This document shows, one piece after another, positions 1 to 64,000 of a stretch of DNA of 64,000 nt (position 1 is its first letter; each line of letters begins with the position of its first letter). The position numbers and the translations under genes are program-made. Location of the stretch: positions 1 to 64,000 of the forward strand of contig JAFSXX010000002.1 in NCBI GenBank assembly GCA_017443845.1, given 5' to 3'. The notes under the pieces were generated by a model. It was not told the origin of the DNA and did not search any database. It saw only the letters and a list, made by a program, of their open reading frames with translations. Origin of the DNA: Bacteroidales bacterium (GTDB lineage: Bacteria > Bacteroidota > Bacteroidia > Bacteroidales > UBA932).

Positions 1-140
1 CTTGCCTAATGGACTACTATGCTCAATTGCACAGAGTGTAAGGAACCGCCGTATGCCGAACGGCACGTACGGTGGTGTGAGAGGTCGGAAAACAAAAGTA
101 GGAGGAAAACTCACTACTTTTGCTTTCCTCCTACTCTATT
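1..140 (+). mobile_element. 3' end of a group II intron (domains V and VI)
   Basis: Positions 45-76 fold as a domain V hairpin: ACC pairs with GGT, GCCGT with ACGGT, then a bulge and a TGCC/GGCA distal stem with a four-base loop. The triad CGC lies in the 5' strand, as in class C introns. Positions 97-135 form a domain VI hairpin with a 12-bp stem (AGTAGGAGGAAA with its complement), and the intron should end near 140 (CTACTCTATT). The maturase/reverse transcriptase gene would lie upstream, outside the window; only its domain IV tail can be present here. The call rests on remembered domain V features. The exact 3' splice site is uncertain by a few bases. Confidence 0.8.
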
Positions 141-148
141 TAAATATC

Positions 149-176
149 TCAGTCACAGGGCCGGCCCTGTGACTGA
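149..176. repeat. 28-nt perfect palindrome
   Basis: Fourteen bases starting TCAGTCACAGGG are followed directly by their exact reverse complement. The palindrome sits between the intron end and the stop codon of the minus-strand peptidase gene at 185. It is the likely transcript end of that gene, although the T tract on the minus strand is weak (GATATTTAAAT). Class C group II introns are known to insert beside terminator-like hairpins, so it may also mark the intron's target. Confidence 0.7.
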
Positions 177-184
177 AAAATACG

Positions 185-2188
185 TTAAAGTGTGCGGTAC
201 TTCTTGCCGTAGTCAAGCTGCTGCTGCAGGAAATCGTCGCAGTAAACCACTTCGTAATCCACGACCTTGCCCTCCTTCTCCACAGGCACGATATCCGGAT
301 TCACGAAGCCGCTGTAAGGCTTGAGCCCGAGCTTGGCGTAGCGCTCCAGCACCTCGCGGTGCAGCTCGGGATCGATATCGATGGCATACTTCTGCACAAG
401 CGCCTTCCCGGCCTCGAAATCGCCCTCCGACTTGATCCTCTGAACCTCCTTGAGCAACTCTCCGAAAAGCTCGCGCAGGCGTTTGTAATCGTTGATCACG
501 AAATAGGTCTTGCCGTCGCGGACCTTCTTCTCGATGACATTCTCCTTCTTTCCGTGGTCATAGCACCAGTCGGCGATAAGCTTGCGGTTCTGCATATGCG
601 CCTCGGTATTCTTCTGACCCGGCTCGATGCGGGTGAACTGGGTGAAGATACCGTTGCGGATATAGGAGATATACTCAGCCTTATAGGCGTCCTTGCTCTC
701 GAGAAGCCCCAGCTCCACGAGTTTGGGGTCGGCCAGGTAATAGAGCGCGAAAAGGTCGGCGCGCGCCTCCTCCAGGGTCGAAGAATACTCCTTGAGGGCA
801 TTGGCGGGCACTCCGGGCAGGAGCTGTCCGGAACCGTGGCCGAGACACTCGTGCAGGTCGGTATGGAGGTCGTCCGTGACGGTGCCCCACTTGCGGCAGA
901 GTTCGATCTCCTTCTCGTCCCAGGCGAACTCCGTCAGGATGCTCTTGGGAGCCTGCTCGCGCGCCTTGGCATAGGCATCGGTGATATTGGCGATGGTCAC
1001 CGATTTGGAGCCGTACTCCTTGCGGATCCAGCTCGAGTTGGGCAGATTTATGCCGATGGCCGTAGCCGGATAATCATCGCCGGCGATGACGGCCACATTG
1101 ATAACCTTGGCCGAGACTCCCTTGACCTCTTTCTTCTTGAAGCGGGGATCGACGGGCGAATTGTCCTCGAACCACTGGGCGTTCGAACTGATTATCCCGG
1201 TACGCCTGGAGGCCTCCCTGTCGCGATAATTGACGATGCCCTCATAATGCGCCTTGCGGCCCAGCGGATCGCCGTAATCCTCCACGAATCCGTTGACGAA
1301 ATCGACATCCGACTCCGTATCGCCCACCCAGGTGATATTGTAACGGTCCCACATCGCCAGGTCGCCCGTGGTATAGTACTCGATGAGTTCGGAGATATAC
1401 TTCTTCTGGAGATCGTTCTCGGCCACCTGGCGTGCCTTTTCGAGATGCGATATGATGACCTCTATGGCGTCGGAATAGACTCCGCCCACCTTGTAGGTCT
1501 TTTCGAATATCCTGCCCCTCTCCTTGACGAGTTTGCTGTTGAGTCCGAACGAGACGGGATGCTCGTCGGCTGCACTCTCCATTTTGCCGTAAAAGTCGTT
1601 CACCTCCGCGGCGGAGAGGTCGCCCTCATAGAAGTTGACGGCCGAAGCCTTCACAAGGTCCTTGTCGTTGCCCTGGTAGCGCTTTGTGGGATAGAGGTCG
1701 GCATCGTAGATGACGTGGAGCAGGAGGGAGGACTCCTCCGGTGCGGTTCCCACTGCATCGGCCAAAGCCTGGAAATACTCCCTGGAGCACTCCGGGATGA
1801 TCTTGGTATCGGCATAGTGATGGTGGATTCCGTTGCTGAAGAAGACCCTCTTGGCGTATGTCAGGAAGGCATCCCACTCAGAGCCGGTGCGCTCTCCGTC
1901 GTACTTTTCGAGGATATCCTCCAGGATGTGGCGGATACGGAGATTGTATTTGAAATTCTGGTCCCAGGTGATATCCCTTCCGGCCTTGGCCGCTTCGCAC
2001 AGGTGATAGATGTACTCCTTCTGCTGAAGGGAGAGCTCTTCCCAGCCGGGGATACGGTATCTGAGGATCTGGAGGTCGGCGAACTGATCGATGCAGTAGG
2101 CGAATTCAGCTTCCTTTTCCTTTTCGGTGCAGGCGGTGAGCGTGAGCCCGAGTCCTGCGACAATCATCATTTTCTTCAAGATATTCAT
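185..2188 (-). CDS. M49 family dipeptidyl-peptidase III-like lipoprotein
   Basis: This 667-residue protein is a probable zinc exopeptidase that removes dipeptides from the N-terminus of oligopeptides. The M49 signature HECLGH (HExxGH) lies at residues 446-451, and the second zinc motif EEARAD follows about 50 residues later. The N-terminus (MNILKKMM...LTLTACTEKE) is a lipoprotein signal with Cys in the lipobox, so it should sit in the periplasm or outer membrane. I chose the ATG at 2188 because it begins the signal peptide; the frame is open further upstream but that part looks like non-coding translation. It is divergent from the clostripain-like gene, with a shared 61-bp promoter region. 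Another peptidase role is possible, but the family assignment is firm. Confidence 0.9.
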   Translation of the reverse strand: MNILKKMMIVAGLGLTLTACTEKEKEAEFAYCIDQFADLQILRYRIPGWEELSLQQKEYIYHLCEAAKAGRDITWDQNFKYNLRIRHILEDILEKYDGERTGSEWDAFLTYAKRVFFSNGIHHHYADTKIIPECSREYFQALADAVGTAPEESSLLLHVIYDADLYPTKRYQGNDKDLVKASAVNFYEGDLSAAEVNDFYGKMESAADEHPVSFGLNSKLVKERGRIFEKTYKVGGVYSDAIEVIISHLEKARQVAENDLQKKYISELIEYYTTGDLAMWDRYNITWVGDTESDVDFVNGFVEDYGDPLGRKAHYEGIVNYRDREASRRTGIISSNAQWFEDNSPVDPRFKKKEVKGVSAKVINVAVIAGDDYPATAIGINLPNSSWIRKEYGSKSVTIANITDAYAKAREQAPKSILTEFAWDEKEIELCRKWGTVTDDLHTDLHECLGHGSGQLLPGVPANALKEYSSTLEEARADLFALYYLADPKLVELGLLESKDAYKAEYISYIRNGIFTQFTRIEPGQKNTEAHMQNRKLIADWCYDHGKKENVIEKKVRDGKTYFVINDYKRLRELFGELLKEVQRIKSEGDFEAGKALVQKYAIDIDPELHREVLERYAKLGLKPYSGFVNPDIVPVEKEGKVVDYEVVYCDDFLQQQLDYGKKYRTL

Positions 2189-2206
2189 ATTGGTTTGATT
2201 TGTGTA

Positions 2207-2214
2207 CAAAGTTA
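2207..2214 (-). promoter_or_regulatory. -7 box for the M49 peptidase gene
   Basis: The minus strand reads TAACTTTG, matching the Bacteroidota consensus TAnnTTTG, 18 nt upstream of the ATG at 2188. I see no TTTG at the expected -33 distance, so this is a partial match. Confidence 0.5.
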
Positions 2215-2235
2215 CAACTATTGAGGAAATAATCT

Positions 2236-2243
2236 TATCTTTG
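2236..2243 (+). promoter_or_regulatory. -7 box for the clostripain-like gene
   Basis: TATCTTTG ends only 6 nt before the ATG at 2250, implying a very short or leaderless transcript if it is used. It faces the minus-strand box at 2207-2214 with 21 bp between them, so the two divergent promoters could interfere. Confidence 0.5.
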
Positions 2244-2249
2244 TGAGAT

Positions 2250-3428
2250 ATGAAACGGATTACTAGAGTCTTTGGCTTTGTTGCGGCCCTGCTGGTGCTG
2301 CTGTCCCTGGCGTCATGCCACGAGAAGCCGCGCAGGGAGGTGACCTCCGTCCTGATATATCTCGCCGGCAACAACAGCCTCGAGGGTTACGGCCCCGACT
2401 GCCTCCGCCAGATCAAATCCGGGTACATCCCCGAGGACAAGGCGGATGCCGACGTCCTGCTGGTTTATTACCACACGCCGGGCGACGTGCCGACCCTCAA
2501 GAAGATATCCAAGACCTCCAGCGGAGTAATCAAGGAACTCGTCCTCTGCAGCTACCCCGCCGGTCAGAAGTCCTCCACTGCGGCTACCCTTGCCCAGGTG
2601 ATCCGCGATGCCGAGGCCGTTTGCCCCGCGGACCATCACAATCTGGTGATGTGGTCCCACTCCACGGGCTTCCTGCCCACCGGTTACTACGACCATCTCT
2701 GGTACGGGGATTCCGAACTCACCAAGACCGCATCCGGAAGGATGGGGGAGAAGCGTACCTTCGGACGCGACTACAATTCCAGCGTGGAGATCGAGATTCC
2801 TGACCTCGCCGCAGCGCTGCCCTTCAAATACGACGTCATACTCTTCGACTCCTGCCTTATGGGCGAGGTAGAGGTGGCGTATGAACTCCGCGAGAAATGC
2901 GACCTTCTGGTCGTCTCGCCCACCGAGATAATGGCGCAGGGATTCCCCTACTATATAATGATGGAGGAGTTGCTCAACAATCCCGACAAGGAGGCTGCGG
3001 CTACCGCCATCGCCACGGAGTATTACGACTATTACAACACCCAGCACGGCGGCGGCACCGTAACGGTAATGCGTACCTCCGGACTCACCTCCCTGGCGCA
3101 GATAACCGCCCGTATCATATCCAATCACCGCGAGGAGATATCCGGCATAAACCGCCGCACAGTGCAGTATTTCGACCGCTGCAGCGTCCACTGGTCGTAC
3201 GACCTCGACGATATCATCTCCAGGGTGGCCAACGCTTCCGAGTATTCGGCTTTCAGGAGCGCGCTCGAGGCCTCCACTGTTTACAAGGCCGCGACCCCCA
3301 CGTTCCTGAGCATCCAGATAAACAAATATTCGGGATACAGCATGTATCTGCCATATCCCGAATACAAATTCCTGAATTCTTTCTACAAGACCCTGGCCTG
3401 GAACAAGGTCGTAGGCCTGGTAGAATAG
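2250..3428 (+). CDS. Clostripain-like (C11) cysteine peptidase lipoprotein
   Basis: This 392-residue protein has a lipoprotein signal (LLSLASC at the cleavage site), so it is anchored at the cell envelope. The family's catalytic pair is visible: His137 in the WSHSTG context and Cys202 in DSCLMG. An early strand reads VLIYLAGNNSLE, a normal start for the C11 fold. C11 enzymes cut after basic residues and often process themselves; substrate is unknown here. Its TAG stop at 3426-3428 directly abuts the stop codon of the convergent rubrerythrin gene at 3429. Confidence 0.9.
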   Translation: MKRITRVFGFVAALLVLLSLASCHEKPRREVTSVLIYLAGNNSLEGYGPDCLRQIKSGYIPEDKADADVLLVYYHTPGDVPTLKKISKTSSGVIKELVLCSYPAGQKSSTAATLAQVIRDAEAVCPADHHNLVMWSHSTGFLPTGYYDHLWYGDSELTKTASGRMGEKRTFGRDYNSSVEIEIPDLAAALPFKYDVILFDSCLMGEVEVAYELREKCDLLVVSPTEIMAQGFPYYIMMEELLNNPDKEAAATAIATEYYDYYNTQHGGGTVTVMRTSGLTSLAQITARIISNHREEISGINRRTVQYFDRCSVHWSYDLDDIISRVANASEYSAFRSALEASTVYKAATPTFLSIQINKYSGYSMYLPYPEYKFLNSFYKTLAWNKVVGLVE

Positions 3429-3986
3429 TTATTTCTTGAAGAGCCTGTTGTAAAGTCCCTCGAAGCCCTGTCCGTGACGGGCCTCGTCCTTCGCCATCTC
3501 GTGGATGGTGTCGTGGATAGCGTCGTAGTTGAGCTCTTTTGCCCTTGCTGCAATGGCCATCTTGCCTTCGCAAGCGCCGGCTTCAGCCTCCATCCTCTTC
3601 TTGAGGTTGGTCTTGGTGTCCCAGACGATCTCACCGAGAAGTTCGGCGATGCGTGCGGCGTGGTCGGCCTCTTCGTAAGCGTAGCGCTTGAAAGCCTCGG
3701 CGACCTCGGGATAGCCCTCACGCTCTGCCTGGCGGCTCATCGCGAGATACATTCCAACCTCGTTGCACTCGCCTGCGTAGTGCTTCTGGAGACCGTCCCA
3801 TACTTCGGGATCGCATCCCTTGGCCACGCCAAGCTTATGCTCGGTTACAAACTGGAGGGGACCGTCGTTGTTCTCGACGACCTCTTTGAACTTAGACTGG
3901 GGGGCCTTGCAGAGCGGGCAGCGCTCCGGAGCCTCGGGACCTTCGTGGACATAGCCACAAACGGTGCAAATCCATTTCTTTGCCAT
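3429..3986 (-). CDS. Reverse rubrerythrin (N-terminal rubredoxin domain)
   Basis: This 185-residue protein is a non-haem iron peroxidase that should use reduced rubredoxin-type iron to reduce hydrogen peroxide or oxygen. The rubredoxin-like domain is at the N-terminus, with Cys7, Cys10, Cys23 and Cys26. A ferritin-like di-iron four-helix domain follows, with ligand-type motifs such as [20 protein letters not shown] and [10 protein letters not shown]. Classical rubrerythrin has the opposite domain order; this order matches the oxygen-inducible reverse rubrerythrins of anaerobes. No signal peptide, so it is cytoplasmic. It is transcribed alone from a good promoter at 4031-4061. Confidence 0.9.
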
Positions 3987-4030
3987 ATCGATTCAGAATT
4001 TTTAATAGTTGGTCGGGTAGTGTAGAAGTA

Positions 4031-4061
4031 CAAAGATAACGATATTCGGCAAACGGCCAAA
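4031..4061 (-). promoter_or_regulatory. Promoter of the rubrerythrin gene
   Basis: On the minus strand TTTG (4061-4058), a 19-nt spacer and TATCTTTG (4038-4031) match the full Bacteroides sigma-factor consensus. The start codon follows 44 nt downstream at 3986. Confidence 0.75.
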
Positions 4062-4063
4062 AA

Positions 4064-5278
4064 TCATTTTTCCTGCCTGCGCCTCCTGGCGAGTCCTCCC
4101 TGGACCAGGAAGTAGAGGGCCATAAGGATGGCGCATATGGTGATGTGTCTCACCGTATAATGCTTGCTCCTGAGGGTGCTGTCGAGCAGTACCATATCTT
4201 CATTCTCCTCCAGGACGGGAAGCACGTTGTGGCCAGAAATCTCGCGGGATGCCCATTTCTTGGTAATCACTCCGTCGCTGAAATAGACTATGCCGCCATT
4301 GTCGCGCATCAGGGTGAGAAGCGACTTGCGGTCGGCCGTCAGCACGTGTTCATCCAGATCTGCGGGGACCTCCCTCGTGTCGGAGAAGATGAACAGGGGC
4401 ATCTCGAATATCTCGAGCTGCTGCGAGAGCTCCCTGAGGCGCGCCCAGCGGGCTTCGGTCATAGAGGCGCTGTCATATACCACGCCTGCCAGGAAAAGTC
4501 CCTCCTGGGAGAAGATATCGTTGCTGTAGTTGCCTGCGGCGTCCCGCAGCGCGAGGTCGGCCATAGCCTCAGAGGCGTCTCCACCCGTCATTTCGGTGAC
4601 CGAATCGACGAATGTCCAGCTCTCGTCGGGCAGGCTGTCGAGGGTGAAGGTCTGCCTGACCCCATCTTTCTCGTAGATGAATGTGGTCTCGAAGGTGGTA
4701 GAGGCGGTTCCCTTGGCTATTGCTGCCATATCGGTCCCTACATTGTATGCGGTGTAGTCGAGGGTGGGGATGCCGCGCCAGGCCTTGATCCCGATACCCG
4801 AAGCGAAGAGGGCGAAGATGGCCACAGCCACGCAGTCGATCCACAGCGGTTTGTTGTAGAGCCTCTTGCGGTTCCAGATAAAGAGAAATATGTTTATCGG
4901 CAGCAGGACGAGGTTCTTGGCCAGGCTCTGCCAGTTGGTCAGGTGGATCGCCTCCCCGAAGCAGCCGCAGTCGCTGATGGGATTGTATGCCACCAGATAG
5001 ACCGTAACGAGGGTGAAGGCCGCCATCATCACCATCCCAATGAATGAGAAGATGCCGAGGAACGCGCCGGTTACGACGCAGATTCCAGTGACCATCTCCA
5101 GGGTGGACATCAGCAGGCCGAAGAGGGTGGCGCAGGGGTCGAGGAATCCGAGGTGCATGAAGGCGAAATACTCCTTCACCACGAGTCCCGTTCCCACGGG
5201 GTCTATCAGTTTGGTGAATCCCGAAACTATGAACGTGACTCCGAAAATGAGGCGGAGAAGATTGTTGAGCGATCTCAT
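4064..5278 (-). CDS. DoxX/MauE-type membrane protein (BT_3928-like)
   Basis: This 404-residue inner-membrane protein opens with a DoxX-like segment (RLIFGVTFIVSGFTKLIDP) and about four hydrophobic helices in the first 150 residues. The motif DCGCFGE between helices is typical of MauE/DoxX redox-associated proteins. A further helix (CVAVAIFALFASGIGIKAW) leads into a soluble domain of about 200 residues, followed by a final helix near the C-terminus (ICAILMALYFLVQGG). It is the last gene of the rimP-nusA-infB-tmk run, and its ATG abuts the tmk stop codon. A role in envelope redox or thiol chemistry is an inference from the family; no catalytic site is identified. Confidence 0.8.
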   Translation of the reverse strand: MRSLNNLLRLIFGVTFIVSGFTKLIDPVGTGLVVKEYFAFMHLGFLDPCATLFGLLMSTLEMVTGICVVTGAFLGIFSFIGMVMMAAFTLVTVYLVAYNPISDCGCFGEAIHLTNWQSLAKNLVLLPINIFLFIWNRKRLYNKPLWIDCVAVAIFALFASGIGIKAWRGIPTLDYTAYNVGTDMAAIAKGTASTTFETTFIYEKDGVRQTFTLDSLPDESWTFVDSVTEMTGGDASEAMADLALRDAAGNYSNDIFSQEGLFLAGVVYDSASMTEARWARLRELSQQLEIFEMPLFIFSDTREVPADLDEHVLTADRKSLLTLMRDNGGIVYFSDGVITKKWASREISGHNVLPVLEENEDMVLLDSTLRSKHYTVRHITICAILMALYFLVQGGLARRRRQEK

Positions 5279-5956
5279 TTAAACAAGATTGTCGATGTGC
5301 GACCTGATTTTTTCGAAAATGGATTCGGCCGGAAGCATCCTGCCGTCGGGCCCCGAACAGTCTATACGGCGGAAAGAGGCGTCGGCCTCGCACTGCTCCA
5401 GATAGATGGCGCGGACGCGCTTCTGGAACTCGATGTCGGCCTCGTGGATGTCGCTCTTGCCTTCGAGATAGTTGCGGTCGTCGCCCTCGCGGGTCTCGTG
5501 AAGCCTGTCGTCGACAAAAGAGATGGGGACGTCCAGGAAGAGGTTGAGGTCGGGCCTGGGGATGCGGAATATCTCATACTCGGTCCGCAGGATCCAGTCC
5601 CGCAGTGAGCGGCTCTCCTCCACGGATGCCGTCTTGGAGCACTGGAAGGCTATGTTGGAATAGACGTAGCGGTCGAGTATCACGCATTTGCCCGCATCGA
5701 GCCTCTCGCGCAGGAAAGGGGCGGCGCTGCGGCGGTCCTCCGCGAAAAGAAGCGCCACTATCTGCGGGTGCACGGCATCTATGGCCCCGTAGTCACCCCT
5801 CAGGTAGCGCGCGATCATCTCACCGAAAACCGGCGCGTCGTAGCGGGGGAAATGGAGATGCTCCACATCCATTCCCTTCGCTGCGGCATAATCCGACAGC
5901 ATCCTGAGCTGCGTGGATTTGCCTGCGCCGTCGAGCCCTTCGAGAACTATCAGCAT
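5279..5956 (-). CDS. tmk: Thymidylate kinase
   Basis: This 225-residue kinase phosphorylates dTMP to dTDP with ATP in the cytoplasm. The P-loop GLDGAGKST is at residues 7-15, and a DRY-type motif (DRYVYSNIAFQ) that binds the nucleotide lies near residue 95. The length is normal for the family. It starts 3 nt after the infB stop and its own stop touches the start of the DoxX-like gene, so the genes are probably co-transcribed and translationally coupled. Confidence 0.97.
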   Translation of the reverse strand: MLIVLEGLDGAGKSTQLRMLSDYAAAKGMDVEHLHFPRYDAPVFGEMIARYLRGDYGAIDAVHPQIVALLFAEDRRSAAPFLRERLDAGKCVILDRYVYSNIAFQCSKTASVEESRSLRDWILRTEYEIFRIPRPDLNLFLDVPISFVDDRLHETREGDDRNYLEGKSDIHEADIEFQKRVRAIYLEQCEADASFRRIDCSGPDGRMLPAESIFEKIRSHIDNLV

Positions 5957-5959
5957 GGC

Positions 5960-8833
5960 TTAGAGTTTCCTCTTGATCTCTACAATCTGGAATGCCTCGA
6001 TGACGTCGCCGATCTGGACATCGTTGAAGCTTTCGATATTCAGACCGCAGTCGAATCCGGCTGCAACCTCCTTGACATCGTCCTTGAAGCGCTTCAGCGA
6101 ACCGAGATTGCCGGTGTAGATGACGATACCGTCGCGGATGACGCGGACCCTTGAAGTACGGGTCAGCTTGCCCTCCTTGACCATACAGCCGGCGATTGTG
6201 CCGACCTTCGAGATCTTGAAGGTCTCGCGGACCTCGGCGGTAGCAGTGACCTCCTCCTTCTGCTCGGGTGCGAGCATACCTTCGATACCGTCCTTGACCT
6301 CCTCGATGGCGTCGTAGATGACCGAGTAGAGACGGATCTCGATGGATTCCTTCTCGGCCAGCTTGCGGGCTGCGGGCATAGGACGCACCTGGAAGCCGAT
6401 GATGATGGCGTTCGAAGCGACTGCCAGCATAACGTCGGATTCGGAGATGGCACCCACTGCCTTGTGGATGACATTGACGTGGAACTCCTCGGTGGAGAGC
6501 TTGATGAGGGAATCCGAGAGGGCCTCGATCGAACCGTCCACGTCGGCCTTGACGATGATATTGAGCTCCTGGAAGTTGCCCAGGGCGATACGGCGGCCGA
6601 TCTCCTCGAGGGTGATGTGGGTCTGCGTCTTGATGCCCTGGATGCGGATGAGCTGCTCGCGCTTGTTGGCCACGTCGCGGGCCTCTTTCTCATTCTCGGT
6701 AGCGTTAAGGGTGTCGCCCGCGGTAGGGGCGCCGCTGAGTCCGAGCACCGAAACAGGGGTGGAGGGACCTGCCTCCTTGAGCCTCTGTCCGCGCTCGTTG
6801 AACATAGCCTTGACACGGCCGGCATAGCAGCCTGCTACGATGGGGTCTCCCACGTGCAGGGTTCCGCCCTGGATAAGGACGGTCGCGAGATAGCCGCGGC
6901 CCTTGTCGAGCGAAGACTCGATGATGCTGCCCACCGCCAGTTTGTCGGGGTTGGCCTTCAGGTCGAGCATATCGGCCTCGAGAAGCACCTTTTCGAGCAG
7001 CAGATCGACGTTCAGGCCCTTCTTTGCGGAGATTTCCTGGCACTGGTACTTGCCGCCCCAGTCCTCCACGAGGATGTTCATATTGGCGAGCTGCTCCTTG
7101 ATCTTCTCGGGATTGGCTCCGGGCTTGTCTATCTTGTTGATGGCGAAAATCATAGGTACGCCAGCGGCCTGCGCGTGGTTGATGGCCTCAACGGTCTGGG
7201 GCATCACGGCGTCGTCGGCGGCCACTATGATGATGGCCAGGTCGGTGACCTTGGCTCCGCGGGCACGCATTGCGGTGAATGCCTCGTGACCCGGGGTATC
7301 GAGGAAGGTGATGTGCCTTCCGTCCTCGAGCACCACGCTGTATGCGCCGATGTGCTGGGTGATGCCACCGGCCTCGCCGGCGATGACGTTGGTGTTGCGG
7401 ATGTAGTCGAGCAGTGAGGTCTTGCCGTGGTCGACGTGACCCATCACGGTTACGATAGGCGGACGCGGTACGAGGTCTTCCTCGGCATCCTCCTTCTCCT
7501 CGATGGCGGCCTGTGCCTCGGGCTTGACAAACTCAATCTCGTAACCGAACTCCTCTGCCACGAGCACGAGGGCCTCGGCATCGAGCCTCTGGTTGATGGA
7601 GACCATCAGGCCGAGGTTCATGCAGGCCTCGATGACCTTTACCACGGGAGTGTTGTTCATCAGGATGGCCAGCTCGTTGACGGTCACGAATTCGGTGACC
7701 TTGAGCACCTTGTTGGTGAGCTCCTGGAGCTCCTGCTCCTCCTGCATCTTCTGGAATACCTCCTCGCGTTTCTCGCGGCGGTGTTTCGAGGTCTTGGTCT
7801 TGCCCTTGCCCTCGACCATCCTTGCGTAGGTCTCCTTTATCTGCTTCTGGACCTCGTCCTCGTTTATCTCGGTGCGGAGAGCCTTGAAGCGCTCCTTCTT
7901 GGAGGCCTTGCCGCCCTTGCCGCCCTTTCCGGAGTCATTGCGCTGGGGCTTGTTGTTCTCTCCGAAGTTGATGCCGGCCTTCTCTACATCCACCTTGGCG
8001 CTGCCGCCCTTCTTGATGCGCTCGCGCTTGCCTTTGTCTTTCTTGTCCTTCGAATCTTTCGAGGGCTTCTTCTCGAACTGTGAGAGGTCGATCTTTCCGG
8101 TAATCTTGGGACCGTCGAGTTTCTCGACCGAGGTGGCGATGTGCTCGGGTTCCCTGCGCTCGGGCTTGGCTTCTGCCTGGGGTTCGGGCTTTGCCGCGGG
8201 AGCCGCCTCTTTTTTGACCTCTGCGGGCTTTTCGGGCTTGACGCTCCCGGGAGCGGGCTCCGCGGGCTTCTTAGGCTCCTTTATGGGCTTGGGCGCGGGT
8301 GCGGGGGCAGCCTCTGTTTTCGCAGCGGGAGTTTCTGCGGGCTGTTCCTTTACCTGCGGCTTTTCGGGTTCTTCGGCGACGGGTGCGGGTGCGGGCTCGG
8401 GTACGGGTGCCGGAGCGGGTTCGGGCTTGGGCGCCGGAGCGCTCTCGACCGGTTTGGGTTCAGGCTCGATTGTGAGCGGCTCCTCTTTCACCGGCTTGGG
8501 CTCGGCCTTGACTGGCTCTTCCGCCTTTGCGGGTGCGGCCGTTCCAAGGACATTCGTCTTGATGACGATCTCCTTGACCGGCTCCTGGGCTTCGCCGTGA
8601 TGGCTCATCTCGGTGATTTCCTTTACCTTGATAGCCACCTTGCTGGCCTGCTCCTTGAGTATCTGCTCCTTGCTGAACTCCTTGGCGACCAGGTCGTAAA
8701 CCTCTTCGGAGATCTTCCCGATAGGGGTGACCTCGATGTCGATGTTCTTTTTCTTGAAAAACTCCTGAAGGGTTCCCGTTCCGATGTTGAAATCCTTCAA
8801 TACCTTATTGATTCTGATTTTTCCGTCTGCCAT
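5960..8833 (-). CDS. infB: Translation initiation factor IF-2
   Basis: This 957-residue GTPase brings initiator tRNA to the 30S subunit. It has an N-terminal IF2_N helical domain (residues 1-50), a long low-complexity linker rich in Pro, Ala, Glu and Lys (about 70-260), and a basic region. The G domain carries G1 GHVDHGKT at 465-472, then DTPGHEAF and NKID, followed by the C-terminal beta-barrel and fMet-tRNA-binding domains. The extended linker is usual for Bacteroidota. It follows nusA after a 52-bp gap that contains part of a terminator-like hairpin. Confidence 0.98.
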
Positions 8834-8866
8834 ATTTTTACTCCCGTTATTTTTCTGTTAGACAAT

Positions 8867-8904
8867 AAAAACCCGAGGGGGAGGACTATTCCTCCTCCTT
8901 GGGT
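8867..8904 (-). terminator. Terminator-like hairpin between nusA and infB
   Basis: Reading the minus strand, ACCC/GGGT and AGGAGGA/TCCTCCC arms (8904-8871) form an interrupted stem, followed by TTTTATT. The hairpin includes the last codons and the stop codon of nusA (8886-8888). Its place inside the operon suggests partial termination that lowers infB expression, but this is inference. Confidence 0.5.
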
Positions 8905-10145
8905 GCTTCTTCGAATTCGGCCCTGAGAATCCTCTGGACCTCCTCGGCGGTCTCCTCCTCGAGGTCGGCGCGCATCACGAGCTCCTTCACGGGCAGGGCG
9001 AGGACGCTCTTGGCGGTGTCGCAGCCGATAGCCTTGAGGGCGTCGATGATCCACTGCTCGATCTCGTCGTTGAATTCGTCGAGCATAACGTCCTCCTCAT
9101 CCACCTCGGCCTCGTCGATATCCCTGTAAACCTCGATCTGGTAGCCTGCCAGCATTCCGGCCAGCTTGATGTTGCTGCCGTTCTTGCCGATTGCGAGGGA
9201 AACCTCGGAGGGCTTGAGGTTGACGCGGATCTGCTTCTCCTCCTCGTTGATCTCCATCGAGCTGATCTTGGCGGGGCTCAGGGCGCGGGTTACGAGCAGC
9301 TGGGTGTTGGATGTCCAGTTGATGATGTCGATGTTCTCGTTGCGAAGCTCGCGGACGATGCCGTGGATACGCGAACCCTTGACACCGACGCATGCTCCCA
9401 CGGGATCGATGCGGTCGTCGTAGGACTCGACTGCGATCTTGGCCCTCTCGCCGGGCATGCGGACCACCTTCTTGATGGTGATAAGGCCGTCGAAAATCTC
9501 AGGCACCTCCTGCTCGAAGAGCCTCTCGAGGAAGAGGGGAGAGGTGCGCGAAAGGGTGATGACCGGAGTGTTGTTCTTCATCTCGACGCTCGAGATGACC
9601 GCCTTGACGGTGTCGCCCTTGCGGAAGAAATCCGTAGGGATCTGCTCGGTCTTGGGCAGTACCAGTTCGTTGCCGTCCTCGTCCATCACGAGAACCTCTT
9701 TCTTCCACGCCTGATAGACCTCGCCTACCATGATCTCGCCGATCTTGTCGCGATACTTGTTGTAGAGGTTGGCCTTCTCGATGTCCATGATCCTGCCGGA
9801 GAGGTTCTGGCGGATGTTGAGGATGCCGCGGCGGCCGAAGTCTGCGAGCTTCACCTCTTCGGGATATTCCTCGCCCACCTCATAGGAGTCGTCGATCTTC
9901 TGCACATCCTCGAGGGATATCTCCCTGGCGGGATCCTGCACCTCTTCGACAACGGTGCGGTTGCGCCAGATCTCGAAGTCGCCCTTGTCGATGTTGATGA
10001 TGATGTCGAAATCGGCGGTCTCGCCGTACATCTTCTCCAGCTGCGAGCGGAATACATCCTCGAGCACGCTCATCATAGTGGGGCGGTCGATGCTTTTCTG
10101 TTCTTTGAAATCAGCGAATGAGCTGATAAGGTTCAAACCTTCCAT
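8886..10145 (-). CDS. nusA: Transcription factor NusA
   Basis: This 419-residue RNA polymerase-binding protein controls pausing, termination and antitermination. The order is an N-terminal polymerase-binding domain (1-130), an S1 domain (GEIMVGEVYQAWKKEVLV), and two KH domains with GVKGSRIHGIVREL and AIGKNGSNIKLAG motifs. A short acidic, helical tail of about 80 residues ends in repeated Glu. It lacks the two full acidic repeats of E. coli NusA, as expected outside the gammaproteobacteria. It lies between rimP and infB in the conserved order. Confidence 0.97.
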   Translation of the reverse strand: MEGLNLISSFADFKEQKSIDRPTMMSVLEDVFRSQLEKMYGETADFDIIINIDKGDFEIWRNRTVVEEVQDPAREISLEDVQKIDDSYEVGEEYPEEVKLADFGRRGILNIRQNLSGRIMDIEKANLYNKYRDKIGEIMVGEVYQAWKKEVLVMDEDGNELVLPKTEQIPTDFFRKGDTVKAVISSVEMKNNTPVITLSRTSPLFLERLFEQEVPEIFDGLITIKKVVRMPGERAKIAVESYDDRIDPVGACVGVKGSRIHGIVRELRNENIDIINWTSNTQLLVTRALSPAKISSMEINEEEKQIRVNLKPSEVSLAIGKNGSNIKLAGMLAGYQIEVYRDIDEAEVDEEDVMLDEFNDEIEQWIIDALKAIGCDTAKSVLALPVKELVMRADLEEETAEEVQRILRAEFEEAPKEEE

Positions 10146-10177
10146 TTTAAAGTTTATGTTTTTGTTGTTTATATTTT

Positions 10178-10438
10178 TCAGTCTTCGTCTTCGGCGGGGC
10201 CGATGGTCTTGCGCCTTGCGGAGCCGACGGTAAGGGAGAAGTCCTCCTTGTCGCGGTCGAGCTTCGATTCGATATGGCGGCTGAGCGCCACGCAGTCGTC
10301 GATGGTCACTCCGGCGTCATCGCGGGTGATAGTCACGTCGATGTCGTTGTCCTTGCTGACCTTGACCTTTACAAGGGTCAGGGGCGTATCCGCCAGGTAC
10401 TCGGAGGCGATGGCCTCGATAATCTCTTTTGCTATCAT
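10178..10438 (-). CDS. rimP: RimP ribosome maturation factor, N-terminal domain only
   Basis: This 86-residue protein matches the N-terminal alpha/beta domain of RimP, including the segments VTIDDCVALSRHIESKLD and EDFSLTVGSA. RimP helps assemble the 30S subunit. Normal RimP has about 150 residues, with a C-terminal SH3-like domain beginning just after the GSAG motif. Here the chain turns into a charged tail (RRKTIGPAEDED) and stops, and only 32 bp remain before nusA. I found no continuation of the missing domain in another frame, so this looks like a clean deletion rather than a frameshift. Identity is strengthened by its position upstream of nusA-infB. Confidence 0.85.
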   Translation of the reverse strand: MIAKEIIEAIASEYLADTPLTLVKVKVSKDNDIDVTITRDDAGVTIDDCVALSRHIESKLDRDKEDFSLTVGSARRKTIGPAEDED

Positions 10439-10479
10439 CTTTTCTTGTTTTCTTGAGGGTATCTCCCCGGTATAAATGA

Positions 10480-10503
10480 CAAGGGGACCATCAGGCCCCC
10501 TTG
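10480..10503 (-). promoter_or_regulatory. Hairpin in the rimP-nusA-infB leader
   Basis: CAAGGGG and CCCCTTG form a 7-bp stem in the roughly 80-nt untranslated leader between the promoter at 10525-10555 and the rimP start. No T tract follows, so it is not a simple terminator. It may control stability or translation; no known riboswitch class is recognised. Confidence 0.4.
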
Positions 10504-10524
10504 CACATCTTCATCTTACGGGTG

Positions 10525-10555
10525 CAAAGATAGTCAAAATGATGGAAACTACAAA
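10525..10555 (-). promoter_or_regulatory. Promoter of the rimP-nusA-infB operon
   Basis: The minus strand has TTTG (10555-10552), a 19-nt spacer and TATCTTTG (10532-10525), a full match to the Bacteroidota housekeeping consensus, 86 nt before the rimP ATG. Confidence 0.75.
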
Positions 10556-10591
10556 CTCTTTCTCCAATTTTATATATTTGAAAAATAAGCC

Positions 10592-10599
10592 TATATTTG
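10592..10599 (+). promoter_or_regulatory. -7 box for the lpxD-lpxC-lpxA genes
   Basis: TATATTTG lies 17 nt upstream of the lpxD ATG. An identical octamer lies at 10573-10580. No good TTTG is found 19-20 nt upstream of either. Confidence 0.45.
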
Positions 10600-10616
10600 T
10601 AAGTTATAAACTATAT

Positions 10617-11585
10617 ATGGCATCGCTTTCGGCACAGGAAATAGCTCTCCGCATAGGCGGAACTGTAGAGGGAGACCCTTCGGTGAGGGTTTCGGCCCCC
10701 GCGCGCATCGAGTACGGGAAGCCCGGTACGATTTGCTTCTACGCCAATCCCAAGTACGAGAGGTATCTCTATGGCTGCAAGGCGGATATCATAATAGTTC
10801 CGGCGGACTTCTCTCCGTCGGAGCCCCTTCCGCAGACACTCATCCGCGTTGAGGATCCCTACCAGGGGGTGACGACCCTCCTTGAAGTCTTCGACGCCCT
10901 CAGGCGCGGCAAACCCCGCGGCAACCGCTTCGCAGCCCGCTGGCTCGACTACCGCAACTATATCGCGGCATCGGCCCGCATCGGCCGCGGCACCCATATC
11001 TACCCTCAGGTATTCATAGGCCCCAAGGTAAGGATCGGCCGCGACTGCCTCATCTATCCGGGTGTGAGGATCTACCACGACTGCGTCATCGGTGACGGAT
11101 GCATCATCCACGCCAACGCCGTCATCGGAGCCGACGGATTCGGATTCACCAGGCAGGAGGACGGTACCTACCGTAAGATTCCCCAGACCGGCAACGTGCT
11201 CATCGGCAACGACGTCGAGATCGGAGCCGGCACAACGGTGGACCGTGCGATGATGGGCTCGACCATAATCCGCGACGGGGTCAAGATCGACAATCAGTGC
11301 CAGATAGGCCATAATGTGGAGATCTGCGAGAACACCGTTATCTCCGCGCAGTGCGGAATAGCCGGTTCCACGAAAGTCGGCCGTAACTGCATTATCGCCG
11401 GCCAGACGGGCCTCGCCGACCATATCACGGTAGCCGACAATACCACCTTCGCAGCCCGGACGGGCGTTGCGGGAAGCGTCAGGAAGGAAGGGGAGACGCT
11501 GATGGGATTCCCTGCCATCGACCGCATGGAGTATCTCCGCGCTTACGCAGTGTTCAGACAATCAGGAAAGAAGAAAAATCAATGA
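10617..11585 (+). CDS. lpxD: UDP-3-O-acylglucosamine N-acyltransferase
   Basis: This 322-residue cytoplasmic enzyme adds the second 3-hydroxyacyl chain to UDP-GlcN in lipid A synthesis. It has the LpxD N-terminal uridine-binding domain (residues 1-100) and a left-handed beta-helix of hexapeptide repeats (about 105-290). The catalytic His is in the QIGHNVEIC context. I chose ATG 10617 ([15 protein letters not shown]) because it matches the family start; upstream codons are leader sequence. The last bases overlap the lpxC start by ATGA. Confidence 0.96.
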
Positions 11586-12505
11586 AACAGCATACCCTTG
11601 CCAAGTCGTGCCATTTTGACGGCGTAGGCCTCCATACAGGTAAACCGGTCCACATCGACGTTCAACCCGCCCCTCCCGATTTCGGCATCACATTCGTCCG
11701 TTCGGATGCCGGCCGCAGGCCGGTCCTGGTCAACTTTTTCAATGCGGTCGCATCCAGCCGGTGCACCCTCCTGCGGGAGAACGACGTCGAGATCCTCACG
11801 GCCGAGCATCTCCTTTCGGCCCTCTTCGGCCTGGGAATCGACAACGCATCGATAGTCATCGATTCGTCCGAACTGCCGATACTCGACGGCAGCGCCCTCC
11901 CCTATGTGGAGGCGTTCCTGGCCGCCGGCATCAAAGAGCAGGATGCGGAGCGGGAGTACCTCACAATCGACGAGCCTTTCGAGTATGAGACCGAATCGGG
12001 CTCGAAGTATATCTTTGAGCCTTCGGATAGGTTCGAGGCCGAGGTGGAGGTGGAATATCCCTCCAAGGTGGTGGGCCGCCAGCTGGCGACTTTCCGCGAA
12101 GGCGACGATTATGCCGCCGAGATAGCTCCGTGCCATACTTTCTGCTTCTTCGACGAACTGCTGCCCCTGCTCGAAAAGGGACTCATAAAGGGCGGGGCGC
12201 TCGACAACGCCCTGGTAGTGGTCGATGAGGAGCCTGAAGAAGAGACCCTTGCCAGGCTGAGGGAGGCTTTCTCCCTGCCCGATCTGCGGCGCGCTCCCGA
12301 AGGCTACCTGAGCAACTGCCCCCTCTCGTTCGAAAACGAGGTGGCCCGCCACAAACTGCTCGACCTCCTGGGCGACCTGACCCTCGCGGCGATGCCCCTG
12401 AAGATGCGCGTCAAGGCTTATAAACCCGGCCACGCCTCCAATGCGGAGGCCATCGGAGCCCTTGTCTCCAACGCTTTAACCGAATTTGACGATGATGAAC
12501 AATAA
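11582..12505 (+). CDS. lpxC: UDP-3-O-acyl-GlcNAc deacetylase, not fused to FabZ
   Basis: This 307-residue zinc hydrolase catalyses the committed step of lipid A synthesis. The zinc and catalytic motifs are all present: [21 protein letters not shown] and KPGHASN. Many Bacteroidota carry LpxC as the first half of a protein of about 460 residues fused to the dehydratase FabZ; here the protein ends at the normal length of stand-alone LpxC and the next gene is lpxA. fabZ must be elsewhere if present. Start and stop overlap the flanking genes, indicating translational coupling. Confidence 0.95.
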
Positions 12506-13277
12506 CAGTTTTATCCACCCTGACGCCCGTATCGGCAAAAATGTCGAGATAGGCCCCTTCTGCTATATATGCGGCAATGTCGAAATAGGCGACGGCTGCA
12601 AGATAGGTCCCAATGTGGTGATCTACGACTATGTCAAAATCGGCCGCAACTGCACTGTCTTTCCCGGAGCGGTGCTGGGCGGAGTGCCGCAGGACCTTAA
12701 ATTCGCCGGAGAGGTTTCGTATGTGGAGGTGGGCGACAATACGGTCATCCGCGAATGCGTGACCATCCACCGCGGAACCGCCGCCAGCGGCAAGTATCTG
12801 ACCAAGGTGGGCTCCGGATGCCTACTGATGGCCTATGTCCATATAGCCCACGACTGCGTTGTGGGCGACAACTGCATCCTGGCCAGCTATACCGGCCTGG
12901 CGGGCGAGGTGGTCCTCGACGACATGGCCAACCTCGGCGGCGGCGTCCTCATCCATCAGTTCTGCCACATCGGTTCCTATACAATGCTCGGCGGCGGCAA
13001 TACCGTAACCAAGGATGTGCCCCCGTTCGTCCTCGCCAGCCGCAACCCGGTAGTCTTCGAGGGCGTCAATATCGTGGGAATGCGCCGCAAGGGCTTCTCC
13101 AATGAGACGATCGAGGAGGTAAGGGATATCTACAGGCTTATCTACCGCGGCGGAATGACCGTCACCGATGCCTGCGACGCAATAAGGAGCGCCTTCCCGC
13201 AGAGTACCCACCGCGACCTCATCCTCTCCTTCGTGGAGAACTCCGGCCGCGGCATCATCAAGTGCCCCGTCAAGTAG
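12492..13277 (+). CDS. lpxA: Acyl-ACP--UDP-GlcNAc O-acyltransferase
   Basis: This roughly 261-residue enzyme carries out the first acylation of UDP-GlcNAc in lipid A synthesis. It is a left-handed beta-helix protein of hexapeptide repeats with the LpxA catalytic segment HIAHDCVVGDNC, then HQFCHIGSYTMLGGG, and a helical C-terminal domain (RRKGFSNETIEEVRDIYRL). The start is one of two consecutive ATG codons (12492 or 12495), both inside the end of lpxC. A TTG just upstream is less likely. Confidence 0.96.
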   Translation: MMNNNSFIHPDARIGKNVEIGPFCYICGNVEIGDGCKIGPNVVIYDYVKIGRNCTVFPGAVLGGVPQDLKFAGEVSYVEVGDNTVIRECVTIHRGTAASGKYLTKVGSGCLLMAYVHIAHDCVVGDNCILASYTGLAGEVVLDDMANLGGGVLIHQFCHIGSYTMLGGGNTVTKDVPPFVLASRNPVVFEGVNIVGMRRKGFSNETIEEVRDIYRLIYRGGMTVTDACDAIRSAFPQSTHRDLILSFVENSGRGIIKCPVK

Positions 13278-13283
13278 CAGGCG

Positions 13284-13913
13284 ATGGATTTTCCGGAGGT
13301 CTGCATCCTCACCACCGCGTATCTGCCGCCCGTGGATTATTTCCGGGCCATAGCCTCTTCTTCCCGTGTCCTTATCGAGGGCTGCGAGAGCTACCAGAAG
13401 CAATCCTGGCGCAACCGCTGCCGCATCTATTCGACCGGAGGTCCCGAGAATCTCACTATTCCGGTGGAGCACGGCAATATCCGCACCTCCACGATCCGCG
13501 ACATCCGCATCGACTGGTCCGATCCCTGGCTGACGCGCCACAAGCGGGCCATGGAGGCGGCGTACAACTCCTCGGCTTTCTTCGAGTATTACCGCGACGA
13601 TCTGTTCGCCGTCCTGGACCGCAGGGATACCTTCCTCTTCGACCTCAATATGCGCCTTCTCGAGCTCCTGCTGGAGATGACCGGCCTGAGGGTCGATATC
13701 TCGGTTACGGAGGATTACCTGCCGGAGTATCCCAAAGGCGACCTCAGGAGCGTCATCCAGCCCAAGTACAAGGGACCCTCGTTCTGCGAGATGTATGATA
13801 AAAAAGAGAAGACCTGGTTCCAGGTCTTCTCGTCCGGACGGGACTTCGTCCCGCATCTGTCGGTCATCGACCTCCTCTGCTCGGAGGGGCCGGATGCCAT
13901 CTCTTATCTTTAG
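13284..13913 (+). CDS. WbqC-like family protein
   Basis: This 209-residue protein starts ILTTAYLPPVDYFRAIASS and contains KQSWRNRCRIYSTGG and LTIPV segments, which are characteristic of the WbqC-like family. These proteins occur near O-antigen and envelope genes, but their reaction is not established. It follows lpxA by 6 bp, so it is probably co-transcribed with the lipid A genes. Its TAG stop at 13911-13913 overlaps the stop codon of the convergent FadL-like gene, and that gene's terminator is embedded in this coding region. Confidence 0.85.
   Translation: MDFPEVCILTTAYLPPVDYFRAIASSSRVLIEGCESYQKQSWRNRCRIYSTGGPENLTIPVEHGNIRTSTIRDIRIDWSDPWLTRHKRAMEAAYNSSAFFEYYRDDLFAVLDRRDTFLFDLNMRLLELLLEMTGLRVDISVTEDYLPEYPKGDLRSVIQPKYKGPSFCEMYDKKEKTWFQVFSSGRDFVPHLSVIDLLCSEGPDAISYL
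13800..13831 (-). terminator. Intrinsic terminator of the FadL-like gene inside wbqC-like coding DNA
   Basis: On the minus strand GAGAAGACCTGG, a two-base loop and CCAGGTCTTCTC form a perfect 12-bp stem, followed by TTTTTT (13805-13800). This is a textbook intrinsic terminator about 80 nt past the FadL-like stop, yet every base is also a codon of the opposite gene. A second small hairpin (CGGGAC/GTCCCG, 13838-13852) lies next to it. Confidence 0.8.
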
Positions 13914-15481
13914 AATCTGAATGCAAGGGTGAAAACCAGCTTGCTGAGCTTCTTGTTGAATTCTATCACGGGAGCCGCTACATCCTCATAGCTGTCGAAT
14001 GCCGCAAACTCGCTGTAACCGCCTCCGATGAGCCTCTGATATGCCACATCGAAACTTGTGCGGCCCTCCTCGCCGAACCTGAATCCGAGACCGCAGGAGA
14101 AGTAGTGCTGCGATGCGTAGGTCAGGTAGGGTGAACCGAAGCTGTCCACGAGAGATCCCGCGCTGCCGTAGAAGTTGTAACCTGCGCGGAGGGCGGTGTT
14201 GCCCATGAGCAGCTCGCCGCCGAGGCGGAAGATGTCGCTGCGGCCGAGGCCGGTTGCGATTGCCGAGTTGGCGTCGGAGAAGGAGTTGATGTTGCCGTTG
14301 CCGTCAGCCATCGTCATCCTGCCATAGTTGACGCCTTCGTAGTCGGCACTTATAAGGCCGATGTTACCCACTGCGTAAGCGGCTCCGATGCTCCAGCGCA
14401 TAGGCGCCTTGACGCGGTAGTCGAACGATCCGAGAGGCGACTCCTGGCTGTTGGTATTGCCGTTGTCGAATTTCGAGGTCATCCACCTCTGCCAGTTGTC
14501 GGTGAGGGAGTACCAGGTGGGGGTGGTCAGCGTAGCGCCGATCCTCAGGCCGCCCACGGGGGCCCAGATGGCACCGATCTTGGCGTTGAAGCCCACTCCC
14601 GAGGTATTCTGCCAGTAATCGCTGGTCATGCTGACGAATCCGTCGTCGAACTCGAGCGAGTTGTTGGCAACCTCCGAATAGTAATCGTTGATGGTGTAAT
14701 CCACGCTAATGAGGTTGAGGTTCACTCCAAGGAAGAGATTGTCGTTCCAGTTGCCGCCGAAGTTGAATGCGAACTCGTGCGAACCGCCGGTGGTCTTGCT
14801 GTAGTAATCCTGCCTCAGGCGTCCTGCCACGCCCATTCCGCCGGTGTTGAGGAAATTCTCGGTCGAAGCGATGTATGACTGGGGATTGGTTCCGGTGATG
14901 GGATTGATCAGGTAGCTGTCGTAAGCCAGGATAGCGTTCCAGGGGATGTTCGGGTTGTTGTAGGGCTCGTAGCCGGAGGATTCATTGACCTCGAGCATCG
15001 TGGGATCCAGGCCGTTGACGCTGCAGGCGATGGAGCCGAGGATGCTGGCCTTGGAGTTGTAGCCCGACGCGCTGACAGTGTTGTTGAAACTGTTGGTGCG
15101 GTTGACCGCGAATCCGAAGTTGTAATTCAGCAGGCCCGACATATTGCCTGTATTGACGGTCGTTACGAATCCTACGTTGGAGAGGGTGAAGGCCGTCTTG
15201 TTGTCGGAACTGGAAGTACCGTTGAAATAGGTGTTGCCTCCGGCCGTGATGAATGAGGGTGAGATGGCGAACTCGCTGCAACGATAGACTCCGGAGCTGG
15301 CGGGGTTGATCGATATGGCTCCCAGGTCGCCGCCCAATGCGGTGAATGCGTTGCCCATAGCCATTGAGCGGGCTGTACCCTCGTAGTGGTTCTCAGCCAC
15401 GAGAAGAGCGTCTGCGGGGCCCTGGGCGAACAGCGATCCGGCTGCCAGGATGGAACTTAATATGGTAAATATCTTTTTCAT
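13910..15481 (-). CDS. FadL/OmpP1-like outer-membrane beta-barrel protein
   Basis: This 523-residue protein has a signal peptide (MKKIFTILSSILAAGSLFAQ) and the FadL-type N-terminal region SMAMGNAFTALGGDLGAISINPAS. Alternating strands run to a C-terminal FTLAFRF ending in Phe, as expected for an outer-membrane barrel. FadL-type proteins import hydrophobic compounds; in Bacteroidota related barrels also include PorV of type IX secretion, so substrate is unknown. The ATG at 15481 is chosen because it begins the signal peptide. It lies 56 bp downstream of the tyrosine-rich lipoprotein gene and may share its promoter. Confidence 0.8.
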   Translation of the reverse strand: MKKIFTILSSILAAGSLFAQGPADALLVAENHYEGTARSMAMGNAFTALGGDLGAISINPASSGVYRCSEFAISPSFITAGGNTYFNGTSSSDNKTAFTLSNVGFVTTVNTGNMSGLLNYNFGFAVNRTNSFNNTVSASGYNSKASILGSIACSVNGLDPTMLEVNESSGYEPYNNPNIPWNAILAYDSYLINPITGTNPQSYIASTENFLNTGGMGVAGRLRQDYYSKTTGGSHEFAFNFGGNWNDNLFLGVNLNLISVDYTINDYYSEVANNSLEFDDGFVSMTSDYWQNTSGVGFNAKIGAIWAPVGGLRIGATLTTPTWYSLTDNWQRWMTSKFDNGNTNSQESPLGSFDYRVKAPMRWSIGAAYAVGNIGLISADYEGVNYGRMTMADGNGNINSFSDANSAIATGLGRSDIFRLGGELLMGNTALRAGYNFYGSAGSLVDSFGSPYLTYASQHYFSCGLGFRFGEEGRTSFDVAYQRLIGGGYSEFAAFDSYEDVAAPVIEFNKKLSKLVFTLAFRF

Positions 15482-15537
15482 AGCTTTTTGAAATATTTTC
15501 TGGTTAAACATAGAGTCGGTAAACGGGACAGGATGCA

Positions 15538-16683
15538 TTACCTGCGTCCGCCGCTTCCGCCGCTATGTCCGCCGCTGCTGTGACCGCCGCTGCTGCTGCC
15601 GCCGCTGAATCCGCCGGACGAACGGCTGCCTCCGCTATAGGAGCTGCCGCCGCTGTAGGATCCGGATGAACGGCTGCCGCCGTAGGATCCCGAGGAACGG
15701 GTTCCGCTGCTGTAGGAGCTGCTCGAAGCGCTTCCGCTGCTGCGGCGTCCGCCGGTGCTGTAGGAAGATCTGCTGCTGCCGGTCGAGCGGGAACCGCCGG
15801 TCCTGTAGGCGCTGCCGTTGGAACGGGTGCCTCCGGTGCTGTAGGAACCTCCGGTGGAGCGGGTACCGCCGCTGCGGCTGTAGCTGCCGGAAGGATAGCT
15901 CATCGAGCCGCCCGAAACCCTGCGTCCGCCGTTGACGGAAGTTGAGGGGATGTAGCCGCCGTTGGAGCCGCTGTAGTTCCTGCGCGACGAGGTTACGCCG
16001 GGAGTGGTGACGGAGCCGCCGTGACGCCTTCCGTAGTAGTTGCTGGAAGGATTGTAGCCGTAGCGGTGGCTGTCATTGTGGTGATAGTAGTGGTGGTGAT
16101 GACCGCCCCATCCGCCGTAGTACCAGGGATCATACCAGTAGCTGTAGTAGCGCCACGGCCTGCCCCAGCCGTACCAGTCGTAATAGTAGTAGTCGTAGTA
16201 CCAGGGATCGTACCAGTAGCTGCTGTAGCGCCAGGGGTTGTACCAGCTGTAGGAGCTGTAACGCCAGGGATTGTACAGGTTGTAGCCGTAGTAGCTGTAG
16301 TACGGGCTGTAATTGTAGTTGTAGGCGTAACCGTAGTTGTTATAGCCGTTGTAGTTGTAATAGGGGTCGCCGTAATATCCGCCGTAATCGAGCGAATAGT
16401 CATAAGTGGGGTTGTCGAACCTGTGAAGAAGGTCTTCATAGCTTACGCCTTCGGCGAGAACTACGTTGCCGAGGGAATCGGTTGTGAAGTAGGAAGCGTC
16501 AACCTCGCGGTTGTAATTACGCATCTGCTCATTGGCAGCCATCATGGCAGCCCTTGACGCGGCAGGATTGCTCCTGTAGTAGATTCCGTCGTCATAGACA
16601 GAGGAAGCGTAATAGCTCATTCCGCAGGAACTCGTCAGGACGGCCACTGCGATCAGTGAAAGATAGAAGACTTTGTTTTTCAT
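15538..16683 (-). CDS. Tyrosine-rich, serine/glycine-rich lipoprotein
   Basis: This 381-residue protein is of unknown function. It starts with a lipoprotein signal (AVAVLTSSC). After about 95 ordinary residues comes a segment of about 110 residues dominated by Tyr, Trp, Asn and Pro, with repeats of the type YNPWRYSSY and YWYDPWYY. A His-rich patch (HHHHYYHHND) follows. The last 150 residues are almost entirely Ser, Gly, Arg, Thr and Tyr (SGGSRSSG-type repeats). Such composition suggests an extracellular disordered, adhesive or structural polypeptide, possibly cross-linked through tyrosine; that is inference. The lipobox and the promoter at 16746 support a real gene despite low complexity. Confidence 0.75.
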   Translation of the reverse strand: MKNKVFYLSLIAVAVLTSSCGMSYYASSVYDDGIYYRSNPAASRAAMMAANEQMRNYNREVDASYFTTDSLGNVVLAEGVSYEDLLHRFDNPTYDYSLDYGGYYGDPYYNYNGYNNYGYAYNYNYSPYYSYYGYNLYNPWRYSSYSWYNPWRYSSYWYDPWYYDYYYYDWYGWGRPWRYYSYWYDPWYYGGWGGHHHHYYHHNDSHRYGYNPSSNYYGRRHGGSVTTPGVTSSRRNYSGSNGGYIPSTSVNGGRRVSGGSMSYPSGSYSRSGGTRSTGGSYSTGGTRSNGSAYRTGGSRSTGSSRSSYSTGGRRSSGSASSSSYSSGTRSSGSYGGSRSSGSYSGGSSYSGGSRSSGGFSGGSSSGGHSSGGHSGGSGGRR

Positions 16684-16745
16684 TTTTACCTCCTGTGTCA
16701 GTTATTTTTATAATTTTGCCTTTTGTTTCGTATTTGCCTCAGGTG

Positions 16746-16753
16746 CAAATATA
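16746..16753 (-). promoter_or_regulatory. -7 box for the tyrosine-rich lipoprotein gene
   Basis: The minus strand reads TATATTTG, with TTG 21 nt further upstream (16777-16775). It lies in the 113-bp gap shared with proS. No clear TAnnTTTG is seen for proS on the plus strand. Confidence 0.5.
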
Positions 16754-16796
16754 CGATGTTTGAACTATAATTTACAACATTTATACCAAAAATTAT

Positions 16797-18290
16797 ATGG
16801 CTAAAGAGATCGACAACAAAGAGGTCGTCAACCGCGAGGAAGATTATTCCCGCTGGTACAACAACCTCGTAGTGAAAGCGGATTTGGCGGAACAGTCCGC
16901 CGTTAGGGGATGTATGGTGATCAAGCCCTACGGATATGCAATCTGGGAGAAGATGCAGAAGGAGCTTGACAGGATGTTCAAGGAGACGGGGCACGTCAAT
17001 GCCTATTTCCCGCTTTTCATTCCGAAATCTTTCCTCAGCCGCGAGGCGGAGCACGTCGAAGGTTTTGCGAAGGAGTGCGCGGTAGTCACCCATCACCGCC
17101 TGAAGGTGTCGCCCGACGGCAAGGGGGTGGTGGTCGATCCCGACGCGAAACTGGAGGAAGAACTCATCGTCCGCCCTACATCGGAGACCATTATCTGGAA
17201 TACCTATAAGAATTGGATCAAGTCCTGGAGGGACCTTCCCCTGCTGTGCAACCAGTGGGCGAATGTCGTACGCTGGGAGATGCGTACGCGTCTCTTCCTG
17301 CGCACCGCCGAGTTCCTCTGGCAGGAGGGCCACACGGCTCACGCCACCAGCGAGGAGGCCGTAGCCGAGGCACGCAAGATGGTGGGCGTATATGCCAAAT
17401 TCGCCCGCGAATTCATGGCAATGCCTGTGATAGTGGGCCACAAGTCCGAGAACGAGCGCTTCGCAGGCGCCCTCGACACCTATACGATCGAGGCCATGAT
17501 GCAGGACGGCAAGGCGCTGCAGGCAGGTACCTCGCACTTCCTCGGCCAGAACTTCGCAAAGGCATTCGATGTGCAGTTCTCCAACAAGGAGGGCAAGCTC
17601 GAGTATGTCTGGGCTACCTCCTGGGGCGTATCGACCCGCCTGATGGGCGCCCTGATAATGACCCACTCCGACAATAACGGCCTCGTGCTGCCTCCGACCC
17701 TGGCTCCTATCCAGGTCGTGATGGTGCCTATCTTCAAAACCGACGAGGAGCGGGCGCGCATCCTCGCAGAGATGGACGTGCTCAAGGAGCAGATGCAGGC
17801 AAAGGGCCTTTCGGTCAAGATCGACGACCGCGACAACCTGCGTCCCGGCTTCAAGTTCGCCGAGTGGGAGCTCAAGGGCGTTCCGGTGCGCGTTGTCATC
17901 GGCCCCCGCGACCTCGAGAACGGAGTCGTGGAGCTCGCCCGCCGCGACACGATGGAGAAGGTATCGTTCCCCCAGGCCGGGCTCGCCGACGAGGCCTGCC
18001 GCCTGATGGGCGAAATCCAGAAGAACCTCTACGCCAAGGCGGATGCCTACAGGATGGCCAACATCCGCAAGGTGGACACCTGGGAGGAGTTCAAGGTCGA
18101 GATCGAAAAGGGCGGTTTCCTGCTCTGCCACTGGGACGGCACCACGGAGACCGAAGAGAAGATCAAGGACGAGACCAAGGCGACCATACGCTGCATACCT
18201 ATGGATACCTGTATCTGCGAGGAGGAGGGCAAATGCGTCTATTCGGGCAGGCCTTCGAGCCGCAGGGTTGTTTTTGCAAGAGCATATTAA
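16797..18290 (+). CDS. proS: Prolyl-tRNA synthetase (archaeal/eukaryotic-like short form)
   Basis: This 497-residue class II synthetase charges tRNA-Pro. It has the class II core with [21 protein letters not shown], the motif 2 region [27 protein letters not shown], an anticodon-binding domain ([10 protein letters not shown]) and the extra C-terminal zinc-type domain with [15 protein letters not shown]. There is no inserted editing domain, as expected for the short type found in Bacteroidota. It is followed 5 bp later by the DUF3078 gene. Confidence 0.97.
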
Positions 18291-18295
18291 CCGAT

Positions 18296-19234
18296 ATGAA
18301 AAGAGTCTTTACACTATTCGCATCCTTCCTGTGCGCGGCATCGCTTTTCGCACAGGCGCCTGCCGCTGAGGAAGCGGCGCCCTCGCCCTGGACCAAGGGT
18401 ATCGTGACCTCCATCGGATTCTCGCAGCTCTCCCTGACCAACTGGGCGGCCGGAGGTTCCGGTTCGATAGCGCTCAATACCTTCATCGACACCTATGCCG
18501 ACTATGAGAAGGGCAAGATTATCTGGTTCAACGAACTCCAGATGGGTTACGGTTTTATCGAATCCTTCGACGACACCGGCTTCAAGAAGAGCGACGACCG
18601 CCTCATCTTCGACAGCAAGTGGGGATACAAGGCTACCGACAAACTCTATTTCTCGTCGGTCTTCAATCTCCGTTCGCAGTTCGCCGACGGTTATACCAAG
18701 GATGTGCTGACATCCTCGTTCTTCGCTCCGGCCAATGTCTCGCTCGGTATCGGTATCGATTACCAGCCGGCCAAGAACATCGCCGTCAACTTCGCGCCCC
18801 TCACGGGCAAGGTGGTGATGGTGGCCATCGAGGATCTCCGTAAAAACTACGGTTTCAAGGAGGAGGAACTCAGCCACTTCTCCCGCTTCGAGCTCGGTGC
18901 ACAGCTGAAGGTCGATACCAAGCTGGCCGTCAAGGACTTCACGGTGGGATCGCATCTGACCCTTTTCTCCGATTATCTTGACAATCCGCTCGATGTGAAG
19001 GTCAACTGGGATGTCAACGCCGACGCCAAGATCAGCAAGTATTTCTCCGTGAGCCTGCGTACCAGCCTGCTCTACGACAGCCGCATCAAGAGTGTGCTCG
19101 TCCGCGACAAGCGTACCCGCGAGCCCATCCTCGACGAGAACGGAAAGGAGCAGTTCAAGGCCGGAGTCCAGTTCAAGGAGCTCTTCAGCGTAGGGTTCTC
19201 CTATACCTTCGGGCAGACCAAGAAAAAGAAATAA
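18296..19234 (+). CDS. DUF3078 family outer-membrane protein
   Basis: This 312-residue protein has a signal peptide (MKRVFTLFASFLCAASLFAQ) and the DUF3078 opening motif GFSQLSLTNWAAGGSGSIALN. The remainder has beta-barrel-like alternating strands and ends FSVGFSYTFGQTKKKK. Function is unknown; the family is found in Bacteroidota outer membranes. The ATG at 18296 is preferred because it begins the signal peptide; the same frame is open upstream, overlapping proS, but without coding character. It sits 3 bp before tilS. Confidence 0.85.
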   Translation: MKRVFTLFASFLCAASLFAQAPAAEEAAPSPWTKGIVTSIGFSQLSLTNWAAGGSGSIALNTFIDTYADYEKGKIIWFNELQMGYGFIESFDDTGFKKSDDRLIFDSKWGYKATDKLYFSSVFNLRSQFADGYTKDVLTSSFFAPANVSLGIGIDYQPAKNIAVNFAPLTGKVVMVAIEDLRKNYGFKEEELSHFSRFELGAQLKVDTKLAVKDFTVGSHLTLFSDYLDNPLDVKVNWDVNADAKISKYFSVSLRTSLLYDSRIKSVLVRDKRTREPILDENGKEQFKAGVQFKELFSVGFSYTFGQTKKKK

Positions 19235-19237
19235 GCT

Positions 19238-20566
19238 ATGCGGAAACGATTCGATACCGCACTTGAGAGCCTCTCCAGCGAAAAGGAGAGGCTCTCGGGT
19301 ATTCTGCTGGCCGTCAGCGGCGGTGTCGATTCGATGGCTATGCTCTCGCTGGCCGCATCAAGCCCCCTTGCGGGACGTATCGGCGCGGCCCATATGAATT
19401 TCTCCATGCGCGGGGCCGAAAGTGACGGCGACGAAGCCTTGGTGAGGGATTGGTGCGCTGAGCGCGGCATTCCGCTCTTTGTCAAACGGGTGGATACCGC
19501 CGCTTATGCGCGTGAGCACGGAGTGTCGATAGAGATGGCGGCGCGCGAACTGCGTTATGCCTGGTTCGAAGAATTGCTCGGCAATGAAGGTTTCGGCTGC
19601 GTGGCGGTCGCCCACAACCGGAACGACAGTGCGGAAACGCTTATCTTAAACCTGCTGCGCGGCACCGGCTTGCGCGGTATTTCGGGCATCCGTCCACGAA
19701 ACGGCAAGGTAATCAGGCCTATGCTCGGTTTCAGCCGCAGCGAGATTGAGGATTATGCCCGCGGCAACGGGGTCCCGTTCCGCACCGATTCTACCAACCT
19801 CGAGTCGGAATACTCCCGCAACCGCATCCGTAACGAAGTCTTCCCTGAGTTCGAAAAGATCAACCCCTCGTTCCTCAGGAGCCTTTCGGCCGATATGGCC
19901 CGTTTTGCGGAGGCCGGTGATTTCCTGGCCCGGAAACTGGCCGAAGAGGAGCCTTTGTTTGTCAGACGTACCGCTCTTGAATGCGGCGCTCTGTTGGAGA
20001 TTGATTCAGCCGCTTTGGCTTCAGACCCTTTCCGGGCGCTCAGGCTCTTTACCCTGCTGGAGCCTTACGGATTCAACTCCGCGCAGCTGGAGCAACTCGA
20101 AGCGGTCATTGACGGTTCTGCCGGCAAGATATTCTCCGTCCCCGGTTACAGGCTTGTCAGCGGGAGCGGCAAGTGGTCCCTCTATGAGGATGTGTCTGAT
20201 CCTTCTGATCTTGCCAGTCGGGTCAGTGTCACTGTTATCCCCAGGCCGGAAGGCTTCAATCCGGCAAATCCGCCGGCAGGCACTCTCTATGCGGATGCCT
20301 CCAAACTCACTTTTCCGCTCACTTTCCGCAGCTGGCAGGAGGGAGACAGTTTCAGGCCGCTCGGTATGAAGGGCTTCCGCAAGGTGAGCGACTTTTTCAA
20401 CGACCTCAAGCTCGACATCGAACAGAAACGCCGCCAGATTATAGTCACCACTGAAGATCCCACAGGCGCCGAGCAGATAGTCTGCATAGCGAACCGCCGC
20501 CTCGATGACCGTTTCAAGGTCACTGAGGCGACGGATCGGATTGCCGTCATTTCGATGGCGGAATAG
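19238..20566 (+). CDS. tilS: tRNA(Ile)-lysidine synthetase
   Basis: This 442-residue ATP pyrophosphatase modifies C34 of the CAU-anticodon tRNA-Ile to lysidine, an essential step for reading AUA. The PP-loop motif SGGVDS is at residues 27-32, followed by HMNFSMRGAESDGDEA and a conserved N/C-terminal arrangement ending in the TilS_C domain (FRSWQEGDSFRPLGMKG). The last 28 codons and stop lie in an 89-bp sequence that is repeated at 21677-21765. The gene is intact, but its 3' end may have been supplied by the inserted cassette. Confidence 0.96.
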   Translation: MRKRFDTALESLSSEKERLSGILLAVSGGVDSMAMLSLAASSPLAGRIGAAHMNFSMRGAESDGDEALVRDWCAERGIPLFVKRVDTAAYAREHGVSIEMAARELRYAWFEELLGNEGFGCVAVAHNRNDSAETLILNLLRGTGLRGISGIRPRNGKVIRPMLGFSRSEIEDYARGNGVPFRTDSTNLESEYSRNRIRNEVFPEFEKINPSFLRSLSADMARFAEAGDFLARKLAEEEPLFVRRTALECGALLEIDSAALASDPFRALRLFTLLEPYGFNSAQLEQLEAVIDGSAGKIFSVPGYRLVSGSGKWSLYEDVSDPSDLASRVSVTVIPRPEGFNPANPPAGTLYADASKLTFPLTFRSWQEGDSFRPLGMKGFRKVSDFFNDLKLDIEQKRRQIIVTTEDPTGAEQIVCIANRRLDDRFKVTEATDRIAVISMAE

Positions 20567-20569
20567 ATT
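20481..20569 (+). repeat. Direct repeat, proximal copy (3' end of tilS)
   Basis: These 89 bp encode the last 28 residues and stop of TilS. They match 21677-21765 at all but two positions: GAT versus GAC for Asp and GAA versus GAG for Glu. Similarity ends abruptly on both sides of each copy. Two third-position changes without any amino-acid change indicate that both copies descend from selected coding sequence. Confidence 0.95.
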
Positions 20570-20586
20570 GTTTTATATTCGCTAAA

Positions 20587-20817
20587 TTGTTATATATTAG
20601 TTCTTTCGTTCAAAATTCCACACAGCTGATAAAGTCCTCTCAAGTTTTGCCTCCTCTTATAGAGTTTGGTGCCTCTGTTGTAGGAAGTGAAGCTGTTAAA
20701 TATCTTCCCGTAAAGAGTTTTTCGGATTTCCTCAAGACAAATGCTCCGACGCTACCTATGGTTATGCCACCATATAATCCTTACTGTTATCAGGCTATAT
20801 GGCGTACCAGATATTAA
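20587..20817 (+). pseudogene. Possible gene fragment or short protein
   Basis: An open frame of 76 codons begins with TTG, not ATG, and has no clear ribosome-binding site. Its product, ending NPYCYQAIWRTRY, is not recognised. It could be the 3' end of a gene whose start was lost when the cassette formed. The frame differs from tilS, so it is not a readthrough product. Confidence 0.3.
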
Positions 20818-20829
20818 TGAAGATGATTT

Positions 20830-21285
20830 ATGGATAATGTATCAACATCAGAAACTATAAAATCGCTAATCATCGTAATGATGATTGTTTTGTTGTGTAT
20901 TTTCAGTATCTATATTCCTCGGGAAGCGTATATATACTTGAAAGAACACTCAAAAAAGTATGACTGTGAATCTGTTGCGTATTTAGACACAGTAATTGCA
21001 ACCGGCATTTCTCATAATCATAATTCCGAAAGAGTAATTTGCATCTTTCATTACTTTGACGGGCAGGTACGTAGAGAATATAAAATCATAAACGATAAGA
21101 ATTATATTCTTCCAAAAGATTTTGTAATCCCAATACGATACCAGCGTAAAAATCCAGCAAAAGTACTTATAGACCATCAGAGAATAGTCCCATACAAGGA
21201 CTCATTATTTGTATTAATTAAAAGGGGTATATGGTTAGATGATATGATAGTGGTTTTGAATAATGAGAAAGAGAGTTCACACTGA
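20830..21285 (+). CDS. Small membrane-anchored protein, DUF3592-like pattern
   Basis: This 151-residue protein has one N-terminal transmembrane helix (SLIIVMMIVLLCIFSIYIP, about 13-31) and a soluble domain. The pattern of a beta-rich domain with ILPKDFVIPIRYQRKNPAKVLID recalls DUF3592-type domains (a Y..xNP motif following a short basic strand), though the resemblance is weak. Codons are strongly AT-biased, unlike its neighbours. It overlaps the next gene by 23 nt, so the two are coupled. An immunity or phage-defence accessory role is possible but unsupported. Confidence 0.6.
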   Translation: MDNVSTSETIKSLIIVMMIVLLCIFSIYIPREAYIYLKEHSKKYDCESVAYLDTVIATGISHNHNSERVICIFHYFDGQVRREYKIINDKNYILPKDFVIPIRYQRKNPAKVLIDHQRIVPYKDSLFVLIKRGIWLDDMIVVLNNEKESSH

Positions 21286-21595
21286 TACATCCAAAGATAA
21301 TAATAGTGGATGCTTCAACCTATTGATTGCATTTCTGCTAATAATTGTTGCTCATATCTATGTGTCAATTGAAGACGCTGGGATCAACAATGGCCCGACA
21401 ACCGAAGCCATTATAGAACAAATATGGCCCGCATATTCGAGCAATCAATGTTATATAGTGTATTCTTTTCCTTTGGAAAAAAATGTGTATTATGGAGTAT
21501 CTACAACTCCAAAAGAGGATTCGTTATATGTAGGAAAAAGGTTGCTGATAAAATATAATGAAAGCAAACCTTGGAAATCCAGATATGTTTTTTGA
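21263..21595 (+). CDS. Small membrane-anchored protein, second cassette gene
   Basis: This 110-residue protein has a short basic N-terminus, one transmembrane helix (FNLLIAFLLIIVAHIYVS, about 18-35) and a soluble part ending YVGKRLLIKYNESKPWKSRYVF. The end resembles that of the preceding protein (a strand, then Y plus a basic/proline segment), so the pair may be diverged homologues with similar topology. It shares their low GC. The gene ends 81 bp before the second tilS tail. Function unknown. Confidence 0.55.
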   Translation: MRKRVHTDTSKDNNSGCFNLLIAFLLIIVAHIYVSIEDAGINNGPTTEAIIEQIWPAYSSNQCYIVYSFPLEKNVYYGVSTTPKEDSLYVGKRLLIKYNESKPWKSRYVF

Positions 21596-21676
21596 TTGTC
21601 TTAACAATGATACAATACTATCGTGATTTAAGACAGGTGCCTAAGTTAAAAAAAGGCTTAACTGCATCTTCTGGCT

Positions 21677-21765
21677 TCTGCATAGCGAACCGCCGCCTCG
21701 ACGACCGTTTCAAGGTCACTGAGGCGACGGATCGGATTGCCGTCATTTCGATGGCGGAGTAGATT
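21677..21765 (+). repeat. Direct repeat, distal copy (tilS 3' remnant)
   Basis: This copy encodes the same 28 residues and stop as the tilS end but has no tilS gene in front of it. It lies 2 bp from the sppA stop codon, a spacing typical of convergent genes here, so it is probably the original chromosomal tilS end left behind by insertion. Confidence 0.9.
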
Positions 21766-21767
21766 TT

Positions 21768-23549
21768 CTACCTGAAATCGTAAATATATGGCAGGCGCGC
21801 CAGGGTGACGAAGGTCTCGTTCCGGAGCCTGGAGTATGCCGCCTCGATAGGGAAGAGGGGATCCGTTGCGGTGCGCCCTGCGGTTTCGATGCCGGCCTGG
21901 GCGGAGGAGAATCCCTTCATCAGTTTTTCGTACGCCGTTTCGACTGCAGGATACTCGACGATGCGCAGTTCCTTTCCGTCGCCCACGAGGCTCTCGGCGT
22001 AGCGGATGGCATCGACGAGGCCGCCGCGCTCGTCGGCGAGGCCGATGCGCAGGGCGTCGGTGCCTGTCCAGACGCGGCCCTGTCCGATCTCGTCAACCTG
22101 CTCTACCGTCATCTTGCGGCCTTCCGCCACGAGGGAAGTGAAGTCGGTGTAAACCTTCTCGACATTGGACTCCATATATTTGACCTCAGCGGCGTCGAAA
22201 GGACGCATCAGGCTCATCACATCGCTGTGCTTGTTGGAATTGATAGAGGCTACATTGACTCCTACCTTGTTCCTGAGGGCCTTGCCGAATGAGGGAACCA
22301 TCGAGAATACGCCGATGGAGCCGGTGATGGTGGTATTGTCCACGAAGATCTTGTCGGCGCGGGCGGAGATCCAGTATCCGCCGGATGCCGCATAGTCGCC
22401 GTAGCTTGCCACCACGGGCTTGACAGCCTTGAGGAGGCCGAGTTCGTGGTTGATCATCTCGGCGCCCTGGGCGCTTCCGCCGGGGGAGTTGACGCGAAGG
22501 ACTACGGCCTTGACGGTGGAGTCGCGCCTTATCTCGGAGAGGATGCCCGCGAATTCGGTACCGGCGATGCCGCCGCTCTGCATAGGGGAGTTCTCGACAA
22601 CTATCTCGCCGTCGGCATAGACTACTGCTATCTTGTCCTTTATCTTGAGGGACTGCTTGACCTTGCTCTTGGCATAGTCGGCCACATCCACGAACTTGAG
22701 GTCCTTGACGTCCTTTGCGTCGCAGATGCCACAGAGATAATCCTCAAGGTCGCTGCGGTAGCAGAGCTCGTCAACAATGCCCTTTTCGAGGAGCACCTTG
22801 GCGTTGGTCAGATCGAGATTATCAATCCATGAGTTGAACTCTTCGGCAGTAAAATCCCTGGAATCTGCGATTTCCGATACCAGCGAATTCCAGATGCCGT
22901 CGATGAGCACCTGGTTCTGTTCGCGGTTCTCGGGGGTGAGCTCATTCTTGGTGAACTGCTCGCCTGCGGCCTTGTACTTTCCGTGGCGGATGAGCTGCAT
23001 ATCGATGCCGAGTTTGTCGAGCGCATCCTTGAAGAAAACTATACCTGAACTCATTCCGAACATCATGGCGTCGCCGTAGGCGTTGAACATTATCTTGTCG
23101 GCAACCGATGCCAGGTAATATCCCTGATTGGTGAGGATGTCGGAATATGAGATGATCGCCTTGCCCGACTCGCGGAAGCGCGAGAGGGCTGCGCGCACCT
23201 CTTCTGTTGCCGAAAGGCTCATCGTAGCGGCATTCTCCGGCTTCATATAGATAAACTTTATCTGGGGATCCTCTGCTGCGGCTTCAATTGCCTTGACCAT
23301 ATCGTAAAGGGAGATCGAAGTGCCGAAAGAGGGGCTCGATCCCACGATCGAGAAGGATTCCTGGCTCTGCTCGGTGACGGGCTTGGAGAAATCCAGGCGG
23401 AGGATTTTCTCGCCCGCGGGCAGGCTCGTCGTTTTTCCGGCCATTCCTGCTATCGAGCCGATAAGGGAGAAGAAGAGCAGGCACCCTACTATCGATGCCA
23501 GTATGCATCCAAGGGTGGAACCGAAGACTATTTTCCAAAAAGTTTTCAT
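21768..23549 (-). CDS. sppA: Signal peptide peptidase SppA
   Basis: This 593-residue membrane-anchored serine protease degrades cleaved signal peptides. An N-terminal helix ([21 protein letters not shown]) is followed by two tandem ClpP-like domains, as in the long 67-kDa type. The catalytic Lys is in [13 protein letters not shown] of the first domain and the Ser in YAASGGYWI of the second; [11 protein letters not shown] precedes the latter. The ATG at 23549 begins the membrane segment. It converges on tilS and the cassette. Confidence 0.95.
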
Positions 23550-23603
23550 ATCTGGTATAATAATAAATGATGATTTTGCAGTGCCTAAAGGGCACGCGAA
23601 TTG

Positions 23604-23611
23604 CAAATATA
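23604..23611 (-). promoter_or_regulatory. -7 box for sppA
   Basis: The minus strand reads TATATTTG, 54 nt upstream of the sppA ATG and within the gap shared with the divergent receptor gene. No clear -33 element. Confidence 0.45.
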
Positions 23612-23652
23612 GGCAAAACTCAATAACTTCGCTCCGCATTCATAAAATAGAT

Positions 23653-25905
23653 ATGAGAAAGTTTACGATATTATTGTTTATCCTTGCCTGTGCCTTTGAC
23701 CTTCAGGCCCAGACCTTTAACGGGCAGGTTTTCTACCGCAGGCCCGGAGGCGGCACCGAACCGCTGCCCTATGCGCAGATCTACTTCCTGGAAAAGTCTA
23801 AACTGCTCGACACCGATGCCGAAGGCCGTTTCACCATTTCGAATTACGGTTCCAAGGCCACCCTGGTGGCGACCTATGTGGGTTATACCCGCGACACCGT
23901 AGCGGTTACTCCGGAGATGGCTTCCGCCGAGTTCTTCCTTTCGGGCGAGAACGAGGTCGAACAGTCCGTGGTGACTGCGCGGCAGCCTGGCATCTCGAAA
24001 CTCAAGCCCATCAGGACCGAGGTCATCAGCGCCGCCGGTCTCTGCAAGATGGCCTGCTGCGCGCTGGCGGAGAGTTTCGAGAACTCCGCGAGCGTCACTG
24101 TGGGCTATTCCGATGCCGTCACAGGCGCCCGCCAGATCAAACTCCTCGGCCTTTCGGGGACCTACACCCAGATGCTCGACGAGAACCGCCCCGTAATGCG
24201 CGGCCTTGCGAGCCCGTTCGGCCTCTCCTATGTGCCCGGTCAGTGGCTCGAGAGCATCCAGATTGCGAAGGGACCCTCATCGGTTGTCAACGGTCTTGAG
24301 GCAATAACGGGCCAGATCAATATGGAGCACCGCAAGCCTACCGACGAGACTCCGCTCTTCGTGCAGCTCTACGGCAGCAGCGACTCTATGTTCGAGGCGA
24401 ACGTCGTCTCCGCCCTTCAGTTCAGCCCGGCCTGGAGCACCATCCTCCTCACCCACGTGGGAGGCACAGCAATGTCGATGGACCATAACGGCGACGGCTT
24501 CCGCGACGAGCCTGAGAATCTCCAGATAAACATAGCCAACCGCTGGCTCTATTACCATCAGGCTAGTGGCCTGCAGATCCGGTTCGGCGCCCGTTTCATC
24601 AACGAGAACCGCCTCGGAGGCCAGATGGGCGCGACCAGGGACAACGAGTATAACATTGCCCATCAGCTGTGGGGCTCTGATATCCTCAACCGGGGAGTCA
24701 ACGGCTATGTGAAGATTGGCGTTCCGGTCAATGAGGAGCAGACGGCCAGTGTGGCGGCGGTCCTGGATTTCAACCATCACGAACTGGATTCCTACTTCTT
24801 CATGAAGGATTTCGACGGAAAGCAGGATTCCTGGTTCCTCAATCTGCTATATCAGAACAACATTACCGACAACCACGCGGTGGAATTCGGACTTACGGCC
24901 AAGCGCGACGACTTCAAGCAGCTGTACACGGACAATCTCCTGGCCCTTGACAGACGCATCAACTACCAGCCGACCGATATGAGCTATATCGAGAATTCGC
25001 TGGCCGTCTTCGGCGAGTACACCTATACCCTCGACGAGAAGATCACCTTCCAGACCGGCCTCAATCTCGAGCACAACTGGCTCCACGGCTGGATGCTGGC
25101 CCCGCGCGCCAACTTCAAATACTCGTTTACCGACGCCATCGTATTCCGCCTTCTCGGAGGCCGCGGATTCCGCTGCTCGAATATCTTCACCGACAATCTC
25201 GGAATGTTCTCCACGGGCCGTATCATCAAGATCGACGAGGGGCTCGATACGATGGAGGACGCCTGGACCTTCGGCGGAAACGTGACTTTCTACCTGCCGT
25301 TCGGTTATGACGAGGAGAATACCTACCTGAGCTTCGATTATTTCCACAACAATTTCAACCATCAGGTAATAGTCGACCAGGAGGCGGAGGCCGGCTTCGT
25401 GGATATCTACAACCTCGACGGCCCCTCCTTTACGAATACCTATCAGGCCGATTTCAACGTGGAGCCCTTCGAGCGCTTCACCCTTACCGCCACGTTCCGC
25501 TATACTGACGCCAAGGTCGCCCTCCGCGGCCAGGGCCTCGTCGAAAGGCCTATGACCAGCCGCTTCAAGGGAGTGCTCAACCTTCAGTACAGTACTCCGA
25601 TGAGCAAGTGGGTGTTCGACTTCACGGCGCAGGTCAACGGCCCGATGAAGCTGCCCTGGTTCGCCGCAGATGCCTGGGGAATGAAAGAATCCCCCGTCTA
25701 TCCGATGCTCTACGCCCAGGTCACCCGCAAGTTCCGCGGCATCGACATCTATGTCGGAGGTGAGAATCTGACCGGCTTCCATCAGATGGACGCCATCCTT
25801 TCCGCCGCCAATCCCTTCGGCCCCGCCTTCAACGCCAGCTGCGTCTGGGGCCCGCTGATGGGCGCCAAGTTCTACGCCGGTATGAGATATACTCTCTGGA
25901 AGTAA
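23653..25905 (+). CDS. TonB-dependent outer-membrane receptor
   Basis: This 750-residue protein has a signal peptide (ILACAFDLQAQ), a CarboxypepD_reg-like domain (GQVFYRR...YVGYTRDTVAV, about 20-100), a plug domain with LAESFENSASVTVGYSDAVTGARQ-type sequence (split here only for description), and a 22-strand-type barrel to the C-terminus. Cysteines cluster before the plug (CKMACC). The next gene encodes a periplasmic heavy-metal-associated protein, so the ligand may be a metal such as copper; that is inference. The ATG at 23653 begins the signal peptide, 11 bp after a weak upstream in-frame region. Confidence 0.9.
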   Translation: MRKFTILLFILACAFDLQAQTFNGQVFYRRPGGGTEPLPYAQIYFLEKSKLLDTDAEGRFTISNYGSKATLVATYVGYTRDTVAVTPEMASAEFFLSGENEVEQSVVTARQPGISKLKPIRTEVISAAGLCKMACCALAESFENSASVTVGYSDAVTGARQIKLLGLSGTYTQMLDENRPVMRGLASPFGLSYVPGQWLESIQIAKGPSSVVNGLEAITGQINMEHRKPTDETPLFVQLYGSSDSMFEANVVSALQFSPAWSTILLTHVGGTAMSMDHNGDGFRDEPENLQINIANRWLYYHQASGLQIRFGARFINENRLGGQMGATRDNEYNIAHQLWGSDILNRGVNGYVKIGVPVNEEQTASVAAVLDFNHHELDSYFFMKDFDGKQDSWFLNLLYQNNITDNHAVEFGLTAKRDDFKQLYTDNLLALDRRINYQPTDMSYIENSLAVFGEYTYTLDEKITFQTGLNLEHNWLHGWMLAPRANFKYSFTDAIVFRLLGGRGFRCSNIFTDNLGMFSTGRIIKIDEGLDTMEDAWTFGGNVTFYLPFGYDEENTYLSFDYFHNNFNHQVIVDQEAEAGFVDIYNLDGPSFTNTYQADFNVEPFERFTLTATFRYTDAKVALRGQGLVERPMTSRFKGVLNLQYSTPMSKWVFDFTAQVNGPMKLPWFAADAWGMKESPVYPMLYAQVTRKFRGIDIYVGGENLTGFHQMDAILSAANPFGPAFNASCVWGPLMGAKFYAGMRYTLWK

Positions 25906-25983
25906 TCCTTTTCGTATTCAGGGAGGCAATATACTGGCCGATTTTTTGTATATTCGCAACGTGTATCAATAATCAATGTCATT

Positions 25984-26310
25984 ATGAAAAAGATTATAAC
26001 CTTTACTATCCTCGCCCTTATCGCGGGCCTTTTCTCGACAGGACTTTACGCTGCCGACAAGAAGAAAGACAAGAATACCGCGGAAGTCACATACGTGACC
26101 ACCATCGACTGCAAGAACTGCGTCAAGAAGGTTGAGGCCCAGCTTCCCTTCGTGGCAGGTGTCAAAGATATGAAGGTGACCCTGGAGGACAGGACAGTGT
26201 GGGTCAAGTACGATACCCGCAAGACCGATCCCGAAAAGATCGCCAAGGCCATCAACAAGATGGGATACGAAGCCGAAGCCGTAACTCCGGAAGCAGCACC
26301 GGCCAAATAA
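25984..26310 (+). CDS. Heavy-metal-associated (HMA) domain protein, secreted
   Basis: This 108-residue protein has a signal peptide (ALIAGLFSTGLYAA) and a single HMA domain (about 33-100). The metal-binding motif appears as CKNC instead of the usual CxxC with a preceding M, in the TTIDCKNCVKKVEAQL segment. It should bind a soft metal ion such as copper in the periplasm and could take or hand over metal to the receptor upstream. It lies 78 bp after that gene and 9 bp before nfnA. Confidence 0.85.
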   Translation: MKKIITFTILALIAGLFSTGLYAADKKKDKNTAEVTYVTTIDCKNCVKKVEAQLPFVAGVKDMKVTLEDRTVWVKYDTRKTDPEKIAKAINKMGYEAEAVTPEAAPAK

Positions 26311-26319
26311 CCGGAGTTG

Positions 26320-27174
26320 ATGTACCGGATAGTGACCAAGAAAGTCCTCAATCCGTCGGTCACGCTGATGGAGGTTGAGGCCCCGAGACTAGCCGCAGCT
26401 GCCCGCTGCGGCCAGTTCCTTATTGTGCGGGCCCGTGAGCAGGGCGAGCGCATCCCCCTTACCATAAGCGACTTCGACCGCGAGAAAGGGACTGTTACCA
26501 TCTGTACCCAGACAGTGGGCGCCTCCACCCGCATCATCAATGCGATGGAGGAGGGCGACTGCTTTACCGACTGCGTAGGCCCGCTCGGCCGCCCTTCCGA
26601 ATTCACAGAATGGGACGATGCGCGTCTTGAGGGTGAGCGTTTCCTCTTCATCGCCGGAGGCCTGGGCGCCGCTCCGGTCTATCCGCAGGTCAAATATCTC
26701 CACTCCAAAGGCGTTCCCGTGGATGTCATAATCGGCGCCAAGAATGCCGGACTGCTGATCTTCGCAGAGCAGATGAAGGCCGTCTGCGATAACCTCTACC
26801 TCTGCACCGACGACGGATCGCTCGGTGAGAAGGGCCTTGTGACAGGGGTTGTGGACCGCCTGCTCGGAGAGGGCAAAAAATATACCCAGGCCGTGGCCAT
26901 CGGCCCGATGATAATGATGAAATACGCTACCCTCGGCCTCAAGCCATCGGGCATCCCCTTGACGGTGAGCCTTAACACCCTGATGGTGGACGGCACCGGA
27001 ATGTGCGGAGCCTGCCGCGTATCGGTTGGCGGAAAGACCCGCTTCGCCTGCGTTGACGGGCCCGAGTTCGATGCCTATGAGGTGGACTTCGACGAGGCGA
27101 TGCGCCGCCAGGGTCTCTACCGCGACCTCGAGATGGAGGCCGACCACAAATGCAAAATAGGGAGGGACCGATGA
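26320..27174 (+). CDS. nfnA: NfnA: ferredoxin-NADP+ transhydrogenase, small FAD/[2Fe-2S] subunit
   Basis: This 284-residue cytoplasmic flavoprotein has a FAD-binding domain (1-95), a NAD-binding domain (FIAGGLGAAPVYPQ near 110) and a C-terminal [2Fe-2S] cluster with Cys229, Cys232, Cys244 and a last Cys in HKCKIG. With NfnB it forms the electron-bifurcating NADH-dependent reduced-ferredoxin:NADP+ oxidoreductase. Homologues are often annotated as sulfide dehydrogenase or dihydroorotate dehydrogenase electron-transfer subunit; the following NfnB gene decides the call. Start is the ATG at 26320, and its end overlaps nfnB by ATGA. Confidence 0.92.
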   Translation: MYRIVTKKVLNPSVTLMEVEAPRLAAAARCGQFLIVRAREQGERIPLTISDFDREKGTVTICTQTVGASTRIINAMEEGDCFTDCVGPLGRPSEFTEWDDARLEGERFLFIAGGLGAAPVYPQVKYLHSKGVPVDVIIGAKNAGLLIFAEQMKAVCDNLYLCTDDGSLGEKGLVTGVVDRLLGEGKKYTQAVAIGPMIMMKYATLGLKPSGIPLTVSLNTLMVDGTGMCGACRVSVGGKTRFACVDGPEFDAYEVDFDEAMRRQGLYRDLEMEADHKCKIGRDR

Positions 27175-28559
27175 TGGACAGGATGAAAAAGATACCGGTG
27201 CGCGAGCAGGAACCCGAAGTGCGCGCCCGCAATTTCAATGAGGTCTGCTATGGCTACGACGAGCTCGAAGCGCGCGCTGAGGCCTCCCGGTGCCTTAATT
27301 GCAAGAATCCCGGATGCGTGGCCCACTGCCCCGTCAGCATAAAGATTCCCGTATTCATAAAGCAGCTCAAGGATGGGGATTTCACCGCCGCAGCCGCTAC
27401 GATAGCCGAGGACAGTTCCCTGCCCGCAATCTGCGGCCGCGTATGCCCGCAGGAGACCCAGTGCGAGAGCGGATGTATCCTCGGAGTCAAAGGAGAGGCC
27501 GTTTCGATAGGCCGTCTGGAGCGCTTCGTGGCCGACTGGAGCCGCGGGAACGGGATCCGCCCCGAACCAGCGAAGCTGCGCAACGGCCGCAAGGTGGCAG
27601 TCGTGGGAAGCGGTCCCGCAGGCCTTGCCTGCGCCAGCGACCTGGCCCGTATGGGGTATGACGTGACTATCTTCGAGATGCTTCACAAGGCGGGAGGAGT
27701 GCTGCAATACGGCATTCCGGAGTTCCGTCTTCCCAAAGATACTGTGGTCGCCCACGAGATCGAGAATGTCAAGGCCCTCGGCGTGAAAATCGAGACCAAC
27801 GTGGTAATCGGCCGGACCTTGACCATAGACGACCTCTTCGACCGCGAAGGCTTCGAAGCCGTCTTCGTGGGCTCGGGAGCCGGACTTCCCAAGTTCATGG
27901 GCATCCCGGGAGAGAATCTCAACGGGGTCTTCTCGGCCAACGAATACCTCACCAGGAGCAACCTGATGCAAGCCTATTCGCCCGAAAGCGACACCCCCAT
28001 CCGCATCGGCCGCAAGGTGGCCGTGGTGGGAGGAGGCAACGTGGCGATGGATGCCGCCCGCACTGCACTCAGGCTGGGCTCGGAGGTGACAATAGTCTAT
28101 CGCCGAACCGAGAAGGAACTCCCCGCCCGCAGCGAGGAGGTGCACCACGCCCTGCAGGAGGGAATCCGCTTCTGTATGCTCACCAACCCTGTCGAGGTGC
28201 TGGGCGACGAAAAGGGCTGCGTCAAGGCCCTCCGCTGCCTCAAGATGACCCTTGGCGAGCCCGATGCCAGCGGCCGCCGAAGCCCCGTTCCGGTCTCCGG
28301 TTCGGAGTTCGACCTGGAGGCGGACCTGGTGATAATGGCGCTCGGAACCTCTCCAAACCCGCTTATCTCCTCGACAACGGGAGGCCTTGAGACGGACCGC
28401 CGCGGATGTCTGGTCGCGACTCCGGAAGGGGCCACTACCCGCGAGGGAGTCTTTGCGGGCGGCGACGCCGTCACGGGCGCGGCTACCGTAATATTGGCAA
28501 TGGGCGCCGGCCGGAAGGCGGCGGCCGCAATGGACGAATATCTGAAAAACAAACGATAA
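27171..28559 (+). CDS. nfnB: NfnB: large subunit, glutamate synthase small-chain homologue
   Basis: This 462-residue protein has two [4Fe-4S] motifs near the N-terminus ([14 protein letters not shown] and [15 protein letters not shown]), then FAD- and NADPH-binding Rossmann motifs ([12 protein letters not shown] and [12 protein letters not shown]). It would catalyse electron bifurcation between NADPH, ferredoxin and NADH with NfnA. A stand-alone glutamate synthase subunit is the alternative name, but no large subunit gene is near. TAATG at the end joins it to hisS. Confidence 0.92.
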
Positions 28560-29929
28560 TGGCTCAGAAACCTTCAATCCCGAAAGGCACGCGCGATTTC
28601 GGACCTGTCGAAATGATGGGGCGGAACTATATTTTCAATACTGTACGGAGCGTCTTCTCCAAATATGGGTATCAGTGCATAGAGACCCCCTCGATAGAAA
28701 ACCTCAGCACGCTGCTGGGCAAATATGGCGAGGAGGGCGACAAGCTCCTCTTCAAGGTGCTCAACTCCGGTGACGCGTTCTCCGGAATCGACTTCGAATC
28801 GTACCGCGGCGAGACGGGCATAAACAGCAACGCCCTCTCCCTCAAGGTTTGCGAAAAGGGGTTGAGGTACGACCTCACGGTCCCCTTCGCGAGGTTCGTG
28901 GTGCAGCACCAGAACGAGATCTCATTCCCCTTCAAGCGCTACCAGATCCAGCCTGTATGGCGTGCGGACCGTCCCCAGAAGGGACGCTACCGCGAGTTCT
29001 ACCAGTGCGACGTGGATGTCATCGGCAGCAAGTCGCTCATCAACGAGCTGGAACTTGTCCAGATTGTGGACGAGGTGTTCGGCAAGATGGGTGTGAGGGT
29101 CTGCGTCAAGATCAACAACCGCAAGATCCTGGCCGGCATAGCCGAGGTCTGCGGGGCTCCCGACAAGCTCATCGACATTACGGTGGCGATAGACAAGATA
29201 GACAAGATCGGCCTGGATGCAGTCAAGGAGGAACTCCGTGAGAAGGGGCTGGGTGACGACGCCATTGCCGTTATCGAGCCTGTGCTGCTTCTCGAGGGCT
29301 CGACTGACGAGAAGATCGCCAGAATGCGCGGCGTGCTCGCAGGCTCCGAAACCGGACTGAAGGGTCTGGACGAGATTTCGACCCTGTTCGGACTGATAGG
29401 CAACGCCGGTGTGGATTCAGAGGTCCAGCTCGACCTCTCGCTCGCCCGCGGCCTGAACTACTATACCGGCGCCATTTTCGAGGTCAAGGCCAAGGATTTC
29501 GAGATAGGCAGCATTTGCGGCGGCGGCCGTTACGACGACCTTACCGGCATCTTCGGCCTGCCCGATATGTCGGGCGTCGGCATCTCGTTCGGAGCCGACC
29601 GCATCTACGACGTGCTCAAGGGGCTCGATCTCTTCCCCAAGGATATCTCCGGAACGGCCGACATCCTCTTTACAAATATGGGTGAGAAGGAGGTGGCATA
29701 TCTGATTCCGGTTGTCGCCTCGCTCCGTGCGAAGGGAGTCCGCTGCGAGATCTATCCCGACCAGGTCAAACTCAAGAAGCAGTTCGACTATGCCGACCGC
29801 AAGGGGATAAAGTACCTTGCCATAGTCGGCGAGGACGAGGTGGCCGAAGGCACCGTGAGCATCAAGAATCTCTCCACCGGAGAGCAACGGAAGGAAGATG
29901 CCAAAAAGATAAGCGGCCTGACCTGGTAG
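28559..29929 (+). CDS. hisS: Histidyl-tRNA synthetase
   Basis: This 456-residue class II synthetase charges tRNA-His. It shows motif 1 ([11 protein letters not shown]), motif 2 ([11 protein letters not shown]... [27 protein letters not shown]), the histidine-specific [14 protein letters not shown] segment, motif 3 ([15 protein letters not shown]) and a C-terminal anticodon-binding domain. The start overlaps the nfnB stop by 1 nt. A strong terminator covers its last codons. Confidence 0.97.
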
Positions 29930-29945
29930 GTCAGACCGCTTTTTC
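29912..29945 (+). terminator. Intrinsic terminator of hisS and the genes before it
   Basis: AGCGGcCTGACC and GGTCAGaCCGCT form an 11-12-bp stem with a 5-nt loop, followed by TTTTTC. The stem includes the last codons and stop of hisS. Confidence 0.85.
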
Positions 29946-29961
29946 TTTCTGGAAGGGCTAA

Positions 29962-30177
29962 TTATTTAGCGATTTCAGTAGCAGCAGCCTCAACAGCCTC
30001 AGCTGCGTTCTCAACAGCCTCTGCAGCGTTCTCAACAGCGTTGGTTACGGTATCGCAGCAAGGAGCGACCTCCTCTACGACGGGCTCTTCAACAACCTGC
30101 TCTTTAGGCTGGTTCTTGCAAGAAACAGCGAGCATAGCTACGACTGCCATGAGTGCGAGTACGGATACTTTTTTCAT
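29962..30177 (-). CDS. Small alanine-rich lipoprotein
   Basis: This 71-residue protein has a lipoprotein signal (VAMLAVSC). The mature part is an acidic, alanine-rich helix with the repeat AAEAVENAAEAVE, and two adjacent Cys (PCCDT). Function unknown. Its sequence style resembles that of the TonB C-terminal lipoprotein two genes away, whose N-terminus is also Ala- and Glu-rich. Confidence 0.75.
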   Translation of the reverse strand: MKKVSVLALMAVVAMLAVSCKNQPKEQVVEEPVVEEVAPCCDTVTNAVENAAEAVENAAEAVEAAATEIAK

Positions 30178-30261
30178 TTTCAGTGATTTTTAGGTTAATA
30201 ATATAGTTGGCTCTAATTACCTTATTAATAACGTTTATGCCCTGGCGGGCCATACTCGCTG

Positions 30262-30269
30262 CAAATGTA
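30262..30269 (-). promoter_or_regulatory. -7 box for the small lipoprotein gene
   Basis: The minus strand reads TACATTTG, 84 nt upstream of the start at 30177. The gap 30178-30369 otherwise contains an AT-rich leader and the neighbouring terminator. No -33 match is evident. Confidence 0.4.
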
Positions 30270-30318
30270 GTAACAATTTGCAATCGGTGTTATTTTTTTT
30301 GAAAAAAATAGCGAATGC

Positions 30319-30349
30319 AAAAAAAAGGACGCAATTGGGTTGCGTCCTT
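30319..30349 (-). terminator. Intrinsic terminator of the YegP-like/TonB-domain operon
   Basis: On the minus strand AAGGACGCAA and TTGCGTCCTT form a perfect 10-bp stem with a 5-nt loop, followed by an eight-base T run. It lies 21 bp after the stop of the TonB-domain lipoprotein gene. Confidence 0.9.
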
Positions 30350-30369
30350 AAAGCTGATGCCGTCGCAGA

Positions 30370-30921
30370 TTATTTCAGAGCGAACTTGATAGGCAGGACG
30401 TACTTGACGTTCACAGCCTCGCCGCCCTTGGTACCTGCGGTCCATGCGGGTGCGGATTCGAGAACCCTTACAGCCTCCGCATCGAGAGCGGGGGAGACAC
30501 CGCGGATAACCTTGACGTCGGAGATTTTACCCTCTTTGTCAACGGTGAACTGAGCGAGGACGGTTCCCTGCTCTTCGTTGTCCTTGGCAGCCTGGGGATA
30601 CTGAAGGTTGTTGCCGATCCACTTGAGGAAATCCTTCTCGTCGCCACCCTGGAATGTGGGCTTGACATCGACAGCCGCATAAGAGACAGCGTCGGACAGG
30701 TCGGGAGCCTCTACGGGAACGATTTCGTCCATCGCGCGTTCGAGGGTAGCCTCGTCGATACCTGCAGCCGCGGCTGCGGCTATCGCCTCGTCAGCTGCCG
30801 CAGTGGCAGAAACCTCTTCAGCAACAGGCTCATTCTCTGCAGCTTCCTTGTTGGAGTTCTTGCAGGAGCTGACTGCGAAGATGCAGAGAGCTGCGAGCGC
30901 AAATGAGAATATTCTCTTCAT
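30370..30921 (-). CDS. Lipoprotein with TonB C-terminal domain
   Basis: This 183-residue protein has a lipoprotein signal (ALCIFAVSSC), an Ala/Glu-rich linker and a C-terminal TonB-type domain (PTFQGGDEKDFLKWIGNNLQYP, then EGKISDVKVIRGVSPALDAEA and YVLPIKFALK). Ordinary TonB is anchored in the inner membrane by a helix; here the anchor is a lipid, so coupling to ExbBD is unlikely. It may be a periplasmic binding or assembly protein. It follows the YegP-like gene by 11 bp. Confidence 0.85.
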   Translation of the reverse strand: MKRIFSFALAALCIFAVSSCKNSNKEAAENEPVAEEVSATAAADEAIAAAAAAGIDEATLERAMDEIVPVEAPDLSDAVSYAAVDVKPTFQGGDEKDFLKWIGNNLQYPQAAKDNEEQGTVLAQFTVDKEGKISDVKVIRGVSPALDAEAVRVLESAPAWTAGTKGGEAVNVKYVLPIKFALK

Positions 30922-30932
30922 TTCAGACAAGA

Positions 30933-31259
30933 TTAGATTTCAACTACGGGAGCTTCGGGAGCGTTCTTCATAACGGAAGCGATACCGTTGTCGCAATTCT
31001 TCTCGTTTGCGTACATCTGGCTTGCACCGATGACCTGGCCGTTAGAAGCTTTGAGGTTGAAGAAAGGCTTGCCGTTCTTGGCGACCTTCTTCTCGTAGCG
31101 GGTGATGTCGCCTGCGTTCTTCTTGACGGACTCTACGCCGTTGAGGCAGGCAGATTTGGTGGTGTAGCCCTCACTGGTGAGGATTGTCTGGCCGTTGGAG
31201 GCCTTGAGGTTGAACTGGAATTCACCGTTCTTCCTGACAGAAACTTCAAATTTTCCCAT
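30933..31259 (-). CDS. YegP-like DUF1508 protein
   Basis: This 108-residue protein consists of two tandem DUF1508 repeats, each starting with a variant of G-x-F/F-x-F-N-L-K-A-S-N-G-Q and ending with a basic helix. No signal peptide. The biochemical role of the family is not established. A promoter at 31290-31319 drives this gene and the TonB-domain gene. Confidence 0.9.
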   Translation of the reverse strand: MGKFEVSVRKNGEFQFNLKASNGQTILTSEGYTTKSACLNGVESVKKNAGDITRYEKKVAKNGKPFFNLKASNGQVIGASQMYANEKNCDNGIASVMKNAPEAPVVEI

Positions 31260-31289
31260 TGTAGTAAAGTTAGAAATTGGATTTTTCTA

Positions 31290-31319
31290 CAAATATATAA
31301 AAATTAAACAGTTATCCAA
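31290..31319 (-). promoter_or_regulatory. Promoter of the YegP-like gene
   Basis: The minus strand has TTG (31319-31317), a 19-nt spacer and TATATTTG (31297-31290), 30 nt before the ATG. Confidence 0.6.
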
Positions 31320-32096
31320 TTATTTTCCGAGTGCGTCGGCTTTTTCGCGGATGCGTGCGGCACGGGTCTCGCTGTCGGGATGGGATGCGAACATCTTCTG
31401 GACGAGGGATGCCTTGCTGCTGCCGGAAATCTTGACGAGCTTTTCGAGACTTGTGGCCATACTGTACTTGTTGTAGCCCTGTTTGACGGAGAACTCGAAG
31501 CCGTGGTCGTCGGCAGCGAATTCCTGCTTCTGGCTGAACTGGGATCCCAGATATGCCTCTGCGATATCGCCGAGCTGGCTCTTGGTAATCTGGCCTACCG
31601 CTCCCGCTGCGTCAACCACGTCGCGGGCCGCCGCGGTGAGATATGCCTTGCGCATCGCGTTGCGGGTGTCCTTGTGGACCACGTGGCCGAGCTCGTGGCC
31701 GATCACGGCCATCAGCTCACCGTCGTCCATAATGTCCATAAGGCCGCTGTAAACCCTGATGGAGCCGTCTCCACAGGCGAATGCGTTGATTTCGCTGGAC
31801 CTGTAAACCTTGAAGTTGACGGGGATTCCGTCAATCTCCTTGACGTTTGCGAGAAGCCTCTTGAGCCTGTTGTGATAGACGCCGGTATCGACGTTGTTCT
31901 GGGAGTCGTACTGCTTGACCGCCTCCTTGCTGAGCTGTACGATCTGTTCATCGGTGATGGAAAGTGCGGTCATCGCCTTGTTGGCTGCGGACTGGAGCTC
32001 GTTCGGGTCCCAGTTTACCCTCTGCAGCATACCGCATCCCGAGACTGACAGCATTATGCAGGCGAGTGCGAGTGCGGTGATGGAAAAGTGTTTCAT
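31320..32096 (-). CDS. M48-family metalloprotease lipoprotein
   Basis: This 258-residue protein has a lipobox (SVSGC) and the zinc motif HELGH at residues 134-138, with a downstream Glu in AADDHGFEFSVKQG as third ligand. Related proteins (BepA/LoiP type) degrade or assemble envelope proteins at the periplasmic face. It is 27 bp downstream of pncB on the same strand and may be co-transcribed. Confidence 0.9.
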   Translation of the reverse strand: MKHFSITALALACIMLSVSGCGMLQRVNWDPNELQSAANKAMTALSITDEQIVQLSKEAVKQYDSQNNVDTGVYHNRLKRLLANVKEIDGIPVNFKVYRSSEINAFACGDGSIRVYSGLMDIMDDGELMAVIGHELGHVVHKDTRNAMRKAYLTAAARDVVDAAGAVGQITKSQLGDIAEAYLGSQFSQKQEFAADDHGFEFSVKQGYNKYSMATSLEKLVKISGSSKASLVQKMFASHPDSETRAARIREKADALGK

Positions 32097-32123
32097 ATCT
32101 GTTTTGACTTTGATAATGATCCG

Positions 32124-33320
32124 TTATTTGGGCAGCTGGCTGATAAGGTACCTGCACTTGTCCTCGTTTCCGAGGGTTTTGCTGGTGTTGCAGGAGAGCT
32201 TGACGCAGTCGTGCCATTCGCGCTGCTCTGTTATGCGGCCCCTGGTGAGTTTGATGACTATGTTCATCGGCTGACATCCGGTGACATCGCAGGTGAGGAA
32301 GGTTCCCACGCCGTAGGAGTCCTGGACGCGGCCCGCGCAGTAGCGGTGGATTTCGACTGCCCGTTTGATGTTGAGGCCGTTGCTGAAGACCACCTGCTTG
32401 GTGGCGGGGTCGATGCCGAGCGACTGGTATTTGGCGATTATCTTCTCGGTCTGCTCCTCCTCGTTGCCGCTGTCCACGCGCAGGCCCTTGTACATCATCG
32501 CCATCCTCTTGGAGAGGTTGGAGAAGAAGACCTTGTCGCCGAAGCAGTCGTAGAGGTATATGCCGTTGTCGCCGTCATAAACGTCGCTGAATTTCTTCAT
32601 CACGTTGAAGTTGCACTCGAACAGGCCGCTGACGTTCTCCTCGAACGAGATGAGCTGGTGCGACATCGTACCCAGGGGGATGCAGTCGTATTTCATTGCC
32701 AGCCATACGTTGCTCGTGCCGGTGAATTTGCCGGGCCAGGTCCGGGAATCGGCCACCTTCTTCATCGTGCGGATGACCATCTCCTGATGGTCGAAGCTCA
32801 GGCGCCTGCGGGTGCCCATATCGCCCAGGATGAGGCCGTTCTCAAGTATCTCGACTGTCTTTTCTTCGGCCCTTTTCTCTTCCAGGGCGGCATCGTAGCG
32901 GTCGATGTCGCCGCGGAGGATGTGCACCAGTTCGGAGATGGAGGAGAGCAGGGGCATCTCCCACATGATGGTGGAGAACCATTTGCCCTTGACCTTGATC
33001 TGGAGATAGCCTTCGGCGTCCTGCTTGATGGTGACCTCCGCCGGATTGAACCGGTAGCCGCGGAGGAAGGTGAAGTACCACAAAGGCAGCCAGACGCATC
33101 TGGATGCCATGAATTGGATCTCCTCCTCGGTGATGACCACGTCTTTCATATAATCGACCTGCTCCTGCAGGAGTTCTGCGAATCCGGCGGGGAACTTCTC
33201 GTGGTTGCGGTCGAAGAATGTGTACTCGACTTCTGCCCTGGGGTACTGCTTGAGAATGTAGTACTGGCAGGTAAAGGTATAAAGGTCGTTGTCGGTGAAG
33301 TGCCTTATGAGTTGCTTCAT
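32124..33320 (-). CDS. pncB: Nicotinate phosphoribosyltransferase
   Basis: This 398-residue enzyme makes nicotinate mononucleotide from nicotinate and PRPP in NAD salvage. The family start MKQLIRHFTDNDLYTFT is followed by the active-site segment GTRRRLSFDHQEM, with the phosphohistidine-type His. Length matches PncB. It is divergent from the hydrolase gene with only 36 bp between starts, so its own promoter must overlap that gene. Confidence 0.95.
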   Translation of the reverse strand: MKQLIRHFTDNDLYTFTCQYYILKQYPRAEVEYTFFDRNHEKFPAGFAELLQEQVDYMKDVVITEEEIQFMASRCVWLPLWYFTFLRGYRFNPAEVTIKQDAEGYLQIKVKGKWFSTIMWEMPLLSSISELVHILRGDIDRYDAALEEKRAEEKTVEILENGLILGDMGTRRRLSFDHQEMVIRTMKKVADSRTWPGKFTGTSNVWLAMKYDCIPLGTMSHQLISFEENVSGLFECNFNVMKKFSDVYDGDNGIYLYDCFGDKVFFSNLSKRMAMMYKGLRVDSGNEEEQTEKIIAKYQSLGIDPATKQVVFSNGLNIKRAVEIHRYCAGRVQDSYGVGTFLTCDVTGCQPMNIVIKLTRGRITEQREWHDCVKLSCNTSKTLGNEDKCRYLISQLPK

Positions 33321-33329
33321 TACTTTTTG

Positions 33330-33337
33330 TATATTTG
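33330..33337 (+). promoter_or_regulatory. -7 box for the alpha/beta hydrolase gene
   Basis: TATATTTG lies 19 nt before the ATG at 33357. A TTG lies 15 nt further upstream, too close for the consensus. Confidence 0.45.
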
Positions 33338-33356
33338 CTTCACGAATTACAAAAAT

Positions 33357-34115
33357 ATGAAATTAATACGAAAGGCCAAAGGGTTCTTCTATTTCACCTC
33401 GCTCCGTTTCCGGTGCAGGCGATATCCCGAAAAGACTGATTATATCGAAGTTAACGGCCAGCGGCTGCTGTATGCCACCCGCGGGCCCGAAAAGGGGCGT
33501 CCCGTAGTGCTGCTGCACGGTAACGGAGGCTCGCATCTGAGTATGTCCACCCAGGCGATGGAGCTGGCGATGGCCGGTTACAGGGTGTACAGCCCCGATT
33601 CCCGCGGACAGGGGGCCAATCCTCCGCTGGAGGAGTATCATTATGCCGATATGGCCGAGGATACATACCAGTTCATCAAGGCTTTGGGGCTCGAAAAGCC
33701 GGCGGTTTACGGCTGGAGCGACGGCGGCGTGATAGCGCTGATGCTCGAGACGGCGCACCCCGGCACCTGCGGCCTGATTGCCGTCAGCGGAGCCAATCTC
33801 TGCCCCGACTGCGGTCCCGGTTTCGAGGATTTCAAGGCGTGGATCCTTTCGGAAGGTACCCCCTTGGCGATGATGATGCTCGAGGAGCCGAACATCGACC
33901 CGGCGACGCTCTCTGCCATAAAGTGTCCAGTCCAGGTGAGTGTCGGAAGCGACGATCTGATCTCCGTGGAGCACACTAAACTCATAGCCGATTCAATCCC
34001 CGATTCGGAGCTCGTAGTGGTCCCGAAGGCCGACCATCGCAGCTATATCAAAAAGAATCCCCGGATGGGCAGGCTACTGTCGGGCTTTTTTGCTTCTCAC
34101 AATTACTTGCCGTAG
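33357..34115 (+). CDS. Alpha/beta hydrolase
   Basis: This 252-residue hydrolase has the oxyanion motif LHGNGGSH (about 54-61), the nucleophile elbow GWSDGG with Ser121, and the catalytic His in KADHRSYI near the C-terminus. No clear signal peptide, although the N-terminus is basic and partly hydrophobic (FFYFTSLRFRCRRYP). Substrate unknown; homologues act on esters or small amides. I chose ATG 33357; the frame is open far upstream, antisense to pncB, but that part is not coding. Confidence 0.85.
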   Translation: MKLIRKAKGFFYFTSLRFRCRRYPEKTDYIEVNGQRLLYATRGPEKGRPVVLLHGNGGSHLSMSTQAMELAMAGYRVYSPDSRGQGANPPLEEYHYADMAEDTYQFIKALGLEKPAVYGWSDGGVIALMLETAHPGTCGLIAVSGANLCPDCGPGFEDFKAWILSEGTPLAMMMLEEPNIDPATLSAIKCPVQVSVGSDDLISVEHTKLIADSIPDSELVVVPKADHRSYIKKNPRMGRLLSGFFASHNYLP

Positions 34116-34120
34116 TTTAA

Positions 34121-34264
34121 TGACCCATTCCTTCCCGCCGGGCCTTCCCATCCGCAGGCCTTCGCTTCGCTCATCCCTCCCACTTCGTGGGCCCCTCCCG
34201 TTCATGTGGCCACGGGCGGCCACAGGCCCTCGGATGGGAAGGCCCGGCGGGGTGGAATGGGTCA
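34121..34264. repeat. 144-bp branched GC-rich palindrome between convergent genes
   Basis: The 40-base ends (34121-34160 and 34225-34264) are near-perfect inverted copies, differing at two short two-base patches; both begin or end with TGACCCATTCC or its complement. Between them lie two further hairpins, CCCAC-TTC-GTGGG (34179-34191) and TGTGGCC/GGCCACA (34205-34224). The element fills the gap between the hydrolase stop and the DUF2490 gene and includes the latter's stop codon. It should act as a bidirectional transcript end and may be a member of a REP-like repeat family. Confidence 0.85.
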
Positions 34265-35056
34265 GAAGCTGAACTTATAGCCTATGCCCAGATTGAAGTT
34301 CAGTGCCTGGTCGTAGGTCAGGGACTTGAGCTTTGTGCCCTCGGCGTTGGTGTCGATCTCCTTGTCGTAACAGTAGTCGCCGAGCAGGAAGAAATCGAAA
34401 GAGTTGTGTTTATCCATCTTCCACTCGAGACCGATGCATCCCCTGGCGCGGTTGAAATAGGCGTCGCTATAGCCCAGGAATTCATAGTCGCTGTATTCGC
34501 TTCCATTCCAGGACGCCTTGCAGGCGGGGTCGTTGAATACGTTGCGGGCCTCTGCGAAGACATAGGGCGTAATGGCCTTGGATATGCCTTTGTAGGAGAC
34601 TTTCAGGCGGCTCTTGAGAGTCAGCGAATTGGGATTGTTCTGGAATTCGTTGCCCACTTCGCGGTGGGTGAGCTGAAGCCTCTCCTTGAGGGAGAACTGC
34701 CAGTCGCCCGAACGCACGGTGCCCATCACGTCACCGTAAATGCGGTGGCGTTGCTTCCACTCGTAAGAGGTGTTTCTCTTCTCAATGAAGAGATAGCCGC
34801 CTCCGACCTTGAGCCAGGGGTTGACCTTGTAGGTGAGGCCGGCGCCCGCCTGGTAACGGCCGAAGTTCCCGAAATTGTCGCTGATGCGCGCTTCCGCCTC
34901 GATGCCGGCGTGGAATCCCTTCGATATCTTCTTGTCCACCTCTATCGAAATGCGGGCCCCCATATCCCTCTCCAGATCGTTTACAGTCCCTTGCGCCAGT
35001 GCGGCGAGAGGGGAGAGGGCGAGGGTGATGCCGAGTATGAGAATCTTCTTGTCCAT
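34262..35056 (-). CDS. DUF2490 outer-membrane protein
   Basis: This 264-residue protein has a signal peptide (LALSPLAALAQ) and alternating beta-strands typical of the DUF2490 barrel family, with the motif RYQAGAGLTYKVNPWLKVGGGY. It ends in GYKFSF with terminal Phe, an outer-membrane sorting mark. It is 4 bp downstream of the DUF4956 gene and is the last gene of the VTC cluster. Function unknown; as an outer-membrane pore it could complete an export path. Confidence 0.85.
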   Translation of the reverse strand: MDKKILILGITLALSPLAALAQGTVNDLERDMGARISIEVDKKISKGFHAGIEAEARISDNFGNFGRYQAGAGLTYKVNPWLKVGGGYLFIEKRNTSYEWKQRHRIYGDVMGTVRSGDWQFSLKERLQLTHREVGNEFQNNPNSLTLKSRLKVSYKGISKAITPYVFAEARNVFNDPACKASWNGSEYSDYEFLGYSDAYFNRARGCIGLEWKMDKHNSFDFFLLGDYCYDKEIDTNAEGTKLKSLTYDQALNFNLGIGYKFSF

Positions 35057-35060
35057 TGCT

Positions 35061-35825
35061 TTACGATACGTAATTTTTCGCCTTCAAAAGGGTGTCGATG
35101 CTTCCCGTCTGCCCCTTTTCGAGCGTGTAGAATACCTTGATGAATGCCGTATCCTTGAGGAAGTCCACGTGGCCGATCTCAAGATTCTCCACCTTCAGGC
35201 CGAGTCGCTTCTCCAGATCGGCCTTGAGCTCCTCGCGCCTTTCGGGCACAATGAGCTCGATGCGGTCGTAGAGCACCAGCTTGGTGGAGGTGTGTTTCAG
35301 GAGCTTCTCGCTCTCGAGTATCCATACGAGGCCCACTATCAGGGCGTTCGAGATGATAGTCACAAGAGTGGAGCCGAGCGAGAGCTCGTAATGGGGATTG
35401 TTGCCGGTGGCACCGACAAGCCTGTAGATGGGGGCCAGTCCGTTGACCGCTGCCAGGGCGATGATTATGAAGAGGTATGTCATCTCCCTTACCGGTACCG
35501 TTTCGGTGCGGTAGCGGATGACGCCGAAGATGGCGAACAGGCCGAGGGTGAGGCCCACTCCGACCTCCACGTTGCCCATTATGTAGAGCAGCATCAGCAT
35601 CGCCGAGGAGAAGATCATGAAGGTAAAGTAGTAATCGCGCCTGCGGCTCTTGCGATAGTAGAAGAACTGGACCAGTATCCAGCAGACAATCAGGTTGAGG
35701 AAGAAGCGGATAAAGAGTTCCGTCAGGCTCTGGCCCGTTGTCATCATTGCGTCGGTTATAGTCTGTACGTCGAGGAGTTCCTCATCGGCGAGGGAGTATT
35801 CGCCTAATTCTTGCAGGGGAATCAT
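35061..35825 (-). CDS. DUF4956 membrane protein
   Basis: This 254-residue protein has about four transmembrane helices (LFIRFFLNLIVCWILVQF, MIFSSAMLMLLYIMGN, VGLTLGLFAIFGVIRYR, TYLFIIIALAAVNGLAPIYR) and a cytoplasmic C-terminal domain. The GVIRYRTETVPVREMTYLF segment is a family signature. DUF4956 genes usually sit next to VTC-domain genes, as here, with a 4-bp overlap. A role as membrane partner of the VTC protein is inferred from this pairing. Confidence 0.9.
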   Translation of the reverse strand: MIPLQELGEYSLADEELLDVQTITDAMMTTGQSLTELFIRFFLNLIVCWILVQFFYYRKSRRRDYYFTFMIFSSAMLMLLYIMGNVEVGVGLTLGLFAIFGVIRYRTETVPVREMTYLFIIIALAAVNGLAPIYRLVGATGNNPHYELSLGSTLVTIISNALIVGLVWILESEKLLKHTSTKLVLYDRIELIVPERREELKADLEKRLGLKVENLEIGHVDFLKDTAFIKVFYTLEKGQTGSIDTLLKAKNYVS

Positions 35826-36619
35826 TGTGCTGTTATCTTTTTGTGTATTGTTTTCTCTATCATCCTGACTTTGGGCTTGAAGCGTCCGGACTTTATGCCG
35901 GGCATCGTCAAAGTCGTGGCTATGCAGTATTTGCTGACTCTTACGGGTTTCACGCGGTGGTCGAGAAGGATGCGTTTCATCGGGCTGTCGGCGCGTCCGT
36001 CCTGCTTGAGCTCTATTATCACCGCATCCATGAGCGAAGTCTCAAGGCCACTGCGGAAACTCTTGAAGGAGAGGCAGGTGTCTATCGTAAGACGTTCGGT
36101 CTTCGCTGGGTTGACAAGAGTTATGCGCCTGAAAATCGTCTCTATGGCGGGGGAGAGCATCTCAACCGTGAAAGCGGAATGCTCCGCGAGGTATTTGCAG
36201 GCGCTCTCATCGCAGGAGAAGTCGTTGAATTCGGAGGCCGGAATCTCGATGCGCTTCTTCTTGGTTCGCCCCTTGTTGTTCTTCCTCTTGATTTCGAGGA
36301 ATGTCAGGCCCGAATTGACATAAGAGCGCGTGCGGACCTTCTGGCGGGTGAGTCTCCGGTTGTGGTGGTCAGAGAACATCTTCAGGCCCTCCGTATCGAA
36401 ATAGACGGAGTCGTAGGGACTGATTTTCGAACCGTCTGCCTCCAGCGCCATATATCCTGCTTCGGCCGCATCATCGAGCACTGCCACCAGCGTCTCTTCG
36501 TCGGTGAGGTACTTCGTGTCGATGCGGTTCATCAACTTGATGGACTCCATCTCCCCGAGGGTGATGGTTCCCAGCCTGCCGAGCTGCGGTGCGAATTCTA
36601 TATGATTGTCATCCGGCAT
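35822..36619 (-). CDS. VTC-domain (polyphosphate polymerase-like) protein
   Basis: This 265-residue cytoplasmic protein has the tunnel-fold features of VTC domains: RIDTKYL (Lys36), RTRSY (Arg96, Arg98), FLEIKRK (Glu109, Lys111), IIELKQDG and VRVSKYC. In yeast Vtc4 the matching basic residues bind polyphosphate and the Glu binds metal. It is preceded by a small secreted-protein gene (11-nt overlap) and followed by DUF4956. Enzyme activity in bacteria has not been shown to my knowledge for this branch, so polyphosphate synthesis remains inference. Confidence 0.88.
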   Translation of the reverse strand: MPDDNHIEFAPQLGRLGTITLGEMESIKLMNRIDTKYLTDEETLVAVLDDAAEAGYMALEADGSKISPYDSVYFDTEGLKMFSDHHNRRLTRQKVRTRSYVNSGLTFLEIKRKNNKGRTKKKRIEIPASEFNDFSCDESACKYLAEHSAFTVEMLSPAIETIFRRITLVNPAKTERLTIDTCLSFKSFRSGLETSLMDAVIIELKQDGRADSPMKRILLDHRVKPVRVSKYCIATTLTMPGIKSGRFKPKVRMIEKTIHKKITAQ

Positions 36620-37025
36620 CTTCGCTGATATATTCGAATATCTTGGTGCCCTGGAGGCGTCCCTTGGCGTCGTAAGTGTACTGTGTTTTCTTGCGTCCGA
36701 ATTCGTTGTATTCGAACTTCTTGATATTGACCAGCCGGTTCCTCTCGTCGTAGAGCAGTTCGCGGGATACCTTGCCGTTCTCTCCCCTTTCGAAGCGCTT
36801 GCGCCACTTCTGCTTCCCGGTGGTGTCGTACTCGATCTCCTCGATCTTGTTCCCTTCGGGGGAGTAGGTGGTGACGTGGTCGAGAATCTTTGTCACGCCC
36901 TTGGCGTTGGTGTTCCACTCCTTTACGACGAGATTCTTCTTGCTGATCTTCTGCTGGGCACCCAGGCCTGCCGGCGCGGCGAGCGCCAGCAGGACGAGTG
37001 CGAGGGTTATATAATACCTTTTCAT
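36609..37025 (-). CDS. Small secreted protein with YD-like strand repeats
   Basis: This 138-residue protein has a signal peptide (LALVLLALAAPAGLGAQ). The mature part consists of short strand-turn repeats (TTYSPEGNKIEEIEYDTTGKQ, LLYDERNRLVNIKKFEYNEFG and TYDAKGRLQGTKIFEY) like those of MORN/YD-type antigens in Bacteroidota. Function unknown. It lies 29 bp after the Cthe_2159-like gene and overlaps the VTC gene by 11 nt, so it is part of that cluster. The ATG at 37025 begins the signal peptide. Confidence 0.75.
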   Translation of the reverse strand: MKRYYITLALVLLALAAPAGLGAQQKISKKNLVVKEWNTNAKGVTKILDHVTTYSPEGNKIEEIEYDTTGKQKWRKRFERGENGKVSRELLYDERNRLVNIKKFEYNEFGRKKTQYTYDAKGRLQGTKIFEYISEDAG

Positions 37026-37054
37026 TGCAATGATATTGTATGCGTTGTGGGTTG

Positions 37055-38869
37055 TCAGTGCCATCCGCCGGGGCCCATATTGCCGCCGGGACCGGAGTTG
37101 CCTCCGCTGTAGGTCGAAAGCGAGACGCTTGACCCTCCGCTGACGGAGCCTCCCTCAATCATCATTCCGCCCAGGCGGGAGGTGCCTCCGTTTACGGTGA
37201 CTCCCGATTTGACCGAAGGCTGCGAAGCTCCGGAGACTACCAGCGGCGTATAGGCCGTCGAAGGGGTCTTGAATGCGTATGTGGTCTTATCGACGGTAAG
37301 GGAGTACCAGGTGTCTTTCTTGAGACTTGCGGTCGAGGAGTAGCAGCTCTGCGAGAGGCTCGCGCCGCTTTCGAGTCCGGCCATCGTGAAGAGGATGCCG
37401 CCCTGCACATAGAGCTTGAAGCCGCCCTCGGTATTGGCATCGATGGCCAGATCGGGAGAGGACTTGCCGCTTGCGAAGACCACGCCTCCCTTGATGTAGA
37501 AGTTGCCGTTTGCGTCGAGGGCGTCGTTGGCGGTGGAGATGCCGCAGAGATAACCTCCCGAGACGGTGAAGGTGCTGCCGGAGTTGATGGCGTCGTCACC
37601 CGAACTCTGGGCATAGACCTCGCCGTCCGTAACGGTGATTTCACCCTTGACCTCGATCGCTTCGCTCTTGGAGGATACGACTTTAATGACGCCGCCCGAT
37701 ACGGTCAGGTTTCCGGAGCAGGATGATATCTTGTTGCCGCTCTTGACGGCCCAGCCAATCTTGATGCCCTTCGAGGAGACATCCCCCTTCGTGTAGTTGG
37801 CTCCGGTGGTGGTGACGGTGAGGGTGCCTCCCGAGATTTCGCTCGCAGGGAGTGCGACCCTGTCGTTGGATGAGCCCACCTTGATACCCTTTCCGCCAGT
37901 TCCGGAGTTGGTGATGGTCACCGTGCCGCCCGACATCAGGAACTGCCTGTCGGCCTTGATGCCTGCGCTGCCGCTGTAATCCTGGTCGTCGCTGTCATAA
38001 CCGGCGTTTCCGGTAACCTTTATGGTGGTGTTTCCGCCTGTGAACATCACCAGGGAGTCGGAGCTGAAGCCCTTCTTCATATCTGCGGAGACCTGGGCGT
38101 CTATCGTACCGCCTGAGATGACGATGGCATCCTTTCCCCTGAATCCGTGTCCGGCCGACGAGGTGACGGTGATCGAGGGGCTCGACATCACCCTGATGTA
38201 ATCGTCGGATGTGATACCGGCTTTGCCCTGTGCGGTCACCTTGAGGGAACCCTCGCCGCTGAAGATGAGCTGTCCCTCGGAGAAGAATGCGGCTTTCTCA
38301 TCCTCTCCGTCAGGGGTAGCCGTGTATGATTTGCCGTCGGCAAGGATGTTGCTGCCCTCAACTACCACGAAGCAGCGCTTCTTGCCCTGGTTGTTGATGG
38401 CTGCGCCGCTCTTGTTGGTGATGCTGACGCCGTTGAGGACGATGGCCTGCTTGCGCTCGCTGTAAACCTTGAAGTAACCGTCGGCCGTCGTTCCGGAGAG
38501 TTCATAGACCACTCTTTCGGTGCTGATGTTGGTGATGGTCACGCCATTGCCGTCGATGACTGTCTTGAGCGAATCGGAAGCTCCTGTGACAGTCGCGTTT
38601 CCTGAAGTCGAGAAAATCACCTTGACAGTCCTGTCGAATGCGGTGTTGTTGATATTGTCCTCGCTCTCTTCGTCGTCGAGGCTTATGATGACAGTACCGG
38701 AATTGCCGGTAGTGTCGGTTGAGATAACTGTAGTTCCGGTCCCGCTTGAAGAGCCCGAATCGGTTTCAACGATTTCAATGTCGTCCCCGGTGCAGCCGGA
38801 GACGCAGGATAAGCCCGAAAAACCTGCGAGCAGCAGGAGGGCTAACGGTATGTATAGTATGTTTTTCAT
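37055..38869 (-). CDS. Cthe_2159-like carbohydrate-binding beta-helix lipoprotein
   Basis: This 604-residue protein has a lipoprotein signal (LLAGFSGLSCVSGC region) and a Ser/Thr/Gly linker. Most of the chain is a repeating beta-helix (short strands with GG and ISGGTI, VSGGYL, MSGGTVTI turns), as in the Cthe_2159 family, whose founder binds acidic polysaccharide and cellulose. The end is Gly/Pro-rich (GPGGNMGPGGWH). It heads the VTC-DUF4956-DUF2490 cluster, an arrangement seen with CotH- and carbohydrate-binding partners elsewhere. It probably sits on the cell surface. Confidence 0.85.
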   Translation of the reverse strand: MKNILYIPLALLLLAGFSGLSCVSGCTGDDIEIVETDSGSSSGTGTTVISTDTTGNSGTVIISLDDEESEDNINNTAFDRTVKVIFSTSGNATVTGASDSLKTVIDGNGVTITNISTERVVYELSGTTADGYFKVYSERKQAIVLNGVSITNKSGAAINNQGKKRCFVVVEGSNILADGKSYTATPDGEDEKAAFFSEGQLIFSGEGSLKVTAQGKAGITSDDYIRVMSSPSITVTSSAGHGFRGKDAIVISGGTIDAQVSADMKKGFSSDSLVMFTGGNTTIKVTGNAGYDSDDQDYSGSAGIKADRQFLMSGGTVTITNSGTGGKGIKVGSSNDRVALPASEISGGTLTVTTTGANYTKGDVSSKGIKIGWAVKSGNKISSCSGNLTVSGGVIKVVSSKSEAIEVKGEITVTDGEVYAQSSGDDAINSGSTFTVSGGYLCGISTANDALDANGNFYIKGGVVFASGKSSPDLAIDANTEGGFKLYVQGGILFTMAGLESGASLSQSCYSSTASLKKDTWYSLTVDKTTYAFKTPSTAYTPLVVSGASQPSVKSGVTVNGGTSRLGGMMIEGGSVSGGSSVSLSTYSGGNSGPGGNMGPGGWH

Positions 38870-38903
38870 AATATGAGAGATTTGGTTTATGAAAAACCTT
38901 ATG

Positions 38904-38911
38904 CAAAAATA
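38904..38911 (-). promoter_or_regulatory. -7 box for the VTC-cluster genes
   Basis: The minus strand reads TATTTTTG, 34 nt upstream of the ATG at 38869. No -33 match was found. The intergenic region is shared with the divergent kinase gene. Confidence 0.45.
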
Positions 38912-38997
38912 GAGTTAAACAATCTCTTTGCCATCCGTTTTTTAACGAACGCCACTTTTTTTTGAATGACCCCGGATGCATAATTTCCAAAATGGGG

Positions 38998-39005
38998 TAA
39001 ATTTG
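38998..39005 (+). promoter_or_regulatory. -7 box for the LytS-type kinase gene
   Basis: TAAATTTG ends 11 nt before the ATG at 39017, giving a very short leader if used. Confidence 0.45.
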
Positions 39006-39016
39006 CAGTACCGATT

Positions 39017-40132
39017 ATGGATACGCTTCGCAAACAGGAAATTATCGTTTATGCCCTTCTGTGGGCGCTGTTCCTTCTTATGGCGCCGATGGGGTTCCTG
39101 CTGGGATCCCTGACAGGGGGAGGAGAGAGAATCGAATTCGGGCAGGTGGCTCGGATATGGCTCTCATTCCTACCGTTATTCGCTCTCTTTTTGGTGCATC
39201 ATTTCCTGCTGATGCCGCTCGTTCCCAAGAAGAGGCTCCTTTATGTGCTGTGCCTCATCCTGTTGGTGGCAGCCTATGCGGTGCTGACATTTACGACGAT
39301 GCACCGTCCTCCGGGGCCGCAGGGCGCGATGCCGGTTCCTCCTCCGCAGCCCGGCGGATTTGCCGGAATGCCACCCGACGGACCGCATCCTGTTCCGCCG
39401 ATGGACTTCTTGCCTGACCGCGGCAATTACGGCCCCGAGATGACGCGCCTCGCACTGATGGCCCTGATCCTCGGGTTCGACTGGGGCATATCTTCCCTTT
39501 TTGGTCTGTTCCGTAGCCGCAGGAGGGTGGAGGAACTGGAGAACGAGAGGCTCAAATTGCAGCTCGAATCCCTCCGCTACCAGATTAATCCCCACTTCTT
39601 CATGAATACGCTGAACAATATCCAGGCCCTGGTCCTGACCGACCCCGACAAAGCCACGGAGAGCATCGGCGAGTTCTCGAAGCTGATGAGGATACTTCTG
39701 TATGAGGGGGATGCGCCTGTGATTCCACTCTCGTCAGAGATGGAGCTGATGAAGCACTTTGTCTCCCTTATGAAACTGCGCTATACCGAAGACGTGCTCA
39801 TAGAGACTTCGTTCAGCGGCGACGCCGCCGGCGCTATGGTTCCGCCCCTTGTGATGACATCCTTCCTCGAGAATGCCTTCAAGCACGGAATCAGTTATTC
39901 CTCGCCCTCCTATGTGAAGGTATCGGTCACCGTGGGGGACGGGCGCATAGTTTTTGAGTGTTCGAACAGCCGCCATCAGGGCCGGGAGAGCGCGGGCGGC
40001 ATAGGCCTGGCCAATGTCCGCGGCCGTCTGGACCTTCTCTATGGCGACGCTTATGACCTGAAGATAGAGGAGTCGGACGACCATTACGATATAATGATGT
40101 CCATTCCTGCTGTTCCCGCGGAGGTGATATGA
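39017..40132 (+). CDS. LytS-type sensor histidine kinase
   Basis: This 371-residue kinase has several N-terminal transmembrane helices (about residues 12-165), with a Pro-rich loop (HRPPGPQGAMPVPPPQPGG) between two of them. The histidine kinase domain has the phospho-acceptor His193 in NPHFFMNTLNN and an ATPase domain with ENAFKHGI and GGIGLANVRGRL. There is no large sensor domain, so the signal is probably sensed in or near the membrane. Its stop overlaps the response regulator start by ATGA. It is divergent from the VTC cluster and may regulate it. Confidence 0.92.
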   Translation: MDTLRKQEIIVYALLWALFLLMAPMGFLLGSLTGGGERIEFGQVARIWLSFLPLFALFLVHHFLLMPLVPKKRLLYVLCLILLVAAYAVLTFTTMHRPPGPQGAMPVPPPQPGGFAGMPPDGPHPVPPMDFLPDRGNYGPEMTRLALMALILGFDWGISSLFGLFRSRRRVEELENERLKLQLESLRYQINPHFFMNTLNNIQALVLTDPDKATESIGEFSKLMRILLYEGDAPVIPLSSEMELMKHFVSLMKLRYTEDVLIETSFSGDAAGAMVPPLVMTSFLENAFKHGISYSSPSYVKVSVTVGDGRIVFECSNSRHQGRESAGGIGLANVRGRLDLLYGDAYDLKIEESDDHYDIMMSIPAVPAEVI

Positions 40133-40827
40133 TACGGGTATTGACCATAGACGACGAGCCGCTGGCCCTGAAACTGCTGGAGGTATATATATCCCGTATC
40201 CCCGACGTGGAGCTGGTGGCCTCCTGCCGCTCGGCCTCCGCGGCGCAGCCCCACCTCGGTAGCGTGGATGCCATTTTCCTCGATATAAATATGCCCGACC
40301 TCTCGGGTATGGATTTCGCCCGGTCGCTCGAGAATCCGCCGCTGGTGGTCTTTACCACGGCTTACAGCGAGTATGCGCTGGAGGGATTCAAGGTAAACGC
40401 GGTGGATTATCTGCTCAAGCCCTTCAGTTTCGAGGAGTTTTCGGCAGCCGTGGCCAAACTGCGCGAGCGGCTCGAGCAGAAACGGGCCGCCGAGATGGTC
40501 CGTTCTTCCCGTGAGGTGCTCTATTTCAAGGCCGATTACCAGAATGTCAAAGTCGAGGTGGGACGCATAATATATGCCGAGAGCATGGGGGCCTATGTCA
40601 AACTCTATATGATAGGCGAGCCGAGGCCGCTCATCATCCTGCACAGCCTCAAGGGGCTCCTCGACCTTCTGCCCGCGATGCGTTTTCTGAGGATCCACAA
40701 ATCCTACATCGTCAACACCGGTTACATAGAATCCGCCACCCGGACCTCCGTGAGGATGAAGGGAGGTACGACACTGACGGTTGGAGAGTCCTACCGGGCC
40801 GCCTTCTGTGAGGCGCTGGATATCTGA
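40129..40827 (+). CDS. LytTR-family response regulator
   Basis: This 232-residue regulator has a receiver domain (DDEP near residue 8, phospho-acceptor Asp52 in FLDINMPDLSG, Lys in YLLKPF) and a C-terminal LytTR DNA-binding domain (residues 135-232; YFKADYQNVKVEV and FLRIHKSYIVN). It is translationally coupled to the kinase. Its last 37 bp overlap the 3' end of the convergent MATE gene. Confidence 0.93.
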   Translation: MIRVLTIDDEPLALKLLEVYISRIPDVELVASCRSASAAQPHLGSVDAIFLDINMPDLSGMDFARSLENPPLVVFTTAYSEYALEGFKVNAVDYLLKPFSFEEFSAAVAKLRERLEQKRAAEMVRSSREVLYFKADYQNVKVEVGRIIYAESMGAYVKLYMIGEPRPLIILHSLKGLLDLLPAMRFLRIHKSYIVNTGYIESATRTSVRMKGGTTLTVGESYRAAFCEALDI

Positions 40828-42155
40828 TATCCGTATCTCTTACTGTAGGCTATAATCAGCGAGACTGAAAGGATCAGGCAGCAGAGGTCAGCGGCATCGA
40901 CCGCGAGCCATATTGCCTTCGGTCCCCAGATGGCCGGAAGCAGGAAGACGAAGCCCAGTTCGAAGACAAGCGACCTGGTGAAAGAGAGGATTGCCGAAAT
41001 CTTACCGTTATTGAGCCCCGTGAACCAGGAGGAGGTGAAAATATTGACTCCTGCTATGAAGAAACTCAGCATATAGAGCCTGATGGCGCCTTCGGTCATT
41101 TGCGCCAGGGCGGGATCGTAGCCTACGAAGAGCCTGGCTGCCGGACCGGCGGAGATTTCCGCTACCAGCGTCATTATCAGGCCGGAAACAAGGAGGAGGC
41201 AGATGCTGTGGCGCAGCAGGCTGGTCAGTTCTTCGCGGTTCTGAGCTCCATAATTGTAACCTATGAGCGGGGTTACCGTAATGGTATAGCCGAAGAAGAC
41301 GGCTGCGAAAATGTAGCCGTAGTAGAGCATCACCGAATAGGCGGCTACTCCGTTCTCGCCCATCATCCTGAGCAACTGAAGGTTGTAGCAGATAGCCAGG
41401 ATATTGAAGGCGATATTGCCTACATACTCCGAGAGACCATTGGTGCAGGCGCGCAAGATTGGCTCTTTTTCGAATGCGGAGGGGACGATCCTGAGGGTGC
41501 TGGTATTCCGCTTTCCGGAGAAATATATCAGCGGGTAGAAACCGCCAAGGCAGCAGGCCAGCATCGAGGCGGCCGCCGCTCCTGCCAGTCCCCATTTGAA
41601 AACCACGATAAAGAGGGCGTCGAGCGCCATGTTGGTCACGGCGCAGGCGATCGACATCACCGTGCCCAGCTGGGGCTTTTCGGCTGTCATATAGAAGGAC
41701 TGGAATGCCATCTGGAGCATGAATCCAGGAAGGCCGACAGCGCAGATCCGGCCGTAGATGACGCATTGGCGGACCATTTCGCCCTCAGCGCCGAGCAGCC
41801 TTGCGAGGGGTTCCATCAGGAAAAAGAGCGGAACCAGGAAAAGCACGGAGAGCAGCAGCGTGAAGCGGATGAGCATGCCGAAGAGGCGGTTCGCCCTCTC
41901 CCTGTCGCCCTGCCCGATAGTCATCGATACCAGGGCGGTGCCGCCGGTGCCTATCATCAGGCCGAGAGCGCCGACTATCATTATGGCCGGCCAGATCACA
42001 TTGAGGGCGGCGAAGGCGGTGGTGCCTACGAAATTGGATACGAAGATGCCGTCCACCACGCTGTAGATGCTGCCTACCAGCATCATCGCGATGCTGGGGA
42101 GGGAAGATTTTATCAGCCTGCGGTAGCCGTAGTGTCCGGAGAGTTCGACCTTCAT
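40791..42155 (-). CDS. MATE-family multidrug or metabolite exporter
   Basis: This 454-residue inner-membrane protein has about 12 hydrophobic helices in two MATE halves and the signature GTGGTALVSMTIGQGDRERANRLFG near residue 70 (written as the family hallmark region). Substrate unknown; MATE proteins use sodium or proton gradients to export drugs or metabolites. It is 15 bp downstream of the pagL-like gene on the same strand, with a 16-nt palindrome in between. Its last codons run antisense to the LytTR gene. Confidence 0.9.
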   Translation of the reverse strand: MKVELSGHYGYRRLIKSSLPSIAMMLVGSIYSVVDGIFVSNFVGTTAFAALNVIWPAIMIVGALGLMIGTGGTALVSMTIGQGDRERANRLFGMLIRFTLLLSVLFLVPLFFLMEPLARLLGAEGEMVRQCVIYGRICAVGLPGFMLQMAFQSFYMTAEKPQLGTVMSIACAVTNMALDALFIVVFKWGLAGAAAASMLACCLGGFYPLIYFSGKRNTSTLRIVPSAFEKEPILRACTNGLSEYVGNIAFNILAICYNLQLLRMMGENGVAAYSVMLYYGYIFAAVFFGYTITVTPLIGYNYGAQNREELTSLLRHSICLLLVSGLIMTLVAEISAGPAARLFVGYDPALAQMTEGAIRLYMLSFFIAGVNIFTSSWFTGLNNGKISAILSFTRSLVFELGFVFLLPAIWGPKAIWLAVDAADLCCLILSVSLIIAYSKRYGYQISSASQKAAR

Positions 42156-42160
42156 ACCCG

Positions 42161-42176
42161 TTTTAAACGTTTAAAA
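42161..42176. promoter_or_regulatory. 16-nt palindrome upstream of the MATE gene
   Basis: TTTTAAACGTTTAAAA is a perfect palindrome with a central CG, lying 5 bp before the MATE start and covering the stop codon of the preceding gene (42171-42173). Such AT-rich, CG-centred palindromes are typical of LacI-family operators. It may also be chance in an AT-rich gap. Confidence 0.35.
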
Positions 42177-43325
42177 ACTCTTTCCGATGCAGATCTGGAA
42201 GCTCTCGGCGGCCTTGAACTTGTGGGCTTTGAGAACGAAGCCCAGATAGGTGTCGGCAAGGGTGGGGAAGTGATACTTGACGGTCACCATCTGATAGAGT
42301 TTCTTGTTGCGGGCAAGGCCGTCGTTGTCGTAGAGATAGCGGCCGAGGTTGAGGGTGGTGGAGAAGTTGTGGTAACGCATCTCGTGGACTATCGAGAGGC
42401 CCACGGAAACGGGATCGTAGGTTTCGCCGCGGCCATTGTTTTCGGCGATCTTGTCGCAGAAGGGGGTGGCAAAAAGGTCGAACTCCAGACCTGTGGCGTG
42501 AGTCCTGCTGTATTTGTAGAGGGCGGCCAGATTGAGCGAGTATTTCATATACCTCTCGTTGACCCAGCGCCCCTCCTCTTCGAGCATACGGTCGAAGAGC
42601 GCCTCATTGCTCATTATGCCTGTCGAAGCCTGGACGTTGAAGACGAAATGCCTCCTGAAACCGTCATCCCTGACGGCTGCCTTCGAGCCGGCCTTCCGGC
42701 CGTCATTCTTCATTCCCAGCGAGAGGGCCAGCTCAAATGCGTTGAGTCCCTTGTTGGGGAAGGTGACGGCACCGTTGGAGTTGTGGTTGAACCAGAGGCC
42801 GAGACCAGCCTCGTACTTTTCGGTCAGCGCGTATTCCGCGTGGAATCCGAGGCTGAAATGGCCGTTGACTGGGGTCGAGATTATAATATTCCAGGGGTTG
42901 GTCACCGGATCGTAGTTCTTGCTGAAACTGAATCCGAAGCCCAGGCCCGCGCTGTATCCCAACGAGAAGCCGCCGGCCCTTACCAGGGGACGGTCGAAGT
43001 AGCCGTAGATGCTGTAAACGTTGCCCATTCCGGGGCCGTTGACGCTTACCGCATCCGCAAGGCCGAGGAGGTGGAAGGCTATTCCATATTCGGGATAGCC
43101 GCAGGCGCGGTCGATGGGGGAGGAGCTGTCACCCCTCCAGCCGATCTTGAGGTCGAATGATGGGACTATGGGGGAGACGCCTTCGCCGAAGAGTTCGGGA
43201 AAGTACCTGCCGTCATAGAGCAGGCGGCTGGCTCCGCCCCTGAAAGATATGTTCTGGGCCTGAGCCATCGGGGCAAACGCCGTAAATATCGCAGCCAATG
43301 CGATCGTAAGTTTCGTAAATTTCAT
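42171..43325 (-). CDS. PagL-like lipid A 3-O-deacylase family protein
   Basis: This 384-residue protein has a signal peptide (LAAIFTAFAPMAQA) and a beta-barrel-like body ending in FQICIGKSF. The segment GLGLWFNHNSNGAVTFPNKGLNAFELALSLG contains the HNSN motif corresponding to the PagL catalytic His-x-Ser-Asn and, downstream, the glycine/leucine pattern of that family. It is much longer than PagL of about 170 residues and has an extra 150 residues on each side. Databases usually name it acyloxyacyl hydrolase. It would trim lipid A at the outer membrane; activity is inference. Confidence 0.75.
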   Translation of the reverse strand: MKFTKLTIALAAIFTAFAPMAQAQNISFRGGASRLLYDGRYFPELFGEGVSPIVPSFDLKIGWRGDSSSPIDRACGYPEYGIAFHLLGLADAVSVNGPGMGNVYSIYGYFDRPLVRAGGFSLGYSAGLGFGFSFSKNYDPVTNPWNIIISTPVNGHFSLGFHAEYALTEKYEAGLGLWFNHNSNGAVTFPNKGLNAFELALSLGMKNDGRKAGSKAAVRDDGFRRHFVFNVQASTGIMSNEALFDRMLEEEGRWVNERYMKYSLNLAALYKYSRTHATGLEFDLFATPFCDKIAENNGRGETYDPVSVGLSIVHEMRYHNFSTTLNLGRYLYDNDGLARNKKLYQMVTVKYHFPTLADTYLGFVLKAHKFKAAESFQICIGKSF

Positions 43326-43348
43326 TTTTCCGTCAGTTTTTCGGGGCG

Positions 43349-43356
43349 CAAAGATA
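43349..43356 (-). promoter_or_regulatory. -7 box for the PagL-like gene
   Basis: The minus strand reads TATCTTTG, 23 nt upstream of the ATG at 43325. The gap also serves the divergent M28 peptidase gene. No -33 match. Confidence 0.5.
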
Positions 43357-43440
43357 GCCATTTTGCGCGCAATGTCCATAATGGGGGAAATGTCATTGAT
43401 TTTTACTAAATTGGCATCCGATATTATAAATTGCCCGATA

Positions 43441-44829
43441 ATGAAAACATTGCACCGGCTCGCGGCTCTTTCCGCCGCCATTCTCCTTTCCAGCGCCGCC
43501 CTCCAGGCCCAGTCAGGTATCCTTGTTACCGACAGTATGACCGATCCCGCCATCATCGAAGCCATAAGCCGTGTCGATGCCGACAGCATCCGCACATATA
43601 TCGGCGAACTGGTGGCATTCCACACCAGGCACACCCTCAGTTCGCAGACCGACCCTTCGCGCGGCATCGGCGCGGCGGTCAATTACCTGGTCGCGAAATG
43701 CAAATCGTGGGCGAAGCCCTGGTCGTCGGTCCGTCCCGCTCCCGAAGTGGAGGTGGTGCGGTATCCGGTAGGGGGCAACGGCGGGCGCTACGACCGCAAG
43801 ACCACCGTCCCCGAGGTGATGGTGACCATCCCCGGCACGGCCCCGGACAAGGAGATCATACTTCTCGCGCACATCGACACCAGGGTGGCGGACGTGATGG
43901 ATTCCACCTCCTTCGCGCCGGGCGCGAATGACGACGGCAGCGGCCTCGCCTGCCTGCTGGAGGTGGTCCGCATCCTCTCCGACACTCCGTTGAGACAGAC
44001 CGTCAAATGCATCTTCGTCTCAGGCGAGGAGCAGGGGCTCGACGGTTCCAAATATATGGCGCGCAGGGCCAAGGAGGAGGGATGGCCCATCCTCGCAGTA
44101 ATCAATAACGATATGATTGGAAATACGGAGGCGAGCGGCACCGGACTCAGGGAGGACCACAAGGTGCGCGTCTTCTCCGAGAGCCGAAGCGGCGAGGACA
44201 GCGATCCGCGCCAGCTCGCGCGCTATATCCGCGAGACAGCCGAAAGGTACGTTCCGGCGCAGGAAGTCAAGATCATCTACCGCAACGACCGCTACCGCCG
44301 CAGCGGCGACCATACTTCCTTCCTGAAAGAGGGCTTCACAGCCGTGCGTATGAGCGAGTACTGCGAGAATTACGACCGAACTCACCAGTATGTCAGGACG
44401 GAGAACGGCATCGACTACGGCGACATGCTCTCCGGCGTCGATATCCCTTCGCTCCGGCGCAACATACAGATAAATCTGGCATCGGTGATGAATCTGGCCT
44501 CCGCTCCGGCGCGTCCGGAAGGGGTAAAGATCGCCAATGCCGGCGAACTCTCCAATGAGACCGTAATCAGATGGAACATCGGCGATGCTTCGTCCAAGTC
44601 GGAAGGAATAGGCTCCTACCAGGTCCTTTACCGCGAAACAGACCAGCCCGTATGGAAGGTGCTTGCCACAGTGCCCGCGGAACCGTCCATTCCGGCGGTC
44701 CGCCCTTCAAAGGCGAACGATCCCACGGCGATGGAATACATCTGCCCGCTCAGCAAGGACAACTACTTCTTTGCGGTGCGCGCCGTCTCGCCCACGGGCA
44801 ATCCAAGCCTGCCGGCGGTGGCGCGCTGA
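43441..44829 (+). CDS. M28-family zinc aminopeptidase, secreted
   Basis: This 462-residue protein has a signal peptide (AAILLSSAALQAQ) and an M28 catalytic domain with metal ligands His144 (LLAHID), Asp164/165 (NDDGSG), Glu196/197 (GEEQG), Asp224 (NNDMIG) and a later His in YDRTHQYVRT. The last 100 residues form an FN3-like domain. It would release N-terminal amino acids or dipeptides in the periplasm or outside the cell. The ATG at 43441 begins the signal peptide. Confidence 0.92.
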   Translation: MKTLHRLAALSAAILLSSAALQAQSGILVTDSMTDPAIIEAISRVDADSIRTYIGELVAFHTRHTLSSQTDPSRGIGAAVNYLVAKCKSWAKPWSSVRPAPEVEVVRYPVGGNGGRYDRKTTVPEVMVTIPGTAPDKEIILLAHIDTRVADVMDSTSFAPGANDDGSGLACLLEVVRILSDTPLRQTVKCIFVSGEEQGLDGSKYMARRAKEEGWPILAVINNDMIGNTEASGTGLREDHKVRVFSESRSGEDSDPRQLARYIRETAERYVPAQEVKIIYRNDRYRRSGDHTSFLKEGFTAVRMSEYCENYDRTHQYVRTENGIDYGDMLSGVDIPSLRRNIQINLASVMNLASAPARPEGVKIANAGELSNETVIRWNIGDASSKSEGIGSYQVLYRETDQPVWKVLATVPAEPSIPAVRPSKANDPTAMEYICPLSKDNYFFAVRAVSPTGNPSLPAVAR

Positions 44830-44840
44830 GAGACGGCCTG

Positions 44841-45857
44841 TCAGAACGTTACATCGACAGGATAGACCATGCCACGCTTGAACGTGGTATTCGATGCCAC
44901 TGTCAGGGTCTTGGAATAACTGCTCCTTGTCCCTTTGCAGTCGATTCTGAACTTGTCTCCGGTATTGACTCCGATAACGCCGTTGGTAGTGGTTCCTGCC
45001 GGAATATATACGGTGAGCTTTTTACTTGAGGGTATATTCACTCCGGATCCCATCTCTTGTGAGGTGATCTTGTCTCCAAGGTTCATCCTTACAAGATTGG
45101 AGTACCCTCCCGCACTTCGTCCGCCATAGGCATAGATGTATCCCCAGCCGCTCCAGGAGATTGTCGCATCCTTGCCGGTCGAACCGGTTGAAGTGGTCCG
45201 GACAAGTTCTACATGCCTGATGATGTCATCCTCAGTGGGGAAAGTCAGGTTGACCTTGAATACATATAGATTATGCTCCATCGTAACGGTCAGGGAGTTG
45301 TTTCTGATGTCGTTCATATTGCCGGCTCCTGCAAGGATCATCAGATCCTTCAAGTGGTCCGGAGAATCGGCGCTGCGCTGAAGGAAATTGCTGCTGTTCC
45401 GATGGATATATTTGTCTCCGACACATATGTTATATAGAATTCCTTGTTTGTTGTAGCCTCCGTTATATGACGGAGCACCCCAATTGGTGCCATTGCTCTG
45501 GCTATAGCTCTCGGTCATCGCCGGATAGTACACCATAATCTTGACCGCATCGTTGCCGCCTGTGAAAGTTCCTGTGAAATCAACCGACTCGCCGGATGAC
45601 TCTGTCGTGAATATGTCGTTGGCTATCATTGCATTGTCCGCCCCGATGGAGACGACAGAAACTTTATCGCCAGCCTCCCAGAGAGTCTTGATTACCTTAT
45701 TGGCCGGGTCATCTGTAAACGAGAGCCTGGTTTCATCCGAACTTATAGTTGCCGTCAATGTCATCGGTATCCCTGAAGTTTCCGTCACGGGCATGGCCTT
45801 TTCGCACGAAATGGCAATCATCATCATCGCAGCCCATAATATGATCGATCTTTTCAT
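44841..45857 (-). CDS. Fimbrillin-like lipoprotein
   Basis: This 338-residue protein has a lipobox (MMMIAISC) and the FimA/Mfa-like features of Bacteroidales fimbrillins: TLWEAGDKVSVV near residue 70, paired beta-sandwich domains (first half with DFTGTFTGG, second with GVINTGDKFRIDCKGT-like strands) and a C-terminal YPVDVTF. It is a probable major or minor pilus subunit, processed at an Arg by gingipain-like proteases. Its ATG lies 27 bp after the stop of the 38-codon gene upstream, so both are probably in one transcript. Converges on the M28 gene with an 11-bp gap. Confidence 0.85.
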   Translation of the reverse strand: MKRSIILWAAMMMIAISCEKAMPVTETSGIPMTLTATISSDETRLSFTDDPANKVIKTLWEAGDKVSVVSIGADNAMIANDIFTTESSGESVDFTGTFTGGNDAVKIMVYYPAMTESYSQSNGTNWGAPSYNGGYNKQGILYNICVGDKYIHRNSSNFLQRSADSPDHLKDLMILAGAGNMNDIRNNSLTVTMEHNLYVFKVNLTFPTEDDIIRHVELVRTTSTGSTGKDATISWSGWGYIYAYGGRSAGGYSNLVRMNLGDKITSQEMGSGVNIPSSKKLTVYIPAGTTTNGVIGVNTGDKFRIDCKGTRSSYSKTLTVASNTTFKRGMVYPVDVTF

Positions 45858-45884
45858 AATTCTGTTTTTTTAGAGGGTTGCACA

Positions 45885-46001
45885 TTAATTGAGAAAAGGA
45901 TCTCCATACAGGAGGTCCGGAGATGAAGTGGCAATCATCCGCTCCGGCACGGTTGCGTAATATTCGCAGCTGGGTGCGAAATACATATCCTTGCTTTTCA
46001 T
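45885..46001 (-). CDS. 38-residue peptide gene upstream of fimbrillin
   Basis: ATG at 46001 opens a 38-codon frame ending TAA at 45885. The product begins MKSKDMYFAPSCEYYATVPE and then RMIATSSPDLLYGDPFLN; the pattern basic start, YxAP, acidic middle and ATSSP followed by an acidic end is typical of short peptides found before surface-protein genes in Bacteroidales. It lies between a good promoter at 46066-46097 and the fimbrillin gene. Function unknown; it could be a leader or a signal-like peptide. The small size keeps confidence moderate. Confidence 0.6.
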   Translation of the reverse strand: MKSKDMYFAPSCEYYATVPERMIATSSPDLLYGDPFLN

Positions 46002-46065
46002 AATGAGTTAAATTGCTATTATTAAGGTTATGGCCTATAAATAATTGCGTTAAACGCTTGAATAG

Positions 46066-46097
46066 CAAAGATAATAATAAGGGCGAAAAATGTCAAA
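46066..46097 (-). promoter_or_regulatory. Promoter of the small peptide/fimbrillin genes
   Basis: The minus strand has TTTG (46097-46094), a 20-nt spacer and TATCTTTG (46073-46066), 64 nt before the ATG at 46001. Confidence 0.65.
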
Positions 46098-46125
46098 AAG
46101 AAAGCCGGGCTAAAGGGGCCCGGCT
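46095..46125 (-). terminator. Intrinsic terminator of the YciI-GNAT operon
   Basis: On the minus strand AGCCGGGC and GCCCGGCT form an 8-bp stem with a 7-nt loop (46125-46103), followed by TTTCTTTTTG. The stem shares bases with the YciI stop codon (46124-46126), and the T tract overlaps the fimbrillin promoter's -33 element. Confidence 0.85.
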
Positions 46126-46426
46126 ATTTCCTGGCAATGAACTCTCCGTCCAGGACTACGACATTCATCTTTTCGACCTCGATCTTTTCCCAGACCTGTT
46201 CGATGACATAGGGCTCGCTGGCGAGGTATCTGTCAACATCCTCGCGGCTTTCGAAATCCATGACCAGCAGGGAACCTTTCATTTTTCCGTTTTCGTCGAG
46301 CAAACCTCCCGCGCAGATGACGTGCTTGCCCCAGGATGCGATGCTTTCCAGATGACGGGGACGGACTTCCATCCTCTTGTCCAGTTTGTCCTTTCCGTCG
46401 TAAGCTTTGATAACGAATTGAATCAT
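46124..46426 (-). CDS. YciI-like protein
   Basis: This 100-residue cytoplasmic protein has the YciI alpha/beta fold: the strand MIQFVIKAYDGKD, R-x-x-H segment (RPRHLESIASW), GGLLDENGKMKGSLLVMDFES and a C-terminal strand. YciI-like proteins are small dehydrogenase-like or ligand-binding proteins without a settled function. It is the last of four minus-strand genes ending at a strong terminator. The ATG at 46426 gives the family length. Confidence 0.88.
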   Translation of the reverse strand: MIQFVIKAYDGKDKLDKRMEVRPRHLESIASWGKHVICAGGLLDENGKMKGSLLVMDFESREDVDRYLASEPYVIEQVWEKIEVEKMNVVVLDGEFIARK

Positions 46427-46510
46427 ATTGTTAAGTTTTGAAAATGTAATAATAGAAATAGTCGGAACCCTGGCGAAATGCCGCAGGAAACCGCGTCTCA
46501 GGCACAAGTA

Positions 46511-47671
46511 CTATCGTATCTGTAAGCGAAGTACCCTGATGGGACGGTCTGCGCCCTGATACTGGGTTTCGTCAATGACGGTTTCTCCGGTGGGGACGAA
46601 ACCGCACTTTTCCATCACACGGCCGCTGGCGGGGTTGTCCACGAAGTGCCCGCTTATCAGTGACTTGATCTCCGTGGTTTTCCGGATGTGTTCGATCATC
46701 AGTCCGAGGGCTTCCGTACAGATTCCCTGATTCCAGTAGGGCTTGGCAACCCAGTATCCGGCAAGGGGTTCACCATCGCGTGCGGGCAGATTGCAATCGC
46801 AGGAAGGGCCATAACCCATTGCGCCGATGGCCTCTCCCGTCTCCTTAAGTTCGATAGCCCAGGTATTGGTGGCATCCTTGAAGACCGTCCGGATTATCTC
46901 CAGGCTTTCTTCGACGGATTTGTGAGGCGCCCATCCGGCACGCGGCCCCACATCGGGATCCGACGCCCATCTGTAGAGCACGGCGGCGTCGCTGTCCTTC
47001 CAGGGGCGCATAATTATCCTGCTTGTCTCCATCACGCCGTCGTAAAACAATTGTCCGGGAAGACGCATTCTCTCTTTCGGAGGGAAGGCGGATTCATAGT
47101 CTTCGAATGCCTCCGGATGCTCATCGGCGACAAAGTAGCCCTTGGGCGGACAGTAGGTCGCTTCCTCTATGCCATTGGCCTTGAGCCAGCCGGGAATAAG
47201 TTCCTGTGCAAGAAAGAACGGGACCTCTTCCTCCTTTGGGAAATCGTGATAGTGGATGTTGAACTTGCTGGCCAGGACAAAACCGGCGTGCTTGTAGAAA
47301 TCGATGTTACCCTCCATACAGAGAAATCCTACACCAGCCTCACGGGCCCTGTCAAGCGCATAGCGGAGCAGCCGCAGTCCGTAGCCCTTCCTTTTATAGT
47401 CCGGATGGATACTGATCGGGCCGAATGTCCAGGATTGCCTTGTAGAGCCGTCCGGCAGAATCAGCTCGGCCTTTGAAAACATGACGTGGCCGATGATGCG
47501 GCCATCCTCCTCCATCACGAAATCCAGCTCCGGAACGAAATCCGGATTGTCCCGGTAACGGTTCAATACATAATGTTCAGTGCATCCGGGGCGATACACG
47601 TTCCAAAATGCCTCGCGGGTGAGGTTCTCCACCTCGCGGTAATCTTCAGGAGTCTCAATTCTTATGAGCAT
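46511..47671 (-). CDS. Two-domain GNAT acetyltransferase (fusion)
   Basis: This 386-residue protein contains two GNAT folds. The first (1-150) has the acetyl-CoA motif HPDYKRKGYGLRLLRYAL and FYKHAGF, like YhbS-type enzymes. After a linker (YCPPKGYFVADEHPEAFEDYE), METSRIIMRPWKDSDAAVLYRW opens a second, RimJ/RimL-type domain with YWNQGICTEALGLMIEHI and SGRVMEKCGF. Two enzymes normally separate appear fused. Substrates unknown. It lies 28 bp after the methyltransferase gene. Confidence 0.85.
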   Translation of the reverse strand: MLIRIETPEDYREVENLTREAFWNVYRPGCTEHYVLNRYRDNPDFVPELDFVMEEDGRIIGHVMFSKAELILPDGSTRQSWTFGPISIHPDYKRKGYGLRLLRYALDRAREAGVGFLCMEGNIDFYKHAGFVLASKFNIHYHDFPKEEEVPFFLAQELIPGWLKANGIEEATYCPPKGYFVADEHPEAFEDYESAFPPKERMRLPGQLFYDGVMETSRIIMRPWKDSDAAVLYRWASDPDVGPRAGWAPHKSVEESLEIIRTVFKDATNTWAIELKETGEAIGAMGYGPSCDCNLPARDGEPLAGYWVAKPYWNQGICTEALGLMIEHIRKTTEIKSLISGHFVDNPASGRVMEKCGFVPTGETVIDETQYQGADRPIRVLRLQIR

Positions 47672-47699
47672 AGTTTATGGAGATTCGTTGAATGTGAAT

Positions 47700-48377
47700 T
47701 TACCAAATGAAAGGGATCACTCTGTATTTCACTTTCTGCTTGTATTCCTTGTAGCCTTCCAGACCTTCCTCAAGGACTATTTCTTCGTTCTTGATACGTC
47801 TGGCGATAAGTGGAAGGTAGAGCAGCATTATCAGGAAGGAGAGGGGGGAAGCAAGTACCAGCGGCATTGCAAGGAACAGTACGGTAGTGGCCATATACAT
47901 CGGATGCCGCACGATGCCGTAGAGCCCGGTGTCGATGACCTTCTGGTTCTCCTGGACTTCGATGGTCCGGGACAGGTAGGTGTTCTCGCGCAGGACCTCG
48001 GCGTAGAGCAGATAGCAGATCAGAAAAAGGCCTGCCGATACCCAGACCGCCCAGTCGGGCAGCACGCACCAGCCGAATCGCCAGTTGAGACCGGCTACGA
48101 CAAAAGCCGCGATGAACAGCAGGCCGCTGAGATTTACCACCATTTTCTGCTCTTTTTCTTCCTCCTTGGCGTTCAGCCGCTTGCGGAGCAGTTCCGGATT
48201 CTTGGCCATCATCAACAGCCCGGCGCAGAACATGGGAACAAAGAGTATTCCCATCAGCAGCCATCCCTGCCAATACCGAAATGAACCGGCAGGCAGAAAC
48301 AGCAGCAGGCCGATGATGGCAACTCCGAGCAGAAACTTGCCGAGGGCTTGCAGGAAGAGTTGATTGTTGCTTGTCAT
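47700..48377 (-). CDS. Isoprenylcysteine carboxyl methyltransferase-family membrane protein
   Basis: This 225-residue protein has about five transmembrane helices and the C-terminal signature VIDTGLYGIVRHPMYMATT with a following YKEYKQKVKYRVIPFIW, as in ICMT/phospholipid methyltransferase-type enzymes. It probably transfers a methyl group from S-adenosylmethionine to a lipid or membrane substrate. It is second in the zinc-ribbon-ICMT-GNAT-YciI operon. Confidence 0.85.
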   Translation of the reverse strand: MTSNNQLFLQALGKFLLGVAIIGLLLFLPAGSFRYWQGWLLMGILFVPMFCAGLLMMAKNPELLRKRLNAKEEEKEQKMVVNLSGLLFIAAFVVAGLNWRFGWCVLPDWAVWVSAGLFLICYLLYAEVLRENTYLSRTIEVQENQKVIDTGLYGIVRHPMYMATTVLFLAMPLVLASPLSFLIMLLYLPLIARRIKNEEIVLEEGLEGYKEYKQKVKYRVIPFIW

Positions 48378-48406
48378 ACTCGAGTGAGAGGATTGGAAAG
48401 GTCTTG

Positions 48407-48679
48407 TCAGCGTCCGCTCCAGCGCTTGAGATAAGGGAAATACTTCCGCATCTGCGCCTTGTACTCTTCTTTCGTAATGGGCTGAGGCAGAGCCTTGTTT
48501 ACCTCGTCCACGAACTGGGCGCAGTGCTCGATCATCTCGTCCATCGAGCAGTCCTGAAGGAACTTCCCGTCTTTATAGCAGTAAATGCAGTAGTCTTCGT
48601 TTCTACTGCCATCGGCATTCGTTCCGTAGAGTTCTTCCGTAAACGGCATTCCGCAGCTTTGACAAAATTTCTGTTCCAT
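48407..48679 (-). CDS. Putative zinc-ribbon domain protein
   Basis: This 90-residue protein begins MEQKFCQSCGMPFTEELYG and has a second Cys pair in YCIYCYKDG, giving a C2C2 zinc ribbon of the PF12674 type. The rest is a helix with FVDEVNKALPQPITKEEYKAQMRKYFP. Function unknown. It is the first gene of the operon; the ATG at 48679 matches the family start. Confidence 0.88.
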   Translation of the reverse strand: MEQKFCQSCGMPFTEELYGTNADGSRNEDYCIYCYKDGKFLQDCSMDEMIEHCAQFVDEVNKALPQPITKEEYKAQMRKYFPYLKRWSGR

Positions 48680-48730
48680 ATCGATCGATTTGTTTGCGTG
48701 AAGATAGTCACATTCCACCACGATTCCAAA

Positions 48731-48767
48731 CTGCCGGGCACAAAAAGGGCCTTTGTGCGCCCGGCAG
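48731..48767. repeat. Inverted repeat upstream of the zinc-ribbon gene
   Basis: CTGCCGGG-CACAAA and TTTGTG-CG-CCCGGCAG make a 14-bp stem with a two-base bulge. Neither strand has a strong T tract after it (TTTGG on minus), so it may be an RNA structure in the leader of the zinc-ribbon operon or a weak second terminator for the tRNA. Confidence 0.55.
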
Positions 48768-48801
48768 GTAATTATTTTGGCCCCTCCTTCCGCGTAGAAG
48801 C

Positions 48802-48832
48802 AAAACAGCCAGGCATTTCGCCTGGCTGTTTT
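48802..48832 (-). terminator. Intrinsic terminator of the initiator tRNA gene
   Basis: On the minus strand AAAACAGCCAGGC and GCCTGGCTGTTTT form a perfect 13-bp stem with a 5-nt loop, the 3' arm ending in TTTT. It begins 7 bp after the tRNA 3' end. Confidence 0.9.
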
Positions 48833-48838
48833 GCTTCG

Positions 48839-48911
48839 TAGCGGAGGGAGGACTCGAACCTCCGACCTCCGGGTTATGAGCCCGACAAGCTGCCAACTGC
48901 TCTACTCCGCG
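48839..48911 (-). tRNA. tRNA-fMet (CAT)
   Basis: The 73-nt minus-strand sequence folds into a full cloverleaf with anticodon CAT, loop CTCATAA. Three successive G-C pairs close the anticodon stem (GGG/CCC) and position 1 is C facing U at 72, an unpaired end; both mark an initiator tRNA. The discriminator base is A, and CCA is not encoded. It has its own promoter and terminator. Confidence 0.95.
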
Positions 48912-48922
48912 GTATTGGACTG

Positions 48923-48953
48923 CAAAGATACGGCTTTTTTGTGAATAACCAAA
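48923..48953 (-). promoter_or_regulatory. Promoter of the initiator tRNA gene
   Basis: The minus strand has TTTG (48953-48950), a 19-nt spacer and TATCTTTG (48930-48923), a complete consensus match 11 nt upstream of the mature 5' end. Confidence 0.8.
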
Positions 48954-48990
48954 TTTTAATAAAAAAGTAGGTCTACGGCAGGCCCCATAA

Positions 48991-49052
48991 GGCAGTATAG
49001 GAATGCCCCCCTGACAGCGTTTGTTAGCGTCCGGGGGGCATTCTGTACTGCC
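48991..49052. repeat. Long inverted repeat after tdk
   Basis: GGCAGTA...GAATGCCCCCC and GGGGGGCATTC...TACTGCC form a stem of about 20 bp, interrupted by a short bulge, with a 20-nt loop holding two direct AGCGT copies. It starts 16 bp after the tdk stop on the minus strand and is followed within about 30 bp by a six-base T run (48966-48961), so it may act as a terminator or be part of a repeat family. Confidence 0.7.
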
Positions 49053-49067
49053 AAAGGGCGGCGTTTG

Positions 49068-49643
49068 CTACAATTGACCAGTGGCTTTGAGGCGGTTGTA
49101 GCAGGCGCGGCAGATAGGCTCGTAAATATCCTTCTCGCCGAGCTCCACGAGCTTGTCGCTCTTGGAAAGGCGGTGTGAATACTGCGCAAGGTCGCCGCAG
49201 CGCACGCAGATCGCGTGAACCTTGAGGACATCCTCCGCCACGGCCATCAGCGCAGGCATAGGACCGAAAGGCTTCCCCAGATAATCCATATCCAGACCGG
49301 CCACAATCACCCTGACACCGCCATCGGCAAGCTTCTGGACCACTTCCACGATGCTGTCGTCAAAAAACTGGGCCTCGTCGATGCCGATGACCGTCGCGTC
49401 GCCGGCCTTCTCCAGAATCTCGGAAGCCGACTTGACAGGCGTCGAGCGCAGCGCCTTGGCATCGTGCGAGACCACGTCGCACTCGGAATACCTGACATCG
49501 ATGGCCGGTTTGAAAATAGCCGTCTTGAGATTGGCGAAAACCGCGCGGCGCATCCTCCGGATGAGCTCTTCGGTCTTGCCTGAGAACATTGAGCCGCAAA
49601 TAACCTCGATGCGGCCTGTATTTTTTGGGGATTCGGTAAACAT
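49068..49643 (-). CDS. tdk: Thymidine kinase
   Basis: This 191-residue enzyme phosphorylates thymidine to dTMP in the salvage pathway. The P-loop [11 protein letters not shown] is near residue 18, GIDEAQFF is the Walker B region and catalytic Glu, and the C-terminal zinc site comes from CVRCGDL and CRACYNR. Length is standard for type II kinases. It works before tmk, which lies elsewhere in the window, in making dTTP. Confidence 0.97.
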
Positions 49644-49648
49644 TTGAC

Positions 49649-49656
49649 TAAATTTG
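49649..49656 (+). promoter_or_regulatory. -7 box for rsmI
   Basis: TAAATTTG lies 32 nt before the rsmI ATG, with TTTG 21 nt upstream of it (49624-49627, inside the tdk start region). Confidence 0.55.
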
Positions 49657-49673
49657 CAGGGATGAACGAAAGA

Positions 49674-49681
49674 CAAAATTA
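49674..49681 (-). promoter_or_regulatory. -7 box for tdk
   Basis: The minus strand reads TAATTTTG, 30 nt upstream of the tdk ATG. It faces the rsmI box across 17 bp, so the two promoters overlap in the 45-bp gap. Confidence 0.45.
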
Positions 49682-49688
49682 GCAAAAA

Positions 49689-50402
49689 ATGTCCAAACTG
49701 TACATAGTGCCCACTCCGGTCGGAAACCTTGAAGATATGACCTTCCGCGCCATCCGCGTACTGAAGGAGGCCGATCTGGTACTGGCCGAGGACACCCGTA
49801 CAAGCTCGGTGCTCCTGAAGAAATATGACATCCCGACGCATATGGAGGCCCATCATAAATTCAATGAGCACAAGACCGTGGAAGCCGTCCGCGACCGGAT
49901 CCTGGCCGGCCTGGACGTCGCCCTCATCAGCGACGCCGGCACCCCTGGCATCTCAGATCCCGGATTCCTGCTGGTTCGGACCTGCGTGGAAGCCGGCATC
50001 GAAGTGGAGACACTCCCCGGACCGACGGCCCTGATTCCCGCCCTCGTCAACTCGGGCTTCCCCTGCGACCGCTTCTGCTTCGAAGGCTTCCTGCCCGTCA
50101 AGAAGGGGCGCCAGACGCGGCTCAAGGCACTCTCGCAGGAAGAACGGACAATGGTTTTCTATGAGTCTCCCTTCCGTCTGGTCAAGACGCTCGGGCAGTT
50201 CATCGAGTATTTCGGCCCCGAAAGGATGGCTTCGGTCTCAAGGGAGATTTCCAAAATCCACGACACGACCCACCGCGGTACCCTGCAGGAGCTTTATGAT
50301 TATTTCACACACAACGAGCCGAAAGGCGAAATCGTAATTGTTGTCAAAGGAGGCAAGGTAGAAAATGAAGAGAGAGAAAAAGACAACGGAGAGGATCTCT
50401 AA
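49689..50402 (+). CDS. rsmI: 16S rRNA (cytidine1402-2'-O)-methyltransferase
   Basis: This 237-residue methyltransferase methylates the ribose of C1402 in 16S rRNA. It shows the start [44 protein letters not shown] and the FYESPFRL segment of the tetrapyrrole-methylase-like fold. Length is slightly short of the E. coli form, as usual. The end overlaps the helix-hairpin-helix gene by 38 nt. Confidence 0.96.
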
Positions 50403-51270
50403 AAGCGCAGCTTCGGGCGCGGTAGCCCTTATTTTCCTTATTCTGGGATTCCAGCTGGCCATCTTCGTGATGAAGGTGGTGGAGCGGCCCGCACCCGCCG
50501 GGGAAGAGGATTCGGCGGCGAGCGTCGGATATGCTGCGGACAGTTCCACCGAAGGCATTCCGCAACAGGTAGATATACAACCTGAAACGCGCAAGCCGGA
50601 GCGGGGTTCCGGGGCACGCAAAAGCCGTTACGGCGGATACGAGGCCCCTGCAAAACCCTATTCGCGGCCGCCGCGCAAGGTGGAGTCATTCCCCTTCGAC
50701 CCCAACACGGTGACGTCGGAGGATCTGGTAAGGCTCGGACTCTCGGAGCGCCAGGCGGAGAGCATCCTGAATTACAGGGAAAAAGGGGGGCGCTTCAGGG
50801 CGAAGGAGGATTTCAGGAAGATGTACGTAGTGTCGGATACGCTCTATGAACGCCTGGAACCCTTTATCGACATTCCCCGTCTCGAACTCAATTCGGCGGA
50901 CAGTACAGCCCTTGTCTCCCTTCGCGGCATAGGTCCGTGGTATGCCCATAAGATTCTGGAATACAGGGAGTCCCTTGGGGGATTTTACTCCGTGGAGCAA
51001 CTGCTCGAGGTTTACGGGATGGATGAGGAACGCCTGGCGCCGCTGAAGCCGCAGGTGAGGGTGGACGCCTCTTTGGTCAGACCCCTGCGGATTTGGGAAC
51101 TGGGTGAAGAGCAACTCGCGGCCCATCCCTATGTCGGCCGTGCGGCCGCCCGCAGCATAGCGCGCTTCCGCCGCGTATGCGACACGTCCGCCTGGACCCT
51201 GGAGCATCTGGTACAGGAGAATGCCCTCGACTCCATTTCCGCCCGCCGCCTTAAACCTTATATCAAATAA
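50365..51270 (+). CDS. Helix-hairpin-helix, ComEA-like membrane protein
   Basis: This 301-residue protein has one N-terminal helix (AVALIFLILGFQLAIFVM), a disordered linker (residues 40-105) and repeated HhH motifs: LVRLGLSERQAESILNYREKGG, LVSLRGIGPWYAHKILEYRESLGGF and a third, more diverged one. It resembles ComEA-type DNA-binding proteins anchored in the inner membrane and exposed to the periplasm. A part in DNA uptake is possible; other competence genes are not near. The start lies inside rsmI. Confidence 0.85.
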   Translation: MKREKKTTERISKSAASGAVALIFLILGFQLAIFVMKVVERPAPAGEEDSAASVGYAADSSTEGIPQQVDIQPETRKPERGSGARKSRYGGYEAPAKPYSRPPRKVESFPFDPNTVTSEDLVRLGLSERQAESILNYREKGGRFRAKEDFRKMYVVSDTLYERLEPFIDIPRLELNSADSTALVSLRGIGPWYAHKILEYRESLGGFYSVEQLLEVYGMDEERLAPLKPQVRVDASLVRPLRIWELGEEQLAAHPYVGRAAARSIARFRRVCDTSAWTLEHLVQENALDSISARRLKPYIK

Positions 51271-51314
51271 GTCGACCGGCATAATGAATAAATGAATAAT
51301 TGAAAACAGTTTAG

Positions 51315-51322
51315 TACATTTG
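51315..51322 (+). promoter_or_regulatory. -7 box for the ABC transporter genes
   Basis: TACATTTG lies 25 nt before the ATG at 51348. No TTTG is found at the proper distance. Confidence 0.45.
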
Positions 51323-51347
51323 TAGGTTAAAACAACAATACTGAGCT

Positions 51348-52193
51348 ATGCTTCAATGCAACTCCATCACCAAGAAATTCGGGGAGTACACCGCCCTCGA
51401 CGACCTCACCCTCGAGATACCCAAAGGGGTGATATTCGGCCTGCTGGGGCCTAACGGGGCCGGCAAGACCACCCTGATAAGAATCATAAACCGCATTACC
51501 ATACCCACCTCCGGAGAAGTCCTCTATGACGGTAAACCGGTGGATGACAACTTCGTACGCTCCATAGGCTATCTGCCCGAAGAGAGGGGCCTCTACAAAA
51601 AAATGAAAGTTGGCGAACAGGCCCTGTACTTCGCCAAACTCAGGGGAATGAGCACCGCCGAGGCCACCTCCGAACTCAAGAAATGGTTCATCCGTTTCGG
51701 CATCCAGAGCTGGTGGAACAAAAAAGTGGAAGAACTCTCCAAGGGAATGGCCCAGAAAGTCCAGTTCATCACCACTGTGATCCATAAACCCTCGCTGCTG
51801 ATACTCGACGAACCCTTCTCCGGATTCGACCCGGTCAACGCCCAACTCATCCGCGACGAGATACTCCGCCTCAAAGATGAGGGGACCACCATAATCCTCT
51901 CGACCCACAATATGGAATCGGTAGAGGAACTCTGCGACAGGATAGCCCTGATCAACAAATCGAAACTCGTCCTGACAGGCGCCACCGATGAGATCCGCCG
52001 CCAGTACGGCGACAACAAGGTCGAACTGGTCTATACCGACGCCGAGGGGCAGCACACCGAAATCCTCGACGAGGAGCCCGGAACGAACTCCGCCCTGCGC
52101 AGGAAACTCGCCGCCGGCGTTCTGGTCAATTCGTACCGCGAACTCATCCCCAGGATGAACGACATATTCATAAAACTCGTAACCGGCAAGTAG
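51348..52193 (+). CDS. ABC transporter ATP-binding protein (NatA-like)
   Basis: This 281-residue ATPase has Walker A GPNGAGKTT, signature LSKGM, Walker B LLILDEP and the H-loop THN. The C-terminal extension (residues 220-281) is typical of NatA/CcmA-type exporters. It energises the permease gene 12 bp downstream. Substrate is unknown; the family includes sodium, antibiotic and lipid exporters. Confidence 0.93.
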   Translation: MLQCNSITKKFGEYTALDDLTLEIPKGVIFGLLGPNGAGKTTLIRIINRITIPTSGEVLYDGKPVDDNFVRSIGYLPEERGLYKKMKVGEQALYFAKLRGMSTAEATSELKKWFIRFGIQSWWNKKVEELSKGMAQKVQFITTVIHKPSLLILDEPFSGFDPVNAQLIRDEILRLKDEGTTIILSTHNMESVEELCDRIALINKSKLVLTGATDEIRRQYGDNKVELVYTDAEGQHTEILDEEPGTNSALRRKLAAGVLVNSYRELIPRMNDIFIKLVTGK

Positions 52194-52205
52194 GAGGAAA
52201 GCAAT

Positions 52206-53591
52206 ATGGATCTCAAGAAAGTCGGAATCGTGATCAGTCACGAATATTCCACCAGGGTACAGAAAAAATCATTCATCCTCATTACCATACTCACCCCGCT
52301 GCTGATGGGCCTGCTCATAGTGGTGCCTGTACTGATAGCCCTCTGGGGCGGCAACGAGAAGCAGACGGTCCGCATCCTGGACCACTCCGGTTTCGTGATG
52401 CCCTATTTTGAGAACAGCGAGAACGTGACCTACGAGGCGGCGACGGAAGGGGAGAGCATGGATGCCATCAGGGCCGCCTTCAAGGATCTGGGCATCTATG
52501 CCGCGGTCGAGATATCCGAACCGGATTCATCCGGCAATGTAACGGTGGACACCTACTCCAAGGAGCCGCTCAATATGGACATCAAAACCACCATCCGCAA
52601 GAATGTCAACAAGGCGGTAGAGGAGCGCAAACTCTCGCGATACGACCTCGGCAACCTCGACGAGATACTTGCCGATGTCAAGACCGACATCCAGGTCAAT
52701 GCGATGACCCTCACCGAAAGCGGCGAGGCCAAGAAGGATTCGGTCGAGATATATATGGTGCTGGCCTACCTTATGAGCTTCCTTATCTATATGTTCGTCT
52801 TTATGTTCGGCAGTATGGTGATGCGCAGCGTCATCGACGAGAAGAGCAGCCGCGTGGTCGAGGTGATAGTCTCCTCGGTCAAGAGCGTCGAACTGATGAT
52901 GGGCAAGATAATCGGAGTGGCGCTGGTGGCATTGACCCAATTCCTGATATGGGTGGTCCTGACCTTCGCGATAGTGGCCGGGGTCAGCGCGTTCGCGACG
53001 CCGAAGCTCGCCGAGGAGGCCGGTATGGCCCAGGCGGTCCAGATGGCCGCTTCGAGCGGCGGAATCCATCCCGACGATATCGCTGAAATGATGGATGCCT
53101 CATCCGCGGCGGCGGAAGAGGGCGGAGATGGCATATTCGACATCATCAACCAGGTAAAGGGACTCCCCTGGGGATATCTCCTCGGCTGCTTCCTGATCTA
53201 CTTCCTGCTCGGATACCTGCTCTACGCTTCGATGTTCGCGGCGATCGGCGCTGCGGTGGACAATGAGGCCGATACCAACCAGCTTCAGCTGCCTATTACC
53301 ATACCGCTTATAATCGGCCTCTTCATAATGCTCCATACATTCGAGCATCCCAGCAGCCAGCTCTCCTTCTGGGCTTCCATCATACCGTTCACCTCCCCGA
53401 TGGTGATGCTGGCCCGCATCCCCTTTGGCGTGGTGCCCTTCTGGCAGCTGGCGCTCTCGATAGGCCTGCTGATAATCACCTTCGTGGCGATGGCGATCCT
53501 CTCGGCCAGGATATACCGGGCCGGCATACTGATGTACGGCAAGAAATCCTCCTGGAAGGATCTCTGGAAATGGATGAAACAAAAGAATTGA
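52206..53591 (+). CDS. ABC-2 type permease (NatB-like)
   Basis: This 461-residue permease has an N-terminal helix (FILITILTPLLMGLLIVVPVL), an extracytoplasmic domain of about 170 residues, and a C-terminal group of helices with YMVLAYLMSFLIYMFVFMFGSMV and VIDEKSSRVVEVIVSSVKS, a family signature. An acidic loop (HPDDIAEMMDASSAAAEEGG) lies between helices. Together with the ATPase before it, it forms an exporter. Confidence 0.92.
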   Translation: MDLKKVGIVISHEYSTRVQKKSFILITILTPLLMGLLIVVPVLIALWGGNEKQTVRILDHSGFVMPYFENSENVTYEAATEGESMDAIRAAFKDLGIYAAVEISEPDSSGNVTVDTYSKEPLNMDIKTTIRKNVNKAVEERKLSRYDLGNLDEILADVKTDIQVNAMTLTESGEAKKDSVEIYMVLAYLMSFLIYMFVFMFGSMVMRSVIDEKSSRVVEVIVSSVKSVELMMGKIIGVALVALTQFLIWVVLTFAIVAGVSAFATPKLAEEAGMAQAVQMAASSGGIHPDDIAEMMDASSAAAEEGGDGIFDIINQVKGLPWGYLLGCFLIYFLLGYLLYASMFAAIGAAVDNEADTNQLQLPITIPLIIGLFIMLHTFEHPSSQLSFWASIIPFTSPMVMLARIPFGVVPFWQLALSIGLLIITFVAMAILSARIYRAGILMYGKKSSWKDLWKWMKQKN

Positions 53592-53598
53592 TACACAA

Positions 53599-54357
53599 AT
53601 GAAAAAGTTCCTTTTACTCGCGGCCGTCCTGATGCTGGCAGCCTCAGGCGCAACCGCCCAGCCCGCCTACAAGTGGACTACCGTCCAGATGGACTCCTCG
53701 TTCGACGCCATCACGGATTCCACCGCGACTATGATCATAGCCAAATATGCTCCCCTGGTGGGCTCCCTGCAGGAGATAGTCGGCTACTCCGATGCCGAAT
53801 ACGAAAAGCACCGTCCCGAGAGCGGCCTCTCCAATTTTGCGGCCGACATCATCCGTGAGACTGGGGAGAAACTGTGCGGCTCGCACGTCGATGTGGGACT
53901 CACCAATTTCGGCGGAATACGCACCAACCTTCCCAAGGGGGCGGTCCGCATCTATGACATCTATTCCATATTCCCCTTCGACAACAGCCTTCTGGTCTTC
54001 GATATCAAAGGCTCCGACCTGCTGACCTTCTTCCGTAAGCAGGCCCGCAAGCCGGAGGCCCTGAGCGGAGTCCGTTTCGACGTGGTCAATGGCGAGATAA
54101 AGACCCTGCTGGTAGGCGGCGAGCCCATCGATCCCGAGAAGATCTACAAATTCGCGACGATTGACTTTCTGATGGACGGGGGCGACGGGGTGCAGCTCAA
54201 GGATTTCGCGATGAATGTCCAGAAGAGCGGCCGTTTCCTGCGCGACATAATAATAGATTATATAAAGGATATGACAGCCAGGGGGCAGGTCATAAGCCTC
54301 AAGCCCGACGGAAGGGTGACTGTCGTAAAACCCCAGAAAAAGGAGGAATCCAAATGA
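53599..54357 (+). CDS. 5'-nucleotidase C-terminal domain protein
   Basis: This 252-residue secreted protein has a signal peptide (AAVLMLAASGATAQ) and the substrate-recognition (C-terminal) domain of 5'-nucleotidases: SGLSNFAADIIRE, GLTNFGGIRTNLP, FPFDNSLLVFDIKG and DFLMDGGDGV. Alone it lacks the metal-binding catalytic half, which is encoded next. The two genes overlap by ATGA in the order C-half, N-half, reverse to the normal protein order. Confidence 0.93.
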   Translation: MKKFLLLAAVLMLAASGATAQPAYKWTTVQMDSSFDAITDSTATMIIAKYAPLVGSLQEIVGYSDAEYEKHRPESGLSNFAADIIRETGEKLCGSHVDVGLTNFGGIRTNLPKGAVRIYDIYSIFPFDNSLLVFDIKGSDLLTFFRKQARKPEALSGVRFDVVNGEIKTLLVGGEPIDPEKIYKFATIDFLMDGGDGVQLKDFAMNVQKSGRFLRDIIIDYIKDMTARGQVISLKPDGRVTVVKPQKKEESK

Positions 54358-55187
54358 GAACTTTGAAATATATCGTGGCGGTAGCGCTGCTTATCGCCAC
54401 CGCAGGCATCTCGCAGGCGCAGAGGCTTGTCATCCTGCATACCAATGATACCCACAGCCAGATAGAGCCGGTCCGCGTGGGCCGTGCCAACGGGTTGGGA
54501 GGCGTCGAGCGCCGCCTGCAGTATATCGACCAGGTCCGCAAGGAGTACGGCAAGAAGAGGGTCCTTCTGCTCGATGCCGGCGACTACAACCAGGGCACGC
54601 CCTATTTCACGATGGCCAAGGGCGACCTGGAGGTCGAGCTGATGAACGCAATGAAATACGATGTGGCCACCCTCGGCAACCACGAATTCGACAACGGCAA
54701 GGAGGAACTCGCACGCAGGCTCAGGAATACCAAATTCAAAACCGTAACCTGCAACTACGACTTCTCGGCCACTTGCCTCAAGAAGCTTGTGAAGCCCTAC
54801 ACGATAGTCCGCCGCGGCGGTATGAAGATCGGCATCATCGGCACCACATCATATCTTGAGGGCAATGTGATGAAGGAGCATACCAACGGCCTGGTCCGCC
54901 TGGACGGGATAGAGCGCGTCAACCATTACGCCGATATCCTCAAGAACAAGAAGCACTGCGACCTGGTGATCCTGCTCTCGCACTTCGGATTCGACGGAGG
55001 CTCGTACGACAAGCCCTCGGACGTCCTGATGGTCCAGAACTCCCGCAACCTCGACCTGGTTATCGGAGGCCATTCGCACACCTTCCTGAATGAGCCCCGC
55101 GAGGTGGAAGACCTCGACGGACGCAAGATTCCCATCGTCCAGACCGGTTCGCAGGGAATCGTGGTCGGACGCTTCGATATCTATTGA
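54354..55187 (+). CDS. 5'-nucleotidase N-terminal metallophosphatase domain protein
   Basis: This 277-residue secreted protein has a signal peptide (LLIATAGISQAQ) and the calcineurin-like catalytic motifs LHTNDTHS, LLDAGDYNQGTPYF, LGNHEFDNG and GGHSHTF that bind two metal ions. It would remove phosphate from nucleotides in the periplasm with the C-terminal-domain partner upstream acting in trans. The stop precedes the convergent DUF4783 gene by 9 bp. Confidence 0.93.
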   Translation: MRTLKYIVAVALLIATAGISQAQRLVILHTNDTHSQIEPVRVGRANGLGGVERRLQYIDQVRKEYGKKRVLLLDAGDYNQGTPYFTMAKGDLEVELMNAMKYDVATLGNHEFDNGKEELARRLRNTKFKTVTCNYDFSATCLKKLVKPYTIVRRGGMKIGIIGTTSYLEGNVMKEHTNGLVRLDGIERVNHYADILKNKKHCDLVILLSHFGFDGGSYDKPSDVLMVQNSRNLDLVIGGHSHTFLNEPREVEDLDGRKIPIVQTGSQGIVVGRFDIY

Positions 55188-55196
55188 CAACAGGGA

Positions 55197-55613
55197 TTAT
55201 TCCCTCTCGACCTTGAGGTGCTGGATATAACTCCGGCCCTCATTGGTTTTTACATAGAGGATTATCCGGAATTTCTCGCCGCCGGCGTCAAGGGTGCCGA
55301 CGGCGTATTTCATCGGTGCCTTGCCGCTCTTGTGGATGAGATTGAACTGCTTCGGGGTATAGTTGTTGAAGAAATTCTTCATTATCCTGCGCGCCTGGTT
55401 GCGCGTTGAATTGTTGACCGCCCCGAGGATGTCGAGCTCGAGGTTGTCGGCAAACCAGGCGGAGAGCTTGTCGCTGTCGCCGGTCTGGATATATTTGCAT
55501 ATCGGGCTGAATACGTCTGGAGATGTATCGGCTACGAAACTATTCTGAGCAGAAGCCTCCCTGGAGCAGAACCCCAGGAGAGCCAAGACTGAGATAAGCA
55601 GAATCCTTTTCAT
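55197..55613 (-). CDS. DUF4783 secreted protein
   Basis: This 138-residue protein has a signal peptide (VLALLGFCSREASAQ) and a small NTF2-like domain (FSPICKYIQTGDSDKLSAWFADNLEL, then KFRIILYVKTNEGRSYIQHLKVE). DUF4783 is common in Bacteroidota; function is unknown. The ATG at 55613 begins the signal peptide. Confidence 0.88.
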   Translation of the reverse strand: MKRILLISVLALLGFCSREASAQNSFVADTSPDVFSPICKYIQTGDSDKLSAWFADNLELDILGAVNNSTRNQARRIMKNFFNNYTPKQFNLIHKSGKAPMKYAVGTLDAGGEKFRIILYVKTNEGRSYIQHLKVERE

Positions 55614-55690
55614 TGCAAATAAATGATACGGAGGAAGAATTGCAAAAATCAAACCACATTTGACCGATGACCATTTTCAATAATGTTTGT

Positions 55691-55698
55691 TAAATTTG
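55691..55698 (+). promoter_or_regulatory. -7 box for rlmH and the NtrY-like kinase gene
   Basis: TAAATTTG ends 8 nt before the rlmH ATG, so the transcript would start almost at the codon. Confidence 0.45.
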
Positions 55699-55706
55699 CG
55701 GAAGAT

Positions 55707-56180
55707 ATGAAAGTCAAATTCCTTCTGGTCGGAAAAACGGTCGGAGAGTATCTCCGCGAGGGGATCGCGCTCTATCAGGAGCGCATACGGCACTATGTGC
55801 CCTTCGAGATAGTGGAGATTCCCGAACTCAAGGGCGTCTCGGCGATGTCGCAGGAGCAGATCAAGAACCGAGAGGGAGAGCTCATCCTCAGGAATCTGCG
55901 CGAGAGCGACGACGTGATACTCCTCGACGAGAGGGGAAAACGCTTCCGCTCAGTGGATTGGGCACGACATTTGGAGCAGAGGATAGCGCACGCGAGGGGG
56001 GACATCGTCTTCGTCACCGGGGGCAGCTACGGATTCTCCAAGCCGGTCTATGACCGTGCGGCTTCGAGCCTCTCCCTGTCGGATATGACCTTCTCCCACC
56101 AGCTTGTGCGCCTTATTTTCGTGGAGCAGCTCTACCGGGCCTTCACCATAATGCGGGGCGAACCTTATCATCACGAATGA
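55707..56180 (+). CDS. rlmH: 23S rRNA (pseudouridine1915-N3)-methyltransferase
   Basis: This 157-residue SPOUT methyltransferase modifies pseudouridine 1915 of helix 69. It shows LLDERGKRFRSVDWA, FVTGGSYGFS and the knot-forming C-terminus SDMTFSHQLVRLIFVEQLYRAFTI...GEPYHH. The ATG at 55707 gives the usual length. ATGA overlap with the next gene indicates coupled translation with the kinase. Confidence 0.97.
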   Translation: MKVKFLLVGKTVGEYLREGIALYQERIRHYVPFEIVEIPELKGVSAMSQEQIKNREGELILRNLRESDDVILLDERGKRFRSVDWARHLEQRIAHARGDIVFVTGGSYGFSKPVYDRAASSLSLSDMTFSHQLVRLIFVEQLYRAFTIMRGEPYHHE

Positions 56181-59100
56181 AAGAGATCGGCAGATATATC
56201 AGACTGGTACGGGATTTCGTATCGCGCTACGCGGTAGAGATCCTGGGCGTCGTCGCCATAATCCTCTTTTCGCTCTCTTTCATCACCCCGTCGTATAATT
56301 ACCAGCTCAAGAGGGAGACCCGCCGCGTGGAGTCGGCCCTCCACAAGAGGCAGAGGATAGTTGAGAAATACGCCATAAAGGCGCTGCAGCAGGCCCCCGA
56401 CGAGTGGATGTCCTTCCCGGACCTGCCGGAGGATATGGTGATCTACAAGTACAATGCGGATACCCTCCAGTCCTGGGCCCACGAGTTCCCGATAGGCAAC
56501 GACGAGATAAACGTCTATCCCTTCACCTACAAGCTGCAGTACCTGAGCAACAACAATATCTTCAACTCCCCGCTGGCCTATGTCGATTTCTCGGAGAGAT
56601 TCGTCAACCTGGGCTCCGACTGGTATGTCATAAACAAGCAGGTCTCGGCCTCGAAGCAGACCAAGATAGTCACCGCCATCAAGGTCAAGACCGAATTCCC
56701 GCTGGCCGAGAAACGCGAGGTGACCAATCCCCAGCTGAGGTTCGACAGGGGATTCACCGCCGTCAACATCAGCGAGAACGAGGCGGGAGTGGTGACCGGA
56801 ATAGAGGGCTCGCCGCTCTTCTCCCTGGTCAACGACAATCCTGAGGCGCTGGTCTCATATACCGCGGTCCTCAAGTGGCTCGCGCTGCTGGCCGCTGTGC
56901 TGGCCCTCTTCGTGATGCATATCCGCACCCGGAACTGGCGTACCTTCTTCATAATGACGGCCAGCCTGATATTCATCCGGCTCGCCGCCCTGCTGCTCTC
57001 GAGCGGTCCGCGCGGGGGCGAACTCTTCTCCCCGATCATCTATTCATACAATGCCGCCTTCTCTTCGCTGGGCGATTTGCTGCTCAACAATGTCCTGGTT
57101 TCCATGCTGGTTTACGGCATATTCTTCCTGCGCAAGAGGATAAAGGGGGGCACGCTGCGAGGCATCCTGTTCGTCGCCCTCTCTGGAGTGCTGGTGTTCT
57201 ATATCCATTATGTGCTGGAATCCTTGATACTCAACTCCAACCTCGTGCTGGAGCCCTTCCGTATCAACGAGATTTCGCTCTATATGGTGCTCTGCTACTT
57301 CTCGTTCGCGATGCTCTTCCTGGCCCTCCTCCTGCTCTGGCAGATGGCCCTGGACCGCTTCTTCCCCGGCAGGGGATTCAATCTCTTCGCGATGCGGCCC
57401 ATGGTGGTCTATATCGTTGTCGTCTCCCTCTTTATGGTAGTCGAGGAGGGGCGGCACGGACTCGAGAAGGAGTACGACCGCAACCGGGTCAATACCGCCA
57501 AGCTTGCTGCGAGCCGCGACCTGACGCTTGAGATGCATCTGCGCTCGATTGAGAAGGCGATAGCCTCCGATCCCTTCATAGCGCTGCTCTCCACGGCCAA
57601 CGGCACCGAACTCATCAAGAGCAGGCTGCTCGACCGTTACTTCAACCAGAGTCTTTTGCAGCGCTACAATATCACCCTCACCCTGTGCGGCTCTTCCACG
57701 CTGCTGACCCTCAATGAGGAGAGCGAGCCGCCGCGCTGCTTCGACTTTTTCGCCAGGATGCAGGCCGACTACGGTACTCCGCTCGACGACAACCTGCCGT
57801 TCTTCTACTATATCAACTCCCCTTCGGGCAATTCGGCATATCTCGGTATCTTCACCTATGTGGACCGCGCCGCCAACGACGTGAACCGGCTCTATCTCGA
57901 GATCGAGCCGAAATTCAGGGAGGACCCCTTCGATGTATTCGCGCTGCAGAACGGCGGCAATGCCAGCCAGTCGCTGGATCCCCGCTACTCGTATGCCCGC
58001 TTCACAAACGACCGTCTCGTAAACAGCTCCGGTTCGTACAATTATCCGGTGATCCTTCCCGAAGGATATGAGATAGGCTACACCAAGGTTTCGCGCAACG
58101 GATACGTCCACTTCATAAACCGACTTTCGGAGGATGAGACAACGGTCATTTCGAGGCGCGTGAATTCGCTGTTCCCCTATGTGATATCATTCTCGTACCT
58201 TGTCATATTCTTCGGTGTCCTGCTTCTGCTGGCCACCCAGAGGGCGCGCAGCGGCAGGCTCTTCCGCCTTGGCGAGCACTCCCTGAGCCATAGGATAATG
58301 CTGCTCTTCACCCTCTCCACGGTGGTGGCCCTCGCCCTTATGGTGGCGGCGGTAGGAGCCTATGCGGTGGCGGTCCGAAGCACAAGCAACCGCAGGCAGA
58401 TGGAGGAGAAGATATCGGCGGTCCAGACCTCGCTCGCCCCCCTGTGCAAATACACGATGCGCTTCAGCGAGCTTCGCTCCGCGGAGTTCCTCTCCGAGAT
58501 GGAGAAGGTGGCCAGGATCACCAATGCCGACATCAATATATATGATGCCAGCGGAATGCTGGTATGCTCCACCAAACCGGAGATATTCGCCCAGTATGTG
58601 ATAGGACGCAGGATGAATGCCGAAGCCTACCACTCTATGGCGCATCTCCATACCCAGCGCTACTTCGGAACCGAGAAGGTCGGAAACCTCTCGTTCGTCT
58701 CGACCTACGCCTCGCTGCTCAACGAGGAGGGCGACCTTGTGGCGATAGTCAATGTGCCGTATATCTCGCGTGCGGGCGACATCAAGGCCGCGACATCCTC
58801 CACCATAGCGATGATCATCAACCTCTATCTGGTGCTGGTCATCGCGGCGGTCATCCTCGGAGCCCTGCTGGGTAACTCCCTGGTACGCCCCCTTACCGAG
58901 ATCCGCAACAAGATATCGAGCCTCACCTCCTCGGGCGGAAGCGACCGCCATATCGAGTATCACGGTACGGAGGACGAGCTTGGAGTCCTGGTCCAGGCCT
59001 ACAACAAGATGGTGGACGACCTCGACGAGAGTACCCGCCGCCTGGCCCAGAGCGAGCGTGAGCAGGCTTGGAAGGAGATGGCCCGCCAGGTAGCGCACGA

Positions 59101-59782
59101 GATCAAGAATCCCCTCACCCCGATGCGCCTCAGCATACAGTACCTGATGCGTATGAAGGAGCAGAATTATCCGGGCTGGGAAGAGAAGGTCACGACCCTC
59201 GGAGCCTCGCTGCTCGACCAGATAGATACCCTTGCCGACACCGCTTCGGAATTCTCCACCATAGCCAAGTCGTTCAACGAAGAACCCGCCCTCGTGCAGC
59301 TTGACGCCCTCCTGCGTGAGCAGGTGACCATTTTCGACAACCGCGAGAATATCTCATTCGCTTACGAGTGCCTGCCGTCCAAGCCGGTGATAATGGTCCG
59401 CCGCCACCAGATGGCCCGCACATTCCTGAATATCCTCACCAATGCCGTCCAGGCCATAGAGAACGCTTCGGGCAACGGAAATGTGGCAATTACCGTCTCG
59501 GATGCCCTTTGTGGAGGAGAGGCGGCCTACCGCATCGATATCGAGGACAGCGGCCCCGGAGTGAGCGACGAGAATCTCGGCAAGCTCTTCAGCCCCAATT
59601 TCACCACCAAGAGCAGCGGTACCGGCCTCGGCCTGGCTATATGCAAGAGCATAATAGAGCAGAGCGGCGGCACGATCTCGTACCACCGCTCCACGAAGCT
59701 CGGGGGAGCCTGCTTCTCAATCTTACTTCCGGCGTATGTAAACCTCGACGGTGCAGCCGGTGAAGTCGAAGTGGCTTCGTAA
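56177..59782 (+). CDS. Large NtrY-like membrane histidine kinase
   Basis: This 1201-residue kinase has an N-terminal helix (19-38), a periplasmic region, several helices around 235-430 in a polytopic block, a second large sensor region to about 660, further helices near 670-740, a periplasmic domain and a last helix before a HAMP domain (about 915-960). The phospho-acceptor is His974 in [12 protein letters not shown], followed by a HATPase domain with [11 protein letters not shown] and [14 protein letters not shown]. It probably pairs with the NtrC-like regulator at 61041. The last 60 bp overlap the convergent der gene. Confidence 0.9.
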
Positions 59783-61033
59783 TTTGTTCTCCAGAAATCT
59801 CTTGTAGGGGTCGCGCACGTACTGCGGCAGATTGCAGAAAAATGCGAATGCCGGGAACTTGGTGGGCAGCTGGGTCACATACTTGACCTTTATGTACTTG
59901 CCTTTCCAGGCCGGCGGAGGATAGTTCTCTATCTCGGGCAGCATCACATCGTTGAGTTCCGAGGTGGGGATGCGGCGGGAGTAATTCTCATAGACGGAGG
60001 TGGCAGCCTCCAGGACATCCATTATCCTCTGCTTGTTGATGACCGAGGTGAAGATGATGGGAATGTCGTTGAAGGGGGCCAGGCGGGCCTTGAGGGCCTC
60101 GGTGTACTCCTTCATGGTGTTGGCGGTCTTGCCCTCCACCAGGTCCCATTTGTTGACCACCATCACGCACCCCTTGCGGTTGCGTTCGATAAGGTTGAAG
60201 ATGGACATATCCTGCGCCTCGATGCCGCTGGTGGCATCGACCATCATGATGCAGACATCGGCATTCTCGATGGCCCTGATGGAACGCATCACCGAGTAGA
60301 ACTCGAGATCCTCGCGGACCTTCGACTTCTTTCGCACTCCTGCGGTATCGACCAGCATGAATTCGTGGCCGTATTTGTTGTAATGGGTGGAGATTGAATC
60401 GCGGGTGGTGCCGGCGATGGGGGTTACGATGTTGCGCTCCTCGCCCAGGAGGGCGTTGGTAAGCGACGATTTGCCCACATTCGGCTTGCCCACTATGGCG
60501 AAGTGGGGCAGTCCGGCCTCGGGGTCCTCGGAGCCGGAATCTTCCGGCAGGAGTTTCAATACCTCGTCCAGAAGGTCTCCCGTGCCGCTTCCGGTGGCCG
60601 AGGAGATGCAGATGGGCTCGCCCAGACCGAGTGCGTTGAACTCGTATGAGCCGTACATCTTCTCTCCGTTATCGACTTTGTTGCAGACCAGCAGCACCGG
60701 CTTGCGGCTGCGGCGCAGGATGTCGGCTATCTCCTGGTCGAAATCGGTGATGCCGGTATCGACCTCCACCATAAAGAGGATCAGGTCGCTCTCCTCGATG
60801 GCGATCATTACCTGTTTGCGGATCTCCTCCTCGAAGATATCATCCGAATTGACGGTGAATCCGCCGGTATCGACTACCGAGAATTCGCGGCCGTTCCAGT
60901 CGCAGCGGCCGTAGTGACGGTCGCGGGTTACGCCGGCCGTCTCGTCCACAATCGCCTGCCGCATTCCGACAAGCCTGTTGAAAAGGGTGGATTTGCCCAC
61001 ATTGGGGCGCCCCACTATTGCTACAAGGTTCAT
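59723..61033 (-). CDS. der: Ribosome biogenesis GTPase Der (EngA)
   Basis: This 436-residue protein acts in 50S ribosome assembly. It has two tandem GTPase domains (GRPNVGKST at 7-15 and GKPNVGKSS near 186, with DTGG/DTAG and NKVD/NKWD motifs) and a C-terminal KH-like domain. It is followed 7 bp upstream in the minus-strand order by the NtrC-like gene. Its C-terminal 20 codons are antisense to the kinase gene's end. Confidence 0.97.
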
Positions 61034-61040
61034 ATCGTTG

Positions 61041-62201
<1,161 letters not shown>

Positions 62202-62223
62202 AATGCCTCCTGTGTCAATTTTG

Positions 62224-62231
62224 CAAAGGTA
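62224..62231 (-). promoter_or_regulatory. -7 box for the NtrC-like regulator gene
   Basis: The minus strand reads TACCTTTG, 22 nt upstream of the ATG at 62201. Confidence 0.45.
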
Positions 62232-62244
62232 GATATTTTTTGCT

Positions 62245-62252
62245 TAAATTTG
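62245..62252 (+). promoter_or_regulatory. -7 box for cmk
   Basis: TAAATTTG lies 21 nt before the cmk ATG at 62274, with TTTG 21 nt upstream of it (62220-62223). Confidence 0.5.
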
Positions 62253-62273
62253 TGGACCTATACACCATCTGAT

Positions 62274-62990
62274 ATGTCACATCTGATCATTGCAATCGAC
62301 GGCTTTTCGTCCACAGGAAAGAGCACCTTCGCGAAACTCATATCCAAGAAGATGGGGATTCCCTATCTGGATTCAGGTGCAATGTACCGTTGCGTAACGC
62401 TTTACTCCCTCTCTCATTCGATTATCAACCCCGAAACGCACGCGATCGATATGCCCGCGCTGGAACGGGCCCTCGCGGGGGAGATCGCCATCTCCTGGAC
62501 CCCCAATGCGGGAACGGGCCTTTTCGATATTTGCCTTAACGGGGAGAATGTGGAGCAGCGCATCAGGATGCTCGACGTGTCGGACAACGTGAGTCCGATC
62601 GCCACGGTCCCGGCGGTCCGCAACTTCGTGGATGCGATCCTGCACGAGCGCGGCTCGCAGGGCTGCGTGATGGACGGCCGCGACATAGGCACCGCGGTTT
62701 TCCCCGAGGCCGATATCAAGATCTATATGGTCGCCGACGCCGCGATCCGCGCGCAGAGGCGCCTCGACGAGATGAAGGCAAAGGGTCAGGAGGCCTCTTT
62801 CGAGGAGGTCCTCAAGAATGTGCAGGAGCGCGATTACATCGACTCCCATCGCGAGATGAACCCCCTGCGCAAGGCGGAGGATGCCATAGAGCTCGACAAC
62901 AGCCATATGACCATCGACGAGCAGATGATATGGTTCGACGGCGTGCTCAAGGGCCGTTTCGGAGATGCCGTATATGCATCTGAAAGTTGA
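62274..62990 (+). CDS. cmk: Cytidylate kinase
   Basis: This 238-residue kinase phosphorylates CMP and dCMP with ATP. The P-loop GFSSTGKST is near residue 10, followed by DSGAMYR, and the CMP-binding and lid segments GRDIGTAVFPEADIK and RRLDEMKAKG. Length is normal. The ATG at 62274 matches the family start. Its end overlaps ispH by about 25 nt. Confidence 0.96.
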   Translation: MSHLIIAIDGFSSTGKSTFAKLISKKMGIPYLDSGAMYRCVTLYSLSHSIINPETHAIDMPALERALAGEIAISWTPNAGTGLFDICLNGENVEQRIRMLDVSDNVSPIATVPAVRNFVDAILHERGSQGCVMDGRDIGTAVFPEADIKIYMVADAAIRAQRRLDEMKAKGQEASFEEVLKNVQERDYIDSHREMNPLRKAEDAIELDNSHMTIDEQMIWFDGVLKGRFGDAVYASES

Positions 62991-63834
62991 GATAGATCCA
63001 TCATCCGGCTTCTGCAACGGAGTCGTAAGGGCGGTGGGAAAGGCTGAGGATTACCTCTCCTCCCACAGCAGCCTCTATTCCCTGGGGGCCATAGTCCACA
63101 ACTCCTCCGAGCTTGAGCGCCTGGAGCGCAAAGGGTTGAAAATCATCGGTATGGATGATTTTGCCTCGCTTTGTGGCGATACGGTCCTGATCCGCGCCCA
63201 CGGCGAACCCCCTTCCACATATCGGACGGCGGAAGCCAACGGCATCCGGATCATCGACTGCACCTGCCCGGTTGTGCTCGCACTTCAGCGCAAGGTTCGC
63301 GAGGTGTATCAGCGGATGAGGGAGGAGGGAGGCCAGGTGGTCATCTTCGGCCGTGACGGGCACGCCGAGGTCAACGGCCTCGTCGGCCAGACCGACGGCC
63401 GCGCCATAGTGGTCGGCAGCGTTGACGAGATCGGAAGAATAGATTTCTCGCATCCTACAGCCCTCTTTTCCCAGACGACAAAGGATCCGGAGGAGTATGC
63501 AGCCCTGGCTGAAGAGGTCCGCCGCCGTCGCCCTGACGCCGAGGTTTACGACACCATCTGCCGGCAGGTGGCTTCGCGCCACAAGTCCCTTGTCGCATTT
63601 GCCGAAAGCCACGACGTGATAATCTTTGTCAGCGGCAGGGAAAGTTCCAACGGAAAGGTCCTTTTCGACCTCTGTCTCAGCGTAAATCCCCGTACCTATA
63701 TGGTGGAGAACGCCGCCGGCCTGAGGCCGGAAATGTTTCGCGACGGAGACTCGGTCGGAGTCTGCGGCGCAACCTCGACGCCACAGTGGCAGTTGGAGGA
63801 GGTTGCGGAAGAAATAAAAAGAGCGACTTTTTGA
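62965..63834 (+). CDS. ispH: 4-hydroxy-3-methylbut-2-enyl diphosphate reductase
   Basis: This 289-residue iron-sulfur enzyme makes IPP and DMAPP in the last step of the MEP isoprenoid pathway. The three [4Fe-4S] cysteines are in GFCNGV (Cys17), DCTCP and DTICRQ; substrate-binding His residues are in AIVHN and RAHG. The start is the ATG at 62965 or the one at 62974; both lie in the end of cmk. An IS150-like element begins 3 bp after the stop. Confidence 0.95.
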   Translation: MPYMHLKVEIDPSSGFCNGVVRAVGKAEDYLSSHSSLYSLGAIVHNSSELERLERKGLKIIGMDDFASLCGDTVLIRAHGEPPSTYRTAEANGIRIIDCTCPVVLALQRKVREVYQRMREEGGQVVIFGRDGHAEVNGLVGQTDGRAIVVGSVDEIGRIDFSHPTALFSQTTKDPEEYAALAEEVRRRRPDAEVYDTICRQVASRHKSLVAFAESHDVIIFVSGRESSNGKVLFDLCLSVNPRTYMVENAAGLRPEMFRDGDSVGVCGATSTPQWQLEEVAEEIKRATF

Positions 63835-63840
63835 CATGAA

Positions 63841-63874
63841 CCCCGAAAGTTAGACAAAAAACTTTCGGGGTTTT
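63841..63874 (+). terminator. Hairpin and T tract at the IS end
   Basis: CCCCGAAAGT and ACTTTCGGGG form a 10-bp stem with a 10-nt loop, followed by TTTTG. It may end transcripts of cmk-ispH and shield the transposase from outside transcription. Confidence 0.65.
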
Positions 63875-63877
63875 GTT

Positions 63878-64000
63878 ATGCGTAAAAAGCATTCTTATGA
63901 AGATCGTCTCAAGTATATGAAGATGCTTGAGGCGGGATATAGTGTGAGCTATATCCACGAGCACTATGGTATTGGAGATGGCCTACTTAAATCACTATGG
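63878..64000 (+). CDS. Transposase OrfA N-terminus (partial)
   Basis: ATG at 63878 opens a frame that continues through the window end (41 codons). The product begins MRKKHSYEDRLKYMKMLEAG and YSVSYIHEHYGIGDGLLKSLW, a helix-turn-helix as in the OrfA subunit of IS3-family transposases. The catalytic OrfB would follow outside the window. Confidence 0.8.
   Translation, partial: MRKKHSYEDRLKYMKMLEAGYSVSYIHEHYGIGDGLLKSLW

Follow-up and report, generated by a model that had tools for sequence, protein, structure and literature searches.

An insert between duplicated tilS ends in a Bacteroidales genome and its likeness to insertions with long target duplication

Introduction

Little is settled about how sets of toxin and antidote genes spread when no mobility enzyme accompanies them. 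The question arises at one locus of the window analyzed here, a 64,000-nucleotide stretch of a Bacteroidales genome, where the 3' end of tilS occurs twice around a low-GC segment: how did this segment come to lie between two gene ends, and why is the gene still whole? The first-pass annotation of this DNA had proposed a candidate for an undescribed type of mobile cassette that probably brought its own tilS end and displaced the old one. Our analysis points elsewhere. The segment is probably a horizontally acquired fragment, put in by illegitimate insertion without a recombinase, in the course of which 89 bp of the target were duplicated, and the same process would have acted at asd and, probably, at other gene ends.

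Results

Two tilS ends surround a low-GC segment

The two copies of the 89-nt direct repeat match at 87 of 89 positions (98%), are spaced 1196 bp apart, and are the only copies of this sequence in the genome (Table 1). They enclose an insert with 34% GC, compared with a GC of 0.56 in the flanks. Both mismatches, GAT/GAC and GAA/GAG, are synonymous in tilS. The gene itself is intact, with Pfam matches to PF01171 (E 1.4e-49) and TilS_C (E 8.8e-6). The distal copy is redundant and ends 2 bp before the stop codon of the convergent sppA gene; the tilS and sppA stops are separated by 5 bp. ORF and family scans found no recombinase or integrase inside or beside the insert. The repeat described by the first-pass annotation was borne out.

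The repeat is far beyond chance, because exact direct repeats of at least 20 bp at distances of 400–12,000 bp have an expectation of 0.016 in the genome, and none appeared in three order-3 Markov simulations. Since the genome is metagenome-assembled (57 contigs, 93% complete), an artefact of assembly or binning was considered. This is very improbable: the copies are not identical but differ at two positions, each junction is well within a 65-kb contig, and another contig holds an independent event that has the same anatomy and related cargo.

Table 1. Positions of the features at the tilS locus (numbered in the window) and of the further inserts (genome:contig:positions, where G000 is the window's genome and C-numbers are its contigs)
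Feature	Position	Strand	Evidence or detail
tilS, tRNA(Ile)-lysidine synthetase, 442 aa, target gene	19238..20566	+	Pfam PF01171, TilS_C
Proximal 89-bp duplication copy, functional tilS 3' end	20481..20569	+	Direct repeat search
Insert, 1,107 bp	20570..21676	.	Orthologous G024 site without insert; GC 0.341
ORF1, 76 aa, 5'-truncated remnant directly at insert start, no family	20587..20817	+	
ORF2, 151 aa, N-terminal TM helix and beta domain	20830..21285	+	Low-confidence model
ORF3, 110 aa, one TM helix and small DUF3592-like beta domain	21263..21595	+	pLDDT 86
Distal duplication copy, redundant tilS 3' end, native sppA junction	21677..21765	+	
sppA, signal peptide peptidase S49, convergent neighbor marking native junction	21768..23639	-	Pfam Peptidase_S49 E 4.5e-67
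Insert at asd, with repeats	G000:C12:89322-91899		79-bp repeats (78/79)
HipBA module at nudix gene 3' end	G000:C57:78331-80024		33-bp repeats (32/33)
AbiEi/AbiEii pair	G000:C14:3309-4836		Two exact copies of 36-bp terminator, nowhere else in genome
Rhs toxin/immunity locus at hemW, 9.9 kb	G000:C37:40286-50230		Exact 28-bp repeats
AAA_14/DUF4143 ATPase after rpsJ	G000:C12:56671-58363		Exact 20-bp copy of rpsJ end

The insert carries two small genes and one remnant

The cargo had been described as two small membrane proteins. Both are present, but a truncated ORF at the insert start had been overlooked. This ORF1 may derive from the 3' part of a toxin gene; toward its end it has a 19-bp stretch that recurs ahead of the ORF2 relative on contig C71 of the congener G024. 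Its matches within the family were antisense noise and were discarded. ORF2 and ORF3 are each predicted to have one N-terminal transmembrane helix and a small beta-rich part, in a low-confidence model for ORF2 (pLDDT 46) and in a model with a pLDDT of 86 for ORF3. The relatives of ORF3 resemble DUF3592 at scores below the cut-off only, and a Foldseek search with the ORF3 model returned no significant match.

Within the family, ORF2 has two relatives. One lies on contig C12 of the window's genome, where the ORF2/ORF3 pair has its single paralogous pair elsewhere in that genome (38% identical); the other, on C71 of G024, adjoins an IS3-type transposase and is the one relative of ORF2/3 in the genome_contigs database. 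No relatives of either gene were found in viral contigs, nor of ORF2 in plasmids. Both genes may be immunity-like, as polymorphic toxin immunity proteins would be; the association observed is that with a TNT toxin tip in the C12 insert described below.

The site is empty in a congener

In G024, a different species of the same genus whose TilS shares 67% amino acid identity with that of the window (the comparison is thus between species), the 3' ends of tilS and sppA face each other directly, with one tilS end and no insert. This is the empty site that the first-pass annotation had predicted. No hit to a second tilS tail was obtained in any of the 13 relatives with sppA close to tilS (G024 and 12 others). 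Together, these observations place the insertion in the lineage leading to the genome of the window.

A related cassette lies at an unrelated target

The paralogous pair on C12 belongs to a second insert, of 2,420 bp and 37% GC, flanked by a direct repeat that comprises the asd promoter and the first 22 bases of the gene and is unrelated to the sequence duplicated at tilS. The corresponding comF–asd site of G024 is empty, with the repeat in single copy. The insert encodes a TNT toxin domain (E 5.3e-25) without the rest of the toxin gene, that is, an orphan toxin tip, which is followed by an immunity-like ORF. Remnants of an older toxin-immunity unit lie at the left end of the insert: part of another toxin end, and the beginning of this same immunity gene.

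The cargo pairs share just 38% identity, against 98–99% between the repeats that flank them. The two inserts therefore represent separate recent insertions of related cargo rather than one element hopping, and each would have come with a new target duplication of its own. The two repeat mismatches that G024 allows to be polarized, one at tilS and one at asd, both have the derived base in the redundant copy, as would be expected if target duplication were followed by drift. The related cassette at an unrelated target, the derived base in the redundant copy and the lack of a second tail in the relatives speak against a tilS-specific mobile cassette with its own tilS end.

Further low-GC inserts lie at gene ends

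Direct repeats were listed over 1.95 of the 2.06 Mb of the genome, and tandem coding repeats, paralogues, dispersed repeats and repeats beside Y1 transposase-like genes were filtered out. From the filtered list, further inserts were picked by hand. Four more low-GC inserts lie between exact or near-exact direct repeats of 20–36 bp at gene ends (Table 1). The joined nudix–lolA flanks of the HipBA module match G024 as one contiguous stretch, and the site is therefore empty there. Across the six inserts, no recombinase was found, and comparison of their ends revealed neither terminal inverted repeats nor a common end or core motif. As separate observations, the Rhs locus at hemW holds a displaced 585-aa Rhs fragment and two low-GC small genes, and rplC, which usually adjoins rpsJ, sits on another contig (C56).

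The hemW repeats differ from the others in one respect. The exact 28-bp core gives way to gene ends that are homologous but diverged: the one next to the insert reads ITEEILI*, the native one IIAEIL*, and the three codons that they share differ by synonymous bases only. Judged from these sequences, the incoming DNA at hemW may have brought its own hemW end, which would have replaced the original one; the idea of a gene-end-carrying insert, which is not supported for tilS, thus seems to have one instance in this genome. The divergence also keeps alive a rival explanation, in which the cassette excises as a circle together with the host gene end and re-enters the same gene end in another strain by RecA-type homologous recombination, bringing its own tilS tail. 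The synonymous nature of both tilS mismatches, as between functional alleles, would suit such a route, as would the hemW ends. However, the polarizable bases at tilS and asd place the change in the redundant copy, no donor was found, and the first insertion at each site would still need explaining. We therefore consider this route rather unlikely for the tilS segment.

Discussion

The tilS segment is best read as an insertion with duplication of its target, and a plausible course of events can be outlined. A linear DNA fragment that held two membrane immunity-like genes and an orphan toxin remnant would have arrived by horizontal transfer and been joined in where a break had left long staggered ends, or else through template switching. 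Fill-in would then produce a long and variable target duplication, and only insertions that leave the target gene functional would survive; at the tilS/sppA junction, the 89-bp duplication would have kept TilS whole. A related cassette would have reached asd by the same process, as probably did other toxin/antidote modules at other gene ends, and recombination between the repeats may later excise such segments.

This anatomy has a precedent, and the label of an undescribed type was accordingly too strong. Insertion with long target duplication is known mainly from restriction-modification genes of Helicobacter (Nobusato 2000 and Furuta 2010, as cited in PMC3874152, PMC3031569 and PMC1643837), with duplications of the order of 100 bp. 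As in that system, the unit here is foreign and of the toxin/antidote type, long target repeats of variable length flank it, a transposase is lacking and a relative carries the empty allele. In G024, the insert is absent at tilS–sppA and comF–asd, as the sequence shows, and at nudix–lolA, as the contiguous match shows; the duplications are long and variable, at 89 and 79 bp, with 20–36 bp in the other candidates; and ORF and family scans and end comparison detected no transposase, integrase or inverted repeats. Unlike the published cases, the lineage is Bacteroidales, the comparison is between species rather than strains, and the cargo consists of orphan toxin/immunity genes, with toxin-antitoxin modules elsewhere in the genome. 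No restriction-modification family was found among the cargo ORFs, but such genes are the usual association and lie outside the mechanism itself. Except in cargo, the tilS and asd inserts match the known anatomy, and we file them under insertion with long target duplication, here with toxin/antidote cargo. Several points count against this reading: the hemW end looks insert-borne, which plain target duplication would not predict; the range of 20–89 bp lies partly below the published order of length; the empty sites come from a different species; and the other inserts were chosen by hand.

Other systems of Bacteroidales and beyond share some of these features. The rAID arrays of Bacteroidales (PMC12247911) also represent low-GC orphan immunity-like genes gained by these bacteria, but these encode a tyrosine recombinase, form longer arrays of co-oriented genes and have conserved motifs between the genes, none of which is seen in the tilS insert. 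The truncated ORFs at both loci, a TNT tip with immunity-like genes at asd and ORF1 at tilS, have a further parallel. Orphan toxin-tip/immunity modules occur next to Rhs/CDI genes, whereas these two inserts lie at housekeeping genes with target duplications and not beside a full-length toxin gene.

Known integrative elements insert at the 3' ends of protein genes, and some restore the gene end. The tilS locus resembles these in that the gene end is duplicated and the gene is intact, and the restored ends at the target genes could suggest the remnant or satellite of a tyrosine-recombinase element that targets gene 3' ends, with the enzyme lost or acting in trans. Such an origin is, however, quite improbable. 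The duplications of 20–89 bp have unrelated sequences at the six targets, one of which is a promoter and gene 5' end; no recombinase is encoded in any insert; the inserts share no att core or end motif; and the related element at asd does not reuse an att block. The tilS insert does not represent an integrase-type element with specificity for tilS.

If the target-duplication reading is extended to all six inserts, a general recombinase-free process may act repeatedly in this Bacteroidales lineage and leave toxin/antidote modules (HipBA, AbiE, Rhs and orphan toxin-immunity cassettes) at the ends of genes. Its 20–89-bp duplications would turn the modules into cassettes that preserve the gene, can be excised precisely and may move again via their own repeats. 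We offer this extension tentatively, as less likely than not and with more doubt than the reading of tilS and asd. The findings suggest that a poorly understood insertion route, known until now from restriction enzymes, has a wider reach. If a single genome holds no fewer than two, and probably six, events of this kind, with immunity, toxin-antitoxin and polymorphic-toxin modules as cargo, the process becomes general and open to testing; the duplications also provide a simple sequence signature for finding further inserts.

Several other repeat pairs were set aside. The repeats at C12 2434 and on C29 lie beside Y1 transposase-like genes, and that on C49 was judged to belong to the same family. 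On C56, the left copy of the gcvH/HipA pair runs on into native sequence, which leaves no clean target duplication; there, a HipA_C gene is followed directly by a gcvH-end fragment that has an internal deletion and lies 2 kb downstream from the intact gcvH (G000:C56:31417-33491). The repeats on C17 are promoter and terminator repeats. Three near-identical 40-bp GC-rich terminator-like hairpins stand there between low-GC gene blocks (G000:C17:26544-33815) that encode secreted/lipoprotein-like and protease-like proteins. The 20599/23282 repeat on C37 comes from paralogous serpins, whose 86-bp 3' ends are 98% identical while the genes have otherwise diverged, beside a protease-like secreted protein (G000:C37:20600-24485). 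The repeat on C52 stems from a tandem gene duplication also present in G024; serpin genes occur on this contig as well, beside genes for a sigma factor, an outer membrane beta-barrel protein and small lipoprotein-like proteins (G000:C52:25250-28781).
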